From assembly GCF_023715365.1 (NCBI RefSeq), contig NZ_JAMBNZ010000003.1:124001-188000 (forward strand): a DNA stretch of 64,000 bases, read 5' to 3'. Within the stretch, counting starts at the first letter, position 1; each line of letters opens with the position of its first letter. The DNA comes from Georgenia satyanarayanai (GTDB lineage: Bacteria > Actinomycetota > Actinomycetes > Actinomycetales > Actinomycetaceae). The notes beneath the pieces are model-generated. The model did no database searches, had not been told where the DNA came from, and saw only the letters and a program-made list of their open reading frames with translations. Position numbers and translations under genes: made by a program. Below, piece by piece: positions 1 through 64,000 of the stretch.

Positions 1-222
1 CTCCTCGACGAGCTCGTCCGCCTGCTCGGCGACCGCCTCGGCGGGCGCGGCGGCGCCGGTCAGCGCGACGGCGTCGCGGGCAACGCCGTCGTCTGCAGCG
101 CCGTCGCGGGCAACGCCGTCGTGCGCGGCGTCGTCGTCAGCGGCGCCGTCGCCCGCCTCGAGCCGCTCGTCGGCGGGCGCGTCCTCGAGGTGGCTGGGCG
201 TGGTGACCTCAGGCTCTGGCAT
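1..222 (-). CDS. N-terminus of an acidic protein, cut by the left edge (possibly polyphosphate kinase)
   Basis: An open frame starts with ATG at 222 and runs off the left edge, so only 74 codons are visible. They encode a low-complexity, Ala/Asp/Glu-rich stretch (MPEPEVTTPSHLEDAPADER onward) with no recognisable domain, typical of a disordered N-terminal extension. It contains a 10-residue repeat (DGVARDGAAD / DGVARDAVAL). The start lies 18 bases after the stop of mshD's neighbouring region on the same strand, so mshD would be upstream and could be cotranscribed. From memory, acidic N-terminal tails of this kind precede RNA degradosome-type polyphosphate kinases in related genomes. Nothing in the visible sequence proves that, so the product is open. 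Confidence 0.5.
   Translation of the reverse strand, partial: MPEPEVTTPSHLEDAPADERLEAGDGAADDDAAHDGVARDGAADDGVARDAVALTGAAAPAEAVAEQADELVEE
73..122. repeat. Two-copy 30-bp-period direct repeat
   Basis: The 20-base string GTCGCGGGCAACGCCGTCGT occurs at 73-92 and again at 103-122. The 30-base offset keeps the reading frame of the partial gene and duplicates a DGVARD peptide, so it looks like a slippage-type in-frame repeat in a disordered tail. Confidence 0.8.
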
Positions 223-239
223 GGGGCCATGCTGCCACC

Positions 240-1091
240 TCAGCGCGCGTACTGAACGTCGAGCGAGGAGCGGTCGTAGCCGGCACGTCGGTAGGTGCGG
301 ATCGCCGCCGTGTTGTCGCCCTCGACGTAGAGCGTGGTGCGGCGGAGGCCGCGCCGGCGCATCTCGGCGAGGGCGAGGGCGGTGAGGTACCCGCCCAGCC
401 CGCGTCCCTGGGCCTGCGGGGCGACCCCGAGGGCGTAGATCTCCGCGTCACGCCCCTCGGGCTTGACCCACATCGAGGCGAGCAGCGCGTCCGGCCGTCC
501 GGCCTCGTGGGCGAGCCACAGGAGGGTGGGGTCGAACCAGGGCTCGGCCTGCCGCTGGTGCAGGTCGGCGACGGTGAGGCGCCCCTGCTCGGGGTGCTCG
601 GCGAAGGCGGTCGCGTTGAGGGCGACCCACGCCTCCTCGTCCTGCCCGCCGACGAAGGTGCGCACCTCCGCCCCGGCGGGTGCCTCGGGTGCCGGCGCCG
701 GCGCCCCCGGCTCGAGGTCGCGCGCCATCTGCCACAGCTCGCGGGTGACGCGCAGCCCGGCGGCGCGGGCCAGCGCCTGGGCGCCAGGGAGGTCGCCGTG
801 CGCCCACAGCGCGACGGTGGGGACGTCGTCGAGGACGGTGTCGAGCAGGCGCCGTCCCATACCGCGACGGCGGTGGGCCGGGTGCACGCACAGCTCGCCG
901 CTACCCTCGGGGTCGACGACGGCGTGGGCGAGGAGCTCCTCCCCCTCGGCGAGCCAGTGGTGGCGGTAGCCGTCCGCACCGTGACGCACGGCCAGGACGC
1001 TCTGCTCGTTGAAGGGCGCGACGCCGTCGGCCTCCGTCACGGCGGCGGCGAGGCGCAGGACGGCGTCCGCGGAGGTGAGGCCGGTGCCCAT
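240..1091 (-). CDS. mshD: Mycothiol synthase (two-domain GNAT acetyltransferase)
   Basis: Protein of 283 residues. MshD transfers acetyl from acetyl-CoA to Cys-GlcN-Ins, the last step of mycothiol synthesis in the actinobacterial cytoplasm. Two tandem GNAT folds are visible: an N-terminal one (about 1-140, with a degenerate acetyl-CoA loop HPAHRRRGMGRRLL) and a C-terminal one (about 150-283, with GVAPQAQGRGLGGYLT and the family-typical YVEGDN and AIRTYRRAGY). Length matches the family. The ATG at 1091 overlaps the stop of the upstream gene by one base (TGATG), so the two are probably translationally coupled. Confidence 0.93.
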   Translation of the reverse strand: MGTGLTSADAVLRLAAAVTEADGVAPFNEQSVLAVRHGADGYRHHWLAEGEELLAHAVVDPEGSGELCVHPAHRRRGMGRRLLDTVLDDVPTVALWAHGDLPGAQALARAAGLRVTRELWQMARDLEPGAPAPAPEAPAGAEVRTFVGGQDEEAWVALNATAFAEHPEQGRLTVADLHQRQAEPWFDPTLLWLAHEAGRPDALLASMWVKPEGRDAEIYALGVAPQAQGRGLGGYLTALALAEMRRRGLRRTTLYVEGDNTAAIRTYRRAGYDRSSLDVQYAR

Positions 1092-1714
1092 CAGTCGAGG
1101 GTCCCCACGCGCCACATCTCGGCGGCGCGCTCGAGCTCCTCCGCGGTGCGGAGCAGCGCGGAGGCGCGGCGGGTGAGACGGGCGGCGAGCTCGTCGTCGT
1201 CGACCCAGTCGGCGTCGAGCGCGGACCCGGTGGCGACGACGCGGATGAAGGCGGCGGCGCGGTCGAGGGCGACGTCGAGGTCGCCCTCGTAGACGCCCGC
1301 GAGGACGGCGTCGGCGAGCTCGGCGACGTCGCTGGGCCCGGGGGGCTCGACGACGCCGGCGATGACCCCGGCGACCTCGGCACGGTGCCGGCCGAGGGAG
1401 AAGCGCTCGGCGACCCGGGCGGGGTCCGACCGGACCCACTCGCGCATGAGGTACAGGCGCCACAGGGCGCCGGGGAGGGTGGTCGAGGGGCTCTGCGACC
1501 AGAGCTCGGCGATGGTGTCCAGGCCCTGGGTGTCGACCAGCGAGACGAGTCGGGAGACGAGCTCCGGGTCCTCCGCACCGGCGCGGCCGCGCCCGACGAG
1601 CACAGCGGCCGTCGTGTGGGCGGCCTGCGAGCGCAGCGCCGGGTCGACGTCGCCGACGATGCGCTCGGCGGTCTGCGCGTCGAGCATGGCCGGACGGCGG
1701 TGCTTGCGCTCCAT
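1091..1714 (-). CDS. Conserved actinobacterial protein of unknown function, paralogue A
   Basis: A 207-residue soluble, mostly helical protein with no signal peptide or membrane segment. Its core (RPAMLDAQTAERIVGDVDPA, then SPSTTLPGALWRLYLMREWV at about 80-100) is shared with the gene at 2245-2892, and both end in LD after a charged helix. I recall similar actinobacterial proteins carrying a misleading RNA polymerase beta-subunit label, but no polymerase motif is present here. It is coupled to mshD by a 1-base overlap. Start is the ATG at 1714, with AGGGGGA just upstream as ribosome binding site. The function is unknown. Confidence 0.8.
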   Translation of the reverse strand: MERKHRRPAMLDAQTAERIVGDVDPALRSQAAHTTAAVLVGRGRAGAEDPELVSRLVSLVDTQGLDTIAELWSQSPSTTLPGALWRLYLMREWVRSDPARVAERFSLGRHRAEVAGVIAGVVEPPGPSDVAELADAVLAGVYEGDLDVALDRAAAFIRVVATGSALDADWVDDDELAARLTRRASALLRTAEELERAAEMWRVGTLD

Positions 1715-1872
1715 CAGTCCCCCTCACGGTGGTCCGTCCCGGACGGACCGACCGGAACGTCCCCGATGCTACGAGACACCTCCCCGGTCCGGCACGTGCG
1801 CAGCGGCTCTTCCCCGCGCCCGCCGTCCGTGGTGTGCTGGGCCCGCCCACCCCGGAGGAGAGGAAGCACACC

Positions 1873-2244
1873 ATGGACGAGACACCCGCGACCCGGCCGA
1901 TCGACGCGGCCGGTGACGCCCTGCACGTGCGACGCGTCTTCGGGGAGGCCTACCAGGCTGGTGACACGCTCGTCATCCCGGTCGCCAGGGTCGTCGGCGG
2001 CAGCGGCATGGGCTACGGCACGGGCGCTCTCGGCAGCCCCGAGCAGGGCGGGACCGGGGAGGGCTCCGGCGGCGGGGGCGGCTTCGGCGTCCACGCCAAG
2101 GCCGTGGGCGTCTACACCGTGCGCGACGGCGTCGTGCGCTGGCAGCCGGCGCTCGACCTCAACCGCGTGATCCTCGGCGGCCAGGTGGTCGGTGCGATCG
2201 CCGTGCTCGCCCTGGCGCGGGCGCTGCGGGCACGGCGCCGGTAG
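1873..2244 (+). CDS. GerW (YtfJ)-family protein
   Basis: A 123-residue protein with the GerW/YtfJ pattern: a short N-terminal helix, GDTLVIPVARV, a long glycine-rich stretch (GGSGMGYG onward, about 38-68), a KAVGVYTVRDGVVRW strand region and a C-terminal hydrophobic helix (about 96-118) followed by RARRR. In Bacillus the family member acts in spore germination, but homologues are common in non-sporulating actinobacteria where the role is not known. A strong ribosome binding site (GGAGGAGAGGAAG) precedes the ATG at 1873. It lies between the two paralogous unknown genes and its stop abuts the stop of the second one (2244/2245). Confidence 0.75.
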   Translation: MDETPATRPIDAAGDALHVRRVFGEAYQAGDTLVIPVARVVGGSGMGYGTGALGSPEQGGTGEGSGGGGGFGVHAKAVGVYTVRDGVVRWQPALDLNRVILGGQVVGAIAVLALARALRARRR

Positions 2245-2892
2245 TCAGTCCAGCCGGCGGTTCCTGGCCCGGGACGCCGCGGCGTCGAGCTCGTCGGCCG
2301 TCGCCGCGAGCGCGTGGGGACGGCGGGTGACGGGGCCGGCGGCGGCGTCGTCGTGCGTGTGCCAACGCGGGTCGCTCGCGGCGCCGTCGGACAGCACCCG
2401 CAAAAAGGCCGCGGCCTGCTCGAGGAGGTCCGCGAGGTCGGTCTCGCTCGTCCCGGCGAAGAGCTGGGCGAGCCGCTCGTCCAGGACGGGCGGCTGAGGA
2501 GCGACGACGGCGTCGCGCAGCTCGCCGTCCGGTGCCGTCTCCCCCGGGCCGGTCCGCGCGGTGCCGGCGCGGAAGCGCATGGTGATGGTCTCGGGGTCGC
2601 GCTCGAGCCAGGCACGCACGAGGTAGAGACGCCACAGGGCGCCGGGCAGGCTGGCGGCGGGACTGCGCGACCACAGGCCGGCGATCTCGTCCAGGCCCTC
2701 GGCGTCGATGATGGCACCGACGCGCTCGGCGAGGCGCTCGTCCTCGGCCAGGTGGCTCGGGCCGAGGAGGACCGCGTTGGCCGTGGAGTGGGCGGCCTCG
2801 TAGGCGAGGGCGGGGTCGGAGTCGCCCCAGATCAGCTCGGCGTCCTTGTTGTCGAGGATGGCAGGCCGTCTGGGCCGCTCGCGACCGTCCAC
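2245..2892 (-). CDS. Conserved actinobacterial protein of unknown function, paralogue B
   Basis: A 215-residue protein from a GTG start at 2892. It aligns by eye along its whole length with the protein at 1091-1714: RPAILDNKDAELIWGDSDPA near the N-terminus, AEGLDEIAGLWSRSPAASLP, GALWRLYLVRAWLERDP in the middle, and a C-terminal Arg-rich helix ending RRLD. The conserved block (LWS.SP..SLPGALWRLYL.R.W) is the best family signature. The two copies clearly differ, so this is an old duplication rather than a recent repeat. No catalytic motif is recognisable. The upstream HesB-like gene ends 8 bases before the start, so the two are probably one transcript. Confidence 0.8.
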   Translation of the reverse strand: MDGRERPRRPAILDNKDAELIWGDSDPALAYEAAHSTANAVLLGPSHLAEDERLAERVGAIIDAEGLDEIAGLWSRSPAASLPGALWRLYLVRAWLERDPETITMRFRAGTARTGPGETAPDGELRDAVVAPQPPVLDERLAQLFAGTSETDLADLLEQAAAFLRVLSDGAASDPRWHTHDDAAAGPVTRRPHALAATADELDAAASRARNRRLD

Positions 2893-2900
2893 TGCTCTGG

Positions 2901-3179
2901 TCAGCTCGCCTTGCGGAGGGCGAAGCCCACGCCCTCGGGGCCGGTCTCCGCGTCGAGCAGGTGCTCGGCGAGCAACGGGGAGGCAGCCTCCTCGACGAAG
3001 ACGCGGGCACCGTCCTCCTCGATGACGGCGTCGCCGCGCTCGGGCTGCGGCGACAGGCTCATCTCCACGAGGTCCGCGTCCGGGGCGAGCGAGAGTCGCA
3101 CCCCGCCGGACTTCGGCAGGCCCGACTGGGAGGTGATCCCCGTGATGGCGGCCTTGGCGTTGTCGGTGAGACTCAGCAT
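2901..3179 (-). CDS. HesB/IscA-like protein lacking cysteines
   Basis: A 92-residue protein beginning MLSLTDNAKAAITGITSQSG. The fold pattern of HesB/IscA-type Fe-S assembly proteins is recognisable: an N-terminal helix, GGVRLSL strand, EDGARVFVEEAA and LDAETGPEGVGFAL near the end. Genuine A-type scaffolds carry three conserved cysteines, including a C-terminal CGC. This protein has no cysteine at all, so it is unlikely to hold iron or a cluster in the usual way. Start is ATG 3179 with GAGGGGGA upstream. It precedes paralogue B in the same direction. Confidence 0.75.
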   Translation of the reverse strand: MLSLTDNAKAAITGITSQSGLPKSGGVRLSLAPDADLVEMSLSPQPERGDAVIEEDGARVFVEEAASPLLAEHLLDAETGPEGVGFALRKAS

Positions 3180-3448
3180 GATTCCCCCTCGGAGGCGGTG
3201 ACCGGTGCCTGCAGCACCCCCTCTACGGTGCGTCCCGGGAACGCTCCCCGCAACCGGACGCGCCACCGCCACTCTCGACTGTGCCGCGCTGGTCCACCAT
3301 GCTCCCGTCGACCGGGCGCACGGCGGACCTACGAGGCGCACGGTGGCCCGGCCGGCCGCGCGACGGCGCCGACGCCTGGCCGGCACGGTTGTCCGCGTAG
3401 TCTTGCCCCTGCCGGTGCGCGGCGGGCGAGCTCGCCCCGCGCGTCCCG

Positions 3449-3521
3449 GGGCCTCTAGCTCAATGGGCAGAGCAGCGGACTTTTAATCCGCGGGTTGTGG
3501 GTTCGAGTCCCACGGGGCCCA
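3449..3521 (+). tRNA. tRNA-Lys (anticodon UUU)
   Basis: A complete cloverleaf can be drawn: acceptor GGGCCTC pairing with GGGGCCC (one G-U), D arm GCTC/GAGC, anticodon stem GCGGA/TCCGC with loop CTTTTAA, and T arm GTGGG-TTCGAGT-CCCAC. The discriminator is A3521. CCA is not encoded. Confidence 0.97.
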
Positions 3522-3613
3522 CTGGAGGCACGTCCTCCCAATATGTTGCATGCTGGGACTGCCCAGCCCGTGGGCCTGCCCACGGCGAACGACGCGCGGA
3601 CCAGGCGAAGGAC

Positions 3614-3874
3614 ATGGAGACCTACGACAGCACGGTCAAGCTCGCTCAGGCCCTTGGCCCGGGCGACGTGCTCGTGGGCGTCGGTCCGGGCGGCGAGCGG
3701 CTGTACGTGGTCCGAGAGGTGCAGCGCACGGCTTGGGAGGTCGTCGTCGCCGCCGGGGACCAGTCCGTGACGTTCCACCCACGTGACGAGGTGCGGGTCG
3801 CGCACCCGGACCTGGCGGAGCTCCACGCCACCCGCGACGAGGCGGGCGCCGAGTCGCCGACGCGGAGGGCGTAG
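3614..3874 (+). CDS. Small protein of unknown function
   Basis: An 86-residue protein beginning METYDSTVKLAQALGPGDVL and ending in a basic tail (SPTRRA). It is predicted soluble, rich in beta strand (GERLYVVREVQRTAWEVVVA, then SVTFHPRDEVRV), and has no recognised motif. The ATG at 3614 is preceded by GCGAAGGAC, a plausible ribosome binding site. It begins 92 bases after tRNA-Lys and could be cotranscribed with it. Codon usage is typical of the window, supporting a real gene, but I do not recognise the family. Confidence 0.6.
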   Translation: METYDSTVKLAQALGPGDVLVGVGPGGERLYVVREVQRTAWEVVVAAGDQSVTFHPRDEVRVAHPDLAELHATRDEAGAESPTRRA

Positions 3875-3968
3875 CACCGCCCGTTCGGCTGGCGCCCCCG
3901 ACCGTCGCCTCGTACGTTCGTCCGGCACGCCGACGAGACCCGCCGGCCACGCACACGAGGAGGGCACG

Positions 3969-4118
3969 ATGGGATTCCTGCGCAAGGCCATTCGAGGTGG
4001 CATCGCCCTGAAGGCGCTTCAGATCGTCCAGCGTGAGGCGGCCAAGCCCGAGAACCAGCGCAAGGCCAAGGAGATGTTCGCCAAGGTCCGCGACCGGAAG
4101 AAGCCCCCGCAGCGCTGA
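3969..4118 (+). CDS. Very small basic protein of unknown function
   Basis: A 49-residue, strongly basic peptide (MGFLRKAIRGGIALKALQIV, ending RDRKKPPQR), predicted to form one long amphipathic helix. A good ribosome binding site (GAGGAGGGCACG) lies just before the ATG at 3969. Third-position G+C bias supports coding. It sits between the gene at 3614-3874 and the convergent helicase gene. No family is recognised. Membrane-surface or nucleic-acid binding would suit its composition, but that is a guess. Confidence 0.55.
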   Translation: MGFLRKAIRGGIALKALQIVQREAAKPENQRKAKEMFAKVRDRKKPPQR

Positions 4119-4205
4119 CGCGGGGACGCACAGACGGTCAACACTGACGCACGTGAGGTGCGTCGAGGTGACCGTCTGTGCGTACTCGGCGGGACGAGAG
4201 GAGCG

Positions 4206-5723
4206 TCAGACGCTGCGGACGCCGGAGGTGGCGCGACGGCCACCGCGGCTGCGGCCCTGGCCCCCACCCTGCGCCGGGCGCGAGTCGACCGAGGCCTGCC
4301 CGGTCGTGGAGGAGTAGACGGAACGCGATCCGGCACCGCGGCCGGAGCCGCCACCGGTCCTGGCGCCGGTCTTGGCACCACCACGGCTGCCGCCGCGCGG
4401 CGCGCTGGAGCCGCCGGACCGTCCGCCGCCCTGGGGCGCGCGCTCGGTCGCGGCGCTCGAGCCGGAGCGGCCACGGCCGCCGCGACGACGGCCGCCACCG
4501 GCACCGGCGCGCTGCTGCTGGGGCGCGCTCGGCACGGTCGCCGCGGCCTCGGCCGGGGACACGAGCGGCGCGAGCTCGCCGACGAGCTCGGAGATGACGC
4601 GGTCACCGGGGCGCACGCTCACCGGCTTGGCCGAGATCTTGGCCTGGCGGGTCAGCGTGCGCATGTCGCCGGCCTGCTCGGGGAGCATGATCGTCACGAC
4701 GTCGCCGCCGGAGCCGGCGCGGGCGGTGCGGCCGGAACGGTGCAGGTAGGCCTTGTGCTCGGCGGGCGGGTCGACGTGGACGACGAGCTCGATGTCGTCG
4801 ACGTGGATGCCGCGCGCCGCGATGTCGGTGGCCACGAGCACCCGGACGGTGCCGGTGGAGAAGGCCGCAAGGTTGCGCTCACGGGCCGGCTGGGTGAGGT
4901 TGCCGTGCAGGTCGACGGCGGGCACACCGGCCGCCGTCAACTGCTTGGCCAGACGCTTGGCCTGGTGCTTGGTTCGCGTGAAGAGCACGCGCTTGCCGGT
5001 GCCGGAGGCGAGTGCCTGGACGACGTCCTTCTTGTCGTCGGCGCCGGAGACGGCGAGGACGTGGTGCGTCATCGCGGCGACGGGCGACTCCGCGCTGTCC
5101 ACCGAGTGGTGCAGCGGGTCGGTGAGGTAGCGCTTGACGAGGACGTCGACGCCGTTGTCCAGCGTCGCGGAGAAGAGCATGCGCTGGCCGGTGCGCGGCG
5201 TGCGGTCCATGATCCGCTTGACGCCGGGCAGGAAGCCGAGGTCGGCCATGTGGTCGGCCTCGTCGAGGATGGTGATCTGCACGTCGTCGAGCGACAGCAC
5301 GCCCTGGCCGAGGAGGTCCTCGAGGCGGCCGGGGCAGGCGATGACGATGTCGACGCCGGTGCGCAGCGCGTTGACCTGGCGGGTCTGGTTGACGCCACCG
5401 AAGATCGTCGTCGTCACCAGGCCGAGCGACGTCGCGAGCGGCTCGACGACGGCGTTGACCTGGTTGGCGAGCTCACGCGTCGGCACGAGGACCAGGCCGC
5501 TGGGGCGCTTGGGGACGCGGCGCCGGCCGGCCAGCCGCGTGACGAGCGGGAGGGCGAAGGCGAGGGTCTTGCCCGAGCCGGTACGCCCGCGGCCGAGGAC
5601 GTCGCGGCCCTCGAGCGTGTCGGGCAGGGTCGCCGACTGGATGGGGAAAGGAGCCGTGATGCCGGTGTCGGTGAGGTGCTGGACGACGGGCGCGGGCAGG
5701 TCAAAGGACGCGAAGGAAGTCAA
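4206..5723 (-). CDS. DEAD-box ATP-dependent RNA helicase
   Basis: A 505-residue helicase for RNA remodelling (ribosome assembly, mRNA decay or cold adaptation). Motifs in order: Q motif near 8-29, Walker A GRTGSGKT (46-53), PTREL (81-85), DEAD (154-157), SAT (185-187) and HRSGRTARAG in the C-terminal RecA domain. After about residue 385 comes a long Gly/Arg/Ala/Ser-rich tail, as in RhlE- and DeaD-type actinobacterial enzymes, likely for RNA binding. I chose the TTG at 5723 (MTSFASFDLPAPV) because the Q motif follows directly and AAAGG lies 6-10 bases upstream. An upstream in-frame ATG at 5834 would add an unlikely Arg-rich leader. Confidence 0.93.
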   Translation of the reverse strand: MTSFASFDLPAPVVQHLTDTGITAPFPIQSATLPDTLEGRDVLGRGRTGSGKTLAFALPLVTRLAGRRRVPKRPSGLVLVPTRELANQVNAVVEPLATSLGLVTTTIFGGVNQTRQVNALRTGVDIVIACPGRLEDLLGQGVLSLDDVQITILDEADHMADLGFLPGVKRIMDRTPRTGQRMLFSATLDNGVDVLVKRYLTDPLHHSVDSAESPVAAMTHHVLAVSGADDKKDVVQALASGTGKRVLFTRTKHQAKRLAKQLTAAGVPAVDLHGNLTQPARERNLAAFSTGTVRVLVATDIAARGIHVDDIELVVHVDPPAEHKAYLHRSGRTARAGSGGDVVTIMLPEQAGDMRTLTRQAKISAKPVSVRPGDRVISELVGELAPLVSPAEAAATVPSAPQQQRAGAGGGRRRGGRGRSGSSAATERAPQGGGRSGGSSAPRGGSRGGAKTGARTGGGSGRGAGSRSVYSSTTGQASVDSRPAQGGGQGRSRGGRRATSGVRSV

Positions 5724-5895
5724 GGGTGCCTTTCGGGCTTCGAAGATCGGTCGGAGTTCGCCGTAACGGGATCCGCAGCGATGACCGCTGCATCGAACTC
5801 GACGACGCCGGGCTCGCGAAGACGCGTTGCCCACCTGCCCAGGATAGCCCTACTCGTGCTTCCGTGCCGGGCAGGGACTGTGACATGGCGCGCGG

Positions 5896-5901
5896 TAGCG
5901 T
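5896..5901 (+). promoter_or_regulatory. -10 box TAGCGT of a probable leaderless mRNA
   Basis: TAGCGT ends 7 bases before the GTG at 5909. The same TANNNT spacing is seen before several other genes in this window and favours this GTG over the in-frame ATG at 5885, which lies upstream of the box. Confidence 0.5.
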
Positions 5902-5908
5902 GCCGGGC

Positions 5909-7819
5909 GTGACCCGTTCCTCCCGCGTCCTCGCCGCCCTGGCGCTCGTCCTGGCGGGCCTCCTGCTCCTCCCCCCGGCCGCGACGGCGGCGAGCGGCGA
6001 CGTCGTGCGACAGCTCGACATCGCCATCGACATCCGCCCCGACGGGACGTTGGAGGTCACCGAGACCTACGACTGGGACTTCGGCTCGCGGGAGGGCCTG
6101 GGCCTCACCCGCATGCTCGACTCACGCTTCGACTACGCACCCGACCCGGACAGCGTCCGCGTCTACGAGTACGCGGGTTTCGCCGCCTCCAGCCCCACGG
6201 GCGCGCCGGCCGGGGTGTGGAGCACCGACGAGGGCGCGCGCGTCCGGGTCGACGTCGGCGCGCCCGACGGCTCCGAGGACCGCCGCAGCGGCCGGCAGAC
6301 CTACGTCCTGCGCTACACCGTCGACGGAGCCCTCAACGCCATCCGTGACGACCCCGCCGTCCCCGACCAGGACGAGCTGTACTGGAACGCCACCGGCCAC
6401 GACTGGGACGTGCCCATCGAGCAGGCGACCGTCACCGTGACCGGCCCGGCCGACGTCGTCGACCACGCGTGCTACCAGGGCAGCCGCGGCTCGACCGCCG
6501 AGTGCGCCTCCCTCGACGCCGACGGCGGGGAGGTGCGGGCCGCGAGCGGGCGCCTCCCATCGGGCTCCGGCATGACGGTCGTGGCCGCCTACCCGCCCGG
6601 CACCTTCGGGACGATCGAGCCGATCCTCCAGAGCGCGCCCGAGCCGCTCCTGTGGGCCGGCGACGGCGCCGCCCCCACCGCCGCCCGCTTCGTGCGGGAC
6701 AACGTCGCCTGGCTCGCCTCGCTCGCCCTGCTCGGACCGGTGCTGCTCGCGGCGCTGCGCGTACGGCGCGGCCGCGACCTCCACTTCGCCGACCTGCCGC
6801 CCGGGGTGCTCCCCGCGCCGGGCAGGGCGCCGCGGGTGGAGGTGCTTCGCGACGCCCCCGCCGTCGCCGTCCGCTTCACCCCGCCCGACGGCCTGCGCCC
6901 CGGTGAGGTCGGCGCCCTCGACGAGAAGACGGCGACGACGACGCACGTCTCCGCGACGCTCATCGACCTCGCGGTCCGGGGCTTCCTCCAGATCCACGAG
7001 GCGGGCACCGGCTGGCGCGGCAGGCCGAACGACTGGCTGCTCGTCGCCACGCCGGAGGCCGCACGCGGGGATCTGCGCGACTACGAGCGCACGCTCCTGG
7101 AGAAGGTCTTCGCGGGCCGCAGCCAGGTGCGGATGTCGCAGCTGCGCAACACCTTCGCCGGCACGCTGCGCACCGCCCGCCGCCAGCTCATGGGCGGGCT
7201 GGCCCAGCTCTTCACCGGACACATCCGGGCCGGGGCGGGGTCGATGCTTGCTCTCGTGCGGGTCGTCGTCCTCGGCCTCGTGCTCGTCACCTTCGGCGGC
7301 GGGATCGCCGGGGCGGCCGCGAGCGGACCGGCGACCATCGTCCTCGTCCTGGCGGTCGGCGCCGTCCTCGCCGCCTTCCTCCTCGCCTGGGGCCTGACAC
7401 GCCGGGCGAGGCTGCAGCGCAGCCCGGTCGGCCGGGCGCTGCACGAGCAGTCACGCGGGTTCCGCCTCTACCTCACGACCGCGGAGGGTCACCAGCTGCG
7501 CTTCGAGGAGGGCGAGGACATCTTCTCCCGGTACCTGCCCTACGCCATCGTCTACGAGGCGGCCGAGCGCTGGGCCGGCATCTTCGCCCGGCTCGAGGCC
7601 CAGGGACAGCAGGTTGCCCGACCCACCTGGTACGTCGGGACGCACGGCTTCCAGGCCGGCAGCTTCACCACCCTCGGCAGCGCGTTGTCCTCGTTCTCCT
7701 CCACCGCCGGCCGCACCCTGTCCTCGACCCCCGGCTCCTCGGGCGGCTCGGGCTCCCGCGGCGGAGGCGGCGGCTTCTCCGGCGGTGGTGGCGGCGGGGG
7801 CGGTGGCGGCGGTCGCTGA
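5909..7819 (+). CDS. DUF2207-domain membrane protein with Gly-rich tail
   Basis: About 636 residues. A signal peptide (RVLAALALVLAGLLLLPPAA) is followed by a secreted beta-rich DUF2207 region (about 25-260, with IDIRPDGTLEVTETYDWDFG), a first membrane segment (about 270-290), a cytoplasmic stretch, two adjacent membrane segments (about 450-500) and a Ser/Gly tail ending in GGGGGFSGG and a run of glycines. The family is widespread in actinobacteria and other Gram-positives and has no established function. Cell-envelope location is clear from topology. A perfect hairpin terminator follows the stop. Confidence 0.85.
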   Translation: MTRSSRVLAALALVLAGLLLLPPAATAASGDVVRQLDIAIDIRPDGTLEVTETYDWDFGSREGLGLTRMLDSRFDYAPDPDSVRVYEYAGFAASSPTGAPAGVWSTDEGARVRVDVGAPDGSEDRRSGRQTYVLRYTVDGALNAIRDDPAVPDQDELYWNATGHDWDVPIEQATVTVTGPADVVDHACYQGSRGSTAECASLDADGGEVRAASGRLPSGSGMTVVAAYPPGTFGTIEPILQSAPEPLLWAGDGAAPTAARFVRDNVAWLASLALLGPVLLAALRVRRGRDLHFADLPPGVLPAPGRAPRVEVLRDAPAVAVRFTPPDGLRPGEVGALDEKTATTTHVSATLIDLAVRGFLQIHEAGTGWRGRPNDWLLVATPEAARGDLRDYERTLLEKVFAGRSQVRMSQLRNTFAGTLRTARRQLMGGLAQLFTGHIRAGAGSMLALVRVVVLGLVLVTFGGGIAGAAASGPATIVLVLAVGAVLAAFLLAWGLTRRARLQRSPVGRALHEQSRGFRLYLTTAEGHQLRFEEGEDIFSRYLPYAIVYEAAERWAGIFARLEAQGQQVARPTWYVGTHGFQAGSFTTLGSALSSFSSTAGRTLSSTPGSSGGSGSRGGGGGFSGGGGGGGGGGGR

Positions 7820-7834
7820 GCACCTCAGACACGA

Positions 7835-7872
7835 CGACGCCGGCCGGCCCCCGTGGGGACCGGCCGGCGTCG
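7835..7872. terminator. Bidirectional hairpin terminator
   Basis: GACGCCGGCCGG (7836-7847) pairs perfectly with CCGGCCGGCGTC (7860-7871), and an extra C-G pair closes the stem outside. It lies between two convergent genes and can serve both. Confidence 0.8.
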
Positions 7873-7881
7873 AGGTCAGGC

Positions 7882-8148
7882 TCAGCGGCGCTTGGCGCCC
7901 TTGTTCGTGATGCCCACGTACACGCTGATGAAGAGGATCGCGGCGACGATCGAGATCGCCCAGCGGATCCAGTCGATGCCACCCGTGTCCTCCACGTTCA
8001 GCGCGCCGGCCAGCCAGTAGCCGGCCAGGGCACCCAGCACACCGAGGATGATGGTCCACAGGATGCCGAGGTTCTGGTCGCCCTTCATGAAGAGCCGAGC
8101 GAGCGCGCCGATGACGGCTCCGAAGATGATGAGACCAATGATCTCCAT
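7882..8148 (-). CDS. GlsB/YeaQ/YmgE-family small membrane protein
   Basis: An 88-residue integral membrane protein (MEIIGLIIFGAVIGALARLF). Three hydrophobic segments are visible (about 2-20, 27-46 and 56-76) with the family pattern GAVIGALARL near the start and ILGVLGALAGYWLAG in the middle, then a basic tail NKGAKRR. The family is described as transglycosylase-associated or stress-induced, but biochemical function is not settled. Start ATG 8148 has AGGAA upstream. It converges on the DUF2207 gene across a shared terminator. Confidence 0.88.
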   Translation of the reverse strand: MEIIGLIIFGAVIGALARLFMKGDQNLGILWTIILGVLGALAGYWLAGALNVEDTGGIDWIRWAISIVAAILFISVYVGITNKGAKRR

Positions 8149-8246
8149 GGCATTCCTTCCTCTCACTGGGCGCCACCATCGGGGTGACGCCGTGTGTTCG
8201 TCCGGAATCGTGGCACGGGCCCGCAGGGGCCGCACTCCGAGAGCCG

Positions 8247-9011
8247 TCAGGCCGGCTCGACGCCGACGGCGAGTGCCAGGTGGTCCGACACGGGCAGCCG
8301 GACCGTGCTCGCCTCGGTCACGGCCCGCAGGCCGGGTCCGGCGAGCACGTGGTCGAGCTGGCGCCGGGGCCGGCGCGCGCTGAAGGTGGGCGCCTGCGCG
8401 AGCCCGCGCATGCCGGTCACGCGGGCGGCGTCGTCCGGGCCCATGTTGAGGTCACCGAGGAGGAGGTGGGGGCCGGGCAGCGTGCGCAGCGCCCACGCCG
8501 ACTCCGCCAGCTGGCGCCGGGCCACGGGCGGGGCGACGGACAGGTGCGTGCAGCCCACCGTCACGGGCCCGAAGGGTGCTTGGACGACGGCCGCGAGCAG
8601 CACGCGCGGCTGGTCCAGCCGCACCTGGAAGCCCAGGCGGGTGTCCGCGGGCGCGACGCGGACGGGGCCGGGACGCAGCGGCCGCACGTGCCAGGAGCTC
8701 ACCGGCCAGCGGCTGAGGAGGGCGACGCCGTAACCGGAGTCGTCGGGCACGTGGGAGGGCACGGGACGGCGGCGCAGCCCCCGGGTGGAGCCGGCGAAGG
8801 CCGCGGCGAAGCGGTGCCAGCGGTAGCCGAGGGCCTCGGCGATGACGGCCGTCTCGTCGATGCGGCCGCTGCGCGCCTGGCCCTTGTCGACCTCCTGGAG
8901 GGCGAGGACGTGGCCGGGCAGGTCACGCAACGCCGTCGCGAGCCGCTCCGCGGAGCTCGCGTCGCCCACGAGCGGGTGCCCGTGCTGGAGGTTGGACGTC
9001 ACGACCAGCAC
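8247..9011 (-). CDS. Endonuclease/exonuclease/phosphatase-fold hydrolase
   Basis: A 254-residue protein of the EEP superfamily (metal-dependent phosphoesterases such as DNase I, ExoIII and inositol phosphatases). Landmarks: SNLQHG near residue 6, LQEVDKG (metal-binding Glu, about 38-44), GCTHLS (about 168), GDLNMGPDD (about 196) and the terminal SDHLA (about 243). The substrate cannot be told from these motifs. The GTG start at 9011 has GAGAGG upstream and lies 10 bases after the stop of msrB, so the two are likely one transcript. Confidence 0.85.
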   Translation of the reverse strand: MLVVTSNLQHGHPLVGDASSAERLATALRDLPGHVLALQEVDKGQARSGRIDETAVIAEALGYRWHRFAAAFAGSTRGLRRRPVPSHVPDDSGYGVALLSRWPVSSWHVRPLRPGPVRVAPADTRLGFQVRLDQPRVLLAAVVQAPFGPVTVGCTHLSVAPPVARRQLAESAWALRTLPGPHLLLGDLNMGPDDAARVTGMRGLAQAPTFSARRPRRQLDHVLAGPGLRAVTEASTVRLPVSDHLALAVGVEPA

Positions 9012-9021
9012 GGGCGGCCTC

Positions 9022-9444
9022 TCAGCGCTCCTCGAAGGTGAGCGCCACGGAGTTCATGCAGTAGCGGTCCCCGGTGGGGGTCTGCGGCGCGTCAGGGAAG
9101 ACGTGTCCCAGGTGGGAGTCGCAGCGGGCGCAGCGGACCTCGGTGCGGACCATGCCCAGGGTGCGGTCCTCGAGGAGGATGACCGCGTCGGAGTCCTGGG
9201 GGGAGAAGAAGCTCGGCCAGCCGCAGTGGGCGTCGAACTTCGTGGTGGAGCGGAACAGCTCCGCCCCGCAGCCGCGGCAGCTGTAGACGCCCTCGCGGTT
9301 CTCGTGGAGGAGCTCGCCGGTGCCCGGCCGCTCCGTGCCTGCCTCGCGCAGGACGTGGTACTCCTTGGGCGAGAGGCGCTCGCGCCACTCCTCCTCGCTC
9401 AGGGCGACCTTGGTGAACGCCACGCGCTGGTTCTCGGTGCTCAT
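9022..9444 (-). CDS. msrB: Peptide-methionine (R)-S-oxide reductase
   Basis: A 140-residue enzyme that reduces the R form of methionine sulfoxide in oxidised proteins. The diagnostic features are all present: two zinc-binding CxxC pairs (CRGC and CARC), the HCGWPSF motif, GHVFPD, and the catalytic cysteine in RYCMNS near the C-terminus. I take the ATG at 9444 ([12 protein letters not shown]), which matches usual length; an in-frame ATG at 9480 would overlap the stop of the upstream GNAT gene. It probably forms a short operon with the GNAT gene and the EEP hydrolase. Confidence 0.96.
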
Positions 9445-9476
9445 GTCCCCATCTTGCGCCTCGCTCGGTAGGGAAG

Positions 9477-10007
9477 TCACGTCGAGGCGTCCGAATGTGG
9501 CCCCACGAGCACCTTGCCGAAGACGTGCGTCACGTAGGAGTTGTCCCCGTCACGCTCGACCGGCTCGTAGCCGCTGGCCCGGTAGAGCCCGCAGGCCTCG
9601 ACGAGGGACTCGTTGACGCCGAGCAGGACGCGCCGCCCGCCGAGGGAGCGGGCGCGGTTCTCCAGGGAACCGAGGAGGAACCTGCCCAGCCCGCGGCCGC
9701 GGACGTGCGGATGGAGCCACATCCGCCGGATCTCCACGAGGCCCTGCTCGAGCACGTGCACCGCCCCGAAGCCGACGACGGCACCTGAGCCGATCTCGCT
9801 GAGCAGCATGAAGTCCCCGCGCGGCGGGGTGACCTCGGCAGGGTCCGCGGCGTCCGCAAAGGACGGGTCGATGTCGAGGCGGTCACTGAGCTCGGCGAGG
9901 TAGGCACGCATCGCGTGCGCCGCGGCGTCGCTGCCGGCCTGGCCCTCGAGGACACGCACCGGTGGCGCCCCCGCGGCCCGGCGTGCGCGGCCTGCCGTTG
10001 CCTCCAT
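9477..10007 (-). CDS. GNAT-family N-acetyltransferase
   Basis: A 176-residue acetyl-CoA-dependent acetyltransferase. The fold is clear from the beta-bulge region [20 protein letters not shown] (acetyl-CoA pyrophosphate loop), [19 protein letters not shown] and the closing [13 protein letters not shown]. Substrate is unknown. The first 30 residues are Ala/Arg rich and poorly conserved in such families, so the ATG at 10007 could be slightly too far upstream. It is divergent from the PfkB kinase gene, separated by only 57 bases. Confidence 0.85.
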
Positions 10008-10052
10008 CGGCACAGTGTGCACCTTCCCCCTGCGGTCTGTCTCGCGCGGTCC

Positions 10053-10058
10053 TAGGCT
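10053..10058 (+). promoter_or_regulatory. -10 box TAGGCT of a probable leaderless mRNA
   Basis: TAGGCT ends 6 bases before the ATG at 10065, leaving no room for a ribosome binding site. This implies transcription starts at or next to the start codon of the PfkB kinase. Confidence 0.55.
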
Positions 10059-10064
10059 CGCGCC

Positions 10065-11045
10065 ATGGAGCAGCAGTCGGCGCACCGGCCCAGGCTGTGC
10101 GTCCTCGCGCCCACCCCCCTCCTCATGGTCGAGGTCGAGCCGGGTGAGGACGGGGACTACGAGCACTCCGCCGACCTCCACCTCCACCCCGGTGGCCAGG
10201 GCCTGTGGGTGGCCCGGATGGCGATCTCCCTCGGCGCGGAAGTCACCGTGTGCGGGCCCTTCGGCGGGGAGGTGGGCGCCGTGCTCGCCCACATGCTCTC
10301 GGAGGAGAAGCTCACCGTGCGCGCCGTGCCCTACAACGCGGGCAACGGCGCCTACGTCCACGACCGCCGGGGCGGGGACCGCGCCACGCTCGCGCACATG
10401 GTCCCCCCGCAGCTCACCCGTCACGAGCTCGACGACCTCTACGGCACGGTCCTCGTCGAGGCGCTCGAGTCCGACGTCCTCGTTCTCACCGGCGCGGAGC
10501 CGGACCGGGTGCTGCCGGCCGGCTTCTTCTCCCGCCTGGTGCGGGACGTGCACAGCGTGGAGAAGCCGATCGTCGCGGACCTCTCGGGCGACGCCGCGAA
10601 GGCCGCCGCCGCCGAGGGGCCCACGGTCCTCAAGATGAGCCACGAGGAGCTGCAGGGCGCCGGCCTCACCACCGGCGACTCCGTCGAGGAGCTCCAGGCG
10701 GCGGGCCGGCGGCTCGTCGAGCAGGGCGTCGGGGCGATGCTCATCTCCCGTGCCGGGGAGCCGACGCTCCTCGTGACCGCCGAGTCGACCCGACTGCTTG
10801 TCGGGCCCGTCGTCACGCCCCTGGACCACCGCGGTGCCGGTGACTCGATGACGGCCGGGGTGGCGGTCGCGCTGGGGCGCGGTGCGAGCGTGGGCGAGGC
10901 CGCCCGCCTGGGCGCCGCGGCCGGCGCCCTCAACGTCACGAGGCGCGGGCTGGGCACGGGCCGGCGCGAGCAGATCGAGCGCTTCGCGGACCGCATCGGT
11001 ATCGAGGTCGTCCCCCGGGACGACGGCGGGAGGGCTGAGGTGTGA
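10065..11045 (+). CDS. PfkB-family kinase, 1-phosphofructokinase-like
   Basis: A 326-residue sugar kinase of the ribokinase/PfkB family. Visible are the N-terminal substrate motif HLHPGGQGLWVARMAISLGA (about 44-63), GPFGGEVG (about 66) and the C-terminal ATP/anion-hole signature DHRGAGDSMTAG (about 255-266) with the catalytic Asp. The glycine-rich start resembles the tagatose-6-phosphate/1-phosphofructokinase branch, though the substrate is unproven. The stop overlaps the GTG start of surE by 4 bases, so kinase and nucleotidase are coupled. Confidence 0.83.
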   Translation: MEQQSAHRPRLCVLAPTPLLMVEVEPGEDGDYEHSADLHLHPGGQGLWVARMAISLGAEVTVCGPFGGEVGAVLAHMLSEEKLTVRAVPYNAGNGAYVHDRRGGDRATLAHMVPPQLTRHELDDLYGTVLVEALESDVLVLTGAEPDRVLPAGFFSRLVRDVHSVEKPIVADLSGDAAKAAAAEGPTVLKMSHEELQGAGLTTGDSVEELQAAGRRLVEQGVGAMLISRAGEPTLLVTAESTRLLVGPVVTPLDHRGAGDSMTAGVAVALGRGASVGEAARLGAAAGALNVTRRGLGTGRREQIERFADRIGIEVVPRDDGGRAEV

Positions 11046-11917
11046 GGGTCCTCGTCACCAACGACGACGGCATCCGGTCACCGGGGCTCGTCGTGCTCGC
11101 GCGCGTCGCGCTCGAGGCGGGCTGCGACGTCGTCGTCGCCGCACCGCACCGCCAGTACTCGGGGGCGAGCGCCTCGCTGACCGCGCAGGAGGTCGACGGG
11201 CGCCTCGCGCTCGTCGACGCCCGCCCTCCCGGCCTGCCCGACGGCGTGCCCTCCTTCGGCGTCAAGGCCGCTCCCGCCCTCATCGCCTTCGTCGCCGCCT
11301 ACGGCGCCTTCGGGCAGCGCCCGGATCTCGTGCTGTCCGGCGTCAACCTCGGCGCGAACACCGGCCGGGCCACCCTCCACTCGGGGACGGTGGGGGCCGC
11401 GCTGTCCGCGGCAACCCAGGGCATCCCCGCCCTGGCGGTCTCCATCGCCTCGGCCGACCCTCAGCACTGGGACACCGCCCGCCTCGTGACCGCCCACGCC
11501 TTCACCTGGCTGCGCGACCAGCCGAGCGACGAGGAGCGCGTGCTCAACATCAACGTGCCGGACATCCCGGCCGAGCAGCTGCGCGGCCTGCGCGCGGCCC
11601 GCCTGGCCAGCTTCGGTGCCGTCCAGGCCCGGGTCAAGGAGAAGGGCAAGAACTACGTCATGCTCACCTACTCGGGCGTGGACGCCGAGGACGAGCCGGG
11701 CACCGACCACCACCTCCTCAGCCGCGGGTGGGCCACCGCGACGCTCCTCACCGCCCCCTACGACGATCCCGGGGACACCGAGCTGCCGGCCTTCACCGGT
11801 CGCGGAGAGGCGCCGGTGACGGTGGACGTCGGCTCGGGGACGGTGATGAGCGCGAACGACGACCTGCCGAGCGGCGAGATCACCGCGGAGCAGGTCGAGG
11901 GCTCAGCGACGCGCTGA
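11042..11917 (+). CDS. surE: 5'/3'-nucleotidase SurE
   Basis: A 291-residue metal-dependent phosphatase that removes phosphate from nucleoside monophosphates and may act on short polyphosphate. Hallmarks: VTNDDGIRSPG at residues 5-15 (paired metal-binding Asp), YSGASASLT (about 40), SGVNLGANTG (about 98) and HSGTVGAA (about 113). The GTG at 11042 shares bases with the TGA of the upstream kinase (GTGA). The C-terminal part is a little longer than in Escherichia coli SurE, as in other actinobacteria. Confidence 0.93.
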   Translation: MRVLVTNDDGIRSPGLVVLARVALEAGCDVVVAAPHRQYSGASASLTAQEVDGRLALVDARPPGLPDGVPSFGVKAAPALIAFVAAYGAFGQRPDLVLSGVNLGANTGRATLHSGTVGAALSAATQGIPALAVSIASADPQHWDTARLVTAHAFTWLRDQPSDEERVLNINVPDIPAEQLRGLRAARLASFGAVQARVKEKGKNYVMLTYSGVDAEDEPGTDHHLLSRGWATATLLTAPYDDPGDTELPAFTGRGEAPVTVDVGSGTVMSANDDLPSGEITAEQVEGSATR

Positions 11918-11938
11918 GCGGTCCCACCTGCGTGGCCC

Positions 11939-12496
11939 TCAGTCCTCCTCGGGCACCTCGTGCTCGCCCGGCTCGCCGGTGTGAGCACGGCGGCGGTTCT
12001 TCACGCCCATGGCGAGGGCGCCGACGAGCAGTCCACCGCCGCCACCGATGACAGCCCCCTTGACCATCGAGCCGACCGCTCCGGACCGGACGTCGACGGC
12101 CGGCAGGTCGATGAGACCGTGGCCCGCGAAGATCGTGTAGGCGAGCGCCGCGAGGACGAGCGCGAAGCCGCCGAACACGGCGATCCCGGCGTTCCGCTTG
12201 AGATTCGCCTCGGCACGAAAGGCGAGGTCGCTCACGTCCACCCCGCGGCGCCCGGCATACCAGACCGTCGCCCAGCTCTGCAGCCCGAGCAGGAGCAGGA
12301 GCAGCACCGGCAGCAGCAGCTGCCCGAGCACTGCGGCGACGACCGCCACGGCGATCGAGACGTAGATCGTCAGCATGTAGCCGAAGGTCGTCGCCTCCAT
12401 GAAGACGGCGCGCTCGCGCTCGTCGCCGTAGCTCGCGCTGTCCAGCGCCAGGATGCGGTCGGCCGCCCTGTCCCGGGCTCCGTGCGTGCTCTTCAT
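11939..12496 (-). CDS. Small integral membrane protein paired with an XRE regulator
   Basis: A 185-residue protein with a charged, soluble N-terminus (1-32), two close membrane segments (about 35-55 and 58-78), two more (about 103-123 and 140-165, the latter very Gly rich) and an acidic tail EHEVPEED. No enzyme motif is seen. Its ATG overlaps the stop of the XRE-regulator gene by 4 bases (ATGA), an arrangement common for small Cro/CI-type regulators cotranscribed with a membrane protein of unknown role. Function is unrecognised. The pair is controlled by the palindromic region at 12751-12792. Confidence 0.8.
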
Positions 12497-12744
12497 CGTC
12501 GGGCCTCTCCTGTGGTCGTGTTCTCGTCCTCGGCGAACAGCTCCTCGACGGTGACACCGAGCGCGCGGGCGAGCCGCAGCGCGAGGTGGACCGACGGCGC
12601 GTAGTCGCCCCGCTCGACGGCGATGACCGTCTGCCGGCTGACGCCCACCGCCCTGGCGAGCTCGGCCTGCGTCAGGCGGTGCTCGCGCCGGCGCCGCCGG
12701 ACCGGGTTGTCCGTGCCGCTCGTCGCGGCTGTGCGGGGAACCAT
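12493..12744 (-). CDS. Short XRE-family HTH transcriptional regulator
   Basis: An 83-residue protein that is almost only a Cro/CI-type HTH domain: [20 protein letters not shown] and [20 protein letters not shown] form the helix-turn-helix region (about 18-60), then [13 protein letters not shown]. Such stand-alone domains bind palindromes as dimers. Two related 18-bp palindromes overlap its own promoter, so negative autoregulation is likely. The start ATG 12744 lies 6 bases after a TAACAT -10 box. The downstream membrane-protein gene overlaps it by 4 bases. Confidence 0.92.
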
Positions 12745-12792
12745 GGCGCGATGTTAAGCGTGCTTAACATTCAGTGTCAAGCACACTTGACA
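12745..12792 (-). promoter_or_regulatory. Autoregulated promoter with two palindromic operators
   Basis: Operator 1, TGTTAAGCGTGCTTAACA (12752-12769; arms extend one more base each side), and operator 2, TGTCAAGCACACTTGACA (12775-12792), share the consensus TGTYAAGCNNRCTTRACA. Their centres are 23 bp apart. On the minus strand a consensus -35 TTGACA (12780-12775) and a -10 TAACAT (12756-12751), separated by 18 bp, lie inside the two palindromes. The ATG follows the -10 by 6 bases, so the transcript is probably leaderless and blocked when the operators are occupied. Confidence 0.82.
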
Positions 12793-12806
12793 TGCCCATG
12801 ACGCCC

Positions 12807-13715
12807 TCAGTCGTGCAGGCGCACCTCGGTCGCCTTGTGGTCGCGCGGCTCCAGCTGGAGCGTGGAGTGCTCGACGTCGAAGTGCCCCTCCAGGCAGTGC
12901 TGGAGCGCGTCGAGGACGACGCAGAAGCGCTCCGGGTGCAGCACGTGGTCCTCCACGACGACGTGCGCGGAGACCACCGGCACGCCGGAGGTGATCGTCC
13001 AGGCGTGGAGGTCGTGGACCGTGACGACCCCCTCGACCTCACACATGTGCTCCCGCAGCTCGGCGAGCGACATGTCCTCCGGCGCCCCCTCGAGCAGGAC
13101 TCGGGCGACGTCACGCAGCAGGAGCAGCGCACGCGGCACGATGAACACTCCCAGCGCCACGGAGGCGACGGCGTCGGCCTGGGTCCACCCGGTCACCGCG
13201 ATGACGGCGGCAGCCACGAGGACCGCCACCGAGCCGAGGAGGTCCCCGAGCACCTCGAGGTAGGCGCCACGGACGTTGAGGCTCTCCTCGCGCCCACCGC
13301 TGAGCAGCCACAGGGACACGAGGTTGGCGACGAGTCCGACCGTGCCGACGAGCACCATGAGGCCGGTGCGGATCTCCGGCTCGGCCCCGAACCTTCCCAC
13401 CCCCTCGACGATGACGACCACGCCGACGACGAGGAGGATCACGCCGTTGACGAGTGCCGCGAGGATCTCCACCCGCTGCCAGCCGAAGGTCCACCTGCCC
13501 CGTGCGGGACGGGAGGCGATCCACGTGGCCGCGAGCGCCAGGCCGAGGGCGGCCGTGTCGGAGAGCATGTGCCCGGCGTCGGCCAGGAGGGCGAGCGAGC
13601 CGGACAGCCACCCGCCGACGGCCTCGACCAGCATGACGGTGGCCGTGACGAGGAACGCCGCGAGGAGCCGCGAGCGGTGGGCCGCGGCGGCGGTGCGGTG
13701 GTGGTCGTGGGCCAT
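12807..13715 (-). CDS. Cation diffusion facilitator (Zn/Co/Cd exporter)
   Basis: A 302-residue CDF transporter. A His-rich N-terminus (MAHDHHRTAAAAHRSR) leads into six membrane segments, with the metal site DAGHMLSD in segment 2 (about 46-53) and HxxxD-type residues in segment 5 (YLEVLGDLLGSV, about 177). The C-terminal cytoplasmic domain (about 215-302) contains VHDLHAW and several His residues. This layout fits CzcD/ZitB-type metal-proton antiporters that export Zn or related ions. The start follows the stop of the zincin-like gene by one base. The XRE gene lies downstream but has its own promoter. Confidence 0.93.
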   Translation of the reverse strand: MAHDHHRTAAAAHRSRLLAAFLVTATVMLVEAVGGWLSGSLALLADAGHMLSDTAALGLALAATWIASRPARGRWTFGWQRVEILAALVNGVILLVVGVVVIVEGVGRFGAEPEIRTGLMVLVGTVGLVANLVSLWLLSGGREESLNVRGAYLEVLGDLLGSVAVLVAAAVIAVTGWTQADAVASVALGVFIVPRALLLLRDVARVLLEGAPEDMSLAELREHMCEVEGVVTVHDLHAWTITSGVPVVSAHVVVEDHVLHPERFCVVLDALQHCLEGHFDVEHSTLQLEPRDHKATEVRLHD

Positions 13716-13716
13716 G

Positions 13717-14076
13717 TCAGCCCCAGCCGAGCTCGTGGAGCCGCTCGTCGTCGATGCCGAAGTGGTGGGCGATCTCGTGGACGACCGTCACGGCCACCTC
13801 CTCGACCACCTCCTCGACGCTCTCGCACATGCGCAGGGTGGGGCCGCGGAAGATCGTGATGCGGTCCGGCAGGGAGCCGGCCGCCCACCAGGAGTCCCGC
13901 TCCGTGAGCGGCGTGCCCTCGTAGAGTCCGAGCAGGTCGGGGTCCTGCGCGTCGGCCGGCGGCTCGTCCTCCACGAGCACGACGACGTTGTCCATCTGCG
14001 CCGTCAGCTCGGGCGGCACGAGGTCCAGGCCGTCACTGACGGCCTCCTCGAACTCCACGCGGGACATCTCCACCAT
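13717..14076 (-). CDS. Minimal zincin-like metallopeptidase-family protein
   Basis: A 119-residue protein with the motif TVVHEIAHHFGIDDERLHELG at the C-terminal end, containing HExxH and a downstream Glu/His context as in the small zincin-like (acidic, single-domain) family found beside CDF genes and elsewhere in actinobacteria. No proteolytic substrate is known. I chose ATG 14076 (MVEMSRVEFEEAV); ATG 14067 is an alternative. The stop lies one base before the CDF start, so the two genes are probably cotranscribed. Confidence 0.85.
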   Translation of the reverse strand: MVEMSRVEFEEAVSDGLDLVPPELTAQMDNVVVLVEDEPPADAQDPDLLGLYEGTPLTERDSWWAAGSLPDRITIFRGPTLRMCESVEEVVEEVAVTVVHEIAHHFGIDDERLHELGWG

Positions 14077-14226
14077 GGGCCCATCATCGCCCAGGCCACC
14101 GACGCCCCGGTAGGCGTTCCGGCGACGTGCCGCAGACCACACCCAGGCGTTTTGCTCCTACGCCGTTCTTCCCCCTATGCTTATGGAGGTCTTGGGGCGC
14201 CTCGGCGTCACGGGCGTCCAAAACGG

Positions 14227-14299
14227 GCCCCCATCGTCTAGCGGCCTAGGACCCCGCCCTTTCACGGCGGTAGCACGGGTTCGAATCCCGTTGGGGGTA
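14227..14299 (+). tRNA. tRNA-Glu (anticodon UUC)
   Basis: Acceptor GCCCCCA pairs with TGGGGGT (first pair G-U). The anticodon stem is CCGCC/GGCGG with loop CTTTCAC, and the T arm is ACGGG-TTCGAAT-CCCGT. Discriminator A14299. CCA is not encoded. Confidence 0.97.
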
Positions 14300-14344
14300 C
14301 GAGCAGCACGACAGCAGAACAAGCAGGAAGCCTTGTCACCACAA

Positions 14345-14418
14345 GGCCCCGTAGCGCAGTTGGTTAGCGCGCCGCCCTGTCACGGCGGAGGTCGCGGGTT
14401 CGAGTCCCGTCGGGGTCG
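14345..14418 (+). tRNA. tRNA-Asp (anticodon GUC)
   Basis: Acceptor GGCCCCG pairs with CGGGGTC (one G-U). The anticodon stem is CCGCC/GGCGG with loop CTGTCAC, and the T arm is GCGGG-TTCGAGT-CCCGT. The discriminator is G, as required for Asp identity. Its anticodon arm is nearly identical to that of the preceding tRNA-Glu. Confidence 0.97.
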
Positions 14419-14463
14419 CGGCGGAAGGCCCGGTCAGAGTTCTGGCCGGGCCTTCGCACACCA

Positions 14464-14536
14464 GGCTCTGTAGCTCAGTTGGTAGAGCGTTCGACTGAAA
14501 ATCGAAAGGTCACCGGATCGACGCCGGTCGGAGCCA
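14464..14536 (+). tRNA. tRNA-Phe (anticodon GAA)
   Basis: Acceptor GGCTCTG pairs with CGGAGCC (one U-G). The anticodon stem is TTCGA/TCGAA with loop CTGAAAA. The T stem is ACCGG/CCGGT, but its loop reads ATCGACG, with A in place of the usual T54. The rest of the cloverleaf is normal. Confidence 0.95.
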
Positions 14537-14540
14537 CACC

Positions 14541-14576
14541 GAAGAACCCCCGCCTCGCGCGGGGGTTCTTCCTTTT
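14541..14576 (+). terminator. Intrinsic terminator after the tRNA cluster
   Basis: GAAGAACCCCCGC (14541-14553) pairs perfectly with GCGGGGGTTCTTC (14559-14571) around a 5-base loop and is followed by CTTTT. This is a textbook terminator for the tRNA transcript. Confidence 0.9.
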
Positions 14577-14607
14577 CCGCCCTCGGCACAGTGGCCGGGA
14601 CGGGCGA

Positions 14608-14637
14608 GGGCCCCGCACCTGGTCGGTGCGAGGCCCC
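14608..14637 (-). terminator. Hairpin after the secreted nuclease gene
   Basis: CGCACC (14614-14619) pairs with GGTGCG (14625-14630), extended by an imperfect GGG/CCC-rich stem. It lies just downstream of the stop at 14656 on the minus strand. Confidence 0.5.
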
Positions 14638-14655
14638 CGCTCGTGCGCTACCCGG

Positions 14656-17600
14656 TCAGGACGCCGGGGTGCGGCGCACGCCCAGGGTGTCCTTGCCGTC
14701 GCCGTTCCAGTCACCGACGTAGACCTCGTCACCGGAGCGGCCGTAGACCATGACGAAGTCGGCCGGACCGTCACGCAGGGAGTTCTTCACGTGGAACTCG
14801 CGGTCCCGTCGGATCGCAAAGGTGTCCGTGCCGTTGCCGTCCCAGTCCCCGGCGAGGGGGACGTCGTTCGGGCGGCCGTAGGTGAAGACCACGTCGGCGT
14901 CGCCGCCGGCGATGCGGTTCTTCGCGTAGTAGGTCGCGCCACGGCGCACCGCGAGGGTGTCCGTGCCGTTGCCGTCCCAGTCGCCGACCAGGACGTCGTC
15001 GTTCGCGCGCCCGTAGGAGATGACGCGGTCGGCGTCACCGCCGCGTAGGGAGTTCTTCACGTAGTACTGCGCCCCACGACGCACCGCCAGCGTGTCGACG
15101 CCGTCACCGTCCCAGTCGCCGACGAGGACGACGTCGTCGGGCCGCCCGTAGGCGAAGACCGTCGTCGCGGGGCCGCCGCGTGGCGCGTCGTTGACGAAGT
15201 ACTCCCTCCCGCGGCGCACCGTGATGGTGTCGGTGCCGTTGCCGTCCCAGTCACCGATGAGCACCTCGTCGGTGAACCGCCCGTACTGGAAGGCGTAGTG
15301 GGCCTTGCCGGACCAGTCGTCGGACAGGAAGAACCCGAAGCGCAGCGGCTGGTCCGCAGCCGTGATCGTCACCGGCACCCGGACGGTGGTCCCGCTGGGT
15401 GCGGCCTCCATCTCCAAGGTGTACTCGCCGTCCAGGTCACCCGGCACGGTGAAGGTGACGGTGGCCGCGCCGTCGGTGACGGGGGCAGTGTGCACGGCCT
15501 CGCCCCGCTCACCGTCCGCGCCGACGAGGTAGACGGCCAGCTCGGTGTTGTCCGGGCTGCCCAGGGAGGTGAGGTCGAGCCTGCTGACCTCGAAGGACAC
15601 CTCCTCGCCGGCCACCAGCTCCGAGGGGAGCGGCGTGAGGACGGTCGCCCGACGCGCGAAGTCCGGGGACAGCGGGGAGCTGTTCTCGATGTAGGAGATC
15701 CAGCCGTCGCGGTCGATGAGACCGGTCTGCTGGACGTCCGTGGCGTCGGCGAAGACGGTGAAGTTGTCACCGCCCTGGGCGAGGAAGGAGAACGTCCCGA
15801 TGCGGTACTCCGCGGCCGTGTCGAGCGGCTGCCCGTCAACGGTCACGGAGGTGATCCGCTCGCCGCGCTCGGCGGTCGGGTCCATCGTGTAGGAGACGTT
15901 GTCCGACAGTCCCAGGTGCAGGAAGCTGCGTGAGGACGACTCGGGCTGCCACTGCTGCTCGAGCATCTCCTTGAACTGGGCGCCCGTGAGGGTGACGGTC
16001 CACAGGTCGTTGAGGAAGGGCAGCACCGCGTTCGCCTCGGCGAAGGTGATCTTCCCGTCCTCCCCGTAGCGCAGGTCGGCCCGCAGGCCACCGGGGTTGA
16101 CCACGCCGATCTGGGCGCCGCCCAGGTTCTGCGCACTCAGCGTGTCGCGCAGCGCGTTGCCGACGAGGTTGCCCAGCGTCGACTCGCTGCCGCGGTCGTC
16201 ACGCCCCCCGGCCGCGGTGAACGCCGTCGTGATGTCGGCGCTCACGCTACCCACGACCTCGTTGCCGATCTCCGCCGCACGCGCGAGCGCGGCGTCCAGG
16301 ATCGTCTTGACCTCGGCGACGCGCGCGTAGGTCTGGACCAGCTCACCCATCGGGGTGGTGGACGCGGGCACGTTGCGGTGGTCGTAGTCGACGACGTCAC
16401 CGGACTCGCGGTCCACGGTGAGGACCACCTGCGAGACGTACTCGCCGTAGCTCTCGCCCTGGATCACCGGGCGGAAGGCGCCCTCCTCGCCGGGAACCGG
16501 GCCGTCCCACGCGTAGACCTTGTGGGTGTGGCCGTTGAAGATCGCGTCCACGGCGCTGGTCGTGCCGCCCACGATGTGGGCGAAGGTCTCGCTCGAGGCG
16601 ATCTCCTCCTCCAGGGACGAGGCGTTCTCGTCGAAGCCTGCACCCTCGTGGTAGGAGGCGACGATGACGTCGGCCTCGCCGTTGGCCCCGTCCCCGTCGG
16701 TCAGCGCGGCCGCGACGCGGTTGACCGCCTCGACGGGGTCACCGAACTCGAGCATGGCGATGCCCTCGGGGCTGACGAGGCTGGGGGTCTCCTGCGTGAC
16801 GGCGCCGATGACGGCGACCGTCAGCCCCTCGACCTCGACGGTCTCGTAGGCCGGCAGGGCCGGCTCTCCGGTGGCCTTGACGGTCACGTTGGCGCCGAGG
16901 TGCCTGAAGTCGGCCCACTCCGTCACCTGTCCGGTGAGGTTGTCGTAGCCGCCGTCGAACTCGTGGTTGCCGACCGTCGCGGCAGTGAGGTCGAGCGCGT
17001 TGAGGATGTCGATGGTGGGCTTGTCCTCCTGGAGCGCGGAGGTGAACAGCGAGGCACCGATGTTGTCACCGGAGGAGAAGAGGATGGTGTTCCCCTCACC
17101 CTCCTGGGCGCGCAGCTCCTCGATCGTGCCCGCGAAGGCGAGCGTGTCGTTGCCGAGGACCGCGCCGGTGTCACGGTCGCGGGTGTAGTCGAACAGGCGG
17201 CCGTGGAAGTCGTTGAACGCCAGCAGGTTGATGTCCACCGTGGGCCCCGGCTCATCGGCGAGGAGGTCCACCCCCACGATGATCGGGTCGTGGTCGCTGG
17301 ACCGGTACGGCGAGGCGTCGTGGAAGTCGGTGACGTTGTAGTTGTACCGGCTGTACTCGAAGGCGATCGACTCGTAGGCGTTGATGTTCCAGATGTCCGC
17401 GCCGGTCACCGCCGCGGTGGCCGCCTCGCTCGCCAGGACGTGGTCGAGCGAGCCGACCATCGAGCCGAAGGAGTACGTCGACTTCTCCGTGAGCTCGTCG
17501 CCGAGGTCCGTGTAGCCGTTCTCGTAGAAGACCTGCATCGGGTCTTCCTGGGTGTAGGAGTTGAAGTCACCGGCGAGGAACACCAGCTCCGTGCCGGCGT

Positions 17601-19713
17601 CGGCCGCGACCTCGTCGGCGAAGGCGACGAGCGCCTCGGCCTGGCGGACCCGGTCGGGGTTCGAGGCCCCCTGGCCGTCGCCCTGGTCGGCGTTCTCCCC
17701 CGAGCCGGAGCCCTTGGACTTGAAGTGGTTGTTGATGACGACGAAGGAGTCGGCGTCCTCGACGACGTCACCGTTCTCGTCGACCGGCGCGAACTCCTGG
17801 GCCATCGGCTCGCGGGCGTTGCCGAACGCGGCGCTGTCGAGCAGGATCTTGGTGCCGCCGACCGGGGTGACGGCGTCGACCTGGTAGATGAAGGCGTTGC
17901 GGATGACGTCCTCGGCCGCGGGGAACTGCTCCGCGGACACGACGTACTCCCACCGCTCCTCGCCCGCGCCCGCGTTGAGGGCGTCGACGAGGTCGGACAG
18001 GGCGTGGTCACGGTCAGCGGCGGTGTTGCCGGGGGCGAAGGGCAGCGAGTTCTCGATCTCCTGAAGGGCGACGACGTCGGCGTCCAGGGCGTTGACGGCG
18101 CTGACGATCTTCTCGGTCTGACGGGCCAGGTTCGCCGCGTCGTAGGCACCGCGGACGTCGCAGCTGCGCGCCGTCGTCGGGCCACCCAGGCGGTCACCGA
18201 AGAAGCCGCAGCCGGCCTCCTCGTCGCCGAGGCTGGTGAAGTAGTTGAGGACGTTGAAGGTGGCGAGCCTGACGTCGCCGCCAACCTCCTCCGGGGCCTC
18301 CGGCCGGGTGTTCTCCCAGTTGATGGGCTGGACCTCGGCGGCGTTGGCGCCGGTGAGGCGGCTCTGCGGCTGGAAGTTCCAGGTGGCGTCCTCGCCTGCG
18401 ACGGTGCGACGGAAGTCGAGGATGACCGGGCCCTGGAACTCGACCGGCGCGCCCACCCGGACCGGGTTGTCCGGCGTCAGGTAGGCGACCGGGGTCCCGT
18501 GGTCGTCGAAGGAGAAGTTGGTCCAGTCGTGGCTGGAGCCGTCGTCCATCCGGATCGCGCGGTCGGCGTTCGCGGCGAGGAGGCCGGTGTAGGCCTCGGT
18601 GCCCGGGCGCACGACGTCGGTCGGCTGGCGCAGGGGCTCGTCGCCCGCGGCCAGGCCCACCCAGCCGAAGCGGTTGGTGTGGTAGGTGTCGGTCACCGTG
18701 AAGGCGCCCTGCGGGGCGAGCAGCATGCCCTCGAAGGCCTCGCGCTCGTCGACCGCCGGCAGGGGGACCTGGGCCGGGACGACGTCGGCGGCAGGCTCGT
18801 CGAGGACCCTGTGGCTCGCCGCGGCGATCTGGGTGAGGCCGAAGTACTCGCCGGCCGTGCCGGTCACCTCGACGAGGTCGCCGACCTCGACGTCACTGGC
18901 GAGCTGCGTGCCGCCGGCGAAGACGAAGATGCCGTGCGAGGCGTCGTGGCCCTCGAGGTCCGCGCCGGTGCCTGGGGTCTGGATGAAGGCGCCGTTGAAA
19001 CCGCCGTCGGCGTAGACGCCGGTGACGACGCCGCGGGTGGTGACGGTCTGGCCCAGCAGCGGGGTCGCGTCGCCCGTGCCCTGGATCTCGGCGATCGGCG
19101 TCACCGCACCCGGCTCGGGGTCCGGGTCCGGGCCGGGCTCCTCGACGGCGCTGTTGACGGCACCGAAGGAGCTCGCGGACGGACCGGTCCACACGCCGTC
19201 GACCCGCTGGAGCGACTGCCCGGCAGGGGTGCTGCCCGGCTGCATGACGCCGATGTCGATGCTCTGCACGCCGTCGGCAGGACCGCCCGACGCGGTCATG
19301 ACGCCCTCGTAGGAGAGGAACTCGACGAGCGCACCGGAGGCGTCGATGAGCGCGACGCCGTCGGGCCCACCGTTCTGGACACCGTTCTCCGGGTACTCCT
19401 GGACGACGACGCCCGACTCCCCGACCGTTCCGTCGAGAGTCTTGGTGTCGTACACGGAGCCGTTGCCGCCGTTGTAGAGAACGACCTGCCAGCCGGTGAG
19501 GTCGGTCCCGGCCGGGGCCTGAACCTCGATCGCCTCCCCCTGGTCCGTGCCGTCGTTGTCGTAGTGGATCTCGCTGATGAACACGGGTCCCGTGCTCATG
19601 AGCGCGGCCGCGGGGGTAACGGCGACGAGCGGGGTGAGGATGAGGGAGGCGACTCCGACCGCGGCCACACCCCCTCTGCCACGAGTGGTGGACCTACGGG
19701 GGACTCGGCTCAC
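14656..19713 (-). CDS. Secreted ExeM/NucH-type nuclease fused to 5'-nucleotidase with C-terminal repeats
   Basis: A 1685-residue extracellular protein. Order: signal peptide (1-37), lamin-tail-like domain (about 38-180, VFISEIHYDNDGTDQGEAIE), OB-fold region (about 200-330), EEP nuclease of the ExeM/NucH type (from about 480, VRLATFNVLNYF, QEIEN, GDFNSY, SDHDP), calcineurin-like 5'-nucleotidase (from about 826, LAFNDFHGRL, GNHEFDGG, NGHTHK, then its C-terminal substrate domain to about 1350), and five 45-residue repeats (about 1460-1685). It could degrade extracellular DNA and dephosphorylate the released nucleotides for uptake. There is no sorting signal or LPXTG motif, so it is secreted or held by the repeats. 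GTG start at 19713 with GAAGGAG upstream. Confidence 0.9.
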   Translation of the reverse strand: MSRVPRRSTTRGRGGVAAVGVASLILTPLVAVTPAAALMSTGPVFISEIHYDNDGTDQGEAIEVQAPAGTDLTGWQVVLYNGGNGSVYDTKTLDGTVGESGVVVQEYPENGVQNGGPDGVALIDASGALVEFLSYEGVMTASGGPADGVQSIDIGVMQPGSTPAGQSLQRVDGVWTGPSASSFGAVNSAVEEPGPDPDPEPGAVTPIAEIQGTGDATPLLGQTVTTRGVVTGVYADGGFNGAFIQTPGTGADLEGHDASHGIFVFAGGTQLASDVEVGDLVEVTGTAGEYFGLTQIAAASHRVLDEPAADVVPAQVPLPAVDEREAFEGMLLAPQGAFTVTDTYHTNRFGWVGLAAGDEPLRQPTDVVRPGTEAYTGLLAANADRAIRMDDGSSHDWTNFSFDDHGTPVAYLTPDNPVRVGAPVEFQGPVILDFRRTVAGEDATWNFQPQSRLTGANAAEVQPINWENTRPEAPEEVGGDVRLATFNVLNYFTSLGDEEAGCGFFGDRLGGPTTARSCDVRGAYDAANLARQTEKIVSAVNALDADVVALQEIENSLPFAPGNTAADRDHALSDLVDALNAGAGEERWEYVVSAEQFPAAEDVIRNAFIYQVDAVTPVGGTKILLDSAAFGNAREPMAQEFAPVDENGDVVEDADSFVVINNHFKSKGSGSGENADQGDGQGASNPDRVRQAEALVAFADEVAADAGTELVFLAGDFNSYTQEDPMQVFYENGYTDLGDELTEKSTYSFGSMVGSLDHVLASEAATAAVTGADIWNINAYESIAFEYSRYNYNVTDFHDASPYRSSDHDPIIVGVDLLADEPGPTVDINLLAFNDFHGRLFDYTRDRDTGAVLGNDTLAFAGTIEELRAQEGEGNTILFSSGDNIGASLFTSALQEDKPTIDILNALDLTAATVGNHEFDGGYDNLTGQVTEWADFRHLGANVTVKATGEPALPAYETVEVEGLTVAVIGAVTQETPSLVSPEGIAMLEFGDPVEAVNRVAAALTDGDGANGEADVIVASYHEGAGFDENASSLEEEIASSETFAHIVGGTTSAVDAIFNGHTHKVYAWDGPVPGEEGAFRPVIQGESYGEYVSQVVLTVDRESGDVVDYDHRNVPASTTPMGELVQTYARVAEVKTILDAALARAAEIGNEVVGSVSADITTAFTAAGGRDDRGSESTLGNLVGNALRDTLSAQNLGGAQIGVVNPGGLRADLRYGEDGKITFAEANAVLPFLNDLWTVTLTGAQFKEMLEQQWQPESSSRSFLHLGLSDNVSYTMDPTAERGERITSVTVDGQPLDTAAEYRIGTFSFLAQGGDNFTVFADATDVQQTGLIDRDGWISYIENSSPLSPDFARRATVLTPLPSELVAGEEVSFEVSRLDLTSLGSPDNTELAVYLVGADGERGEAVHTAPVTDGAATVTFTVPGDLDGEYTLEMEAAPSGTTVRVPVTITAADQPLRFGFFLSDDWSGKAHYAFQYGRFTDEVLIGDWDGNGTDTITVRRGREYFVNDAPRGGPATTVFAYGRPDDVVLVGDWDGDGVDTLAVRRGAQYYVKNSLRGGDADRVISYGRANDDVLVGDWDGNGTDTLAVRRGATYYAKNRIAGGDADVVFTYGRPNDVPLAGDWDGNGTDTFAIRRDREFHVKNSLRDGPADFVMVYGRSGDEVYVGDWNGDGKDTLGVRRTPAS
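14660..15330 (-). repeat. Five in-frame 135-bp repeats at the 3' end of the nuclease gene
   Basis: The string GTGTC followed by the GCCGT/CCAGTC block recurs starting at 14687, 14822, 14957, 15092 and 15227, exactly 135 bases apart each time. Each unit encodes a 45-residue module with YGR...GDWDGNGTDTLAVRR and an Asp-rich, calcium-binding-like loop (DWDGNGTD) similar to FG-GAP/VCBS-type beta-propeller or surface-binding repeats. The units are diverged in third positions, so the array is not a very recent expansion. Confidence 0.9.
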
Positions 19714-20015
19714 GGGTGCTCCTTCTCCGGCCGCCCGGCCGGGTGTGTCGTGCGCGCGACGACGCGCGCAGCGGAGGGGTCGGCCCGCTCATCATGTGGC
19801 ACGGGCCACGTCCTCGTCAACGTCTCACTCTGCGAGATGCGAGTTGTTCACCGTCCCGTCGCCGCCCAGTCACCGGCCCGCGGCGCGCCCGTCCGCGCCG
19901 GACCGTGAGCGGCTCGCGCGGCGAGGACGTGCACGGCACGCCGATCCCCGCGATCATGGGGCAGCAACGACGACTGCACGACGACGGCGCTTCGGCGCGG
20001 AGAAGAGGGAGACGC
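19714..20015. other. Intergenic region between divergent genes
   Basis: These 302 bases hold no convincing gene. They separate the divergent nuclease gene and the holin-like gene and must contain both promoters. A short perfect dyad, GTGGC-N4-GCCAC, lies at about 19795-19808, and a G+C-rich stretch with repeated GCGCGC lies at about 19751-19775. No clear -35/-10 pair was found. Confidence 0.5.
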
Positions 20016-20447
20016 GTGAGTACTGCCGCACCGCAGCACCTCGGGACCGGCCAGCAGCCGCCCGGACGCCCGTCCATCGGCGAGCTGGTGGCGAGGATCT
20101 CCGACCAGTTCTCGCGCATCCTGCGCGGCGAGCTGGAGCTCATCCAGGTCAAGGCGGCGGCCAAGGCCAAGAAGGTGGGCGCGGGCGCTGCCATGTTCGC
20201 CGTCGCCGGCCTCCTCGGCTTCTTCGCCCTCGCCCTTCTCATCACCACGGCGGTGCTGGGCCTGGCGGAGGCGCTCCCGGCGTGGCTGTCCGCCCTCATC
20301 GTCGCCGTCGTCCTGCTCGTCGTCGCCGGCATCATCGCCCTCGTCGGCAAGAAGATGCTGCAGTCGGGCGAGGCGCCCTCCGCGGAGGAGACCAAGGCCA
20401 ACCTCAAGGCCGACCTCGACGCCGTCAAGAAGGGCCTCAACTCATGA
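20016..20447 (+). CDS. Phage holin family (membrane) protein, chromosomal type
   Basis: A 143-residue membrane protein. A soluble N-terminus (1-50, with SIGELVARISDQFSRILRGE) is followed by two hydrophobic segments (about 58-82 and 87-110) and a charged C-terminal helix (SAEETKANLKADLDAVKKGL). This matches the putative actinobacteriophage holin family (superfamily III), which in practice is common on actinobacterial chromosomes next to DUF3618 genes. No phage genes lie nearby, so lysis is an unlikely role. GTG start at 20016 with GAGGGA upstream. Its stop overlaps the next ATG by 4 bases. Confidence 0.85.
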   Translation: MSTAAPQHLGTGQQPPGRPSIGELVARISDQFSRILRGELELIQVKAAAKAKKVGAGAAMFAVAGLLGFFALALLITTAVLGLAEALPAWLSALIVAVVLLVVAGIIALVGKKMLQSGEAPSAEETKANLKADLDAVKKGLNS

Positions 20448-20761
20448 GCGACGACAAGCGCACCCCCGAGCAGATCCAGGACGACCTCGCCCGCACGCGG
20501 CAGGAGCTGGCCGGCTCGGTCGACGAGCTGAGCTCGATGCTCGACCCGCGCGAGCAGATCAAGGAGGCGAGGTCGAGCCTCAAGGCCGCCGTCGGCCGCA
20601 CGGGCGAGTCCGCCCGGCACGCGGCGAAGGGCGCCGAGGCGAAGGCCCAGTCGCTCCTGGACGACGCCAAGGGCGGGGACCCCAGGGCCATCGGCATCGT
20701 CGGGGCGGGCGCGGCCGCGCTCGCCCTCCTCGTCACGGTCGTCGCACGTCGCTCCCGCTGA
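20444..20761 (+). CDS. DUF3618-domain protein
   Basis: A 105-residue protein with the DUF3618 pattern at the N-terminus (RTPEQIQDDLARTRQELAGS, about 6-25), a helical middle rich in Ala/Lys, and one C-terminal membrane segment (about 82-100) ending RRSR. It is coupled to the holin-like gene by ATGA at 20444. The pair probably forms a small membrane complex whose role is unknown; coiled-coil interaction through the helical part is plausible. A strong hairpin terminator follows. Confidence 0.87.
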   Translation: MSDDKRTPEQIQDDLARTRQELAGSVDELSSMLDPREQIKEARSSLKAAVGRTGESARHAAKGAEAKAQSLLDDAKGGDPRAIGIVGAGAAALALLVTVVARRSR

Positions 20762-20773
20762 GCCACGCACCCG

Positions 20774-20807
20774 ACGCGCGCAGGGCCCCTGGAGGCCCTG
20801 CGCGCGT
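20774..20807. terminator. Bidirectional hairpin terminator
   Basis: ACGCGCGCAGGGCC (20774-20787) pairs perfectly with GGCCCTGCGCGCGT (20794-20807) around a 6-base loop. It separates the DUF3618 gene from convergent bldC. Confidence 0.85.
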
Positions 20808-20812
20808 TCTGC

Positions 20813-21022
20813 TCAGCCCGTGGGGCGCTGCGCGCCCATCCCGTTCGCGACGAGCAGCTCGTCGACCTCGCTGCGGCGGTAGCGGCGGTGCCCACCCAGG
20901 GTGCGGACCGCGGTGAGCTTGCCGGCGTTCGCCCACCGGGTCACCGTCTTGGGGTCCACCCGGAACCGGGCGGCCACCTCACCGGGGGTCAGGAGTGTCT
21001 CCTCGCGATGATTCTCGTCCAT
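20813..21022 (-). CDS. bldC: BldC-like MerR-family DNA-binding protein
   Basis: A 69-residue protein consisting of one winged-helix HTH: LLTPGEVAARFRVDPKTVTR, then WANAGKLTAVRTLGGHRRYR and SEVDELL. This is nearly the signature of Streptomyces BldC, which binds DNA cooperatively as head-to-tail oligomers and holds back development. In this organism its role is unknown. The divergent neighbour DUF3073 and the nearby purM and purF reproduce the arrangement I recall from Streptomyces, which supports orthology. Start ATG 21022, preceded by a GAGGTGC ribosome binding site. Confidence 0.92.
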   Translation of the reverse strand: MDENHREETLLTPGEVAARFRVDPKTVTRWANAGKLTAVRTLGGHRRYRRSEVDELLVANGMGAQRPTG

Positions 21023-21299
21023 GGTGCACCTCAGTTCCGTCACGGCCCGGGCCGGCTCACCCGCCAGATGACTCACGCTAACGCGCCCGATTCGGGCGAA
21101 ATGCGGACGAAGGTCCCATGTCCCCCAGGGAGCTCGGGTCCCCGGCCGGGCCGGCAGAGTGAGCGGCCGCACGTGCGCTGGATGGTCGAACCCACGCTCG
21201 ACCATGTACCGTGGGCACCACGAACCATGACCACATAAATGGGGCCGCACTGACACCGTCGGTGCCTGCCCCTCTTCTACGTTGGAGGGGGTCGACGCC

Positions 21300-21485
21300 A
21301 TGGGGCGCGGCCGTCAGAAGGCCAAGCAGACGAAGGTCGCTCGCCGGCTGAAGTACTACAGCCCGGAGACCGACTACCAGGCTCTCGAGAGAGAGCTGGC
21401 GTCTCAGAGCCATGACCGGGACATGCACGACTTCGAGATCCCCTCCGCAGAGGATGACGACGACTGGCGTCTCCGCTCGGACTAG
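21300..21485 (+). CDS. DUF3073-domain protein
   Basis: A 61-residue actinobacterial protein: a very basic N-terminus (MGRGRQKAKQTKVARRLKYY) followed by SPETDYQALERELAS and a very acidic C-terminus (PSAEDDDDWRLRSD). This split charge is the mark of DUF3073. No function is established. The ATG at 21300 follows GGAGGGGGTCGACGCC, a strong ribosome binding site. It is divergent from bldC, with a 277-base gap that contains an AT-rich ACCACATAAAT element around 21230 as a likely -10 region. Confidence 0.92.
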   Translation: MGRGRQKAKQTKVARRLKYYSPETDYQALERELASQSHDRDMHDFEIPSAEDDDDWRLRSD

Positions 21486-21490
21486 GTGCA

Positions 21491-21561
21491 CCGTCGCCCA
21501 CGGCGACGGCGTGACAGCGATCCTCAGGTCGCCGCTCCCCACGGGGACGCGGCGACCTGAG
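21491..21561. terminator. Two hairpins between convergent DUF3073 and purM
   Basis: A small hairpin CCGTCGCC/GGCGACGG (21491-21509) is followed by a strong one: CTCAGGTCGCCGC (21523-21535) pairs perfectly with GCGGCGACCTGAG (21549-21561), with a nested TCCCC/GGGGA. Confidence 0.8.
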
Positions 21562-21574
21562 CTGATCGCGGCTG

Positions 21575-22681
21575 TCAGCTGCGGTAGCTGCCGTGCATGC
21601 GCACGGCTCCGCCACGCATGCCCTTGGTGCCGGTGACGACGTCGCCGTCGCTGTCGGTGAGGCGCTCCACCGTGCCCAGCGGCCACGCGTCGATGCCGGC
21701 CGCACGCGCCGTCCGGACCGCCTGCTCCGCCGCGGACGGGGCGAGGACCGCCACCATGCCGACACCGAGGTTGAGCGTCTGCTCGAGGTCGGGCCACTCG
21801 ACCGGACCGAGGCGACGCACGACGTCGAAGACGGCCGGCACCTGCCAGGAGCCCCGCTCGACGTGGCCGACGAGCCCGGCTGGCAGCACGCGGGCGAGGT
21901 TCGCCGCGAGCCCTCCGCCGGTGACGTGCGAGAGGGCGTGCAGCCCGTCGTCTTCCGCGAGCTCCAGGCACAGCCGCGTGTACAGCCGGGTGGGCTCGAG
22001 GAGCTCCTCCCCGACGGTGCGCCCGAGCTCGGGGACCTCGCGCTCGAGGGACCAGCCGCTCACCTCGAGGACGCGGCGGACGAGGGAGTAGCCGTTGGCG
22101 TGCAGGCCGGAGGAGGCGAGCGCGACGAGGACGTCGCCCTCGGCCACCCGCTCGGGGCCCAGCACGCGGTCGGCCTCGACGACGCCCGTCGCGGCGCCTG
22201 CGACGTCGTACTCGTCGGGGCCCAGGAGGCCGGGGTGCTCGGCCGTCTCCCCGCCCACGAGGGCGGTGCCGGTCAGGGCGCAGGCCTCGGCGATGCCGCG
22301 GACGATGGCGGCGATCCGCTCGGGCACGACCCGCCCGCAGGCGATGTAGTCCGTCATGACGAGCGGGCGGGCCCCCACGACGACGATGTCGTCGACGACC
22401 ATGCCGACGAGGTCGTGGCCGATGGTGTCGTGGACGTCCATCGCCTGGGCGATGGCGACCTTGGTGCCGACGCCGTCGGTGGAGGTGGCGAGAAGCGGAC
22501 GGCGGTACTCGCGCAGCGCGGAGGCGTCGTAGAGCCCGGCGAAGCCGCCGGCGCCACCGACGACCTCGGGTCCGTGGGTGGCGCGCAGCGCACCCTTCAT
22601 GAGCTCGACGGCGCGGTCACCCGCCTCCGTGTCGACGCCGGCCGCGGCGTAGCTGATAGGGGTGCGGTTCTCGGTGCTCAC
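21575..22681 (-). CDS. purM: Phosphoribosylformylglycinamidine cyclo-ligase
   Basis: A 368-residue AIR synthetase, the ATP-dependent ring closure of FGAM to AIR in purine synthesis. Typical motifs: ISYAAAGVD at the start, LLATSTDGVGTKVAIA (about 64-79), GHDLVGMVVDDIVV and GARPLVMTDYIA (about 88-113), GGETAEHPG (about 143), HVTGGGLAANLARVL (about 250). The GTG start at 22681 shares one base with the TAG of purF (TAGTG), so the pair is translationally coupled. A shared hairpin terminates it. Confidence 0.97.
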   Translation of the reverse strand: MSTENRTPISYAAAGVDTEAGDRAVELMKGALRATHGPEVVGGAGGFAGLYDASALREYRRPLLATSTDGVGTKVAIAQAMDVHDTIGHDLVGMVVDDIVVVGARPLVMTDYIACGRVVPERIAAIVRGIAEACALTGTALVGGETAEHPGLLGPDEYDVAGAATGVVEADRVLGPERVAEGDVLVALASSGLHANGYSLVRRVLEVSGWSLEREVPELGRTVGEELLEPTRLYTRLCLELAEDDGLHALSHVTGGGLAANLARVLPAGLVGHVERGSWQVPAVFDVVRRLGPVEWPDLEQTLNLGVGMVAVLAPSAAEQAVRTARAAGIDAWPLGTVERLTDSDGDVVTGTKGMRGGAVRMHGSYRS

Positions 22682-24204
22682 TACGCTCCAGCGATCGTCA
22701 GGGACCCCGGGTGCCGGGGCGGGAGGACCTGGTAGTCATGCCGCTCGGTCGAGACCTCGGCGTCCTCGACCGGCACGGGGTACTCGCCGGTGAAGCAGGC
22801 GGTGCACAGCCGCGTGCGGGGCACGGCGGTAGCCTCGATCATCCCGTCCGTGGAGATGTACCCGAGGCTGTCGGCGCCGAGGGAGGCACGAATCTCCTCG
22901 ATGCTCATGCCGTTGGCGATGAGCTCGGCGCGCGTGGCGAAGTCGATGCCGTAGAAGCAGGGCCACTTCACCGGCGGGGAGGAGATGCGGACGTGGATCT
23001 CCGCGGCCCCGGCCTCACGCAGCATGCGGACGAGGGCGCGCTGGGTGTTGCCGCGGACGATGGAGTCGTCGACGACGACGAGCCGCTTGCCGGCAATGAC
23101 CTCGCGCAGCGGGTTGAGCTTGAGCTTGATGCCGAGCTGGCGGATCGTGTCTGTCGGCTGGATGAAGGTGCGCCCGACGTAGGCGTTCTTCACCAGCCCC
23201 TGCGCGAAGGGGATGCCGGAGGCCTGCGCGTAGCCGATGGCGGCGGGCGTCCCGGAGTCGGGGGTGGGGATGACGAGGTCCGCGTCGACGGGGTGCTCGC
23301 GGGCCAGCACCCGGCCCATCTCGCTGCGCGCCGCGTTGACCGAGCGTCCGGCGATCTGCGTGTCCGGCCGGGCGAGGTAGACGTACTCGAAGACGCAGCC
23401 GCGCGGGCTGGGCTCGGCGAAGTGCTGCGAGCGCAGCCCGTCCTCGTCGACGACGACGAGCTCGCCGGGCTCGATCTCCCGCACGAAGGTGGCCCCCACG
23501 ATGTCGAGGGCCGCGGTCTCCGAGGCGATGGCCCAGCCGCGCTGCAGCCGGCCCAGCACGAGGGGCCGGAAGCCGTGCGGGTCGCGGGCGGCGTAGAGGG
23601 AGTGCTCGTCCATGAAGACGAGCGAGAAGGCGCCCTCGAGGAGCGGCAGCACGCTCATCGCCGTCGCCTCGAGCGACCCGGAGCCCTCACCGGCGGTCCC
23701 GGAGAGGAGGGCGGTGATGACGGCGGTGTCGGTGGAGCTGCCCCGCCCGAGCTCGCCGGACAGGTCCGTGCCCGACTGCTCGCGCACGAGCTCCATGAGC
23801 CGGCGCGTGTTGGTGAGGTTGCCGTTGTGGCCGAGCGCGACCGTGCCGCTGCCTGCCGGGCCGAGGGTGGGCTGGGCGTTCTCCCACGCGCTGGCCCCCG
23901 TCGTCGCGTAGCGCACGTGTCCGACGGCGATGTGTCCCCGCAGCGCGGACAGCGTCCGGTCGTCGAAGACCTGGGAGACGAGGCCCATGTCCTTGTAGAC
24001 GAGGAGCTGCTCACCGTTGCTCGTCGCGATGCCGGCCGACTCCTGCCCGCGGTGCTGCAGCGCGTAGATGCCGAAGTACGTGAGGCGGGCGACCTCCTCC
24101 CCGGGCGCCCAGACCCCGAAGACCCCGCACTCGTCCTGGGGCGGGGCCTCCCCCGGGAGCAGGTCGTGACTCAGCCGTCCGTCTCCGCGTCGCACGTGTG
24201 CCAT
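22681..24204 (-). CDS. purF: Amidophosphoribosyltransferase
   Basis: A 507-residue first enzyme of purine synthesis, making phosphoribosylamine from PRPP and glutamine. A 25-residue propeptide precedes the nucleophile Cys26 (DECGVFGVWAP), with glutamine-site RYATTG and HNGNLTNT following. The phosphoribosyltransferase domain carries VVVDDSIVRGNT (PRPP loop). Cysteines in GCVFEY, WPCFYG and CTACFTGEYP fit the Fe-S cluster type known from Bacillus. The start is ATG 24204; an upstream ATG at 24216 would add four residues only. It is followed at once by purM. Confidence 0.97.
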   Translation of the reverse strand: MAHVRRGDGRLSHDLLPGEAPPQDECGVFGVWAPGEEVARLTYFGIYALQHRGQESAGIATSNGEQLLVYKDMGLVSQVFDDRTLSALRGHIAVGHVRYATTGASAWENAQPTLGPAGSGTVALGHNGNLTNTRRLMELVREQSGTDLSGELGRGSSTDTAVITALLSGTAGEGSGSLEATAMSVLPLLEGAFSLVFMDEHSLYAARDPHGFRPLVLGRLQRGWAIASETAALDIVGATFVREIEPGELVVVDEDGLRSQHFAEPSPRGCVFEYVYLARPDTQIAGRSVNAARSEMGRVLAREHPVDADLVIPTPDSGTPAAIGYAQASGIPFAQGLVKNAYVGRTFIQPTDTIRQLGIKLKLNPLREVIAGKRLVVVDDSIVRGNTQRALVRMLREAGAAEIHVRISSPPVKWPCFYGIDFATRAELIANGMSIEEIRASLGADSLGYISTDGMIEATAVPRTRLCTACFTGEYPVPVEDAEVSTERHDYQVLPPRHPGSLTIAGA

Positions 24205-24238
24205 GGTCCCACACACTCGCGCGCGTGGGCGGGTGCAG

Positions 24239-25681
24239 TCAGACGGGTGAGAACCGCACCGTCCGCCCGGGGACGTCCACCGCGTCCAGCCGCACGGTCA
24301 CCTGCTCGCCGAGCGGCAGCCCGGGAGCCCGGACGGACGCCTCGACGGCGGGCTCGGCGATGACGACGGTGCCGCGCACGCCGTCGTCGTCCTCGTCGAC
24401 CTCGACGACGACGCCACGGAACTCCTCCCCGACCCTGCTCTCGAGGACGAGGGCCTCGACGGCGTCGACGGCGCCCCGCTCGTAGCGCCCGGCCCGCTGG
24501 GTGGTGCGGGCCATGACCCGGGGCAGCTCGGGCAGCGCGGCGTGCACCCACCCGGGGACGGGCTCCCCGGCGCAGACGGCGCGGCAGACCTCGAGGCCGG
24601 CGCGGTCGACGAGGCGGCGCAGCGGCGCGGTGACGTGGGCGTAGTGGGCGGCGATGGCGGCGTGGCGGGTGTCGCCGCCCTCGTCCTGACCGAGGACGGC
24701 GTAGCCGGCGCCGCGGAAGAGGGTGGTCGCCTCGGTGAGGAAGGCGGCGTGGGCTGGGACGGCGGAGTCGAGGGTGGGAAGGAGGTCCTGGTAGGACACG
24801 TCCTCGGGCCACGCGATGCCGAGGCCGCGCGCGGTGCGGCGCAGGCGGGCGAGGTCGCGCGGGTCAGCGGGCGGCAGGGTGCGCAGGATGCCCACGCCGG
24901 CGCCGCGCATGAGCTCGGCGGCACAGATTCCGGTGAGGAGGGAGATCTGGGCGTTCCACTCCTCCGCGGGCGAGGTGGCGCGGAAGGCGAGGGCGTAGCC
25001 GCCGTCGCGGGCCACGACCTCTTGCTCGGGGATCTCGAGGGAGACGCCGCCGCGTGCCCGCTCCTGGGCGAGGCGCAGCTCGCCGAGCCGGCGCAGCAGC
25101 CCGGGCAGGGTGGGCGGGACGGCGGGGTCGCTGCCGCCGTCGACGACGTCCTGGATCTGGCCGTAGGTGAGCTGCGCACGGCTGCGGACCAGGGCCCGGC
25201 GCACGAAGGCTTCGCGGACCGTTCCGTCGGCGTCGAGCGCGATGCGCCACAGGTAGGCAGGGCGGTCCTCGCCCGGCAGGAGGCTGGCGGCGCCGGCGCT
25301 GAGGACCTCGGGGTGCAGGGGCGTGGAGCCGGTGGGGCCGTAGACGGTGACGCCCCGCGCGTGGACGGCGGCGTCGAGGGCGCCGCCGGGCGTGACGAAG
25401 GAGGCGAGGTCGGCGATGGCGTAGTGGACGAGGAACCCCTCGCCGTCCTCCTCGAGGTGGACGGCCTGGTCGAGGTCGCGGGAGCCGGGCGGGTCGACCG
25501 TGACGAGGGGCAGGTCGCGCGCGTCCGGCAGGTCGGGCAGCGGGCGCCGGGCGGCTTCCTGCGCCTCGGACAGTGCCGCGGGCGGGAGGTCGACGGGGAT
25601 GTCGAGCTCGGCGCGGAGCCGGTCGAGGGACTGCGCGACGCGCGCGGGCGGGGCCGGCAGGTGGAGCTGGCGGGTGGGCAC
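24239..25681 (-). CDS. RNB-domain exoribonuclease (RNase II/R family)
   Basis: A 480-residue 3'-5' exoribonuclease. The RNB catalytic domain begins near residue 60, with the metal-binding Asp cluster in VTVDPPGSRDLDQAVHLE and YAIADLASFV, and continues through TGSTPLHPEVLS and HYAHVTAPLRRLVDR (about 375-390). Cold-shock/S1 domains typical of full RNase R are absent or reduced to a short C-terminal OB-like part, making this the compact actinobacterial form. GTG 25681 (MPTRQLHLPAPPARV) is chosen because it follows the stop of the membrane-protein gene by 7 bases. Confidence 0.88.
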   Translation of the reverse strand: MPTRQLHLPAPPARVAQSLDRLRAELDIPVDLPPAALSEAQEAARRPLPDLPDARDLPLVTVDPPGSRDLDQAVHLEEDGEGFLVHYAIADLASFVTPGGALDAAVHARGVTVYGPTGSTPLHPEVLSAGAASLLPGEDRPAYLWRIALDADGTVREAFVRRALVRSRAQLTYGQIQDVVDGGSDPAVPPTLPGLLRRLGELRLAQERARGGVSLEIPEQEVVARDGGYALAFRATSPAEEWNAQISLLTGICAAELMRGAGVGILRTLPPADPRDLARLRRTARGLGIAWPEDVSYQDLLPTLDSAVPAHAAFLTEATTLFRGAGYAVLGQDEGGDTRHAAIAAHYAHVTAPLRRLVDRAGLEVCRAVCAGEPVPGWVHAALPELPRVMARTTQRAGRYERGAVDAVEALVLESRVGEEFRGVVVEVDEDDDGVRGTVVIAEPAVEASVRAPGLPLGEQVTVRLDAVDVPGRTVRFSPV

Positions 25682-25688
25682 GCCGCGC

Positions 25689-26069
25689 TCAGTCCCGGCC
25701 ACGGCGGCGCAGGGATCGGCGGTCGGCGACGAGTGCCCAGGTAAGGCCCGCGAAGACGCCCGCGGTACCGAGGGCCAGGAGCAGGAGGAGGAACAGGGTG
25801 CCGCGCGCGAGACCCGAACCGCCCACCGGGAGGAAGGTGAGGGCGAGGGAGAGGAGCGCGCCGAGGATGAAGCCGAGGAGGCCGAACCGTCCGTAGCGGG
25901 GGGCGCGCCGCACCCGGCTCGGGTCGGCGACATCGATCGCCCGGGCGACGGGAGCGTCCTCGGCGGGCGGTCCGGCGGGCGAGGCGGTGTCCGCGGGGGG
26001 CGCGACGTCGGCCGCGGGAGGTGCGGCGGGGTCGGGTGATGCGGCGGGGGCGGGCTCGGGCGTGCTCAC
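25689..26069 (-). CDS. Membrane protein of unknown function with Pro/Ala-rich N-terminus
   Basis: A 126-residue protein: a disordered Ala/Pro-rich N-terminus (1-55), then two membrane segments (about 63-82 and 87-110) and a basic tail RRSLRRRGRD. The pattern PRYGRFGLLGFILGALLSLA before the first segment is seen in many actinobacterial membrane proteins, but I cannot name the family. GTG start at 26069. It lies just upstream of the RNB ribonuclease and is probably cotranscribed with it. Confidence 0.75.
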   Translation of the reverse strand: MSTPEPAPAASPDPAAPPAADVAPPADTASPAGPPAEDAPVARAIDVADPSRVRRAPRYGRFGLLGFILGALLSLALTFLPVGGSGLARGTLFLLLLLALGTAGVFAGLTWALVADRRSLRRRGRD

Positions 26070-26108
26070 GCGGTCAAACGTACCCCGCTGCGCGCGCTCT
26101 CCCCCGCG

Positions 26109-26483
26109 CTACCGGGTGATGAGCGGGAGCACGCCGGAGAGGTCGGCGCGGATCCCGGAGGCCCTCACCGCGCCGGACCTGCGCGCCTCGTCCCAGGAGA
26201 GGCGGCCGGTCGCCATGCGCAGCCACGTCTGCATGTCGGTCTCCACGACGTTGGGCGGGGTGCCGCGCGTGTGCCGCGGTCCGGCGATGGCCTGGACCGC
26301 CGCGGCGGGTGGCACCCGCACCTCGACGGAGTTGCCGGGCGAGCCCACCGCGAGCTCCTCGAGGGTGAAGCGGACCGCTGTGCGGACGACGGCGGCCGGC
26401 ACCTGCTCCCCGGCGTCCTCGGCGGCGCGCCACTGCCGCAGTGCCGCCATGCCCTCGCCGGGGTCGATGCGTCGTCGTGCCAC
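26109..26483 (-). CDS. Sterol-carrier-family-like protein
   Basis: A 124-residue protein, MARRRIDPGEGMAALRQWRA onward, with the conserved block GNSVEVRVPPAAAVQAIAGP followed by HTRGTPPNVVETDMQTWLRM. Actinobacterial homologues carry the label sterol carrier family, based on an SCP2-like fold; no ligand is known. It often lies close to purF and purM, as here. The GTG at 26483 follows a TACGGT box by 6 bases, so the mRNA may be leaderless. Confidence 0.8.
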   Translation of the reverse strand: MARRRIDPGEGMAALRQWRAAEDAGEQVPAAVVRTAVRFTLEELAVGSPGNSVEVRVPPAAAVQAIAGPRHTRGTPPNVVETDMQTWLRMATGRLSWDEARRSGAVRASGIRADLSGVLPLITR

Positions 26484-26489
26484 GGTGAC

Positions 26490-26495
26490 ACCGTA
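26490..26495 (-). promoter_or_regulatory. -10 box TACGGT of a probable leaderless mRNA
   Basis: On the minus strand TACGGT ends 6 bases before the GTG at 26483. No ribosome binding site fits in the gap. Confidence 0.45.
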
Positions 26496-26503
26496 GCCGG
26501 GGA

Positions 26504-27220
26504 TCAGCGGCCGGCGAGCGCAGCTCGGACGGCCTCGAGAATGTCCCGGTCGGTGACGTCGTACCCGGGGTCCCCGCCTCCCGGACCGGAGGGGCCGCCG
26601 TCGCGGATATGCCGCCGTGCCGAGAGGTGGACCGCGTCGACCCCGGCGTCCCCGAGCGCGGGCACGTCCTCGGGTCGCAGGCCACCGCCCGCCATCACCT
26701 GCACGCGCCCGCCGGCCGCCTCGACCATCCGGCGCAGGGTGGGAACGCCGTCGGCGACGGTCGGCGCGCCACCGGAGGTGAGGACGCGCGTGAACCCGAG
26801 ACTGGCGAGGTCGTCCAGGGCGGCGGCCGGGTCGGGAAGCACGTCGACGCAGCGGTGGGCGGTCACCTCCAGGCCCTCGGCGGCGTACTGCAGCGCCTCG
26901 AGGGCGTGCCTGTCGAGCGTGTCCTTCGCCGTGAGGGCGCCGACGACGACGCCCGCGGCGCCGGCGTCGACGAGGGCCTCGATGTCCCGCACCATGAGCG
27001 AGACCTCGGTCGCCGAGTACCGGAAGCCCCCGGGGCGGGGACGGACGAGGACGTGCACGGGGACGCCGGTGGCGACCACGGCCTCGACCATGGCGATGCT
27101 GGGGGTGAGCCCACCGACATCGAGCGCCGAGCACAGCTCGACGCGGTCCGCGCCCGTGTCCCGGGCCAGCGCGGCCCCGCTCGCGTCCTGGACCGCGACC
27201 TCCACCTGCAGCTCACCCAT
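26504..27220 (-). CDS. cutC: CutC-family protein (copper homeostasis)
   Basis: A 238-residue TIM-barrel protein. Family marks: VEVAVQDASGAALARDTGADRVELCSALDVGGLTPS (beginning), HVLVRPRPGGFRYS (about 56-69), GVVVGAL (about 88), LTSGGAPTV (about 148) and VMAGGGLRPEDV (about 173). CutC was linked to copper tolerance in Escherichia coli, but its enzymatic role is unproven and may lie elsewhere. Start ATG 27220. No copper genes are adjacent; the neighbours are unrelated housekeeping genes. Confidence 0.88.
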   Translation of the reverse strand: MGELQVEVAVQDASGAALARDTGADRVELCSALDVGGLTPSIAMVEAVVATGVPVHVLVRPRPGGFRYSATEVSLMVRDIEALVDAGAAGVVVGALTAKDTLDRHALEALQYAAEGLEVTAHRCVDVLPDPAAALDDLASLGFTRVLTSGGAPTVADGVPTLRRMVEAAGGRVQVMAGGGLRPEDVPALGDAGVDAVHLSARRHIRDGGPSGPGGGDPGYDVTDRDILEAVRAALAGR

Positions 27221-27289
27221 GCGTCAACGATCCCGCATGCGGCGGGCGGGCGCCGCACGCGCCGGCGTGACGGCGGCCTCAGCGCGGGC

Positions 27290-27709
27290 TCACGCCCCGG
27301 CCGGCTCGACGCGGAGCGTGGCCGCGCGGGCCTCCTCGCTGCGCGTGGGGTCGATCGAGGAGCGCGGCGCGTGGGCGTACTTGCGCTCGAGCTCCTCGTC
27401 GACGCGGTCCTGGACGGGGTCGTCCGCGAGGACGTAGGTCATGTGGACCGTCTCGCGCGGGAGGTCCAGCGCCGCGTCCCGGTCGCGCTCCGCGACGGCG
27501 CCGTCGCCCAGGGCGATCGCCACCGGGCGACCGGACAGCGCGTGCCGGTACCACCACGAGCCGGCGCCGTAGGCCGACCGCAGATAGGGCACGCCGTCGA
27601 CGACCATCGCCCAGATCGGCGTCGCGACCGGCTGACCGCCGGCCCTCGTCGTCACCACGGCCACGACCTCGGTGCGGTCGAGGTGGTCCCTCACGTCCTC
27701 GAAGCTCAT
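27290..27709 (-). CDS. Pyridoxamine 5'-phosphate oxidase-like (split beta-barrel) protein
   Basis: A 139-residue protein of the flavin/F420-binding split-barrel superfamily. Recognisable: VVAVVTTRAGGQPVATPIWA (strands 1-2, about 15-34), VDGVPYLRSAYGAGSWWYRH and PVAIAL. In actinobacteria such small proteins bind FMN, FAD or F420 and reduce varied compounds. The exact cofactor and substrate are not predictable by eye. Start ATG 27709. A hairpin just upstream terminates gdhA, so this gene is likely transcribed separately. Confidence 0.75.
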   Translation of the reverse strand: MSFEDVRDHLDRTEVVAVVTTRAGGQPVATPIWAMVVDGVPYLRSAYGAGSWWYRHALSGRPVAIALGDGAVAERDRDAALDLPRETVHMTYVLADDPVQDRVDEELERKYAHAPRSSIDPTRSEEARAATLRVEPAGA

Positions 27710-27720
27710 GACAGACCGAA

Positions 27721-27749
27721 CCGCGGGAACCCCGAAGGTGTTCCCGCGG
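27721..27749 (-). terminator. Hairpin terminator of gdhA
   Basis: CCGCGGGAAC (27721-27730) pairs perfectly with GTTCCCGCGG (27740-27749) around a 9-base loop, 17 bases downstream of the gdhA stop on the minus strand. There is no T tract. Confidence 0.65.
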
Positions 27750-27765
27750 CTCGGTGAGGGCTGGG

Positions 27766-31481
<3,716 letters not shown>

Positions 31482-31683
31482 CGGTGCCCCGTAATAGGAC
31501 GGTAAAGGCATGCACGGCGGACAATCTACAGGCCCGGCGGGCGGGCGGCGGAAGCGGCCATCAGGCGGACCTGGCGCCTTGGCGGGGGCCGTGGTGCTCC
31601 ACAGGGCCGGTCCGCGGCGGTGCCGTCCACAGCCTGAGCGGCACCTTTCGGCGCTGTGTCGCGGAAATGTCAGTGGTCGCTCC

Positions 31684-31689
31684 TACCCT
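31684..31689 (+). promoter_or_regulatory. -10 box TACCCT close to the DUF222-HNH start
   Basis: TACCCT ends 6 bases before the ATG at 31696, the spacing seen for other leaderless candidates here. The intervening GGAGAC could instead act as a short ribosome binding site. Confidence 0.4.
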
Positions 31690-31695
31690 GGAGAC

Positions 31696-33057
31696 ATGTC
31701 CAGCACCGACGCGACCGGCCCCGGCGCACCGCCCGCGGTGGCGCTGAGCGCGGCCGACGTCGGCGCGATGAGGCGGCTGCTCGAGCGGTTGGACCCGGGG
31801 CTGCGGGTCGTGGAGGGGGCCGACGCCCAGCGGCCCGGCCTCAGCGAGGCCGAGTGCATCGACCTCCTGCGTGAGCTGGAGGACCTCAAGGCCGCGGCGG
31901 CCGGCGCGCAGGCGGCGGTCACTGCGCACCTGTCGCGGCTGCGGCTGGACGCCGAGCAGGGGGCCGGGGTCGCGGCGGACCGCCGCGGCAGGGGCCTGGC
32001 GAGCGAGGTGGCCCTTGCGCGCCGCCTCTCCCCGCACCACGGCGGCCGGCACCTCGGCATGGCGCGGGCGCTGCGGGAGGACATGCCCTGCACCCTGGCG
32101 GCGCTGCGCCGGGGCGAGCTCAGCGAGTGGCGGGCCACCCTCCTCGTGCGGGAAAGCATCTGCCTCGGGGCCGAGGAGCGCCGCGCGCTGGACGCCGAGC
32201 TGTGGCAGGACCCGGCCCGCGTGGCCGGGATGGGCGACCGGCAGCTCGTCGCCGAGGCGAAGCGCGTCGCCTACCGGCTCGACCCCCACAGCGTCGTGGA
32301 CCGTGCCGCCCGGGCGGAGCGCGAGCGCTTCGTCGGTATCCGTCCCGCCCCGGACACGATGGCCTACCTCACCGCCCTCCTGCCGGTCGCCCAGGCGGTG
32401 GCCGCCCACGCGTCGCTCGGCGCCGCGGCGGACTCCGCACGCGCAGCCGGGGACGAGCGCGGGCGGGGGCGGGGGCAGATCATGGCCGACGCCCTCGTCG
32501 CGCGGCTCACCGGCAGCGACGCCGAGGTGCCCGCTCGGGTACATCTCCAGCTCGTCATGACGGACCAGTCGCTGGCGGGCGGCGACGAGCCCGCCTCCGT
32601 GCCCGAGCACGGCACCGTCCCCGCCGGCTGGGCCCGCGAGCTCCTGCGCCGGGCGCTGGCCGACGAGGGTGGCTGCGGGGTGTGGGTCCGCCGCCTCCTC
32701 ACCGACCCGGTGGGCCACCTCGTCGCCATGGAGTCCCGCGCCCGCCATGCACCGCCCGGCCTCGCGCACTACATCGCCACCCGGGACGCCGGCCGGTGCC
32801 GTACCCCGCACTGCGACGCGCCGGTGCGGCACATCGACCACGTCGTCGACCACGCCAAGGGAGGGGCCACGGACGAGGCGAACCTCGGCGGCCGGTGCGA
32901 GCGGTGCAACCAGGACAAGGCCGCGCCCGGCTGGCGCTCGCTGCCGCTGGGCCGAGGCGATCCGAGCGCTCCGCGGGCCGGGCCCCTCATCCGGACCCGC
33001 ACGCCCACCGGGCACGTCCACACCTCGCCACCGCCGCGGCTCCCGCACGCGGGATGA
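31696..33057 (+). CDS. DUF222-domain HNH endonuclease-like protein
   Basis: A 453-residue protein of the actinobacterial DUF222/13E12 family. The helical DUF222 region spans about 45-340; the C-terminal HNH nuclease fold (about 355-430) shows IATRDAGRCRTPHCDAPVRH, IDHVVDHAKGGATDEANLGG and CERCNQDKA, with paired zinc cysteines and the catalytic His. Such genes occur in many scattered copies in actinobacteria, but mobility and target are not established. Start ATG 31696. The gene is convergent with the acyl-CoA oxidase-like gene. Confidence 0.88.
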   Translation: MSSTDATGPGAPPAVALSAADVGAMRRLLERLDPGLRVVEGADAQRPGLSEAECIDLLRELEDLKAAAAGAQAAVTAHLSRLRLDAEQGAGVAADRRGRGLASEVALARRLSPHHGGRHLGMARALREDMPCTLAALRRGELSEWRATLLVRESICLGAEERRALDAELWQDPARVAGMGDRQLVAEAKRVAYRLDPHSVVDRAARAERERFVGIRPAPDTMAYLTALLPVAQAVAAHASLGAAADSARAAGDERGRGRGQIMADALVARLTGSDAEVPARVHLQLVMTDQSLAGGDEPASVPEHGTVPAGWARELLRRALADEGGCGVWVRRLLTDPVGHLVAMESRARHAPPGLAHYIATRDAGRCRTPHCDAPVRHIDHVVDHAKGGATDEANLGGRCERCNQDKAAPGWRSLPLGRGDPSAPRAGPLIRTRTPTGHVHTSPPPRLPHAG

Positions 33058-33169
33058 GACTCCTCAGCTCGGTCTGCGCGGCACCACTCGACGCGTGCCA
33101 CGTCGGTCCACTGCGCACCCGGCAGACCGGGGCACGGTGGCTCCGGGAGCCGCACGGTGGGCGGTGTGT

Positions 33170-33212
33170 CCCGCGCGGGCGCCGGCAGGGGGGGATGGCG
33201 GCCCCGCGCGGG
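33170..33212 (-). terminator. Possible hairpin after the acyl-CoA oxidase-like gene
   Basis: Two copies of the self-complementary CCCGCGCGGG (33170-33179 and 33203-33212) can pair with each other just beyond the stop at 33219. No T tract is present, so this is only a candidate. Confidence 0.35.
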
Positions 33213-33218
33213 AGTCTG

Positions 33219-35372
33219 TCAGCCGAGCCGCTCCGGCAGGGCTCGGCGGCGGCGCTGGAGCACCTCGGCCTCCTCCTGGCGGGCACGCTCGACGCCCGAC
33301 GCGATCGGCGCGCGCAGGTGCTCGGGGGTGTAGCCAAAGGCGTCGACGAGGTCGACGGCGTGGGGCCGCAGCCGGGTGAGCAGCCGGTTGATGTAGCCGG
33401 TCACCACCCGGGCGCGCTGAGCGGTGAGCCGGCCGTTGACGAGGTACCAGGCGAGGTTGCGCTCGATGCGCTCCAAGCCGTAGAGGTCGCGCAGCCAGGT
33501 GAGAACCTGACGCGTGGTCCCGGCGGGCACCTGGTCGAGCGCCGCGGTGAAGGCCTCCCACTGGAGGAGCTCCGCATGGGCACGGGCGGCGCCGATGAGG
33601 GCGTCCTGGTGCTCGTTGAAGACGGCGGCGGCCTTCTCCGGGGGAGCGTCCTTGACCTCACGCAGCGCGCCGGCGATCTCGGCGATCATCGTCTCGACGC
33701 GGTCCTCGAGCAGCTCGCGCTGCGCCTCGGGGTCGCGCAGCTGGCCGGCGGACCGGGCCTTGGAGCCGGAGTCGAGCACCGACTGCGCGGCCCGCCGCAG
33801 CGGGGTGCGGTGCAGGGCCATGTCGCCCGCTCGGGCGGCGACGAAGCGGGCTGCCCCCGCGATGTCGATCTTCGCCATCGACCGGCCGTAGTCGGTGAGG
33901 AGCCGCTTGCCCACGAGCTGGAGCAGGACGTTGTTGTCCCCCTCGAAGGTCGCGTAGACGTCGAAGTCCTGCCGCCAGGTGACGAGCCGGTTCTCGGCCA
34001 TGTACCCGGCGCCGCCGCAGGCCTCACGCGACTCCTGGATCGCCTCCAGCGCCAGCCACGTCGACGTCGGCTTGAAGGCGGCCGCGAGCGTCTCGAGGTC
34101 CTGGCGCGACTCGTCGTCGTCGTGCTCGCCGTTGAAGACCTGGTGGAAGCGCTCGAGGAGGACACCCTGGGAGAAGGCTGCGGCGTAGGTCCGCGCGAGG
34201 AGCGGGAGGAGTCGGCGCTGGTGGCGCTGGTAGTCGAGGAGGGTGACCTCGCGGTGCTCGTCGGCGCCGGTGAACTGGCGCCGCTCGTCGCCGTAGCGGA
34301 CCGCGATCGCCAGCGCCGCCTTGCTCACGCCCACGGCCGCCCCGCCGAGGGAGACGCGCCCCTGGACGAGGGTCCCGAGCATGGTGAAGAAGCGGCGCCC
34401 CTTGCTCTCGATCGGCGAGGAGTAGCTGCCGTCCGGGGCCACGTCGCCGTAGCGGCGCAGGAGGTTGTCGCGGGGGACGCGGACGTGCTCGAACCACAGC
34501 TGGCCGTTGTCGACACCGTTGAGCCCGCCCTTGGCGCCGTCGTCCTTGCCACCGATCCCCGGCAGGAAGCGCAGCTCGCCGTCCTCGTCGCGCTCGCGGA
34601 TGGGCACGTAGAAGGCGTGGACGCCGTGGTTGCGGCCCTGCGTGTAGAGCTGGGCGAAGACGACGGCGGCGACGCCGTGCACCGCGGCGTTGCCGATGTA
34701 CTCCTTGCGCGCCGAGGGGAACGGCGTGTGGAGGACGAACTCCTCGGTGGCGGGGTCGTAGGTGGCGGTCGTGGCGATCGAGGCGACGTCCGAGCCGTGC
34801 CCCACCTCGGTCATCGCGAAGCAGCCGGGCACCTCGAGCTGCATGATCGGAGGCAGCAGCCGCGCGTGCTGCTCGGGCACGCCGAGGTGCTGGACGGCAG
34901 AGCCGAACAGCCCCCACTGCACGCCGCCCTTGATCTGGAGGGACGGGTCGGACAGGAAGAGCTCCTCGAACCCGGCGAGGTTGCCACCCGGGTCTCCCCC
35001 GCCGCCGAGCTCCTTCGGGAAGCCGCGCAGCACGTCGCTGCGGCGCACGAGCTCGCGCAGCTGCCACATCACCCGCTCGCGGTGCTCGGCGACGGTCTGG
35101 TCGGGCAGACGTTGGAAGTCCGGCTCGAGCGCGAGGTCGCGCGACGCGCGGCGCTGCTCGCGCCAGCGGCCGTCGAGCGCGTCCGCAACGGCTCGCCGGT
35201 CGAAGGCCTCGCCGGGGGTGACGGCGGTGTCCGGGCTCATCGCCGACGTCGCGGTCGTGACGGACACCGGCTGGGCGGCGTCGGACTCGTCGGGCAGGTC
35301 GGGTGCCACCGGGCGGGCGGAACGCTCGCGGTGGGCGGCGTCGTCCTCGCGGTGGGTGGTCGTGGTAGTCAT
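33219..35372 (-). CDS. Acyl-CoA oxidase/dehydrogenase family protein
   Basis: A 717-residue flavoprotein that would catalyse the first oxidation of fatty acyl-CoA. Features: a disordered N-terminus (1-55), acyl-CoA dehydrogenase middle domain with CFAMTEVGHGSDVASIATTATYD (about 188-210), RVSLGGAAVGVSKAALAIAVRYGDERRQFTG (about 350-380), CGGAGYMAENRL (about 450-461) and TFEGDNNVLL (about 473), then a long C-terminal acyl-CoA oxidase domain. Whether electrons go to oxygen or ETF cannot be told. The start ATG 35372 overlaps the TetR stop by 4 bases. Confidence 0.88.
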   Translation of the reverse strand: MTTTTTHREDDAAHRERSARPVAPDLPDESDAAQPVSVTTATSAMSPDTAVTPGEAFDRRAVADALDGRWREQRRASRDLALEPDFQRLPDQTVAEHRERVMWQLRELVRRSDVLRGFPKELGGGGDPGGNLAGFEELFLSDPSLQIKGGVQWGLFGSAVQHLGVPEQHARLLPPIMQLEVPGCFAMTEVGHGSDVASIATTATYDPATEEFVLHTPFPSARKEYIGNAAVHGVAAVVFAQLYTQGRNHGVHAFYVPIRERDEDGELRFLPGIGGKDDGAKGGLNGVDNGQLWFEHVRVPRDNLLRRYGDVAPDGSYSSPIESKGRRFFTMLGTLVQGRVSLGGAAVGVSKAALAIAVRYGDERRQFTGADEHREVTLLDYQRHQRRLLPLLARTYAAAFSQGVLLERFHQVFNGEHDDDESRQDLETLAAAFKPTSTWLALEAIQESREACGGAGYMAENRLVTWRQDFDVYATFEGDNNVLLQLVGKRLLTDYGRSMAKIDIAGAARFVAARAGDMALHRTPLRRAAQSVLDSGSKARSAGQLRDPEAQRELLEDRVETMIAEIAGALREVKDAPPEKAAAVFNEHQDALIGAARAHAELLQWEAFTAALDQVPAGTTRQVLTWLRDLYGLERIERNLAWYLVNGRLTAQRARVVTGYINRLLTRLRPHAVDLVDAFGYTPEHLRAPIASGVERARQEEAEVLQRRRRALPERLG

Positions 35373-36133
35373 GACGGGTCTCCGATCGCGTCGTCGGTCT
35401 CGGTGCGGGTGCTGGCATTGCGGGAGCGCCGGGCGACGCCCATCGCCCCCGTCCACAGCCAGTCGGTGATGTGGGCCGCGAGCGCCGCGCGGTCCAGGGT
35501 GGCGATGCCGCCCTCGACGGCGGGGGCGCCGTCCTCGGCCCGGGCGTCGGCGGGGTTCTCGGGGGTGAGGCCGCGGGCGGCGATCCAGCGTTCGGCGACG
35601 CTGCGGACGTGGCCGACGACGCCCGCTCCCCACAGGGCGGCGAGCGCGTGGTCCTCCGACGCCGCCCCACCGCCGTGACGGAGCACGGGCAGCAGCGCCT
35701 CAGCGACGATGTCCTCGATCTCCGCGACGAAGCCGCGCAGGGCGCCCGCGGTGGCGGTGGCCTCCGGCTGGGTGACGAAGGCGTAGACCCCGGCGGAGGA
35801 CTCGACGATGCCGAGGTAGACGTCGACCATGGCGGCGATGCGGTCCCGGGGGCGGGTCACCCGCTCGCTCACCTCGCCCAGCGCGCCGCGGAGGTCCTCG
35901 ATGACGGCGGCGCCCACGGCGCCCTGCAGGCCCGACTTGTCACTGAAGTAGCGGTAGACGATCGACTTCGAGGTGCCGATCTCCGCGGCGAGGTCGTCCA
36001 TCGACAGGTCCGGCCCGCGGTGGTGCACCGCCCGGCGGGCCGCACGCACGAGCTCGGCGCGCCGCGAGCTGCGGTGCGCGGCCCAGCGGGCGTCACGACC
36101 GTCCACGCGGTCCTCGGCAGGTGTGCTCGGCAT
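35369..36133 (-). CDS. TetR-family transcriptional regulator
   Basis: A 254-residue repressor with a DNA-binding HTH at about 27-70 (RAELVRAARRAVHHRGPDLS, DDLAAEIGTSKSIVYRYFSD) and a long, variable ligand-binding domain. The adjacent genes suggest control by fatty acyl-CoA or a related ligand. A palindrome between this gene and the divergent thiolase gene (36144-36160) is a likely operator for both directions. The ATG at 36133 is used; a GTG one codon upstream is possible. It is translationally coupled to the acyl-CoA oxidase-like gene. Confidence 0.9.
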   Translation of the reverse strand: MPSTPAEDRVDGRDARWAAHRSSRRAELVRAARRAVHHRGPDLSMDDLAAEIGTSKSIVYRYFSDKSGLQGAVGAAVIEDLRGALGEVSERVTRPRDRIAAMVDVYLGIVESSAGVYAFVTQPEATATAGALRGFVAEIEDIVAEALLPVLRHGGGAASEDHALAALWGAGVVGHVRSVAERWIAARGLTPENPADARAEDGAPAVEGGIATLDRAALAAHITDWLWTGAMGVARRSRNASTRTETDDAIGDPS

Positions 36134-36143
36134 CACGGAACCG

Positions 36144-36160
36144 AGAGTATCAGGTACTCT
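36144..36160. promoter_or_regulatory. Candidate TetR operator
   Basis: AGAGTA (36144-36149) and TACTCT (36155-36160) form an inverted repeat with a 5-base spacer, centred between the divergent TetR and thiolase genes. TACTCT is also a TANNNT-type -10 candidate on the plus strand, so binding would block thiolase transcription. Confidence 0.55.
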
Positions 36161-36215
36161 GAGTTTCACGATGGCCAGGGACCTTCGTCCCCTCCCGATC
36201 CGAAGGAACAACGCC

Positions 36216-37514
36216 GTGACCTCATCCATCCGCCCGGCAGTCGTCGTCGGGGCGAACCGCATCCCCTTCGCCCGCGCCGGTGGCCGCTACGCCGCGTCGT
36301 CCAACAAGGACATGCTCACCGCCGCCCTCGAGGGGCTCGTCGCGCGCTTCGGCCTCGCCGGCGAACGCCTCGACGAGGTGAGCGCGGGCGCCGTCCTCAA
36401 GCACTCGCGCGACTTCAACCTCACCCGCGAGGTGGTGCTCGGCTCCTCCCTCGACCCTCACACCCCCGCCTACGACGTCCAGCGCGCTTGCGCCACGGGC
36501 CTGGAGGCGATCGTCGGGGTGAGCAACAAGATCGCCCTCGGGCAGGTCGAGGTGGGCGTCGGCGGTGGCGTCGACTCCGCCTCCGACGCCCCGATCGTCG
36601 TCTCGGACCGCCTGCGGCGCACCATCCTGCGCGCCTCCCGCGCCAAGAGTCTCCCCGAGCGCCTCAAGGTCCTCGCCGCGATCCGGCCGAGGGACCTCGC
36701 GCCGGTGGCCCCCGACACCGCCGAGCCGCGCACGGGGCTGAGCATGGGCCAGCACCAGGCCATCACCACCGAGCGCTGGGGCATCACCCGCGAGCAGCAG
36801 GACGAGCTCGCGCTGCGCTCCCACCAGAACCTCGCCGCCGCCTACGACCGCGGCTTTTTCGACGACCTCCTCACCCCCTACCGCGGAGTCACCCGCGACG
36901 AGTTCCTCCGCGCCGACACCTCGATGGAGAAGCTCGGCACGCTCCGCACCGCCTTCACCGCCCCGGGCAGCGACAACCCGACGATGACGGCGGGCAACTC
37001 CACGCCGCTGTCCGACGGCGCCTCCGCCGTGCTGCTCGCCACCGAGGAGTGGGCTGCCGAGCGTGGTCTGCCCGCCCTGGCGCGCGTCGTCGACGCCCAG
37101 ACGGCGGCGGTCGACTTCACCAGCGGCGCCGAGGGCCTCCTCATGGGCGGCTGCTACGCCGTACCGCGCCTGCTCGAGCGCCACGGGCTCACGCTCGAGG
37201 ACTTCGACTTCGTCGAGATCCACGAGGCCTTCGCCGGCACCGTCCTCTCCACGCTCGCCGCGTGGAACGACACCGAGTTCTGCCGTGAGCGCCTGGGCCG
37301 CGGGCCGCTCGGCACCGTGGCGTCGGACCGCCTCAACGTCACCGGCTCCTCCCTCGCCGCCGGGCACCCCTTCGGTGCCACCGGCGGGCGGATCGTCGGC
37401 ACGCTCGCCAAGCTCCTGGCTGAGAAGAAGGCCGCGACCGGTGCACCCGTCCGCGGGCTCATCTCCGTCTGCGCCGCCGGTGGGCAGGCCACCGCGATGA
37501 TTCTGGAGGCGTGA
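36216..37514 (+). CDS. Acetyl-CoA C-acyltransferase (thiolase, FadI-like)
   Basis: A 432-residue thiolase that would cleave 3-ketoacyl-CoA to acetyl-CoA in beta-oxidation, or run in reverse. Catalytic motifs: VQRACATGLEAIVG with the nucleophile Cys (about 87), FVEIHEAFAGTV with His (about 330), NVTGSSLAAGHPFGATGGR with His (about 370) and SVCAAGGQA with the second Cys (about 415). GTG 36216 is chosen since GAAGGA sits 6-11 bases upstream; ATG 36171 would add 15 atypical residues. Its stop shares a base with the following ATG (TGATG). Confidence 0.92.
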   Translation: MTSSIRPAVVVGANRIPFARAGGRYAASSNKDMLTAALEGLVARFGLAGERLDEVSAGAVLKHSRDFNLTREVVLGSSLDPHTPAYDVQRACATGLEAIVGVSNKIALGQVEVGVGGGVDSASDAPIVVSDRLRRTILRASRAKSLPERLKVLAAIRPRDLAPVAPDTAEPRTGLSMGQHQAITTERWGITREQQDELALRSHQNLAAAYDRGFFDDLLTPYRGVTRDEFLRADTSMEKLGTLRTAFTAPGSDNPTMTAGNSTPLSDGASAVLLATEEWAAERGLPALARVVDAQTAAVDFTSGAEGLLMGGCYAVPRLLERHGLTLEDFDFVEIHEAFAGTVLSTLAAWNDTEFCRERLGRGPLGTVASDRLNVTGSSLAAGHPFGATGGRIVGTLAKLLAEKKAATGAPVRGLISVCAAGGQATAMILEA

Positions 37515-38875
37515 TGAGCGACCGCTACCTCGACCTCGTCTCCGGCGGCCCCGGCAAGTCCGCGGCCAAGAAGCTCGGGCTGCCCCAGCCCGTCCGCCTG
37601 CGCCGCACCGACCCCGGCAGCGTCGACCAGCCGCTCGTGCCGGGCCCCGTCCTCGTCCTCGACGACGGCGCCTCGCTGCCCGCCGCCGACGAGCTCGCCG
37701 AGACCCTCCTCGGCTGGGACCTCGACGTCCGGCGCGACCCCCAGGAGCTGGCCAGGGGCCGGCGCTGGGGCGCCGTCGTCCTCGTCCTCACCGAGGCGGC
37801 CTCACCGGCGGCGCTCGCCGGCCCCGCCCTCGCGCTCGGCGGCGTGCTGCGCCGCCTCGCTCCCGGGGGCCGGGTCGTCACCGTGTCGCGCCGCGCCAAC
37901 GACGCGAGCGAGCCCGCCGTCGTCGCTGTCCGGCAGGGGGTGGACGGCTTCCTGCGTTCCCTCGCCAAGGAGCTGCGCGCCGGGGCGACCGGCAACGGCG
38001 TCGTCCTGGGCCGGGACGTGCCGGTGAGCGCGCCGTCGGCGGTCGGTGCCGTGCGCTTCTTCCTCTCGGCCCGCTCCGCCTTTGTCGACGGCCAGCTGCT
38101 CCACGTCACCTCCGCCGACGGCGTGCCCCCGGCGGACTGGACCCGTCCCCTCGAGGGGATGGTCGCCGTCGTCACCGGTGCCGCCCGCGGCATCGGCGCG
38201 GCGATCGTCTCGGTCCTCGCCCGGGACGGCGCCCGCGTCGTCGGCGTGGACGTCCCGGCCGCCGGCGAGGCGCTGAGCCGGGTGATGAACGAGGTCCGCG
38301 GCAGTGCGCTGCAGCTCGACATCACCGCGGGGGACGCCGCCGAGCGGATCCTCGCGCACGTGCGGGAGCGCTACGGGCGCCTCGACGTCGTCGTCCACAA
38401 CGCCGGCATCCTGCGTGACAAGCTGCTCGCCAACATGACCGACGACCGCTGGAACGACCTCCTCGCCGTCAACGTCCTCGCCCCGCTGCGGATGAACGAG
38501 ACCTTCGCCGAGGAGCTCGGCGCGGGCGGGCGGATCATCTCCCTCGCCTCGACCTCCGGGATCGCCGGCAACCGTGGCCAGACGAACTACGCGGCCGCCA
38601 AGGCCGGGATCATCGGGATGACGCGCGCCCTCGCGCCGGTCGTCGCCGCGAGCGGCGCCACGGCCAACGCCGTCGCTCCAGGGTTCATCGAGACCGACAT
38701 GACCGCGAAGATCCCTCCGGTCCCGAGGCAGGTGGCCCGCCGGGCGAACTCCTTGCAGCAGGGCGGCCAGCCGGTGGACGTCGCCGAGGCCATCGCCTTC
38801 CTCGCCTCCCCGCAGGCCGGTGGGGTCAACGGGCAGACGCTGCGGGTGTGCGGCCAGAACCTGGTGGGGCAGTGA
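37514..38875 (+). CDS. High-molecular-weight 3-oxoacyl-ACP reductase (FabG4-type SDR)
   Basis: A 453-residue short-chain dehydrogenase with two Rossmann-like halves. The N-terminal half (about 1-205) lacks a recognisable cofactor loop. The C-terminal half is a full FabG domain with VVTGAARGIGAAIVSVLA (NAD(P) loop, about 218), HNAGILRDKLLANM (about 296), catalytic Ser in STSGIAGNRG and YAAAK (about 358-362). This matches HMwFabG/FabG4 of mycobacteria, NADH-dependent reductases or 3-hydroxyacyl-CoA dehydrogenases. GGAGG precedes ATG 37514. It is coupled to both neighbouring genes by TGATG overlaps. Confidence 0.9.
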   Translation: MSDRYLDLVSGGPGKSAAKKLGLPQPVRLRRTDPGSVDQPLVPGPVLVLDDGASLPAADELAETLLGWDLDVRRDPQELARGRRWGAVVLVLTEAASPAALAGPALALGGVLRRLAPGGRVVTVSRRANDASEPAVVAVRQGVDGFLRSLAKELRAGATGNGVVLGRDVPVSAPSAVGAVRFFLSARSAFVDGQLLHVTSADGVPPADWTRPLEGMVAVVTGAARGIGAAIVSVLARDGARVVGVDVPAAGEALSRVMNEVRGSALQLDITAGDAAERILAHVRERYGRLDVVVHNAGILRDKLLANMTDDRWNDLLAVNVLAPLRMNETFAEELGAGGRIISLASTSGIAGNRGQTNYAAAKAGIIGMTRALAPVVAASGATANAVAPGFIETDMTAKIPPVPRQVARRANSLQQGGQPVDVAEAIAFLASPQAGGVNGQTLRVCGQNLVGQ

Positions 38876-39756
38876 TGCGCGAGCAGCGCCTCGAGCCGGT
38901 CCCCAGCCTCGGCTCGCTGTACTCACGCGCCCTGGCGGCCACGGCGCGCACGACGATGCGCCGCGGCCCGGTGGCCGACCGCCTCCCGGACGTCGCCTAC
39001 GTCGCCGGCGGTCTGCGCGCCGACCCCGCCACCCTCTCGGCCTACCAGGAGCTCCTCGGGGAGCCGGGCACCGACGAGCTGCCCGCCGGTTACGTCCACG
39101 TGCTCGCCTTCCCGCTCGCCATGGCGCTCATGGTCCGGCCGGACTTCCCCCTCCCGGTGCTCGGCATGGTCCACACGGCCAACCGGGTGGTCCAGCACCG
39201 GCCGGTGCTGCTCGGCGAGGAGCTGAGCGCGCGGGCCGAGGCCCGCTCCCCGCGGGCGCACCGCAAGGGCACGCTCGTCGACCTCGTCGTCACGGTGGAG
39301 GTCGGCGAGGAGACGGTCTGGGAGGGCGTGTCGACCTACCTGGCCCGCGGCATCCGCCTGCCGGGTGCGGCCGAGGAGGCGCCGTCGTCGCCCGCCGAGG
39401 AGGAGGCCGGGGGTGGTGTCGTCGCCGTGTGGTCGCTGGGCGCGGACACCGGCAAGCGCTACGCGGAGGTGTCCGGCGACCGCAACCCCATCCACGTGTC
39501 CCGCCTCGGGGCCCGGGCCTTCGGCTTCCCGCGGCCCATCGCGCACGGGATGTACACCGCCTCGCGGGCGCTGGCCCAGCTGGCCCGCTTCCGCGGGGAC
39601 GCCTTCACCTGGGAGGTTGAGTTCGCGGGGCCGGTGCTGCTGCCGGGAAAGGTCGCGCTGAGCGTCGACCCGGCCGGTGACGGCGTGCGCTACGCCGGCC
39701 ACCACCCGAGGTCAGGCCGCCTGCATCTCAGCGGGACGCTCACCCCGCGCACCTGA
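38875..39756 (+). CDS. MaoC-family hydratase/dehydratase
   Basis: A 293-residue double hot-dog protein expected to hydrate 2-enoyl-CoA, the step between oxidase and reductase in beta-oxidation. The N-terminal hot dog is degenerate; the C-terminal one has the hydratase 2 motif SGDRNPIHVSRLGARAFGFP followed by RPIAHGMYT (about 202-232), with catalytic Asp and His. It completes a thiolase-FabG-MaoC operon on the plus strand, coupled to FabG by TGATG. Its last 45 bases overlap the convergent EamA gene. Confidence 0.92.
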   Translation: MREQRLEPVPSLGSLYSRALAATARTTMRRGPVADRLPDVAYVAGGLRADPATLSAYQELLGEPGTDELPAGYVHVLAFPLAMALMVRPDFPLPVLGMVHTANRVVQHRPVLLGEELSARAEARSPRAHRKGTLVDLVVTVEVGEETVWEGVSTYLARGIRLPGAAEEAPSSPAEEEAGGGVVAVWSLGADTGKRYAEVSGDRNPIHVSRLGARAFGFPRPIAHGMYTASRALAQLARFRGDAFTWEVEFAGPVLLPGKVALSVDPAGDGVRYAGHHPRSGRLHLSGTLTPRT

Positions 39757-40722
39757 CGGTGCGGCGCCGGTCCCTGCCGGCCGGCGCCGCCCGAGCGCGA
39801 CCGCCATCGCGACGAGGATGAAGCCCGCGCCGGCCCACGCGACCGGCGAGACCGCCTCGCCGTAGACCGCGGCCCCCAGGAGCATGGCGACGACGACCTC
39901 CCAGTAGGACAGCGCCGAGAGCTCCACCGAGCGCAGGTGCGTGCCCGCGACGACGAGCAGCCCGAGCGCGAGGAGGCCGCACACGACGAAGAAGATGCCG
40001 GCCCACACCCAGTTCTCCGCCGTCATCCCTGACATGTCCGGGCGCGTGATGGCGACCATCCCGGCGGCTCCGAGGGCGCCGAAGGTGAAGTTCCAGAAGT
40101 TGCGGACGTCCGCCGGCATGTCCGCGCGGTAGCGGTAGCACAGCAGCGCCGCGCCGTAGAGCACGCCGGACGCGGCGGCGAGGACGTCACCGAGGAGCTG
40201 GTCACCCGTGGGGGCGGCCGGGGCGTCGACCAGGCCGGTGGCGAGCACCATCCCGGCGAAGCTGAGACCGAGGGAGGCGAGCTCGATACCCCGGGCCCGC
40301 TCCTTGAGGATGACGCGCGCGAGGACGGTCGCGATGACCGGGCCCAGGTAGTGGAGGGCGACGGCGCGGGAGAGCACGGTGAGGACCGTCGCCGAGAGGT
40401 AGGTGGCCAGGGACAGGCCGAGGAAGACGCCTCCGAGGACGACCGACCACGAGACGCGGGTGCGGCGCAGCACCGACAGGCGACGGCCCGCGGTGAGGAT
40501 GACGACCATCCCCAGAGCGCCCACGGCCATCCGCCCGAGGGTGAGCGTCTCACCGATGACGGCCCCGGGCGGGGAGGCGAGCCGTCCGAAGACGCCGGCC
40601 AGACCCATGGCGGTGGCCGAGGCGATGATCGCGGTGACGCCGAGCCGGCGGCGCATCCGCGGGACGGCGCGGCGGGGGGTGGGCGCGGGGGCGCGGAGGG
40701 GGGTGTCGACAGCCAGGGCCAA
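39712..40722 (-). CDS. EamA (DMT superfamily) transporter under a glycine riboswitch
   Basis: A 336-residue transporter with about ten hydrophobic segments in two EamA repeats (about 27-160 and 185-320), the pattern of RhtA/YdcZ-like exporters of amino acids and metabolites. Start TTG 40722 has GAGGAG 7-12 bases upstream. About 60 bases further upstream on the same strand lies a tandem glycine riboswitch, which strongly suggests that the cargo or need for transport is tied to glycine. Glycine export is the simplest reading, but the substrate is not shown by sequence. The 3' end overlaps the MaoC gene antisense by 45 bases. Confidence 0.88.
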   Translation of the reverse strand: MALAVDTPLRAPAPTPRRAVPRMRRRLGVTAIIASATAMGLAGVFGRLASPPGAVIGETLTLGRMAVGALGMVVILTAGRRLSVLRRTRVSWSVVLGGVFLGLSLATYLSATVLTVLSRAVALHYLGPVIATVLARVILKERARGIELASLGLSFAGMVLATGLVDAPAAPTGDQLLGDVLAAASGVLYGAALLCYRYRADMPADVRNFWNFTFGALGAAGMVAITRPDMSGMTAENWVWAGIFFVVCGLLALGLLVVAGTHLRSVELSALSYWEVVVAMLLGAAVYGEAVSPVAWAGAGFILVAMAVALGRRRPAGTGAAPSGARGERPAEMQAA

Positions 40723-40784
40723 CGGGACTCCTCGGGATGACGGGCGCGCGCGGGCGCGCGTGAGCAGGGACCGTTCCCCGCTCT

Positions 40785-40950
40785 GTCATCGGACCTGAGA
40801 GTTTTCTGCGGGCATGGTGCCCGCACTTCCCCGTCGGTGAGCCCGGAGGGCTGCTTTCCAGAGGTGCCTCGCCGTGGCGGTATGGGGGCCTGAGAGTTTC
40901 CGGGGAGGTTGCTCCTTCGGCGCCCGCCTGCGCGGGTCTCTCCCGCCGCG
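40785..40950 (-). promoter_or_regulatory. Tandem glycine riboswitch (gcvT-type), two aptamers
   Basis: Read on the minus strand, aptamer 1 (about 40948-40889) has GCGGGAGAGACC, the conserved GCCGAAGGAGCAA core and GGAAACTCTCAGG. Aptamer 2 (about 40886-40793) has CTCTGGAAAGC, CACCGACGGGGAAG and AAACTCTCAGGT, and the element ends GATGACAGAG. Both cores and the short linker match the double-aptamer glycine riboswitch. The gene it precedes is the EamA transporter, not a glycine cleavage gene. The downstream expression platform is not clear; a small GGGAACGGTCCC hairpin follows at about 40778-40767. Confidence 0.95.
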
Positions 40951-41011
40951 AGTCGAAGGCTGTGAAGTTGTCGGGACAAGTCTCTCACACGGCCTGGTCC
41001 GCCCCCGACGG

Positions 41012-41017
41012 TAGCCT
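41012..41017 (+). promoter_or_regulatory. Candidate -10 box TAGCCT for alanine dehydrogenase
   Basis: TAGCCT lies about 140 bases before the ald ATG, in the only A/T-richer part of the divergent gap. It would give a leader of roughly 130 bases. No good -35 is visible. Confidence 0.3.
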
Positions 41018-41157
41018 CCACAGCCCCGTCCACAGGCTGCGGGCGCTCCCTGTGTGTATGTGCACAACCCTGTGGACACGGCCTGTGGACAGATGGCCGC
41101 CCGATGACCGCCGGGGGAACACGCGCCCGCCTGCGGCGGACCTGGGAGGATGCCCCC

Positions 41158-42273
41158 ATGAGGATCGCAGTGCCGCGAGAGGTCATGGACTCCGAGGGCC
41201 GCGTGGCCATCACCCCCTCGGGGGTGCACGAGCTCGTCCGCCACGGCCACGAGGTGGGCGTGGAGACCGGCGCCGGGACGTCCGCGTCCATCGCCGATGC
41301 CGACTTCACGGCGGCCGGCGCCACCGTGCTCCCCGACGCCGCCACCGCATGGGACTTCGCCGAGCTCGTGCTCAAGGTCAAGGAGCCGGTCCCCGAGGAG
41401 TACCCGCTGCTCCGCCGGGGGCAGACTCTGTTCACCTACCTTCACCTCGCGGCCGACCGGCCGCTCACCGAGGAGCTCGTGCGCCGCCGCGTCACGTCCG
41501 TCGCCTACGAGACCGTCGAGCTGCCCGACCGCTCCCTGCCCCTCCTCGCACCGATGAGCGAGATCGCCGGCCGGCTCGCGCCGCAGGTGGGCGCCCACAG
41601 CCTGATGAGCGCCCAGGGTGGCCGCGGGGTGCTGCTGGGCGGGGTGTCGGGGGTGTACTCGGCCCGGGTCGTCGTCATCGGCGCCGGGGTGGCCGGGATG
41701 AACGCCGCCGCGATGGCGGTGGGGATGCACGCGGACGTCGTCCTCATGGACCGTGACGTGGGCCGGCTGCGCCGGGCCGACGCCCTCTACCGCGGCCGCT
41801 GCCAGACCGTCATGTCCAACGCCTACGAGATCGAGCGGGCCATCACCGAGGCGGACCTCGTCATCGGTGCCGTGCTGCTCCCCGGGGCGCGCACGCCCCG
41901 CCTCGTGACGAACGAGCAGATCGCGACGATGAAGCCCGGCTCCGTCGTCGTGGACATCTCCGTGGACCAGGGCGGCTGCTTCGCCGACTCCCGGCCCACC
42001 ACGCACTCCGACCCGACCTACCGCGTGCACGACACGCTGTTCTACTGCGTGAGCAACATGCCCGGCGCGGTGTCCCACACCTCCACCTACGCGCTGACCA
42101 ACGTCACCGTCCCCTACGCGCTCGCGCTGGCGAACAGCGGCTGGCGCGAGGCGATGCGGGCCGACCCCGCGCTGGCCCTGGGCCTGGCCACCCACGACGG
42201 CGCGCTCGTCTCCGCCCCGGTGGCCCAGGCGCACGGGATGGAGCACACGCCGCTGGAGGCGGTCCTCGCCTGA
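41158..42273 (+). CDS. ald: Alanine dehydrogenase
   Basis: A 371-residue NAD-dependent enzyme that deaminates L-alanine to pyruvate, or the reverse; mycobacterial Ald can also aminate glyoxylate to glycine. Motifs: IAVPREVMDSEGRVAITPSG (start), LKVKEP (substrate Lys, about 73-78), TYLHLAADRPLTEEL (catalytic His, about 96), the nucleotide loop VIGAGVAGMNAAAMA (about 173-187) and DISVDQGGC (catalytic Asp, about 270). The ATG at 41158 lies 9 bases after GGGAGG. It is divergent from the glycine-riboswitch/EamA unit. Confidence 0.94.
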   Translation: MRIAVPREVMDSEGRVAITPSGVHELVRHGHEVGVETGAGTSASIADADFTAAGATVLPDAATAWDFAELVLKVKEPVPEEYPLLRRGQTLFTYLHLAADRPLTEELVRRRVTSVAYETVELPDRSLPLLAPMSEIAGRLAPQVGAHSLMSAQGGRGVLLGGVSGVYSARVVVIGAGVAGMNAAAMAVGMHADVVLMDRDVGRLRRADALYRGRCQTVMSNAYEIERAITEADLVIGAVLLPGARTPRLVTNEQIATMKPGSVVVDISVDQGGCFADSRPTTHSDPTYRVHDTLFYCVSNMPGAVSHTSTYALTNVTVPYALALANSGWREAMRADPALALGLATHDGALVSAPVAQAHGMEHTPLEAVLA

Positions 42274-42274
42274 C

Positions 42275-43003
42275 TCAGGCGCTGACGAGGACCCCGAGGA
42301 CGGAGGCGAAGATCGCCAGGCCGTCGGTGCCACCGCCGGAGTCCGGGCCGAAGCCCGGCTCGACGGCGTGCTCCGGGTGTGGCATGAGACCCACGACGTT
42401 GCCCGCCGCGTTGCTGATGCCGGCGATGTCGTGGAGCGAGCCGTTGGGGTTGTGGCCCTCGTAGCGGAAGACCACGCGCCCCTCCCCCTCGAGCTCGGCG
42501 AGCGTGCGCTCGTCCGCGACGAACCCGCCCTCACCGTTCTTCAGCGGGATGGTGATCGTCTGGCCCACCGAGTAGCCGGTGGTCCAGGCCGTGTCGTTGT
42601 TCTCCACGCGCAGCTGCTGGTCGCGGCACACGAAGCGCTGGGCCTCGTTGCGGATGAGCGCACCGGGCAGCAGGTGCGCCTCGCACAGGATCTGGAAGCC
42701 GTTGCAGATACCGAGCACCGGCAGGCCGCGGCCGGCCGCCTCGACGACGGCCGTCATCACCGGCGCGAAGCTCGCGATCGCGCCGCAGCGCAGGTAGTCG
42801 CCGTAGGAGAAGCCACCGGGCAGGACGACGGCGTCGACCCCGCGGAGGTCCTCGTCGGCGTGCCACAGCGCCACCGGCTCACCGCCGGCCAGGCGCACCG
42901 CCCGCTGCGCGTCACGCTCGTCGAGGGAGCCGGGGAAGGTGACGACGCCGACGCGTGCACCCTCGGCCCGCGGCTGGGGCTCGGGGACGTCGAGGCGGTG
43001 CAT
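42275..43003 (-). CDS. purQ: Phosphoribosylformylglycinamidine synthase glutaminase subunit PurQ
   Basis: A 242-residue class I glutaminase that supplies ammonia to PurL. Key features: [16 protein letters not shown] (about 20), [14 protein letters not shown] (about 62-75), the nucleophile Cys in [11 protein letters not shown] (about 98-108) and the His-Glu pair in [12 protein letters not shown] (about 209). The ATG at 43003 shares its A with the purS stop (TGATG). The stop lies two bases from the convergent ald stop. The partner purL is 11 kb away at 29160-31481. Confidence 0.97.
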
Positions 43004-43266
43004 CAGACGCTCCGGGCGTCGTCGGCCGCAGCGACGCGGACGACGTCCTCGATGACCGGGTTGGACAGCAGCAGCTCGGCGGCACGGCGGGCCTGGTCGA
43101 GCGCGGCGTCGTCGACCTCGCCCTCGACCTCCAGCTCGAAGCGCTTGCCCTGCCGGACCGCGACGAAACCGTCCAGTCCGAGCCGGGGCAGCGCTCCGGC
43201 TACCGCCTTGCCCTGCGGGTCGAGAATTTCGGGCTTGGGCATGACCTCGACGACGATGCGTCCCAT
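43003..43266 (-). CDS. purS: Phosphoribosylformylglycinamidine synthase subunit PurS
   Basis: An 87-residue small subunit that bridges PurL and PurQ. Sequence [20 protein letters not shown], then [13 protein letters not shown], is diagnostic. Start ATG 43266 has AGGAG 6-10 bases upstream. Its stop overlaps the purQ start by one base. The desaturase gene lies upstream on the same strand with a 55-base gap that could hold the promoter. Confidence 0.96.
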
Positions 43267-43321
43267 GGTGACTCCTGCTCGGGGTTTTCGGGCCGCCGTC
43301 GAGTCTACCCGGGTGCCGGGG

Positions 43322-44407
43322 TCAGACCCGGTACTGCGCAGCCAGCGGACAGGCCCACACGTCCAGGCCGCCGCGTCCCACCGTGTTGAGGTAGTTGTAG
43401 ACGGCCCGGTAGGACTGCACGAGGGAGGTCTCGGTGTACCGGACGCCGAGGTCCTGGCAGTACTCCCTGACCATCGGCGCGACCTTGCGGAGGTTCGGGC
43501 GGGCCATCGACGGGAACAGGTGGTGCTCCACCTGGAAGTTGAGCCCGCCCATGAAGGTGTCCATGGCGCGCCCACCGGAGATGTTGCGGCTCATGAGGAC
43601 CTGGCGGCGCAGGAAGTCGATCTTGACGTCCGACGGCACGACGGGCATGCCGATGTGGTTGGGTGCAAAGGACAGACCCATGTAGAGGCCGAAGACCGCG
43701 AGCTGCACGCCGATGAAGGCCAGCGCCTTGCCCGGGGACAGGACGAGGAAGACGAGGGCGACGAAGCTGATGAGACGGACGAGGATGAAGCCGAGCTCCA
43801 CCCAGCGGCGCTTGAGGCGCTCGCGGCTCACCGCGCGCTTGATGCCGTGGACGTGGAGGTTGATGCCCTCGAGCAGGAGCAGCGGGTAGAAGAAGAAGCC
43901 CTGCTTGGTGGCGAGCCACTTCGTGAGGCGCGTCTTGCGCTGCTCGACCGCGTACTGGCTGAAGGCGAGCACGCCCGGGTCGATGTCCGGGTCCTTGTGG
44001 AGCGTGTTCGGGGCGGCGTGGTGCTTGGTGTGCTTGCGCTGCCACCAGGCCTGGCCCATGCCCACGAAGAGGTTGATGACGATGAGGGAGATCCACTCGT
44101 TCCACTTGCCCGAGACGAAGATCTGCCGGTGCGCGGCGTCGTGGCCGAGGAAGGCGATCTGCGTCATGAGCAGGGCGAGGGCCACGGCCGTCACCATCTG
44201 CCACCAGGTGTCCCCGATGAGGACGAAGGCCACGGCGAGGCCGACGCCCAGCACCAGTGAGCCGATGAGCTTGGTCCAGTAGTAGCCGTAGGCGCGCCGC
44301 ATAAGGCCTGCCTCCTGGACCCGCTTGGTCAGGGCGGTGAAGTCACTGACCTGACGCTCTCGGGCGGTTCCCCGCGCCGTTGTGGGGACACTGATGTCTG
44401 CTGCCAT
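43322..44407 (-). CDS. Membrane acyl-CoA desaturase (fatty acid desaturase)
   Basis: A 361-residue membrane di-iron desaturase that introduces a double bond into fatty acyl chains. All three His boxes are present: HDAAH (89-93), HTKHH (126-130) and QVEHH (292-296). Membrane pairs are visible at about 48-86, 108-120 and 200-235. The QxxHH box and overall layout fit the linoleoyl-CoA desaturase/DesA3-like group, and electron delivery would come from a separate ferredoxin or oxidoreductase. Start ATG 44407. It may link to the fatty-acid genes at 33-40 kb only in metabolism, not as an operon. Confidence 0.92.
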   Translation of the reverse strand: MAADISVPTTARGTARERQVSDFTALTKRVQEAGLMRRAYGYYWTKLIGSLVLGVGLAVAFVLIGDTWWQMVTAVALALLMTQIAFLGHDAAHRQIFVSGKWNEWISLIVINLFVGMGQAWWQRKHTKHHAAPNTLHKDPDIDPGVLAFSQYAVEQRKTRLTKWLATKQGFFFYPLLLLEGINLHVHGIKRAVSRERLKRRWVELGFILVRLISFVALVFLVLSPGKALAFIGVQLAVFGLYMGLSFAPNHIGMPVVPSDVKIDFLRRQVLMSRNISGGRAMDTFMGGLNFQVEHHLFPSMARPNLRKVAPMVREYCQDLGVRYTETSLVQSYRAVYNYLNTVGRGGLDVWACPLAAQYRV

Positions 44408-44514
44408 ACGTTCGCGCCTTCGGTACTAATTCGCGAGCTGTCGTCGCGGAGGAGGTGTTACTGCTCTCACAGTCTTGCACGGATCATCGGCGCCGGCAGG
44501 GTAGGCGTCGAACG

Positions 44515-45381
44515 TCACCCGACGAGGCGGTCGGCGGCCTCGAGGTAACGCTCGCGGGTCCGCTCGACGACGTCGTCGGGAAGCGGCGGAGGCGGCGAGA
44601 CGCGGTCCCAGCCGGACTCCGGGGAGGTGAGCCAGTCGCGGACGAACTGCTTGTCGAAGCTGGGCTGCACCCGCCCGGGGGCGTACCCGTCCGCCGGCCA
44701 GAAGCGCGAGGAGTCCGGCGTGAGAACCTCGTCCCCGAGGACGACCTCGCCGCCCGGGCCCAGCCCGAACTCGAGCTTGGTGTCGGCGACGATGATCCCG
44801 CTGCGGGCGGCGACGTCCGCGGCGCGGGAGTAGATGCGCAGCGTGAGGTCGCGCAGCTCCTCCGCGCGATCCCCGCCGAGGAGGGCGGCGACGGCCTCGA
44901 AGCTGATGTTCTCGTCGTGGTCACCGAGCTCGGCCTTGCGGGCGGGGGTGAAGATGGGCTCGGACAGACGGGAGGCCTCGCCCAGGCCCGGGGGCAGCGG
45001 CACGCCGCACACCGCCTGGCCTGCGCGGTACTCGACGAGGCCGGAGCCGGTGAGGTACCCGCGCGCCACGCACTCGACGGGGAACATCTCCAGGCGCCGG
45101 CACACCATCGCCCGGCCGGCGACGGCCTCGGGGACGTCGAGCGACACGACGTGGTCGGGGACGATGTCGGCAAGCTGCTCGAACCACCACAGGCTGAGGC
45201 GGGTGAGCACCTCCCCCTTCCCGGGGATGGGCGTCGGCAGGACGTGGTCGTAGGCGCTGACGCGGTCGGAGGCGACGACGAGCACGACGTCTCCCGCCGG
45301 GTGCGGCTCGGCCGGCCGGTACAGGTCGCGGACCTTGCCGGAGTAGGCGTGCTCCCAGCCGGGCAGCGCGGGCGCGGTCAC
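44515..45381 (-). CDS. purC: Phosphoribosylaminoimidazole-succinocarboxamide synthase
   Basis: A 288-residue SAICAR synthetase, joining aspartate to CAIR with ATP. Typical motifs: [10 protein letters not shown] (about 14-23), [23 protein letters not shown] (about 37-60), [13 protein letters not shown] (about 105), [12 protein letters not shown] (about 190) and [12 protein letters not shown] (about 214). The GTG start at 45381 overlaps the purD stop by 4 bases (GTGA). The purD-purC order and coupling show one operon. Confidence 0.97.
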
Positions 45382-46652
45382 GAGCGGGCCCGCGCGATGT
45401 CGGTGCGGTGCTGCGAGCCGTCGAGGGTGATGCGGTCGACGCCCGCGTAGGCGCGGGCGCGTGCCTCCTCCTGGTCGGTCCCGACCCCGACGACGGACAG
45501 CACCCGCCCACCGGCACTCACGAGGGCGCCGTCCGCGTCCGTCGCGCAGCCGGCCTGGAGGACGTGGACGCCGGGCAGCTCCTCGGCGGCGGCGACGCCC
45601 TCGACGACGTCGCCGGCGCGGGACACGCCCGGGTAGCCGTGGGAGGCGAGGACGACGGTGACGGCCGACGCGTCGCGCCACGTGGGGCTGGGCGCCTCAG
45701 CGAGCGTGCCGGTGGCGGCGGCGTGGAGCAGCTGGGCCAGGGAGGAGCCGAGGCGCGGGAGGACGACCTGCGTCTCGGGGTCCCCGAAGCGGGCGTTGAA
45801 CTCGATGACCCGCACGCCGCGGGAGGTGAGGGCCAGGCCGACGTAGAGGACGCCGGTGAAGGGGGTGCCGCGACGGGCCATCTCCCGCACCACGGGGCGC
45901 GCGACGCGCTCCATCACCTCCTCGACGAGACCGTCCGGCGCCCAGGGCAGCGGGCTGTAGGCACCCATCCCGCCGGTGTTGGGACCGGCGTCGCCGTCGC
46001 CGAGGCGCTTGAAGTCCTGCGCCGGGGCGAGCGGGACGGCGTCCGTGCCGTCGCAGACGCAGAAGAGGGAGACCTCCGGGCCGTCGAGGTACTCCTCGAC
46101 GACAACGGCGGGACGCTCCCCGCCGGGGGTGACCGTGCGCGCGAGGCAGGCGCGGGCGTGGGCGAGCGCGGCGTCCCGGTCCTCGGTGACGACGACGCCC
46201 TTGCCGGCGGCGAGTCCGTCGTCCTTGACGACGTACGGGGCACCGAAGGCGTCGAGCGCCTCCTCGACCTCCTCGGGGGTCGTGCAGACGTAGGCCATCG
46301 CCGTGGGGACCTCGGCAGCGGCCATGACCTCCTTGGCGAAGGCCTTGGAGCCCTCGAGGCGGGCCGCGGCGGCGTCGGGGCCGAAGCACGGGACACCGGC
46401 GGCACGGACGGCGTCGGCGACGCCCGCGACGAGCGGCGCCTCGGGGCCAACGACGACGAGGTCGACACCGCGCTCGACGGCGAGGCCCGCCACCGCCTGC
46501 GGGTCGAGCGGGTCGACCGGCACGTTGGTGGCAACCTGCGCCGTGCCCGGGTTCCCGGGGGCGACGAGGACCTCGTGCGGCGTGGACTCGGTGGTCAGGG
46601 CGCGGGTGATGGCGTGCTCGCGCGCACCGGACCCGACGACGAGGATCTTCAC
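45378..46652 (-). CDS. purD: Phosphoribosylamine-glycine ligase
   Basis: A 424-residue ATP-grasp enzyme that condenses phosphoribosylamine with glycine to GAR. Features: [14 protein letters not shown] at the start, [14 protein letters not shown] (about 68-81), [16 protein letters not shown] (ATP site, about 139-154), [21 protein letters not shown] (about 219) and [11 protein letters not shown] (about 293). The GTG start at 46652 lies 8 bases after TAGGCT, suggesting a leaderless transcript. As a glycine consumer it shares a metabolite with the nearby glycine riboswitch, though no direct link is seen. Confidence 0.97.
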
Positions 46653-46660
46653 GTGCCAGG

Positions 46661-46666
46661 AGCCTA
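46661..46666 (-). promoter_or_regulatory. -10 box TAGGCT of the purD-purC transcript
   Basis: On the minus strand TAGGCT ends 8 bases before the purD GTG, again leaving little space for a ribosome binding site. Confidence 0.5.
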
Positions 46667-46773
46667 CCGGCGTCAGCGGCCGGGAGCGCCAGGCGTCCAC
46701 CGGCCAGACCGGCCGGGGAGTTGTCCCCATCGGCGGTGCCCGGCACGGACACCTGGCCGTGACACGTGACCGG

Positions 46774-46779
46774 TAGGGT
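46774..46779 (+). promoter_or_regulatory. -10 box TAGGGT of a probable leaderless mRNA
   Basis: TAGGGT ends 7 bases before the ATG at 46787 of the LppM-like gene. This spacing also argues against the in-frame ATG at 46766, which lies upstream of the box. Confidence 0.55.
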
Positions 46780-46786
46780 TCGCGGC

Positions 46787-47776
46787 ATGACATCACACCG
46801 CACCACGTCACGGGGCCGCCGCGGCCTGTCGGCGCTCCTCCTGCTGCCCCTCCTGCTCGTCCTGGCCGGCTGCTTCCGCCTGGACATGGGGCTGACGATC
46901 AACGAGAACGACACCCTCGACGTCTCCATGGAGGTCGGCGACCTCACCGGCATGGCCACCCGCGCGGACATGGACTGCTCCGAGCTGGAGTCCGAGCTGG
47001 GCGATGCCCCCGAGGACGCCGAGTTCGCCGTCGAGGACATCGAGGACGAGGACGGCAACATCGGCTGCCGCATCTCCGCCACCGGCGCCCCGATCGACTC
47101 GATGACCGGTGAGGGCATGAACATCGAGCGGGTCGACGACACCTACGTCTTCTCCTTCGACGGTGACGAGACCGGCATGGGCGACACGAGCAGCCTCGAG
47201 GACATGCCGGCCGGCATGGAGCCCCAGGTCGCCATCTCCGTCACCTTCCCCGGTGAGGTCATCGAGGCCGACGGCGAGATCGACGGCAACACCGTGACGT
47301 GGAGCGGCATCGAGGCCTTCGCCGCCGGCGGCAGCGCCACCGGCGAGGCCACCGGCAACGGCAGCGGCGCGGGCGGCGTGTCCACCGCGGTGTGGATCGT
47401 CCTCGCCGTCGTCGCACTCCTCGCGATCGCCGCGCTCATCTTCCTCATCTCGCGCAAGAAGGGCGGCAGGCCCGGCTCCGCCGACGCCCCGTACGGCAGC
47501 CCGGTGGCCCCGTCCGGCCAGCCCGGCCAGGTTCCCAACGAGCCCGGCCCCGGTTTCCCCGCGCAGCCCGGTGCGGGCCAGCCGGTCGGTGGCTTCGGTC
47601 CGAGCGACCAGGTCCCGGCCGACCCCGGCCCCGGCTACCGCGGTCAGCAGCCCCCGGCCGCCCCGGCCCCCTTCACGACGGCCGCCGCGGACACGCCGGT
47701 CGACCGCCCGGAGGGCTCGCCCTTCGCGCCGTCGCCCGAGCCGCCCAGCCAGTCCGACGAGGGCCAGCAGCGCTGA
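46787..47776 (+). CDS. LppM-domain lipoprotein with C-terminal membrane anchor and Pro-rich tail
   Basis: A 329-residue lipoprotein. Signal peptide with lipobox LLLVLAGC (Cys about 29), an extracellular LppM domain (about 30-195, RLDMGLTINENDTLDVSMEV), one membrane segment (about 203-225, VWIVLAVVALLAIAALIFLI) and a Pro/Gly-rich cytoplasmic tail (about 235-329). In mycobacteria LppM influences lipoglycan handling and phagosome effects; here only envelope location can be stated. Dual anchoring, lipid at one end and a helix at the other, is notable. It has its own promoter, divergent from purD. Confidence 0.88.
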   Translation: MTSHRTTSRGRRGLSALLLLPLLLVLAGCFRLDMGLTINENDTLDVSMEVGDLTGMATRADMDCSELESELGDAPEDAEFAVEDIEDEDGNIGCRISATGAPIDSMTGEGMNIERVDDTYVFSFDGDETGMGDTSSLEDMPAGMEPQVAISVTFPGEVIEADGEIDGNTVTWSGIEAFAAGGSATGEATGNGSGAGGVSTAVWIVLAVVALLAIAALIFLISRKKGGRPGSADAPYGSPVAPSGQPGQVPNEPGPGFPAQPGAGQPVGGFGPSDQVPADPGPGYRGQQPPAAPAPFTTAAADTPVDRPEGSPFAPSPEPPSQSDEGQQR

Positions 47777-47791
47777 CCTGAGCGACAGACG

Positions 47792-47828
47792 ACGAGGCCC
47801 CGCCGTGCACTGCACGGCGGGGCCTCGT
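47792..47828. terminator. Bidirectional hairpin terminator
   Basis: ACGAGGCCCCGCCGTGCA (47792-47809) is fully complementary to TGCACGGCGGGGCCTCGT (47811-47828). It lies between the convergent LppM-like and DUF2249 genes. Confidence 0.88.
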
Positions 47829-47834
47829 GTCGTG

Positions 47835-48140
47835 TCAGGGCTGCTGGCGGGTCAGCCGCACCGTCCAGTCCTCGGGGCCCTCGACGAGGTAGGTGACGGC
47901 GAAGGCGCCGGGCTGGCGCTCCTCGATCTGCGCGAGCAGCGGCACCGGGTTGTGCGGGGCGACGAGGTCCAGGGCGAAGCCCGGGGCGATCGCGGTCAGC
48001 GCACCGAAGACCGTCGCGTGGCGGATGGCGTGCGGGACCTGGCGGACGTCGAGCACCGGGGTGGCGTCGTCGTGCCCGCCGCAGGCACAGCCCCCGCCCG
48101 TGCCCGCCCGGCTCGTGATCGTGATGTCGTCGACAGCCAT
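47835..48140 (-). CDS. DUF2249-domain protein with Cys/His-rich motif
   Basis: A 101-residue protein. After MAVDDITITSRAGTGGG comes CACGGHDD, a CxC..H motif that could bind metal, then the DUF2249 domain (VLDVRQVPHAIRHATVFGAL, AIAPGFALDLVAPHNPVPLL). DUF2249 proteins accompany nitric-oxide and respiratory genes in some bacteria, but no such genes are adjacent here and function is unknown. Start ATG 48140 with GAGGGGA upstream; the in-frame ATG at 48185 is less likely. Confidence 0.85.
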   Translation of the reverse strand: MAVDDITITSRAGTGGGCACGGHDDATPVLDVRQVPHAIRHATVFGALTAIAPGFALDLVAPHNPVPLLAQIEERQPGAFAVTYLVEGPEDWTVRLTRQQP

Positions 48141-48212
48141 GGCCGTCCCCTCTCGTTGGCGAGAGGCCAGATTATGCACGGACATCTCCGTGCCTACGGG
48201 ACCATCGGCCTA

Positions 48213-48240
48213 CGCCCCCGCCCGTTCCCGGGCGGGGGCG
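48213..48240 (-). terminator. Hairpin terminator of purA
   Basis: CGCCCCCGCCCG (48213-48224) pairs perfectly with CGGGCGGGGGCG (48229-48240) around TTCC, 9 bases beyond the purA stop. Confidence 0.8.
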
Positions 48241-48249
48241 CCGACGCGA

Positions 48250-49536
48250 TCAGTCGAGCAGGGAGTGACGCACGATCGTCGCGGCACGGTCGGGGCCGAC
48301 CCCGATCGAGGAGATCCGCGCCCCGGACATCTCCTCCAGCGCGAGGACGTAGCGCTGGGCGGCGTCCGGCAGGTCGGAGAACTCGAGGGCGCCGCTGATG
48401 TCCTCGCTCCAGCCGTCGAGCTCCTCGTAGACGGGCCGGGCGTGGTGGAAGTCGGTCTGGTTGGGCGGCATGTCGTCCACCCGGCGGCCGTCGACCTCGT
48501 AGGCCACGCACACCGGGATCTTCTCCAGGCCGGTGAGGACGTCGAGCTTGGTGAGGACGAGGTCGGTGAGCCCGTTGACCCGGCTGGCGAAGCGGGCGAC
48601 GACGGCGTCGTACCAGCCGCAGCGCCGGGGGCGTCCCGTCGTCGTGCCGTACTCCCCGCCCACGCTGCGCAGGTGCTCACCGGCGGCGTCGTGGAGCTCG
48701 GTGGGGAACGGCCCCTCGCCGACGCGGGTCGTGTAGGCCTTGACGACGCCGACGACGCGGTCGATGCGCGTGGGACCCACGCCGCTGCCCGTGCAGGCGC
48801 CACCGGCGGTGGCGGAGGAGGAGGTGACGAAGGGGTAGGTGCCGTGGTCGACGTCGAGCATCGCGGCCTGGCCGGCCTCGAAGACCACCGTTCGGCCCTC
48901 GTCGAGGGCCTGGTTGAGCACGAGGGAGGTGTCGGCGACCATCGGGCGCAGCCGCTCGGCGTGGGCGAGCAGCTCGTCGGTGACCTCGTCGACGTCGACG
49001 GCGCGGCGGTTGTAGACCTTGAGGAGCAGCTGGTTCTTCTGCACCAGCGCGCCCTCCACCTTCTGCCGCAGGATCTTCTCGTCGAAGATGTCCTGGACCC
49101 GGATGCCCACGCGCGCCATCTTGTCCGCGTAGGTGGGGCCGATCCCCCGGCCGGTGGTGCCGATCTGGCGCTTGCCGAGGAAGCGCTCGGTCACCTTGTC
49201 CAGGGTCCGGTTGTAGGACGGGATGAGGTGGGCGCTGGAGGAGACGAGGAGCCTGGAGACGTCGACGCCACGGGCGCTGAGCCCGTCGAGCTCGGCGAAG
49301 AGCACGTCGAGGTCGACGACCACGCCGTTGCCGATGACCGGCGTGCACCCCGGGCTGAGGATGCCGGAGGGCAGCAGGTGGAGGGCGTACTTCTCCTCGC
49401 CGACGACGACCGTGTGCCCCGCGTTGTTGCCCCCGTTGAACTTGACGACGTAGTCGACGTGGGAGCTGAGCTGGTCGGTGGCCTTCCCCTTGCCCTCGTC
49501 GCCCCACTGGGCTCCGACGACGACGACCGCTGGCAT
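48250..49536 (-). CDS. purA: Adenylosuccinate synthetase
   Basis: A 428-residue GTP-dependent enzyme that converts IMP and aspartate to adenylosuccinate, the first step to AMP. Motifs: [14 protein letters not shown] (P-loop-like, 8-21, with catalytic Asp), [12 protein letters not shown] (33-44, catalytic His), [13 protein letters not shown] (about 129), [19 protein letters not shown] (about 240) and the guanine site [14 protein letters not shown] (about 330). Start ATG 49536 with AAAGGGA upstream. It is a single-gene unit with its own terminator. Confidence 0.97.
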
Positions 49537-49637
49537 GGTGATCCCTTTCGCTGGAGGCGGGCGCCGATCGGCTCCCGGGACAGGTTACCCAACCCGCCCC
49601 TCCGGCGGTTCGGGGTGCACCCGGCGGCTCCCCCGCC

Positions 49638-49643
49638 TAGGCT
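49638..49643 (+). promoter_or_regulatory. Candidate -10 box TAGGCT upstream of STAS gene 1
   Basis: TAGGCT lies 60 bases before the ATG at 49704, giving a leader of about 50 bases that contains the GAGGGAG ribosome binding site. Confidence 0.4.
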
Positions 49644-49703
49644 CGACGAGGAAACGGACCGGGTACCGCCGCACGCGCACGAGCAGCGGCCAGAGGGAGC
49701 AGC

Positions 49704-50033
49704 ATGATCGAGATCGCGGCGTCATCGACCACGACGACGGTGACGATCAGCGGGGATCTCGACCTTGCCGAACGCGGCCAGTTCCCCGAGGCGACCGCCC
49801 GGGTGAGCGGGCTGCGCCGCCAGCTCCTCGTCATCGACATGTGCGACGTCACCTTCATGGACTCCACCGGCGCGGCGTTCCTCATCGCGCTCGCCGACGC
49901 CGCGGGCAAGCGCGGCGGCGCGGCCGTGCTGCGCGGCTGCGACGACCGCGAGCTCTTCGTCCTGGAGATCTGCGGCGCGCTGGGCAGCTTCCGCATCGAC
50001 ACCGAGCACCGCTGCGAGCGCCGGGCCTCCTAG
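49704..50033 (+). CDS. STAS-domain anti-sigma-factor antagonist 1
   Basis: A 109-residue single STAS domain. VTISGDLDLAERGQFPEATA, VIDMCDVTFMDSTGAAFLIALAD (about 47-69) carries the conserved DSTG whose Ser is phosphorylated in SpoIIAA/RsbV proteins. It should switch an HATPase kinase or anti-sigma factor by binding only when unphosphorylated. Its stop (TAG, 50031-50033) overlaps that of the convergent SpoIIE-type phosphatase, which could be its partner. No sigma factor is adjacent. The start ATG has GAGGGAG upstream. Confidence 0.92.
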   Translation: MIEIAASSTTTTVTISGDLDLAERGQFPEATARVSGLRRQLLVIDMCDVTFMDSTGAAFLIALADAAGKRGGAAVLRGCDDRELFVLEICGALGSFRIDTEHRCERRAS

Positions 50034-52240
50034 CCCTCCTGCTCCTCGGGCCGCTGGGCCCAGGGCTCCTTGGCGCGTACGCGCGCCCACACGACCTTGC
50101 CGGCCGGGGTGGGCCGCCAGCCCCATTCAGCGAGCCTGGAGATGATGTGGAGCCCGAAGCCGCCCACGCGGCCCACGCGTCCCTCGCGGACCACCGGCGG
50201 GCTGGGGTTGGCGTCCTCCACCTCGATGCGCAGGCCGTCGCCGGTGTCGCGCAGGCGCAGGTCCACCCGGCCCCAGCCGTGCATGACGGCGTTGGCGACG
50301 ATCTCGGAGGCGACGAGCTCGGCGGCCGCGGTGTCCTCGATGTCCCAGGCCTCGCAGGCGCGGAGCACGGCGTGCCGGGCCCGCGCGATCGTCTTGGGGT
50401 CCATCGGCATCTGCCAGCGCCGCTCCCGGGGCCCGGACCACGTGTGGGTGGGGTCGGAGGCCGGGTCGGGCACGCGGAGGACGACGACGGCGATGTCGTC
50501 CTCGGGCGCGTCGGCGAGCTCCTGGAGCAGCTCCTCCCCGATCCCCGCGGCGTCGGGTGCGTCGATCTTCGCGGCGGCCGAGACGAGCGCGGCGACGCCG
50601 TCGCGCATGGAGCGGTCGCGGCGCTCGACGAGGCCGTCGGTGTAGAAGACGAGGACGTCTCCCGGGCGGGCGACCGCGTGCCCGGTGTGCCGCGGGCGGC
50701 CGCCGAAGCCGACGAGGGGGCCGTTGGCGCCCTCGAGCTGGGTGGCCCGACCGCCGCTCACCTGGACGATCGGCAGGTGCCCGGCGCGGGAGTAGGCCAC
50801 GTCCCAGGCCTCCTCACCGGGCCGGGGGTGGAGCGTGGCGTAGACGAAGGAGGCGGGGCGGGCGATCCGCATGCTCGCCACGAGCCGGTCGACGCGGCCC
50901 AGGACCTTGCCGGGCTCCACGAACTCGGCGGCGTAGGCGCGCACGACGGACCGGAGCTGGCCCATCGCCGCCGCCGCCTCGACGTCGTGCCCGACGACGT
51001 CGCCCACGACGACCCCGACGCGCCCCTCGCCCATGTCGAGGACGTCGTACCAGTCCCCGCCCACCTGGGCGTGCTCGGAGCTGGGCGCGTAGTAGCTCCA
51101 CACGTCCACGCCCTCGACGTGGCTCTGCTCGGGGAGCATGGCGCGCTGGAGCGTCTCGGCGAGGCGGTGCTCGCGGTCGTAGAGCTGGAGGTTGTCCATC
51201 GCCATGCCCACGCGGCGGGCGACGAGCTCGAGGACGGTCGTCAGCTCCCCGGCCGGCAGCGCGCGCTCGTCGGTCCCCAGGTCCGGCGGGCGTACGGCGA
51301 GGACGGCCAGGACCGCCTTGCGGCCGAGGACGGGCAGCAGCCACAGCGGCTCGTCGTCGGGCGCGGTGTCGTCCTGGGCGACGAGCGCGAGGAGCTCCCC
51401 GGTGAGGGTGCCCTCCTCGGCGGGCTCGCGCGGGTCGACGACGACCGTCTGCATGCGAGTGTCGAGGAAGAGCCCGACGACGGGGTCGGGGATGTCCCCG
51501 CGCAGCCGGGCCTGGCGGCGCAGGTCGCGGCGGTGGTAGGAGATCCCGGCGAGGTCGGTGACCTTCTGCAGCTGTGTGCCGTCGGCGTAGAAGGCGGCCC
51601 ACGGGACGATGCGCCGCACGAGCAGGGCGCCGATCTCCGTGAGCGCGGTCGCGGAGTCCACGTCGGCGAGGATGTCGGAGACCCGAGCGACGAGGCTCAG
51701 GCCCCGCTGGGCGCGCTCCTCGGCGGCTGCGCGCTCCTCGGCGAGGACGGCCGAGGCAAGCTCCTCGGTGGCGTCGCGCACCGTGACCAGCCAGCGGTCC
51801 GAGCTGCCGGCGCCGGTCCCGAGCGGGCTGAAGGACACGGTGGCGCGGTAGGAGCTGCCGTCACGGCGCGGCACGGACCGCACGACGGAGACGGGCAGCC
51901 CCGCCGCGAGCGCCTCCCGCAGCGCGCTCGTGTCCCGCCCGTGGGTGCCGACGAGCCTGGGGGCGGACTCGCGCAGCTCGGCGACCGAGTAGCCGGTCAT
52001 CTCCGCGAGCGAGGAGCTCACCCACACGACGCGGGAACTGGCAGGACGGGTGGACAGGTCGATGTCGACGACGTAGGTCGGGTCGGGCAGCGCCTCGAGC
52101 AGGTGCTCGGAGCGGACGGCGAGCGCCTCGGGCAGCTCGCGCGGGGGCTCGACGGGCCGGGTCGGGCGCATGCGGACGGTGCCGTGAGGAGGGGTCGGGG
52201 AGTCCACCGGTGCGGGCACGCCGCTGTCCGGTCCGGTCAT
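50030..52240 (-). CDS. PAS-GAF-like SpoIIE phosphatase with C-terminal HATPase (anti-sigma) domain
   Basis: A 736-residue soluble signalling protein. A PAS-like domain (about 43-165, YVVDIDLSTR, VSSSLAEMTGYSVAELR) is followed by a GAF-like domain (about 175-330), a PP2C/SpoIIE phosphatase (about 350-590: VGGDWYDVLD, VVGDVVGHDVEAAAAMGQLR, VFYTDGLVERRD, EDDIAVVVLR) and an RsbW-like HATPase (about 605-725: VASEIVANAVMHGWG, VEDANPSPP, GGFGLHIISRLAEWG). It can thus carry both a phosphatase and a kinase for STAS proteins, under control of an intracellular signal at the PAS/GAF part. It sits between two STAS genes. Confidence 0.93.
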   Translation of the reverse strand: MTGPDSGVPAPVDSPTPPHGTVRMRPTRPVEPPRELPEALAVRSEHLLEALPDPTYVVDIDLSTRPASSRVVWVSSSLAEMTGYSVAELRESAPRLVGTHGRDTSALREALAAGLPVSVVRSVPRRDGSSYRATVSFSPLGTGAGSSDRWLVTVRDATEELASAVLAEERAAAEERAQRGLSLVARVSDILADVDSATALTEIGALLVRRIVPWAAFYADGTQLQKVTDLAGISYHRRDLRRQARLRGDIPDPVVGLFLDTRMQTVVVDPREPAEEGTLTGELLALVAQDDTAPDDEPLWLLPVLGRKAVLAVLAVRPPDLGTDERALPAGELTTVLELVARRVGMAMDNLQLYDREHRLAETLQRAMLPEQSHVEGVDVWSYYAPSSEHAQVGGDWYDVLDMGEGRVGVVVGDVVGHDVEAAAAMGQLRSVVRAYAAEFVEPGKVLGRVDRLVASMRIARPASFVYATLHPRPGEEAWDVAYSRAGHLPIVQVSGGRATQLEGANGPLVGFGGRPRHTGHAVARPGDVLVFYTDGLVERRDRSMRDGVAALVSAAAKIDAPDAAGIGEELLQELADAPEDDIAVVVLRVPDPASDPTHTWSGPRERRWQMPMDPKTIARARHAVLRACEAWDIEDTAAAELVASEIVANAVMHGWGRVDLRLRDTGDGLRIEVEDANPSPPVVREGRVGRVGGFGLHIISRLAEWGWRPTPAGKVVWARVRAKEPWAQRPEEQEG

Positions 52241-52267
52241 GTTGGCTCTCCGATCGTCCTGAGTCTC

Positions 52268-52273
52268 CTAGGA
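52268..52273 (+). promoter_or_regulatory. Candidate -10 box TAGGAT upstream of STAS gene 2
   Basis: TAGGAT lies 52 bases before the GTG at 52326, similar to the TAGGCT box placed before STAS gene 1. AAGGAG follows as ribosome binding site. Confidence 0.4.
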
Positions 52274-52325
52274 TGCCGTGGAGGACGTTCCGGCGCGAAC
52301 CGCCGGACCAGCAGAAGGAGAGCCT

Positions 52326-52715
52326 GTGCGCGACGACAGTTCGACAAGCAGCCGCGGCCCCGAGACCGGCACGGCGTCGGTCATGGTGGCACAGGGGCGC
52401 ACCCGGCTCGTCCTGTCCGGTGAGATCGACGTCGCTCTCAGCAGCGAGCTCACCGAGGCGGTCTCCGAGGCCGAGTCCTCCCGTAATCCCGTGGAGATCG
52501 ACGCCCGCCACGTCACCTTCATGGACTCCTCGGGCGTCGCGCTCCTCGCGCGGCTCGCCCACCGCACGCCCGGCCCGCTCACGATGATCAAGCCTCCGGA
52601 CGTCGTCCGGTTCCTGCTCGACATCACACGCCTGGGCGATGTCGTGACGATCGTCGAGGAGGACCCCGGTTTCCCCGAGCCGGCCGACCTTCCCCCGGGC
52701 GACGACGCCGCGTAG
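52326..52715 (+). CDS. STAS-domain anti-sigma-factor antagonist 2
   Basis: A 129-residue protein with a disordered N-terminus (1-20), a STAS domain (about 21-110) and an acidic Pro-rich tail. Signature EIDARHVTFMDSSGVALLAR (about 56-75), with phosphorylatable Ser in DSSG, and LSGEIDVALSSELTEAV. It is divergent from the SpoIIE-HATPase gene, 85 bases away, and likely a second substrate of the same switch. GTG start at 52326 with AAGGAG 7-12 bases upstream. A long hairpin ends it. Confidence 0.92.
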   Translation: MRDDSSTSSRGPETGTASVMVAQGRTRLVLSGEIDVALSSELTEAVSEAESSRNPVEIDARHVTFMDSSGVALLARLAHRTPGPLTMIKPPDVVRFLLDITRLGDVVTIVEEDPGFPEPADLPPGDDAA

Positions 52716-52730
52716 CGGGCCACCCTCACA

Positions 52731-52778
52731 TACGCCGAGAGCCGGACCCCTCCGTGGAGGAGTCCGGCTCTCGGCGTA
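52731..52778. terminator. Bidirectional hairpin terminator
   Basis: TACGCCGAGAGCCGGAC (52731-52747) pairs perfectly with GTCCGGCTCTCGGCGTA (52762-52778), with a nested CCTCC/GGAGG in the loop. It separates STAS gene 2 from convergent fbaA. Confidence 0.9.
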
Positions 52779-52793
52779 CTAGCGGGTGGTGCG

Positions 52794-53816
52794 TCAGGCC
52801 ATCTTCGTGCCGGCCGAGCGCAGCTGCTGGCAGGCCTCGACGATGCGGGCGGCCATGCCGGCCTCCGCGGCCTTGCCCCAGGCGCGGGGGTCGTAGGCCT
52901 TCTTGTTGCCCACGTCGCCGTCGATCTTCAGCACGCCGTCGTAGTTCTTGAACATGTGCTCGACGACGGGGCGCGTGAACGCGTACTGGGTGTCGGTGTC
53001 GACGTTCATCTTGATGACGCCGTTGTCGACGGCGAGGGCGATCTCCTCGGCCGTGGAGCCGGACCCGCCGTGGAAGACGAGGTCGAAGGGCGACTCCTTG
53101 CCGATCTCCTGGCCGACGACGCGCTGGATCTCACCGAGGATCTCCGGGCGCAGCTTGACCGCACCGGGCTTGTACACGCCGTGGACGTTGCCGAAGGTCA
53201 GCGCCGTGAGGTACCGGCCCTTCTCGCCCGCGCCGAGCGCCCGCACGGTGGCGAGGCCGTCCTCGGGGGTGGTGTAGAGCTTCTCGTTGATCTCGGCCTC
53301 GTGGCCGTCCTCCTCACCACCGACGACGCCGACCTCGATCTCGAGGATCGTGCGCGCCTTCTGGGAGAGCTCGAGGAGCTCCTCGGCGATGACGAGGTTC
53401 TCGTCCAGCGGGACGGTGGAGCCGTCGAACATGTGCGACTGGAACATCGGGTTCTTGCCGGCGGCGACCTCCTCGGCCTCCATGGCGAGCAGCGGGCGGA
53501 CCCAGGAGTCGAGGTTGTCCTTGACGCAGTGGTCGGTGTGCAGCGCGATGGTGACGCCGTAGTTCTTGGCGACCTCGTGCGCGTAGGCGGCGAGGGCGCG
53601 GGTGCCAGTGACGCGGTCCTTGATCGTCGAGCCGGAGGCGTACTCGCCACCGCCGACGGAGACCTGGATGATGCCGTCGCTCTCGGCCTCGGCGAAGCCG
53701 CGGATCGCCGCGGTCACGGTCTGGGACGAGGTGATGTTGATGGCCGGGTAGGCGAACTTGCCCGCCTTCGCCCTGTCGAGCATCTCGTTGTAGGACTCGG
53801 GGGTTGCGATGGGCAC
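52794..53816 (-). CDS. fbaA: Class II fructose-bisphosphate aldolase
   Basis: A 340-residue zinc-dependent aldolase of glycolysis and gluconeogenesis. Motifs: AYPAINITSSQTVTAAIRGF (about 22-41), the Zn ligands in ALHTDHC (about 91-97), EIEVGVVGGEEDGHE (about 158), GNVHGVYKPG (His ligand, about 210), LVFHGGSGS (His ligand, about 246) and NVDTDTQYAFTRP. It fits the class IIA form found in actinobacteria. GTG start at 53816, with AGGAGGC 5-11 bases upstream. Confidence 0.96.
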   Translation of the reverse strand: MPIATPESYNEMLDRAKAGKFAYPAINITSSQTVTAAIRGFAEAESDGIIQVSVGGGEYASGSTIKDRVTGTRALAAYAHEVAKNYGVTIALHTDHCVKDNLDSWVRPLLAMEAEEVAAGKNPMFQSHMFDGSTVPLDENLVIAEELLELSQKARTILEIEVGVVGGEEDGHEAEINEKLYTTPEDGLATVRALGAGEKGRYLTALTFGNVHGVYKPGAVKLRPEILGEIQRVVGQEIGKESPFDLVFHGGSGSTAEEIALAVDNGVIKMNVDTDTQYAFTRPVVEHMFKNYDGVLKIDGDVGNKKAYDPRAWGKAAEAGMAARIVEACQQLRSAGTKMA

Positions 53817-53894
53817 GCTGGCCTCCTGTGAAGATCGACGCAGATGAACGGGACAATTGTGTCACGGCCGGTCAGGGGGCAGGTAGGACCTCCA

Positions 53895-54518
53895 TCACCT
53901 GGACCCGGGACCGTGCTGGAGCACCCACGCGTACATGGCGACGGCGGCGGCGGCACCGACGTTGAGGGACCGGGTGGAGCCGTACTGGGTGATATGGAGG
54001 ATCTCGGTGCAGGCGGCCCGCGCCTCGGCCGACAGCCCGCCGGACTCCTGGCCGAAGAGCAGGACGGCGCGCTCCGGCAGCGGCCGGTGCTCGAGCGGCA
54101 GCGACCCCGGGACGTTGTCGACGCCGATGACCGCCAGCCCCTCGGCCTGCGCCCAGGCGAGCAGGCCGGCGACGTCGTCGTGGTGGTGCAGGTGCTGGTA
54201 GCGGTCGGTGACCATCGCCCCGCGCCGGTTCCACCGCCGTCGCCCGACGATGTGGACGGCGGCGACGGCGAAGGCGTTGGCCGTGCGCACGACCGAGCCG
54301 ATGTTGAAGTCGTGCCCGAGGTTCTCGACCGCGACGTGGAGAGGGTGGCGGCGGGCGTCGATGTCCTCGACGATCGCCTCCAGCCGCCAGTAGCGGTACT
54401 CGTCGACGACGTTGCGCCGGTCCCCCTCGGCGAGCAGCTGCGGGTCCAGGCGCGGGTCCTGGGGCCACGCCTCCGGCCCGCCGGGCCAGGGCCCGACGCC
54501 GACCTCCTCCTCGCTCAC
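53895..54518 (-). CDS. SpoU/TrmH-family RNA methyltransferase
   Basis: A 207-residue SPOUT-fold enzyme that would 2'-O-methylate rRNA or tRNA ribose. Conserved blocks: VAVENLGHDFNIGSVVRTAN (motif 1, about 70-89), AVLLFGQESGGLSAEA (motif 2, about 150-165) and LHITQYGSTRSLNVGAAAAVAMYAWVL (motif 3, about 173-199), forming the trefoil knot that binds S-adenosylmethionine. GTG 54518 is used because it follows the lemA stop by one base; ATG 54596 upstream would overlap lemA. The target RNA cannot be assigned. Confidence 0.9.
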   Translation of the reverse strand: MSEEEVGVGPWPGGPEAWPQDPRLDPQLLAEGDRRNVVDEYRYWRLEAIVEDIDARRHPLHVAVENLGHDFNIGSVVRTANAFAVAAVHIVGRRRWNRRGAMVTDRYQHLHHHDDVAGLLAWAQAEGLAVIGVDNVPGSLPLEHRPLPERAVLLFGQESGGLSAEARAACTEILHITQYGSTRSLNVGAAAAVAMYAWVLQHGPGSR

Positions 54519-54519
54519 C

Positions 54520-55179
54520 TCAGGCGTCGCGGCGAGGGTCGTAGCCCCCGCGCTGACCACCGAAGGAAGGGCCGCCGTCGACGGGCGCGGCGGCACCCGG
54601 CGCCTCCCCGGCCGTGAAGTGGACCGAGGGGACGGCGCGGACCGCGGGGTCGTTGGCCTCGAAGTACTCCGCGCGCCGGAAGGAGAACATGTTCGCGACG
54701 ATGTTCGGCGGGAAGGTCTCGATCTTCGTGTTGAGCTGGCGCACGTTGGCGTTGTAGAAGCGGCGGCCCGCGGCGATGCGGTCCTCGGTGTTGGTGAGCT
54801 CGGCCTGGAGGTCGGCGAAACTCGAAGAGGAGCGCAGCTCCGGGTAGGCCTCGGCGACGGCGAAGAGGCGGCTCAGCGCGCCGCTGAGGGCGTTCTCGCT
54901 GACCGCCTGCTGGGCGGGCCCGAGCCCGCCGCCGGCCGCGGCCGCGCGGGCGCGGGTGACCTCGTCGAAGACCTCCCGCTCCTGGGCGCCGTAGCCCCTG
55001 ACCGTCTCGACGAGGTTGGGCACGAGGGCGTGGCGGCGGTGGAGCTCGACGTCGATCTGCCGCCAGGCCTCCTGGACGAGGTTGCGCAGCCTGATGAGGC
55101 CGTTGTAGGTCACGATCGCCCAGACGGCGACGACGACGACGAGCACGGCCAGGACGACGAGCGCGACGAGCATCTCCAC
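54520..55179 (-). CDS. LemA-family membrane protein
   Basis: A 219-residue protein with one N-terminal membrane anchor (about 4-23) followed by a four-helix LemA domain outside or inside the membrane: YNGLIRLRNLVQEAWRQIDV, LVPNLVETVRGYGAQEREVF, RFYNANVRQLNTKIETFPPN and SFRRAEYFEANDPAVR. The C-terminal 30 residues are Gly/Pro rich. Function is undefined, but the family often accompanies DUF2207 proteins (one is at 5909-7819, though not adjacent). GTG 55179 or ATG 55173 could be the start. Confidence 0.9.
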   Translation of the reverse strand: MEMLVALVVLAVLVVVVAVWAIVTYNGLIRLRNLVQEAWRQIDVELHRRHALVPNLVETVRGYGAQEREVFDEVTRARAAAAGGGLGPAQQAVSENALSGALSRLFAVAEAYPELRSSSSFADLQAELTNTEDRIAAGRRFYNANVRQLNTKIETFPPNIVANMFSFRRAEYFEANDPAVRAVPSVHFTAGEAPGAAAPVDGGPSFGGQRGGYDPRRDA

Positions 55180-55268
55180 GTGCTCAGCCTGTCACAGCGC
55201 GCCCGGGTTGCCTCGCCGACCGCAGGCGCATCAGCTGTCTCCGTTCTCGTCGGTCCTGCGGTGCCACC

Positions 55269-55880
55269 TCACTCGATCAGCTCGCCGGTCATGGCGTCGA
55301 CATCGACCTCGATGACAGTGCCGTCCGGCTGGACGAGCTCGATCTCCCACACCAGGGTGCCGTCACGGCGGGTGTCGATCTCCATCTCGTCGAGGCTGCC
55401 GCCGTGCTCGTCGGCGGCAGTCCGGAGCGCGGTGATGGCGTCGACCTCCGCCGCAGCGATCTTGGCGACGTCGTCGTCGGGAGTCTCCGCCTGGCGCTGC
55501 TGGAGGACCTGGGACCCGTCGAGGCTGACATGGACGGTGTGCTGCTGCCCGGCGGAAGCGACCTTGATCTCCCAGATCTCCTGCCCGCCTTCATCCTCGC
55601 GCTCGACGTCGAAGGGCTGGCCGTCGGGTAGCGCCCCCGCTGCCTGCTCCAGGGCCGCGACGGCGTCGCCGACATCGGCTGCCCCCGTCGCTGGAGCCGT
55701 GGACGTCGCCTCGGGCGCGGGGGAGGTCATCGTGGGGTCCGCGGTGGGCGCCTGCGTCTGCACAGGGGGCTGCGTGCTGGCAGTCGGTGTCACATCACCA
55801 TCGGGAGAGCCGTTGCACCCGGCAAGCAGGAGAATCCCAGCTGCGGCCGCAGCCGCTCGGACAACACCGGTTCTGTTCAT
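55269..55880 (-). CDS. PepSY-domain lipoprotein
   Basis: A 203-residue secreted lipoprotein: signal peptide with lipobox LLLAGC (Cys22), a disordered Thr/Pro linker (about 23-70), then two PepSY-like modules (about 71-130 and 135-203) with alternating strand and helix (VEREDEGGQEIWEIKV, IDTRRDGTLVWEIELV, DVDAMTGELIE). PepSY domains can inhibit proteases or sense extracellular conditions. Partner unknown. Start ATG 55880. It stands alone between pyrE and lemA. Confidence 0.85.
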   Translation of the reverse strand: MNRTGVVRAAAAAAGILLLAGCNGSPDGDVTPTASTQPPVQTQAPTADPTMTSPAPEATSTAPATGAADVGDAVAALEQAAGALPDGQPFDVEREDEGGQEIWEIKVASAGQQHTVHVSLDGSQVLQQRQAETPDDDVAKIAAAEVDAITALRTAADEHGGSLDEMEIDTRRDGTLVWEIELVQPDGTVIEVDVDAMTGELIE

Positions 55881-55919
55881 GCCCCCTGTCTACCCTCGCA
55901 CCGTCGTTCTCGCCTCCGC

Positions 55920-56501
55920 TCAGCCGCGGGGCGTGAGCCCGAGGTCCTCACGGCCGAGGGCGGCGAGGTAGCGCACGCCGGCCGCCTCGACGCGCTCGCG
56001 CGCCCCGGTGTCCCGGTCGACGACGACGGCGGCCCCGACGACCTCGGCGCCCGCCTCGCGCAGCGCCTCGATGGCGGTGAGCAGGCTGCCCCCGGTGGTC
56101 GAGGTGTCCTCGACGGCGACGACGCGGCGGCCGGCGACGTCCGGTCCCTCGACGCGGCGCTGCAGGCCGTGCGCCTTGGTCTCCTTGCGCACGACGAAGG
56201 CGTCGACGGCGAGGCCCCGGGAGGCGGCGGCGTGGAGCACCGCGGTGGCGACCGGGTCGGCGCCCATGGTGAGCCCGCCGACGGCGTCGACCTCGTCGGG
56301 GCCGAGACCGGCCTCCTCGAGGAGGTCGAGCACGACGTGCCCCACGAGCGGCGCGGCCGCGTGGTGGAGGGTGACGCGCCGCATGTCGACGTAGTGGTCG
56401 GAGGTGCGGCCGCTGGCGAGCGTCACCTCGCCGCGGACGACGGCGAGGTCGCGGACGTACTGGGCGAGCCGGCTGCGCAGGGAGTCGTTGGGGGAGGTCA
56501 C
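55920..56501 (-). CDS. pyrE: Orotate phosphoribosyltransferase
   Basis: A 193-residue type I phosphoribosyltransferase that makes OMP from orotate and PRPP in pyrimidine synthesis. Motifs: TLASGRTSDHYVDMRR (about 30-45), GGLTMGADPVATAV (about 75-88), VRKETKAHGLQRRVEG (catalytic Lys region, about 103-118) and the PRPP loop VVAVEDTSTTGGSLL (about 124-138). GTG start at 56501. The rest of the pyr pathway is elsewhere. It is divergent from exonuclease III with only 37 bases between starts. Confidence 0.95.
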   Translation of the reverse strand: MTSPNDSLRSRLAQYVRDLAVVRGEVTLASGRTSDHYVDMRRVTLHHAAAPLVGHVVLDLLEEAGLGPDEVDAVGGLTMGADPVATAVLHAAASRGLAVDAFVVRKETKAHGLQRRVEGPDVAGRRVVAVEDTSTTGGSLLTAIEALREAGAEVVGAAVVVDRDTGARERVEAAGVRYLAALGREDLGLTPRG

Positions 56502-56525
56502 GGCTGCAGGGTACCGGCCGGCCGG

Positions 56526-56531
56526 TAGCCT
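56526..56531 (+). promoter_or_regulatory. -10 box TAGCCT of a probable leaderless mRNA
   Basis: TAGCCT ends 7 bases before the ATG at 56539 of the exonuclease III gene, within the short divergent gap to pyrE. Confidence 0.55.
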
Positions 56532-56538
56532 CGAGCGC

Positions 56539-57321
56539 ATGCGCCTGGCCACGTGGAACGTCAACTCCGTCCGCACCCGGGTCGACCGGGTCCTCGCCTT
56601 CCTCGAGCGGTCGGGGACGGACGTGCTGGCCCTCCAGGAGACCAAGTGCCGCGACGAGCAGTTCCCGCTCCTGCCCTTTGAGGCCGCCGGCTACCACGTC
56701 GCCCACCACGGCCTGAGCCAGTGGAACGGCGTCGCCGTCGTCTCCCGACGGCCCGTCGAGGACGTCGAGCCCGGCTTCCCGGGCATGCCGACCTGGGGTG
56801 AGCCCGCCGCCGCCGAGGCCCGCGCGCTGGGCGCCACGGTCGACGGCGTGCGGGTGTGGAGCCTGTACGTGCCCAACGGCCGCACTCTCGACGACCCGCA
56901 CTACCAGTACAAGCTCGAGTGGCTCGCGGCCCTGCGCGACGCCGCCGACGGCTGGCTCACGGCCGACCCCGCCGCCCAGGTCGCGCTCGTCGGGGACTGG
57001 AACGTCGCCCCGCGCGACGAGGACGTGTGGGACCCGGCGGCCTTCGTCGGCGCCACCCACGTCTCCCCGCCCGAGCGCGCGGCGCTCGCCGCCCTGGGCG
57101 AGGCCGGCTTCGCCGAGGTCACGCGCGAGCACACCCCCGGCGCCTACACCTACTGGGACTACCAGCGCCTGCGCTTCCCCCGCAACGAGGGCATGCGGAT
57201 CGACCTCGTCCACGCCTCCCCCGCGCTCGCGGCCCGGGTGACCGGCGCCCACGTCGACCGCAACGAGCGCAAGGGCAAGGGGGCCAGCGACCACGTGCCC
57301 GTCGTCGTCGACCTGGACTGA
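56539..57321 (+). CDS. xthA: Exodeoxyribonuclease III (AP endonuclease)
   Basis: A 260-residue EEP-fold DNA-repair enzyme that cleaves at abasic sites and trims 3' ends. All signature residues are present: ATWNVNSVRTR (Asn, about 4-14), LALQETKC (metal Glu, about 32-39), YVPNGR (about 107), GDWNVAPRDEDVWD (Asp/Asn, about 152-165), YWDYQRLRFPRNEGMRIDLV (about 197-216) and SDHVPVV (His, about 251). Length matches ExoA/XthA of actinobacteria. Confidence 0.95.
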   Translation: MRLATWNVNSVRTRVDRVLAFLERSGTDVLALQETKCRDEQFPLLPFEAAGYHVAHHGLSQWNGVAVVSRRPVEDVEPGFPGMPTWGEPAAAEARALGATVDGVRVWSLYVPNGRTLDDPHYQYKLEWLAALRDAADGWLTADPAAQVALVGDWNVAPRDEDVWDPAAFVGATHVSPPERAALAALGEAGFAEVTREHTPGAYTYWDYQRLRFPRNEGMRIDLVHASPALAARVTGAHVDRNERKGKGASDHVPVVVDLD

Positions 57322-57327
57322 GCGCGG

Positions 57328-58881
57328 TCAGTCCCGCGGCGGCACCCAGCTGGGCGCGACGGTGATCTCGCTCCGGTGGCGCTCCCAGGTGCGCCACCAC
57401 TCCTCGGCGCCCTCGGGCAGGCGCTCGGCGGGCACGCGGTGCAGGAGGTCGCGCAGGGTGTACTTGAGGCCGGCGATCTCGGCGACCCGCTCCAGGCGGC
57501 CCGGCTCCGCCTCGTCCTCACCGAAGATCTCCTCCTCGGCGTGCCAGATGCGACGACGCAGCAGGACGAGCTCGCGGGTGATGGCCTGCTCCTCGCCGCT
57601 CGCGCCGAGGACGGCCTCCGCCGCCCGGAGGTAGCCGTAGTCCATGGCGATCGCGACGAGCCCGGGCTCGATGGTGAGGGTGTCGTGGACGTCGAACTCC
57701 GGCTCGATGACGACGGCGCCCGCCGCGCGGGCCCGGACCACCTCGTCGCGCTGCACCTCGTCGGTCATGATCGCCGTCGTCGTGCGCATGAGGATGCCGA
57801 GCATGTCCCTGTCGTCGTAGGACTCCTCGCGGCGCAGCCCGGACGGGCCGGCGACGACGGCGTAGCAGGTGCCGACGCCTAGGTGCCGGATGGCGACGTC
57901 CGCGGGCAGTGACTCCCGCACCCCGCCGTCGACGTAGTTCTCCTGCCCGAGCCGCACCGGCGGGAAGACCATGGGGATGGCGCAGGACGCGCGGATCGCC
58001 TCGACGAGGTCGACGGGACCGTCACCGAGGGGACGGTTATCACGGTCGACGAGGGTGCCGTCCTCGGTGACGTAGCGCAGTTCGCCGCTCTCGAGGCCGA
58101 CGACGGCGACGCGCAGGGTGACGCCGGACGCCGCGACGGCGTCGGGCCGGAAGACCTCGGGATCGACGAGGTGGTTGACGATGGGACCCGGGCGGTACAT
58201 CGAGCGCTCGCGGCGGGCGCCCTCGACGATCGTCTCGAGGTCACCGCTCGCGCGACCCATGGTCCGGAGCATGTCGATCGACTCGAGGAAGCGGCCCGGC
58301 CCGGAGACGGGCGCGTCCGCGGGGTGCCGGTCGGTGCTCGCGGCCTCCTCCTCGGCGGGCTCACCGCCCGGCGTGAGGCGGCTCGGCTGGGTCGGGACGG
58401 GTGGGTGCTCCACCGGCGGGTGATGCTCCGGTTCCTCGGACCGCTCGGGCTGGCGCCCCTCGCCGTTGGCCGTGCGGACGACCCGCTCGGCCGCGGTGGA
58501 GATCTCCTCACGCAGGACGGCCACCCGCGTGAAGGAGCGGCCGAGCGCACCCTGGCGCCGCTTGCGCCGCTCGAGGGCCTCGGCCCACACCGGGCCGCGC
58601 TCGCGCAGCCGGCTGAACCACGGCAGCTCCTCGAACATGTCCGAGGAGTCGCTCATCCCGCGCCACAGCTCCTCGAGGCCCGCGAGGGCGGCACGCTGGC
58701 CGTCCTGCTCGGCCGACTGCGCGAGGACGGCCGCGAGGATCGAGCCCGCCGAGGTGCCGGTGATGACCGAGGGGCAGATGCCCACCCGGTCGTAGAGGTA
58801 GCGGAGCGCGCCGAGCTGGAAGCTGGCTCGCGCCCCGCCACCGCTCAGGACGAGGCCGACGACGTCAGGAGCCTCTGGCAT
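57328..58881 (-). CDS. Patatin-like phospholipase
   Basis: A 517-residue serine lipase. Ser-Asp dyad of the patatin fold: oxyanion loop LSGGGARASFQLGAL (about 12-26), GTSAG with nucleophile Ser (about 42-46) and the Asp in NYVDGGVRES (about 320). A disordered insert rich in Pro/Glu (about 145-195) interrupts the domain. No signal peptide, so it is cytoplasmic or membrane-peripheral. The ATG at 58881 lies 6 bases after TAACCT, another leaderless candidate. It is convergent with exonuclease III, 6 bases apart. Confidence 0.9.
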   Translation of the reverse strand: MPEAPDVVGLVLSGGGARASFQLGALRYLYDRVGICPSVITGTSAGSILAAVLAQSAEQDGQRAALAGLEELWRGMSDSSDMFEELPWFSRLRERGPVWAEALERRKRRQGALGRSFTRVAVLREEISTAAERVVRTANGEGRQPERSEEPEHHPPVEHPPVPTQPSRLTPGGEPAEEEAASTDRHPADAPVSGPGRFLESIDMLRTMGRASGDLETIVEGARRERSMYRPGPIVNHLVDPEVFRPDAVAASGVTLRVAVVGLESGELRYVTEDGTLVDRDNRPLGDGPVDLVEAIRASCAIPMVFPPVRLGQENYVDGGVRESLPADVAIRHLGVGTCYAVVAGPSGLRREESYDDRDMLGILMRTTTAIMTDEVQRDEVVRARAAGAVVIEPEFDVHDTLTIEPGLVAIAMDYGYLRAAEAVLGASGEEQAITRELVLLRRRIWHAEEEIFGEDEAEPGRLERVAEIAGLKYTLRDLLHRVPAERLPEGAEEWWRTWERHRSEITVAPSWVPPRD

Positions 58882-58887
58882 GGCAGC

Positions 58888-58893
58888 AGGTTA
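58888..58893 (-). promoter_or_regulatory. -10 box TAACCT of a probable leaderless mRNA
   Basis: On the minus strand TAACCT ends 6 bases before the ATG at 58881 of the patatin-like gene. The -35 region would overlap the end of the upstream hydrolase gene. Confidence 0.45.
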
Positions 58894-58896
58894 ACG

Positions 58897-59703
58897 TCAA
58901 CGCAGGTCGGTGAGAACGGCGTCGGACAGGCCGGGCCACAGCCCGGCCGCCCACTCCCCGAAGCGCTCGGCGCCGAGGAAGGCCGTGGCCAGGCCGGCCC
59001 GCGGGTCGACCCACAGGAAGCTGCCGGACTGGCCGAAGTGCCCGAAGGTCTCCGGTGCGTTGCCGCTGCCGGTCCAGTGCGGCGACTTGGTGCCGCGGAT
59101 CTCGAAGCCCAGGCCCCAGTCGTTGGGGTCCTGGCGCCCGAAGCCGGGCAGCACGCCCGGCAGGCCCGGCAGCTGGACGGTGGTGGCCTCCGCGAGGAGC
59201 TCTGGGTCCAGGACCTCAGGGGCGAGGAGCTCCCGGCCGAGGGCGGCGAGGTCCTCGGCGCTGCCGCGAGCGCCGTGGGCCGGGGAGCCCTCGAGGACGA
59301 CGGTGCTCAGGCCCAGCGGGACGAGCACCGTGTCCTCCAGCCAGTCGGCGAAGTCGGTGCCCGTCGCCTCGGCGACGTGGTCCGCGACGATCTCCATGCC
59401 GCGGTTGCTGTAGATGCGCCGGCGGCCGGGCGCGCTGAGGGTGTCGTCGGAGTCCATCGCCACGCCCGAGGCGTGGGCGAGCAGGTGGCGCACCGTCGCC
59501 CCCTCGGGGCCGGCGGGCTCCTCGAGGTCGACGAGGTGGCGGGAGACGGCGACGAGCGTGGCCGCCGTCGTCAGCAGCTTGGTCACCGACGCCCACGGGA
59601 AGGACTGTCCGGCCTCGCCGTGGGCCAGTCGCGTCCCGCTCGCGTCGGTGACGACGACGGCGTGCGGGAAGTCCGGCAGCTGCACCTGGTCCAGAGCGCT
59701 CAT
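58897..59703 (-). CDS. Serine hydrolase of the beta-lactamase/esterase class C family
   Basis: A 268-residue serine hydrolase. The SxxK motif SVTK (about 39-42, catalytic Ser and Lys), the YSN motif (about 98-100) and HFGQSGSFLWVDP replacing the usual HTG place it among class C beta-lactamase-like esterases and D-aminopeptidases. No signal peptide is seen, so a role in periplasm or antibiotic resistance is unlikely; intracellular esterase is a fair guess. Start ATG 59703. Confidence 0.87.
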   Translation of the reverse strand: MSALDQVQLPDFPHAVVVTDASGTRLAHGEAGQSFPWASVTKLLTTAATLVAVSRHLVDLEEPAGPEGATVRHLLAHASGVAMDSDDTLSAPGRRRIYSNRGMEIVADHVAEATGTDFADWLEDTVLVPLGLSTVVLEGSPAHGARGSAEDLAALGRELLAPEVLDPELLAEATTVQLPGLPGVLPGFGRQDPNDWGLGFEIRGTKSPHWTGSGNAPETFGHFGQSGSFLWVDPRAGLATAFLGAERFGEWAAGLWPGLSDAVLTDLR

Positions 59704-59757
59704 GCCTTCCAGGGTGCCACCTGTGGACGGACCCGGTGTCCCCGGCCCCTGGAAGAA

Positions 59758-59803
59758 CTCAGCTCTCGCCGCGAGGGGGGGGTCTTTCTCGGCGAGAGCT
59801 GAG
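59758..59803 (-). terminator. Hairpin terminator of clpB
   Basis: CTCAGCTCTCGCCG (59758-59771) pairs perfectly with CGGCGAGAGCTGAG (59790-59803), 8 bases downstream of the clpB stop on the minus strand. Confidence 0.75.
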
Positions 59804-59811
59804 CTGTGCCG

Positions 59812-62427
59812 TCAGAGAGGGGCGACGGCGGCCGTGTCGGCCTCCACGGTGAGGGAGAGGCCGCCCTCGGGCCCGCGGTCGACGGTCACGGTCGCGCCGT
59901 CGGCCACCTGCCCGCCGAGCATGAGGCGGGCGAGCTGGTCGCCGATCTCACGCTGGACGAGCCGGCGCAGCGGACGCGCGCCGTAGGCCGGGTCGTAGCC
60001 CTCGAAGGCGAGCCACTCGGCGGCCGCCGCCGTCACCTCCAGGGTGATGCGGCGCTCGGCGAGCCGGTCACGCAGCCGCGCGACCTGGAGCTCGACGATG
60101 GAGCCGAGCTCCTCGAGAGTGAGCGCGTCGAAGAGGACGACGTCGTCGAGCCGGTTGAGGAACTCGGGCTTGAAGGCCGCCCGCACCGCGCTCATCACCG
60201 CCTCGCGCTTGGCCTCCTCGGGCATCGCCTGGTCGACGAGGAACTGCGAGCCGAGGTTGGAGGTGAGGACGAGGATGACGTTGCGGAAGTCCACCGTGCG
60301 GCCCTGACCGTCGGTGAGCCGGCCGTCGTCGAGCACCTGGAGGAGGATGTCGAAGATCTCCGGGTGGGCCTTCTCGACCTCGTCGAGCAGGACGACGGAG
60401 TAGGGGCGGCGGCGCACCGCCTCGGTGAGCTGCCCACCCTCCTCGTAGCCGACGTACCCCGGAGGGGCGCCGACGAGCCGGGAGACCGAGTGCTTCTCGG
60501 AGTACTCGCTCATGTCGATGCGGACGATGGCGCGCTCGTCGTCGAAGAGGAAGTCGGCGAGCGACTTGGCCAGCTCGGTCTTGCCGACGCCGGTGGGGCC
60601 GAGGAACAGGAAGGAGCCGGTGGGCCGGTCGGGGTCCGACAGGCCCGCCCGGGAGCGCCGCACGGCGTCCGACACGGCCTGGACGGCGGTGCGCTGGCCG
60701 ATGAGCCGCTGGCCGAGGACGTCCTCCATGCGCAGGAGCTTCTCGGTCTCCCCCTCGAGAAGCCGGCCGACGGGGATGCCGGTCCAGGCGGCGACGACCT
60801 CGGCGACCTCGTCCGCGGAGACACGGTCGGCGATCATCGGGGTCTCGGCGGTCTGGCTGGCCTCGGCGGCCTCGGCCTCGCGGATCTCCCGCTCCACGGC
60901 CGGGATGTCGCCGTAGCGCAGGCGGCCGGCGTCCTCGTAGTGGCCCTCGCGCTCGGCACGGTCGGCCTCCGTGCGCAGGGAGTCGAGGCGCTGCTTGAGG
61001 TCACCGACGCGGTTGTGGCCGGCCTTCTCCGCCTCCCACCGGGCGGTGAGGGCGGCGAGCTCCTCGGAGCGGTCGGCGAGCTCGGCGCGCAGCCGCTCGA
61101 GGCGGTCCCGGGAGGCCGGGTCGTCGGCGTCGGCGGACTCGACGAGGTAGGCCTCCTCCATCCGCAGCCGCTCGACGGAGCGGCGCAGCGCGTCGACTTC
61201 CTCGGGGGAGGAGTCGAGCTCCATGCGCAGGCGGGAGGCGGCCTCGTCGACGAGGTCGATGGCCTTGTCGGGCAGCTGGCGGCCGCTGATGTACCGGTCG
61301 GAGAGGGTCGCGGCGGCGACGAGCGCGCCGTCGGAGATCGTCACCTGGTGGTGCGCCTCGTACTTGGGCGCGATGCCGCGCAGGATCGCGACGGTGTCCT
61401 CGACGGAGGGCTCGCCGACGAAGACCTGCTGGAAGCGGCGCTCGAGGGCGGGGTCCTTCTCGATGTGCTCGCGGAACTCGTCGAGGGTCGTGGCGCCGAC
61501 CATCCGCAGCTCACCGCGGGCGAGCATGGGCTTGAGCATGTTCCCGGCGTCCATCGCGCCCTCGGCGGCACCGGCGCCGACGACGGTGTGGAGCTCGTCG
61601 ATGAAGGTGACGACCTCGCCGTCGGAGTCCTTGATCTCCTGGAGGACCGCCTTGAGGCGCTCCTCGAACTCGCCGCGGTACTTCGCGCCGGCGACCATCG
61701 AGCCGAGGTCGAGGGCGATGAGCCGCTTGTCGCGTAGCGACTCGGGGACGTCCCCGTTGACGATGCGCTGGGCCAGCCCCTCGACGACGGCCGTCTTGCC
61801 GACGCCGGGCTCACCGATGAGCACGGGGTTGTTCTTCGTGCGGCGGGAGAGCACCTGGACGACGCGGCGGATCTCGGCGTCACGGCCGATGACGGGGTCC
61901 AGGCGCCCGTCGCGGGCAGCGGCGGTGAGGTCCTGGCCGTACTTCTCCAGGGCCTGGTAGGTGCCCTCGGGGTCGGCACTGGTGACGCGGCCGGAGCCGC
62001 GGACCGTGGGCAGCGCGTCCAGGAGCGCGTCCCGGTCGGCACCGAGGTCGCGCAGGACCTGCCCGGCGGGGCTCTCGCTGCGGGCGAGCGCGAGGAGGAG
62101 GTGCTCGGTGGAGACGAACTCGTCCCCGAGGGCGGTCGCCTCCTCCCCGGCCTGGGTGATGACGGTCATCATCGGGCGCGACGGGGAGGGCTGGACCACG
62201 GAGGACCCGGAAGCACCGGGCAGCGCGGCGGCCGCGGCCGTGGCGCGCTCGACGACGGCGGCACGGTTGGCTCCGACGGCGTCGACGAGAGCGGGCGCGA
62301 CACCGCCGGGCTGCTCGAGCAGCGCCACGAGCACGTGGACCGGCTCGAGCTGGGGGTTGCCGGCCGTCGCGGCCGAGCGCATGGCGGAGGCGATCGCCTC
62401 CTGCGACTTGGTGGTCAGCTTGTCCAT
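59812..62427 (-). CDS. clpB: ATP-dependent disaggregase ClpB
   Basis: An 871-residue Hsp100 chaperone that, with DnaK, pulls proteins out of aggregates. Order: N-terminal Clp repeat domain (1-145), NBD1 with Walker A GEPGVGKT (about 206) and Walker B FIDELH, the coiled-coil middle domain (about 400-520, [20 protein letters not shown]), and NBD2 with GPTGVGKT (about 605) and [11 protein letters not shown], then the D2 small domain. Start ATG 62427 with GGAGGA upstream. An HspR-type operator lies 48 bases upstream of the start. Confidence 0.97.
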
Positions 62428-62463
62428 CGAATCCTCCGGGTGAGTTCGGGTTCCACTGAGGTC

Positions 62464-62495
62464 AACGCCGCAGGGTTGAGTCTATTCCGCTCAAG
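62464..62495 (-). promoter_or_regulatory. HAIR-type HspR operator overlapping a SigH-like promoter of clpB
   Basis: On the minus strand CTTGAGC-N7-ACTCAAC (62495-62475) matches the HAIR consensus CTTGAGT-N7-ACTCAAG at 12 of 14 arm positions. Overlapping it, GGAA (62488-62485) and GTT (62466-62464), 18 bases apart, fit the GGAA/GTT promoter of actinobacterial stress sigma factors (SigH type). HspR repression plus SigH activation of clpB is known from mycobacteria and relatives; its presence here is inferred. Confidence 0.7.
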
Positions 62496-62592
62496 TCTGT
62501 GTGCGCACCGTCTCCCGGTCGTGACGAGATGCGGCGGGCCGCCGCCGGGCGCACGCTCGGAGGTACGAGCACCGACCGAAGGAGCCACGATC

Positions 62593-62793
62593 ATGTCGAC
62601 ACTCCCTCCCCCGGGCCCCGGTCCCGGCGGGCCCGCCGTCCCGCCCGGTGAGCCCCTGCCCTCGCAGGAGCCCGCGGCACCGCTCGCGGACCCGCCGCCT
62701 CCCGGGCAGCCGCCCACCGCGCCGCCGAGCGCACCGTCCGTCGAGCCGCCCAGCGAGTCCCCCGGCCCGCCCCCGGTGGAGCCGCCGGACTGA
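62593..62793 (+). CDS. Small proline-rich protein
   Basis: A 66-residue peptide, MSTLPPPGPGPGGPAVPPGE onward, that is about half proline and glycine and has no charged motifs, signal peptide or membrane segment. GAAGGAG lies about 10 bases before the ATG at 62593, which supports translation, but low-complexity open frames are easy to obtain in high-G+C DNA, so this could be spurious. Divergent from clpB. No family is recognised. Confidence 0.4.
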   Translation: MSTLPPPGPGPGGPAVPPGEPLPSQEPAAPLADPPPPGQPPTAPPSAPSVEPPSESPGPPPVEPPD

Positions 62794-62813
62794 CGCGTCA
62801 GACACCACCCTGT

Positions 62814-62905
62814 CGGATCCCGCCACAAGCGACGCCTATGACAACACCCGCTCGGCGTGTCGCCGGCGTTTCCCACCGGCCGCCCAGCGTTTGTGGCGGG
62901 ATCCG
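62814..62905. repeat. 92-bp element bounded by long inverted repeats
   Basis: CGGATCCCGCCACAA (62814-62828) is perfectly complementary to TTGTGGCGGGATCCG (62891-62905); pairing continues inward for three more bases with one G-U. The 56-base interior is not strongly structured. The arms are too far apart for a classic terminator, and it lies at the end of the convergent amidase gene. Confidence 0.75.
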
Positions 62906-62929
62906 GAGCCGGTCTCCGCAGCGCCCGGC

Positions 62930-64000
62930 TCAGACCGGCTCGACCGGGCTCGTCGGCCAGGGGTCGGCCTCCTCGAGCGCCGCGGCCAGGCCGAGGAGCA
63001 GCTCCTCGTCGCCGAGCCGGGTGGCCCCGAGCTGGACGCCGACCGGCAGCGTGACGCCGTCGACCTCGGCGCGGTGCAGCGGGATGGTGATCGCCGGGGC
63101 GCCGAGCATGTTCCACGGGCTCGTCCACGGCGTGAAGGCCTTCTGCGCCTCGAAGTCCGCCGCCGGGTCGGCGTCGTCGCGCATGCCCCCGATGAACGGG
63201 GCAGGGGTCGCGAGCGCCGGGGTGAGGACGACGTCGAGGTCGCGCCACACCTCGGCCGCCGAGCGGGCCAGGCGCTGGACCGCGGCGACGGCGGCCGCGT
63301 AGTCGAGCCCGGAGTACTGCCGTCCCTGCTCGCGCATCCACCGGGTGAGGGGCACGAGCAGCTCCTCGGCCTCGGGCGGGACCGGGGCGGACAGCGCCCC
63401 CACGGCCCACAGCGGGGTGAAGTGCTCCCACTCCTCGGGGCTGAAGGGCACCTGGGTCGTCGTCACCGCGTGCCCCATCTCCTCGAGCAGCCGCACGGCA
63501 CGGTCGACGGCGGCGAGGGACGTCTCGTGCACCGGCGCCTCGTGGACGTTGATCGGCCGGGTGAGGACGCCGATGCGCAGCTCGCGCGGCCGGTGCCCGC
63601 AGGCCGCGAGGAAGGAGGAGCGCGGCCCGGGGAGGAGGTAGTGGTCCCCCGGCCACGGCTCGGAGAGGACGTCGAGGAAGGCGGCGGTGTCGCGCACCGT
63701 GCGGGTGACGACGCCGTCGACGGTGAGGCCGGCGCCGTCGACCCCGAACGGCCCCTTCGACACCCGCCCGCGGCTCGCCTTGAGCCCGACGAGCCCGCAC
63801 GCGGCGGCGGGGATGCGGATGGAGCCGCCGCCGTCGCTCGCGTGCGCGGCGGGGACGATGCCGGCGGCCACGGCGGCCGCTGCCCCGCCGGAGGAGCCGC
63901 CCGCGCTGCGGCGCGGGTCCCACGGGCTGCGGGCCGGTGGTGCGACGTCGGGCTCGGTGTAGGACGGCAGCCCGAGCTCCGGCGTCGTCGTCTTGCCGAC
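62930..64000 (-). CDS. Amidase-signature family protein, N-terminus beyond the right edge
   Basis: The visible 357 codons belong to an amidase-signature (GatA-like) hydrolase. The upstream part has LGLPSYTEP, then SAGGSSGGAAAAVAAG containing the GGSSGG core (catalytic cis-Ser), followed by HASDGGGSIRIPAAACGLVG with the nucleophile Ser in GGGSIRIPA. The catalytic Lys and N-terminal residues lie past position 64000. Substrate amide is unknown; no gatB or gatC is seen, so a GatA role is unlikely. Stop TGA at 62930. Confidence 0.9.
   Translation of the reverse strand, partial: VGKTTTPELGLPSYTEPDVAPPARSPWDPRRSAGGSSGGAAAAVAAGIVPAAHASDGGGSIRIPAAACGLVGLKASRGRVSKGPFGVDGAGLTVDGVVTRTVRDTAAFLDVLSEPWPGDHYLLPGPRSSFLAACGHRPRELRIGVLTRPINVHEAPVHETSLAAVDRAVRLLEEMGHAVTTTQVPFSPEEWEHFTPLWAVGALSAPVPPEAEELLVPLTRWMREQGRQYSGLDYAAAVAAVQRLARSAAEVWRDLDVVLTPALATPAPFIGGMRDDADPAADFEAQKAFTPWTSPWNMLGAPAITIPLHRAEVDGVTLPVGVQLGATRLGDEELLLGLAAALEEADPWPTSPVEPV

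Follow-up and report, generated by a model that had tools for sequence, protein, structure and literature searches.

A predicted five-bladed propeller on a nuclease–5′-nucleotidase chain of Georgenia satyanarayanai, shared with other putatively secreted proteins and apparently swapped between some of their genes

Why does a very large, putatively secreted protein of Georgenia satyanarayanai, in which two putative enzymes of nucleic-acid use are joined in one chain, end in an array of repeats, and what might such an array do for it? The gene lies in the window, by which we mean the whole stretch of 64,000 nucleotides of contig NZ_JAMBNZ010000003.1 that was analysed. The original prediction described a giant secreted protein at 14656–19713, and indeed this interval is an open reading frame of 1685 amino acids on the minus strand, with a signal-peptide-like N-terminus. 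Its parts, and those of its control region, are as follows:

14656..19713 (−): whole coding sequence, 1685 amino acids, GTG start; from the open reading frame list, with orthologues and gene order kept in G001–G004
19603..19713 (−): signal-peptide-like N-terminus (about aa 1–37); by heuristic and reading of the sequence
19306..19596 (−): lamin-tail-like domain (aa 40–136); PF00932, below the gathering cut-off
17263..19038 (−): ExeM/NucH nuclease (aa 226–817), with Exo_endo_phos at aa 485–808; by NF033681, PF03372 and catalytic positions
15667..17244 (−): UshA-type 5′-nucleotidase (aa 824–1349); by PF00149, PF02872 and UshA sequence and fold
15343..15648 (−): linker (aa 1356–1457), Ig-like by inspection only; sequence inference
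14668..15342 (−): five-bladed beta-propeller cassette, 5 x 45 aa (aa 1458–1682); by repeats and predicted fold
19791..19820 (−): promoter-like −35 TTGACG and −10 CATGAT, spacing 18 nt; by pattern search
19719..19728 (−): ribosome-binding-site-like GGAGAAGGAG, just 5′ of the GTG start

The promoter-like TTGACG/CATGAT pair was seen once where 0.1 occurrences were expected, and neither of its hexamers nor GGAGAAGGAG varies among five aligned genomes of the genus. As to a possible control by phosphate, matches to a PHO-box-like pattern number 8 against 4.3 expected, the sites near the gene having three mismatches each. The order of the neighbouring genes is kept in G001–G004; upstream, at 21575–25933 (−), are AIR-synthase-related (purM-like), amidophosphoribosyltransferase-like (purF-like) and RNase II-like genes, whose order together with the nuclease gene is likewise kept in these genomes. 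Three tRNA genes (Glu, Asp, Phe; 14227–14537, +) adjoin the 3′ end of the open reading frame and are convergent with it. An open frame of 1176 amino acids on the opposite strand (16378–19908, +) is most likely a shadow ORF of high-GC coding DNA, and elsewhere in the window a glycine riboswitch aptamer is found at 40868–40955 (−).

By family membership and conserved catalytic positions the chain reads as an ExeM/NucH nuclease followed by a UshA-type 5′-nucleotidase, each presumably with the activity of its family, and this part of the original prediction stands. The nuclease model ExeM_NucH_DNase (NF033681) is matched at aa 226–817 with 562.4 bits (cut-off 300); the ExeM-GG model (NF033680) is not reached (162 bits, cut-off 1300), the chain having no hydrophobic C-terminal tail. 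Pfam places Exo_endo_phos at 485–808, Metallophos at 830–1065 and 5_nucleotid_C at 1168–1322, and both PF00149 (28.7 bits, cut-off 21.5) and PF02872 (126.4 bits, cut-off 23.6) pass; the UshA equivalog model is not reached (177 bits, cut-off 600). In a sequence search, structures of Escherichia coli UshA match aa 824–1349, and the nucleotidase half follows the two-domain UshA fold along its whole length with Z 33.9, in a comparison by which the nuclease half was hardly probed. The predicted structure of both enzymes has a pLDDT of 89.1 and a pTM of 0.58, which leaves the relative placement of the halves uncertain. In an alignment of 33 fused proteins the nuclease residues E552, H663, D716, N718, D807 and H808 and the nucleotidase residues D835, H837, D883, N916, H917, H1022 and H1062 are invariant, and H1064 is kept in at least 90%. 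From their motifs these residues are putatively catalytic, those of the nuclease being equated with ExeM residues by motif rather than by alignment. No second match to either enzyme half was found in the genome at E ≤ 0.001. As to the lamin-tail domain that had also been predicted, PF00932 does match at aa 40–136 (E 1.1e-6), with a score of 29.4 bits that stays under the cut-off of 34.3.

ExeM of Shewanella is described as a sugar-unspecific endonuclease that degrades DNA and RNA and requires calcium plus magnesium or manganese (PMC6085458). The window protein has a lamin-tail-like, OB-like and EEP order as in ExeM and conserved positions of its catalytic motifs (PMC6085458); it differs in its fusion to a 5′-nucleotidase and a propeller and in the missing hydrophobic tail. 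With 5′-nucleotidases of the UshA/CD73 type it shares the two-domain fold and the metal-site motifs, whereas here the nucleotidase is part of a larger chain. The nuclease of a DNA-degrading Izemoplasma is likewise large and secreted, combines a lamin-tail with a nuclease and is linked with nucleotidases in DNA feeding (PMC8289736), but it has 1,049 amino acids, and neither a fused nucleotidase nor a propeller is mentioned in the passages on it. The stepwise use of DNA that had been proposed for the chain, nuclease first and nucleotidase second with uptake of nucleosides and phosphate, is plausible from the families concerned. This does not mean that the order of domains in the chain by itself establishes the order of reactions.

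The fusion of the two enzymes is an ordinary and common actinobacterial type. The original prediction regarded them as usually separate proteins, which is true only in part: Actinomycetota often have them fused, and for the same reason the idea of an unusual fusion was dropped; separate genes do occur in some genomes. A scan of named genomes gave at least 567 relatives, and in all of the best 80 that were retained both halves stand in the same order in one open reading frame, a result biased towards fused forms since the ranking favours full coverage. Fusions of Arthrobacter, Microbacterium, Cellulomonas and Micromonospora, for example, have both enzymes in equal order. Within the order, 113 of 149 sampled genomes have a match to the enzyme core (E ≤ 1e-40) and at least 35 of the 149 have the fusion in one frame, as counted by eye among the matches listed, one of which (G076) covers positions 299–1144 only. 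In G013, G028, G046, G134, G148 and G161 a nuclease and a nucleotidase gene lie on the same strand within about 2 kb; in other genomes the two genes lie apart; and in G006 and G009 the enzymes are separate, each with propeller repeats of its own. Fusion, close same-strand genes and separate propeller-bearing genes all fit a joint role of the two enzymes in the use of nucleic acids.

A single origin of the fusion was rejected, the nuclease tree needing six changes of state and its well-supported branches forcing at least four. This tree, from which duplicate loci and every other one of the 80 fused loci were omitted, has 58 rows (48 fused and 10 separate, some of the separate ones on long branches); the nucleotidase tree was built by a quick method only. 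What varies among the fused proteins is the tail. Among the best 80 homologues it is a propeller in 2, LPXTG-like in 11, otherwise hydrophobic in 5 and none of these in 62, from which it follows that retention is no general need of the enzyme. The two propellers are those of the Georgenia satyanarayanai and Oceanitalea stevensii loci, to which the enzyme core of the window protein is 82–86% identical; by this identity we assign the window protein to the Georgenia/Oceanitalea lineage.

The repeats seen in the original prediction are indeed there; what had been missed is that they constitute a predicted propeller module common to 19 other proteins of the genome. The array (aa 1458–1682) consists of five units, each exactly 45 amino acids long, and an AlphaFold model of the module from 49 sequences (pLDDT 92.2, pTM 0.87) has 20 strands arranged as five blades, so that the array is predicted to be a five-bladed VCBS-type beta-propeller. 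Every unit contains the blade motif DW[DN]G[DN]G, a putative cation motif of the DxDxDG type, with D or N allowed at two positions. Among 75 blades out of 15 modules at most 4 deviate at any motif position and the first D is kept in all 75; the charged positions R22 (70/75), D25 (74/75), R43 (73/75) and R44 (75/75) are nearly invariant. The propeller of the window protein matches no Pfam model (PF13517 included) and no NCBIfam model, and the Pfam search gave no match for the linker at aa 1356–1457. Elsewhere, PF13517 reached 26.4 bits at L016 (cut-off 26.9) and 28.0 bits at L084, in another genome.

Propellers are frequent protein binders. Those of the VCBS-like kind are typically tied to carbohydrate recognition, binding of proteins being noted too (PMC9218822). 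The VCBS supercluster is characterised by the DxDxDG motif and has integrin and tachylectin members (Pereira and Lupas, PMC8023676). The module shares with the VCBS, FG-GAP and tachylectin propellers the four-stranded blades and this motif, and with tachylectin-2 the number of five blades (PMC8023676); it differs by its blades of exactly 45 amino acids and by the lack of a PF13517 match in the window protein. In the structural comparison the top row was UmbA4, a lectin of the Streptomyces umbrella toxins (9oee_A; Z 13.5 over 221 residues, rmsd 4.0, 24% identity), followed by a row with Z 10.5 and, in third place, by a GlcNAc-binding fungal lectin. Plain Foldseek ranks propellers other than UmbA4 first, and by profile search UmbA4 was found with E 0.002, its best single stretch having an i-Evalue of 0.82 and none being convincing. 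The ligand of the UmbA4 propeller is a polymer resembling teichuronic acid and linked to wall teichoic acid (PMC13274773). UmbA lectins have similar propeller blades, and some of them, e.g., UmbA5, are five-bladed (PMC13274773); UmbA4 itself, which serves a toxin particle, has six blades and a trypsin-like domain (PMC13274773), whereas the Pfam search found no trypsin-like domain in the window protein. The likeness to UmbA4 is thus one of blades, six there and five here. Together with the tie between VCBS-like propellers and carbohydrates it makes a glycopolymer lectin the leading guess, and the propeller probably is a lectin for a shared surface or matrix glycopolymer. A catalytic propeller, as in GH43/GH62-like folds (Z about 8), is thought unlikely because the blades are near-symmetric.

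When the genome was searched with the window protein, 20 further match rows appeared, all of them within its last ~300 residues. The module is present on 20 proteins, namely the window protein and 19 others: a subtilase, a sialidase, a GH3 and a GH18 protein, a gamma-glutamyltransferase, a SpoIID-like protein, an amidase, a VanY protein, two CAP proteins, a multicopper oxidase, an Excalibur-like protein (weak match), three ThuA/glucose-dehydrogenase giants with two related ones, one protein with no Pfam match and one (L018) with little beyond a signal peptide and the propeller. The five giants (loci L012, L013, L014 and L021; contigs C142 and C153) are about 1800–2600 amino acids long, have ThuA, glucose-dehydrogenase, PKD, CBM6 or related domains and continue for 17–24 amino acids after the module. 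Nine of the 20 tagged genes are on the single contig C142. A signal-peptide-like N-terminus is seen in all 20 products by a simple heuristic, with two of the cases corrected by reading. Sixteen of them bear the module at the C-terminus and the other 4 close to the N-terminus; the occurrence of the module near either end indicates that it acts like a binding domain and not like a C-terminal sorting signal, and on the same count the latter was given up as the main reading.

Five congeneric genomes have 31, 27, 31, 21 and 13 module matches (some fragments or split), the last of these genomes being 57% complete. The module occurs in 24 of 149 genomes of the order and in 13 of 198 of the phylum, the own genome being counted in both. 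Outside the class, G187 and G219 have 8 and 20 matches to the propeller model (some split), with hosts including L084, L088, L095, L104 and L107, among which are SpoIID-like, metallophosphatase and other proteins. There is no support for an origin of the module from phages or plasmids, since the plasmid and phage collections contained no match to it; the best hit in PHROGs had E 0.003, with nothing convincing. Among the titles listed in searches of open-licence papers, none concerned this propeller cassette or this nuclease/5′-nucleotidase fusion. On our reading the cassette is a VCBS-type propeller that tags secreted proteins throughout the lineage and is swapped between genes.

Indeed, the cassette recombines as a unit between genes. 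In the window species the modules of the subtilase and the sialidase, two proteins encoded on separate contigs, have a DNA identity of 99.4%; the likeness ends at the module borders and the host Pfam domains differ. The corresponding two modules of O. stevensii are 97.9% identical to each other, and between the two species these modules are 88% identical. Draft assemblies could mix up near-identical repeats; against such an artefact, two assemblies show the protease/sialidase pattern, and the copies do differ. More generally, in 16 of 24 orthologous pairs (host identity ≥60% over ≥150 aa, one gene being in up to three pairs) a nearer module than the orthologous one is found on an apparently unrelated protein of the same genome, with a margin of at most 0.02 in 6 of the 16 and with a best-of-many choice of paralogue that favours this outcome. 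"Unrelated" here stands for hosts with no blastp match; those of G003 and G004 were compared over ~500 aa and may be related elsewhere. This comparison used 20, 22 and 18 modules from G000, G003 and G004 (one duplicate dropped), in which there are 20, 31 and 21 module matches, some fragments or split; the identity statistics within the genome are for 16 of 20 modules.

The gamma-glutamyltransferase genes of the two species (L025 and L237) are 92–99% identical per 75-base bin until 150 bases before the module, 87% and 76% in the bins approaching it, 52–89% inside it and 99% in one full bin after it. Over its length the gamma-glutamyltransferase module is ~76% identical, and the fall begins some 150 bases ahead of it. 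It should be noted that in G004, a one-contig genome, none of the 18 modules compared looks like a recent copy of another (79.7% identity in the best unrelated pair), so that the copying of cassettes is not uniform. The module of the window protein agrees with vertical descent, being 89% identical in DNA to that of O. stevensii and 78% to its best paralogue; it is slightly closer to this paralogue than to the G004 orthologue (76%). The gene itself, too, is a domain mosaic when window 17263–19596 (−) is compared between species with L026, L027 and L029. The window gene and that of O. stevensii are 95.9% identical in the nuclease, 72% in the lamin-tail-like part, 74–78% in the nucleotidase and 88% in the propeller; O. 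stevensii and the G. satyanarayanai locus are 97.9% identical in the lamin-tail-like part and 86.8% in the nuclease; and the lamin-tail-like parts of G004 and the window are 22% identical. Judged by these identities the parts of the chain seem to differ in history, a sharp change marking the border between nuclease and nucleotidase.

From the distribution of the module and its fold, the propeller is probably the part of the chain that determines its location. The best explanation, for which we consider the chances about even, is that it is an interchangeable non-covalent retention tag of the lineage's secreted proteins, which likely binds the producer's own wall or matrix glycopolymer. The secreted nuclease would cut extracellular nucleic acid, and the nucleotidase would strip phosphate from the freed nucleotides, giving phosphate and nucleosides, if both do what their families do. 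With as many as five similar sites, the propeller would bind a glycopolymer encountered by all tagged proteins, most likely a wall or matrix polymer of the producer, and would hold enzymes and products near the cell without a sortase, which would favour uptake by the producer. Cassette recombination would keep some propellers alike within a genome. We favour retention since the tag is common to proteins whose substrates are unrelated, a diversity that argues for a common ligand. As the original prediction stated, a cell-wall sorting motif is missing: the C-terminus, ...DTLGVRRTPAS, read from the sequence, has neither an LPXTG-type motif nor a hydrophobic tail. The genome has 4 sortase matches and 13 LPXTG-type anchor matches, the latter having no overlap by coordinates with the 20 module frames, and retention by a propeller is therefore not forced by a lack of sortase. 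Sortase is also present in 28 of 29 relatives, and a lack of it was accordingly rejected as the cause of the propeller.

Binding to the own surface and binding to a foreign one fit the present results alike. The propeller might take the enzymes to an environmental polysaccharide or to one on other cells, like carbohydrate-binding modules do, which is possible but rather unlikely. Tachylectin and other lectins belong to the VCBS supercluster (PMC8023676, PMC9218822), the UmbA4 propeller binds the wall polymer of another species (PMC13274773), and the hosts include GH18, GH3, sialidase and wall hydrolases, as would be expected of substrate targeting. The nuclease/nucleotidase, gamma-glutamyltransferase, multicopper oxidase and CAP proteins, however, have no obvious common substrate, and a protease and a sialidase bear near-identical modules. 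It appears improbable to us that the module is a tail which binds no specific ligand, stabilises the protein or is linked to its export, and owes its spread to recombination and duplication. The symmetric fold and the patchy distribution within order and phylum would suit such a tail, and recombination may be neutral, which is also why it is no proof of a shared ligand; against it speak the position of the module near either protein end and the nearly invariant charged blade positions R22, D25, R43 and R44, though these are perhaps structural. Least probable is a cellulosome-like docking of the tagged enzymes onto each other or onto a scaffold, for which the protein binding of propellers in general and of VCBS-like ones, the almost bare propeller protein L018 and the clustering of tagged genes on C142 can be cited, and for which we know of no partner domain.

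The reading as a retention tag has parallels. In pneumococcal choline-binding modules, GW modules and SLH domains, one repeat module attaches many unrelated surface enzymes non-covalently. The repeats of these systems are unrelated to the ones described here, for which ligand and attachment are proposals, but the choline-binding module would be the nearest functional analogy to the propeller tag, no relationship being claimed. A wider version of the retention reading can be advanced only tentatively, with doubts outweighing confidence: a sortase-independent retention of the exoproteome in which one propeller lectin on at least 20 mostly unrelated secreted proteins per genome would bind a species-specific surface glycopolymer, and recombination would keep the tags matched as the polymer changes between species.

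The enzyme pair is an ordinary actinobacterial route to feeding on nucleic acid; the tail is the more telling part of the chain. Other fused homologues of Actinomycetota differ in this tail. The exchange of the cassette among unrelated genes may be considered a natural record of the uniformity of a binding domain across an exoproteome. Should the retention reading hold, the propeller would be a swappable lectin domain for display or purification and would explain how a Gram-positive lineage keeps many secreted enzymes and their products nearby without sortase.
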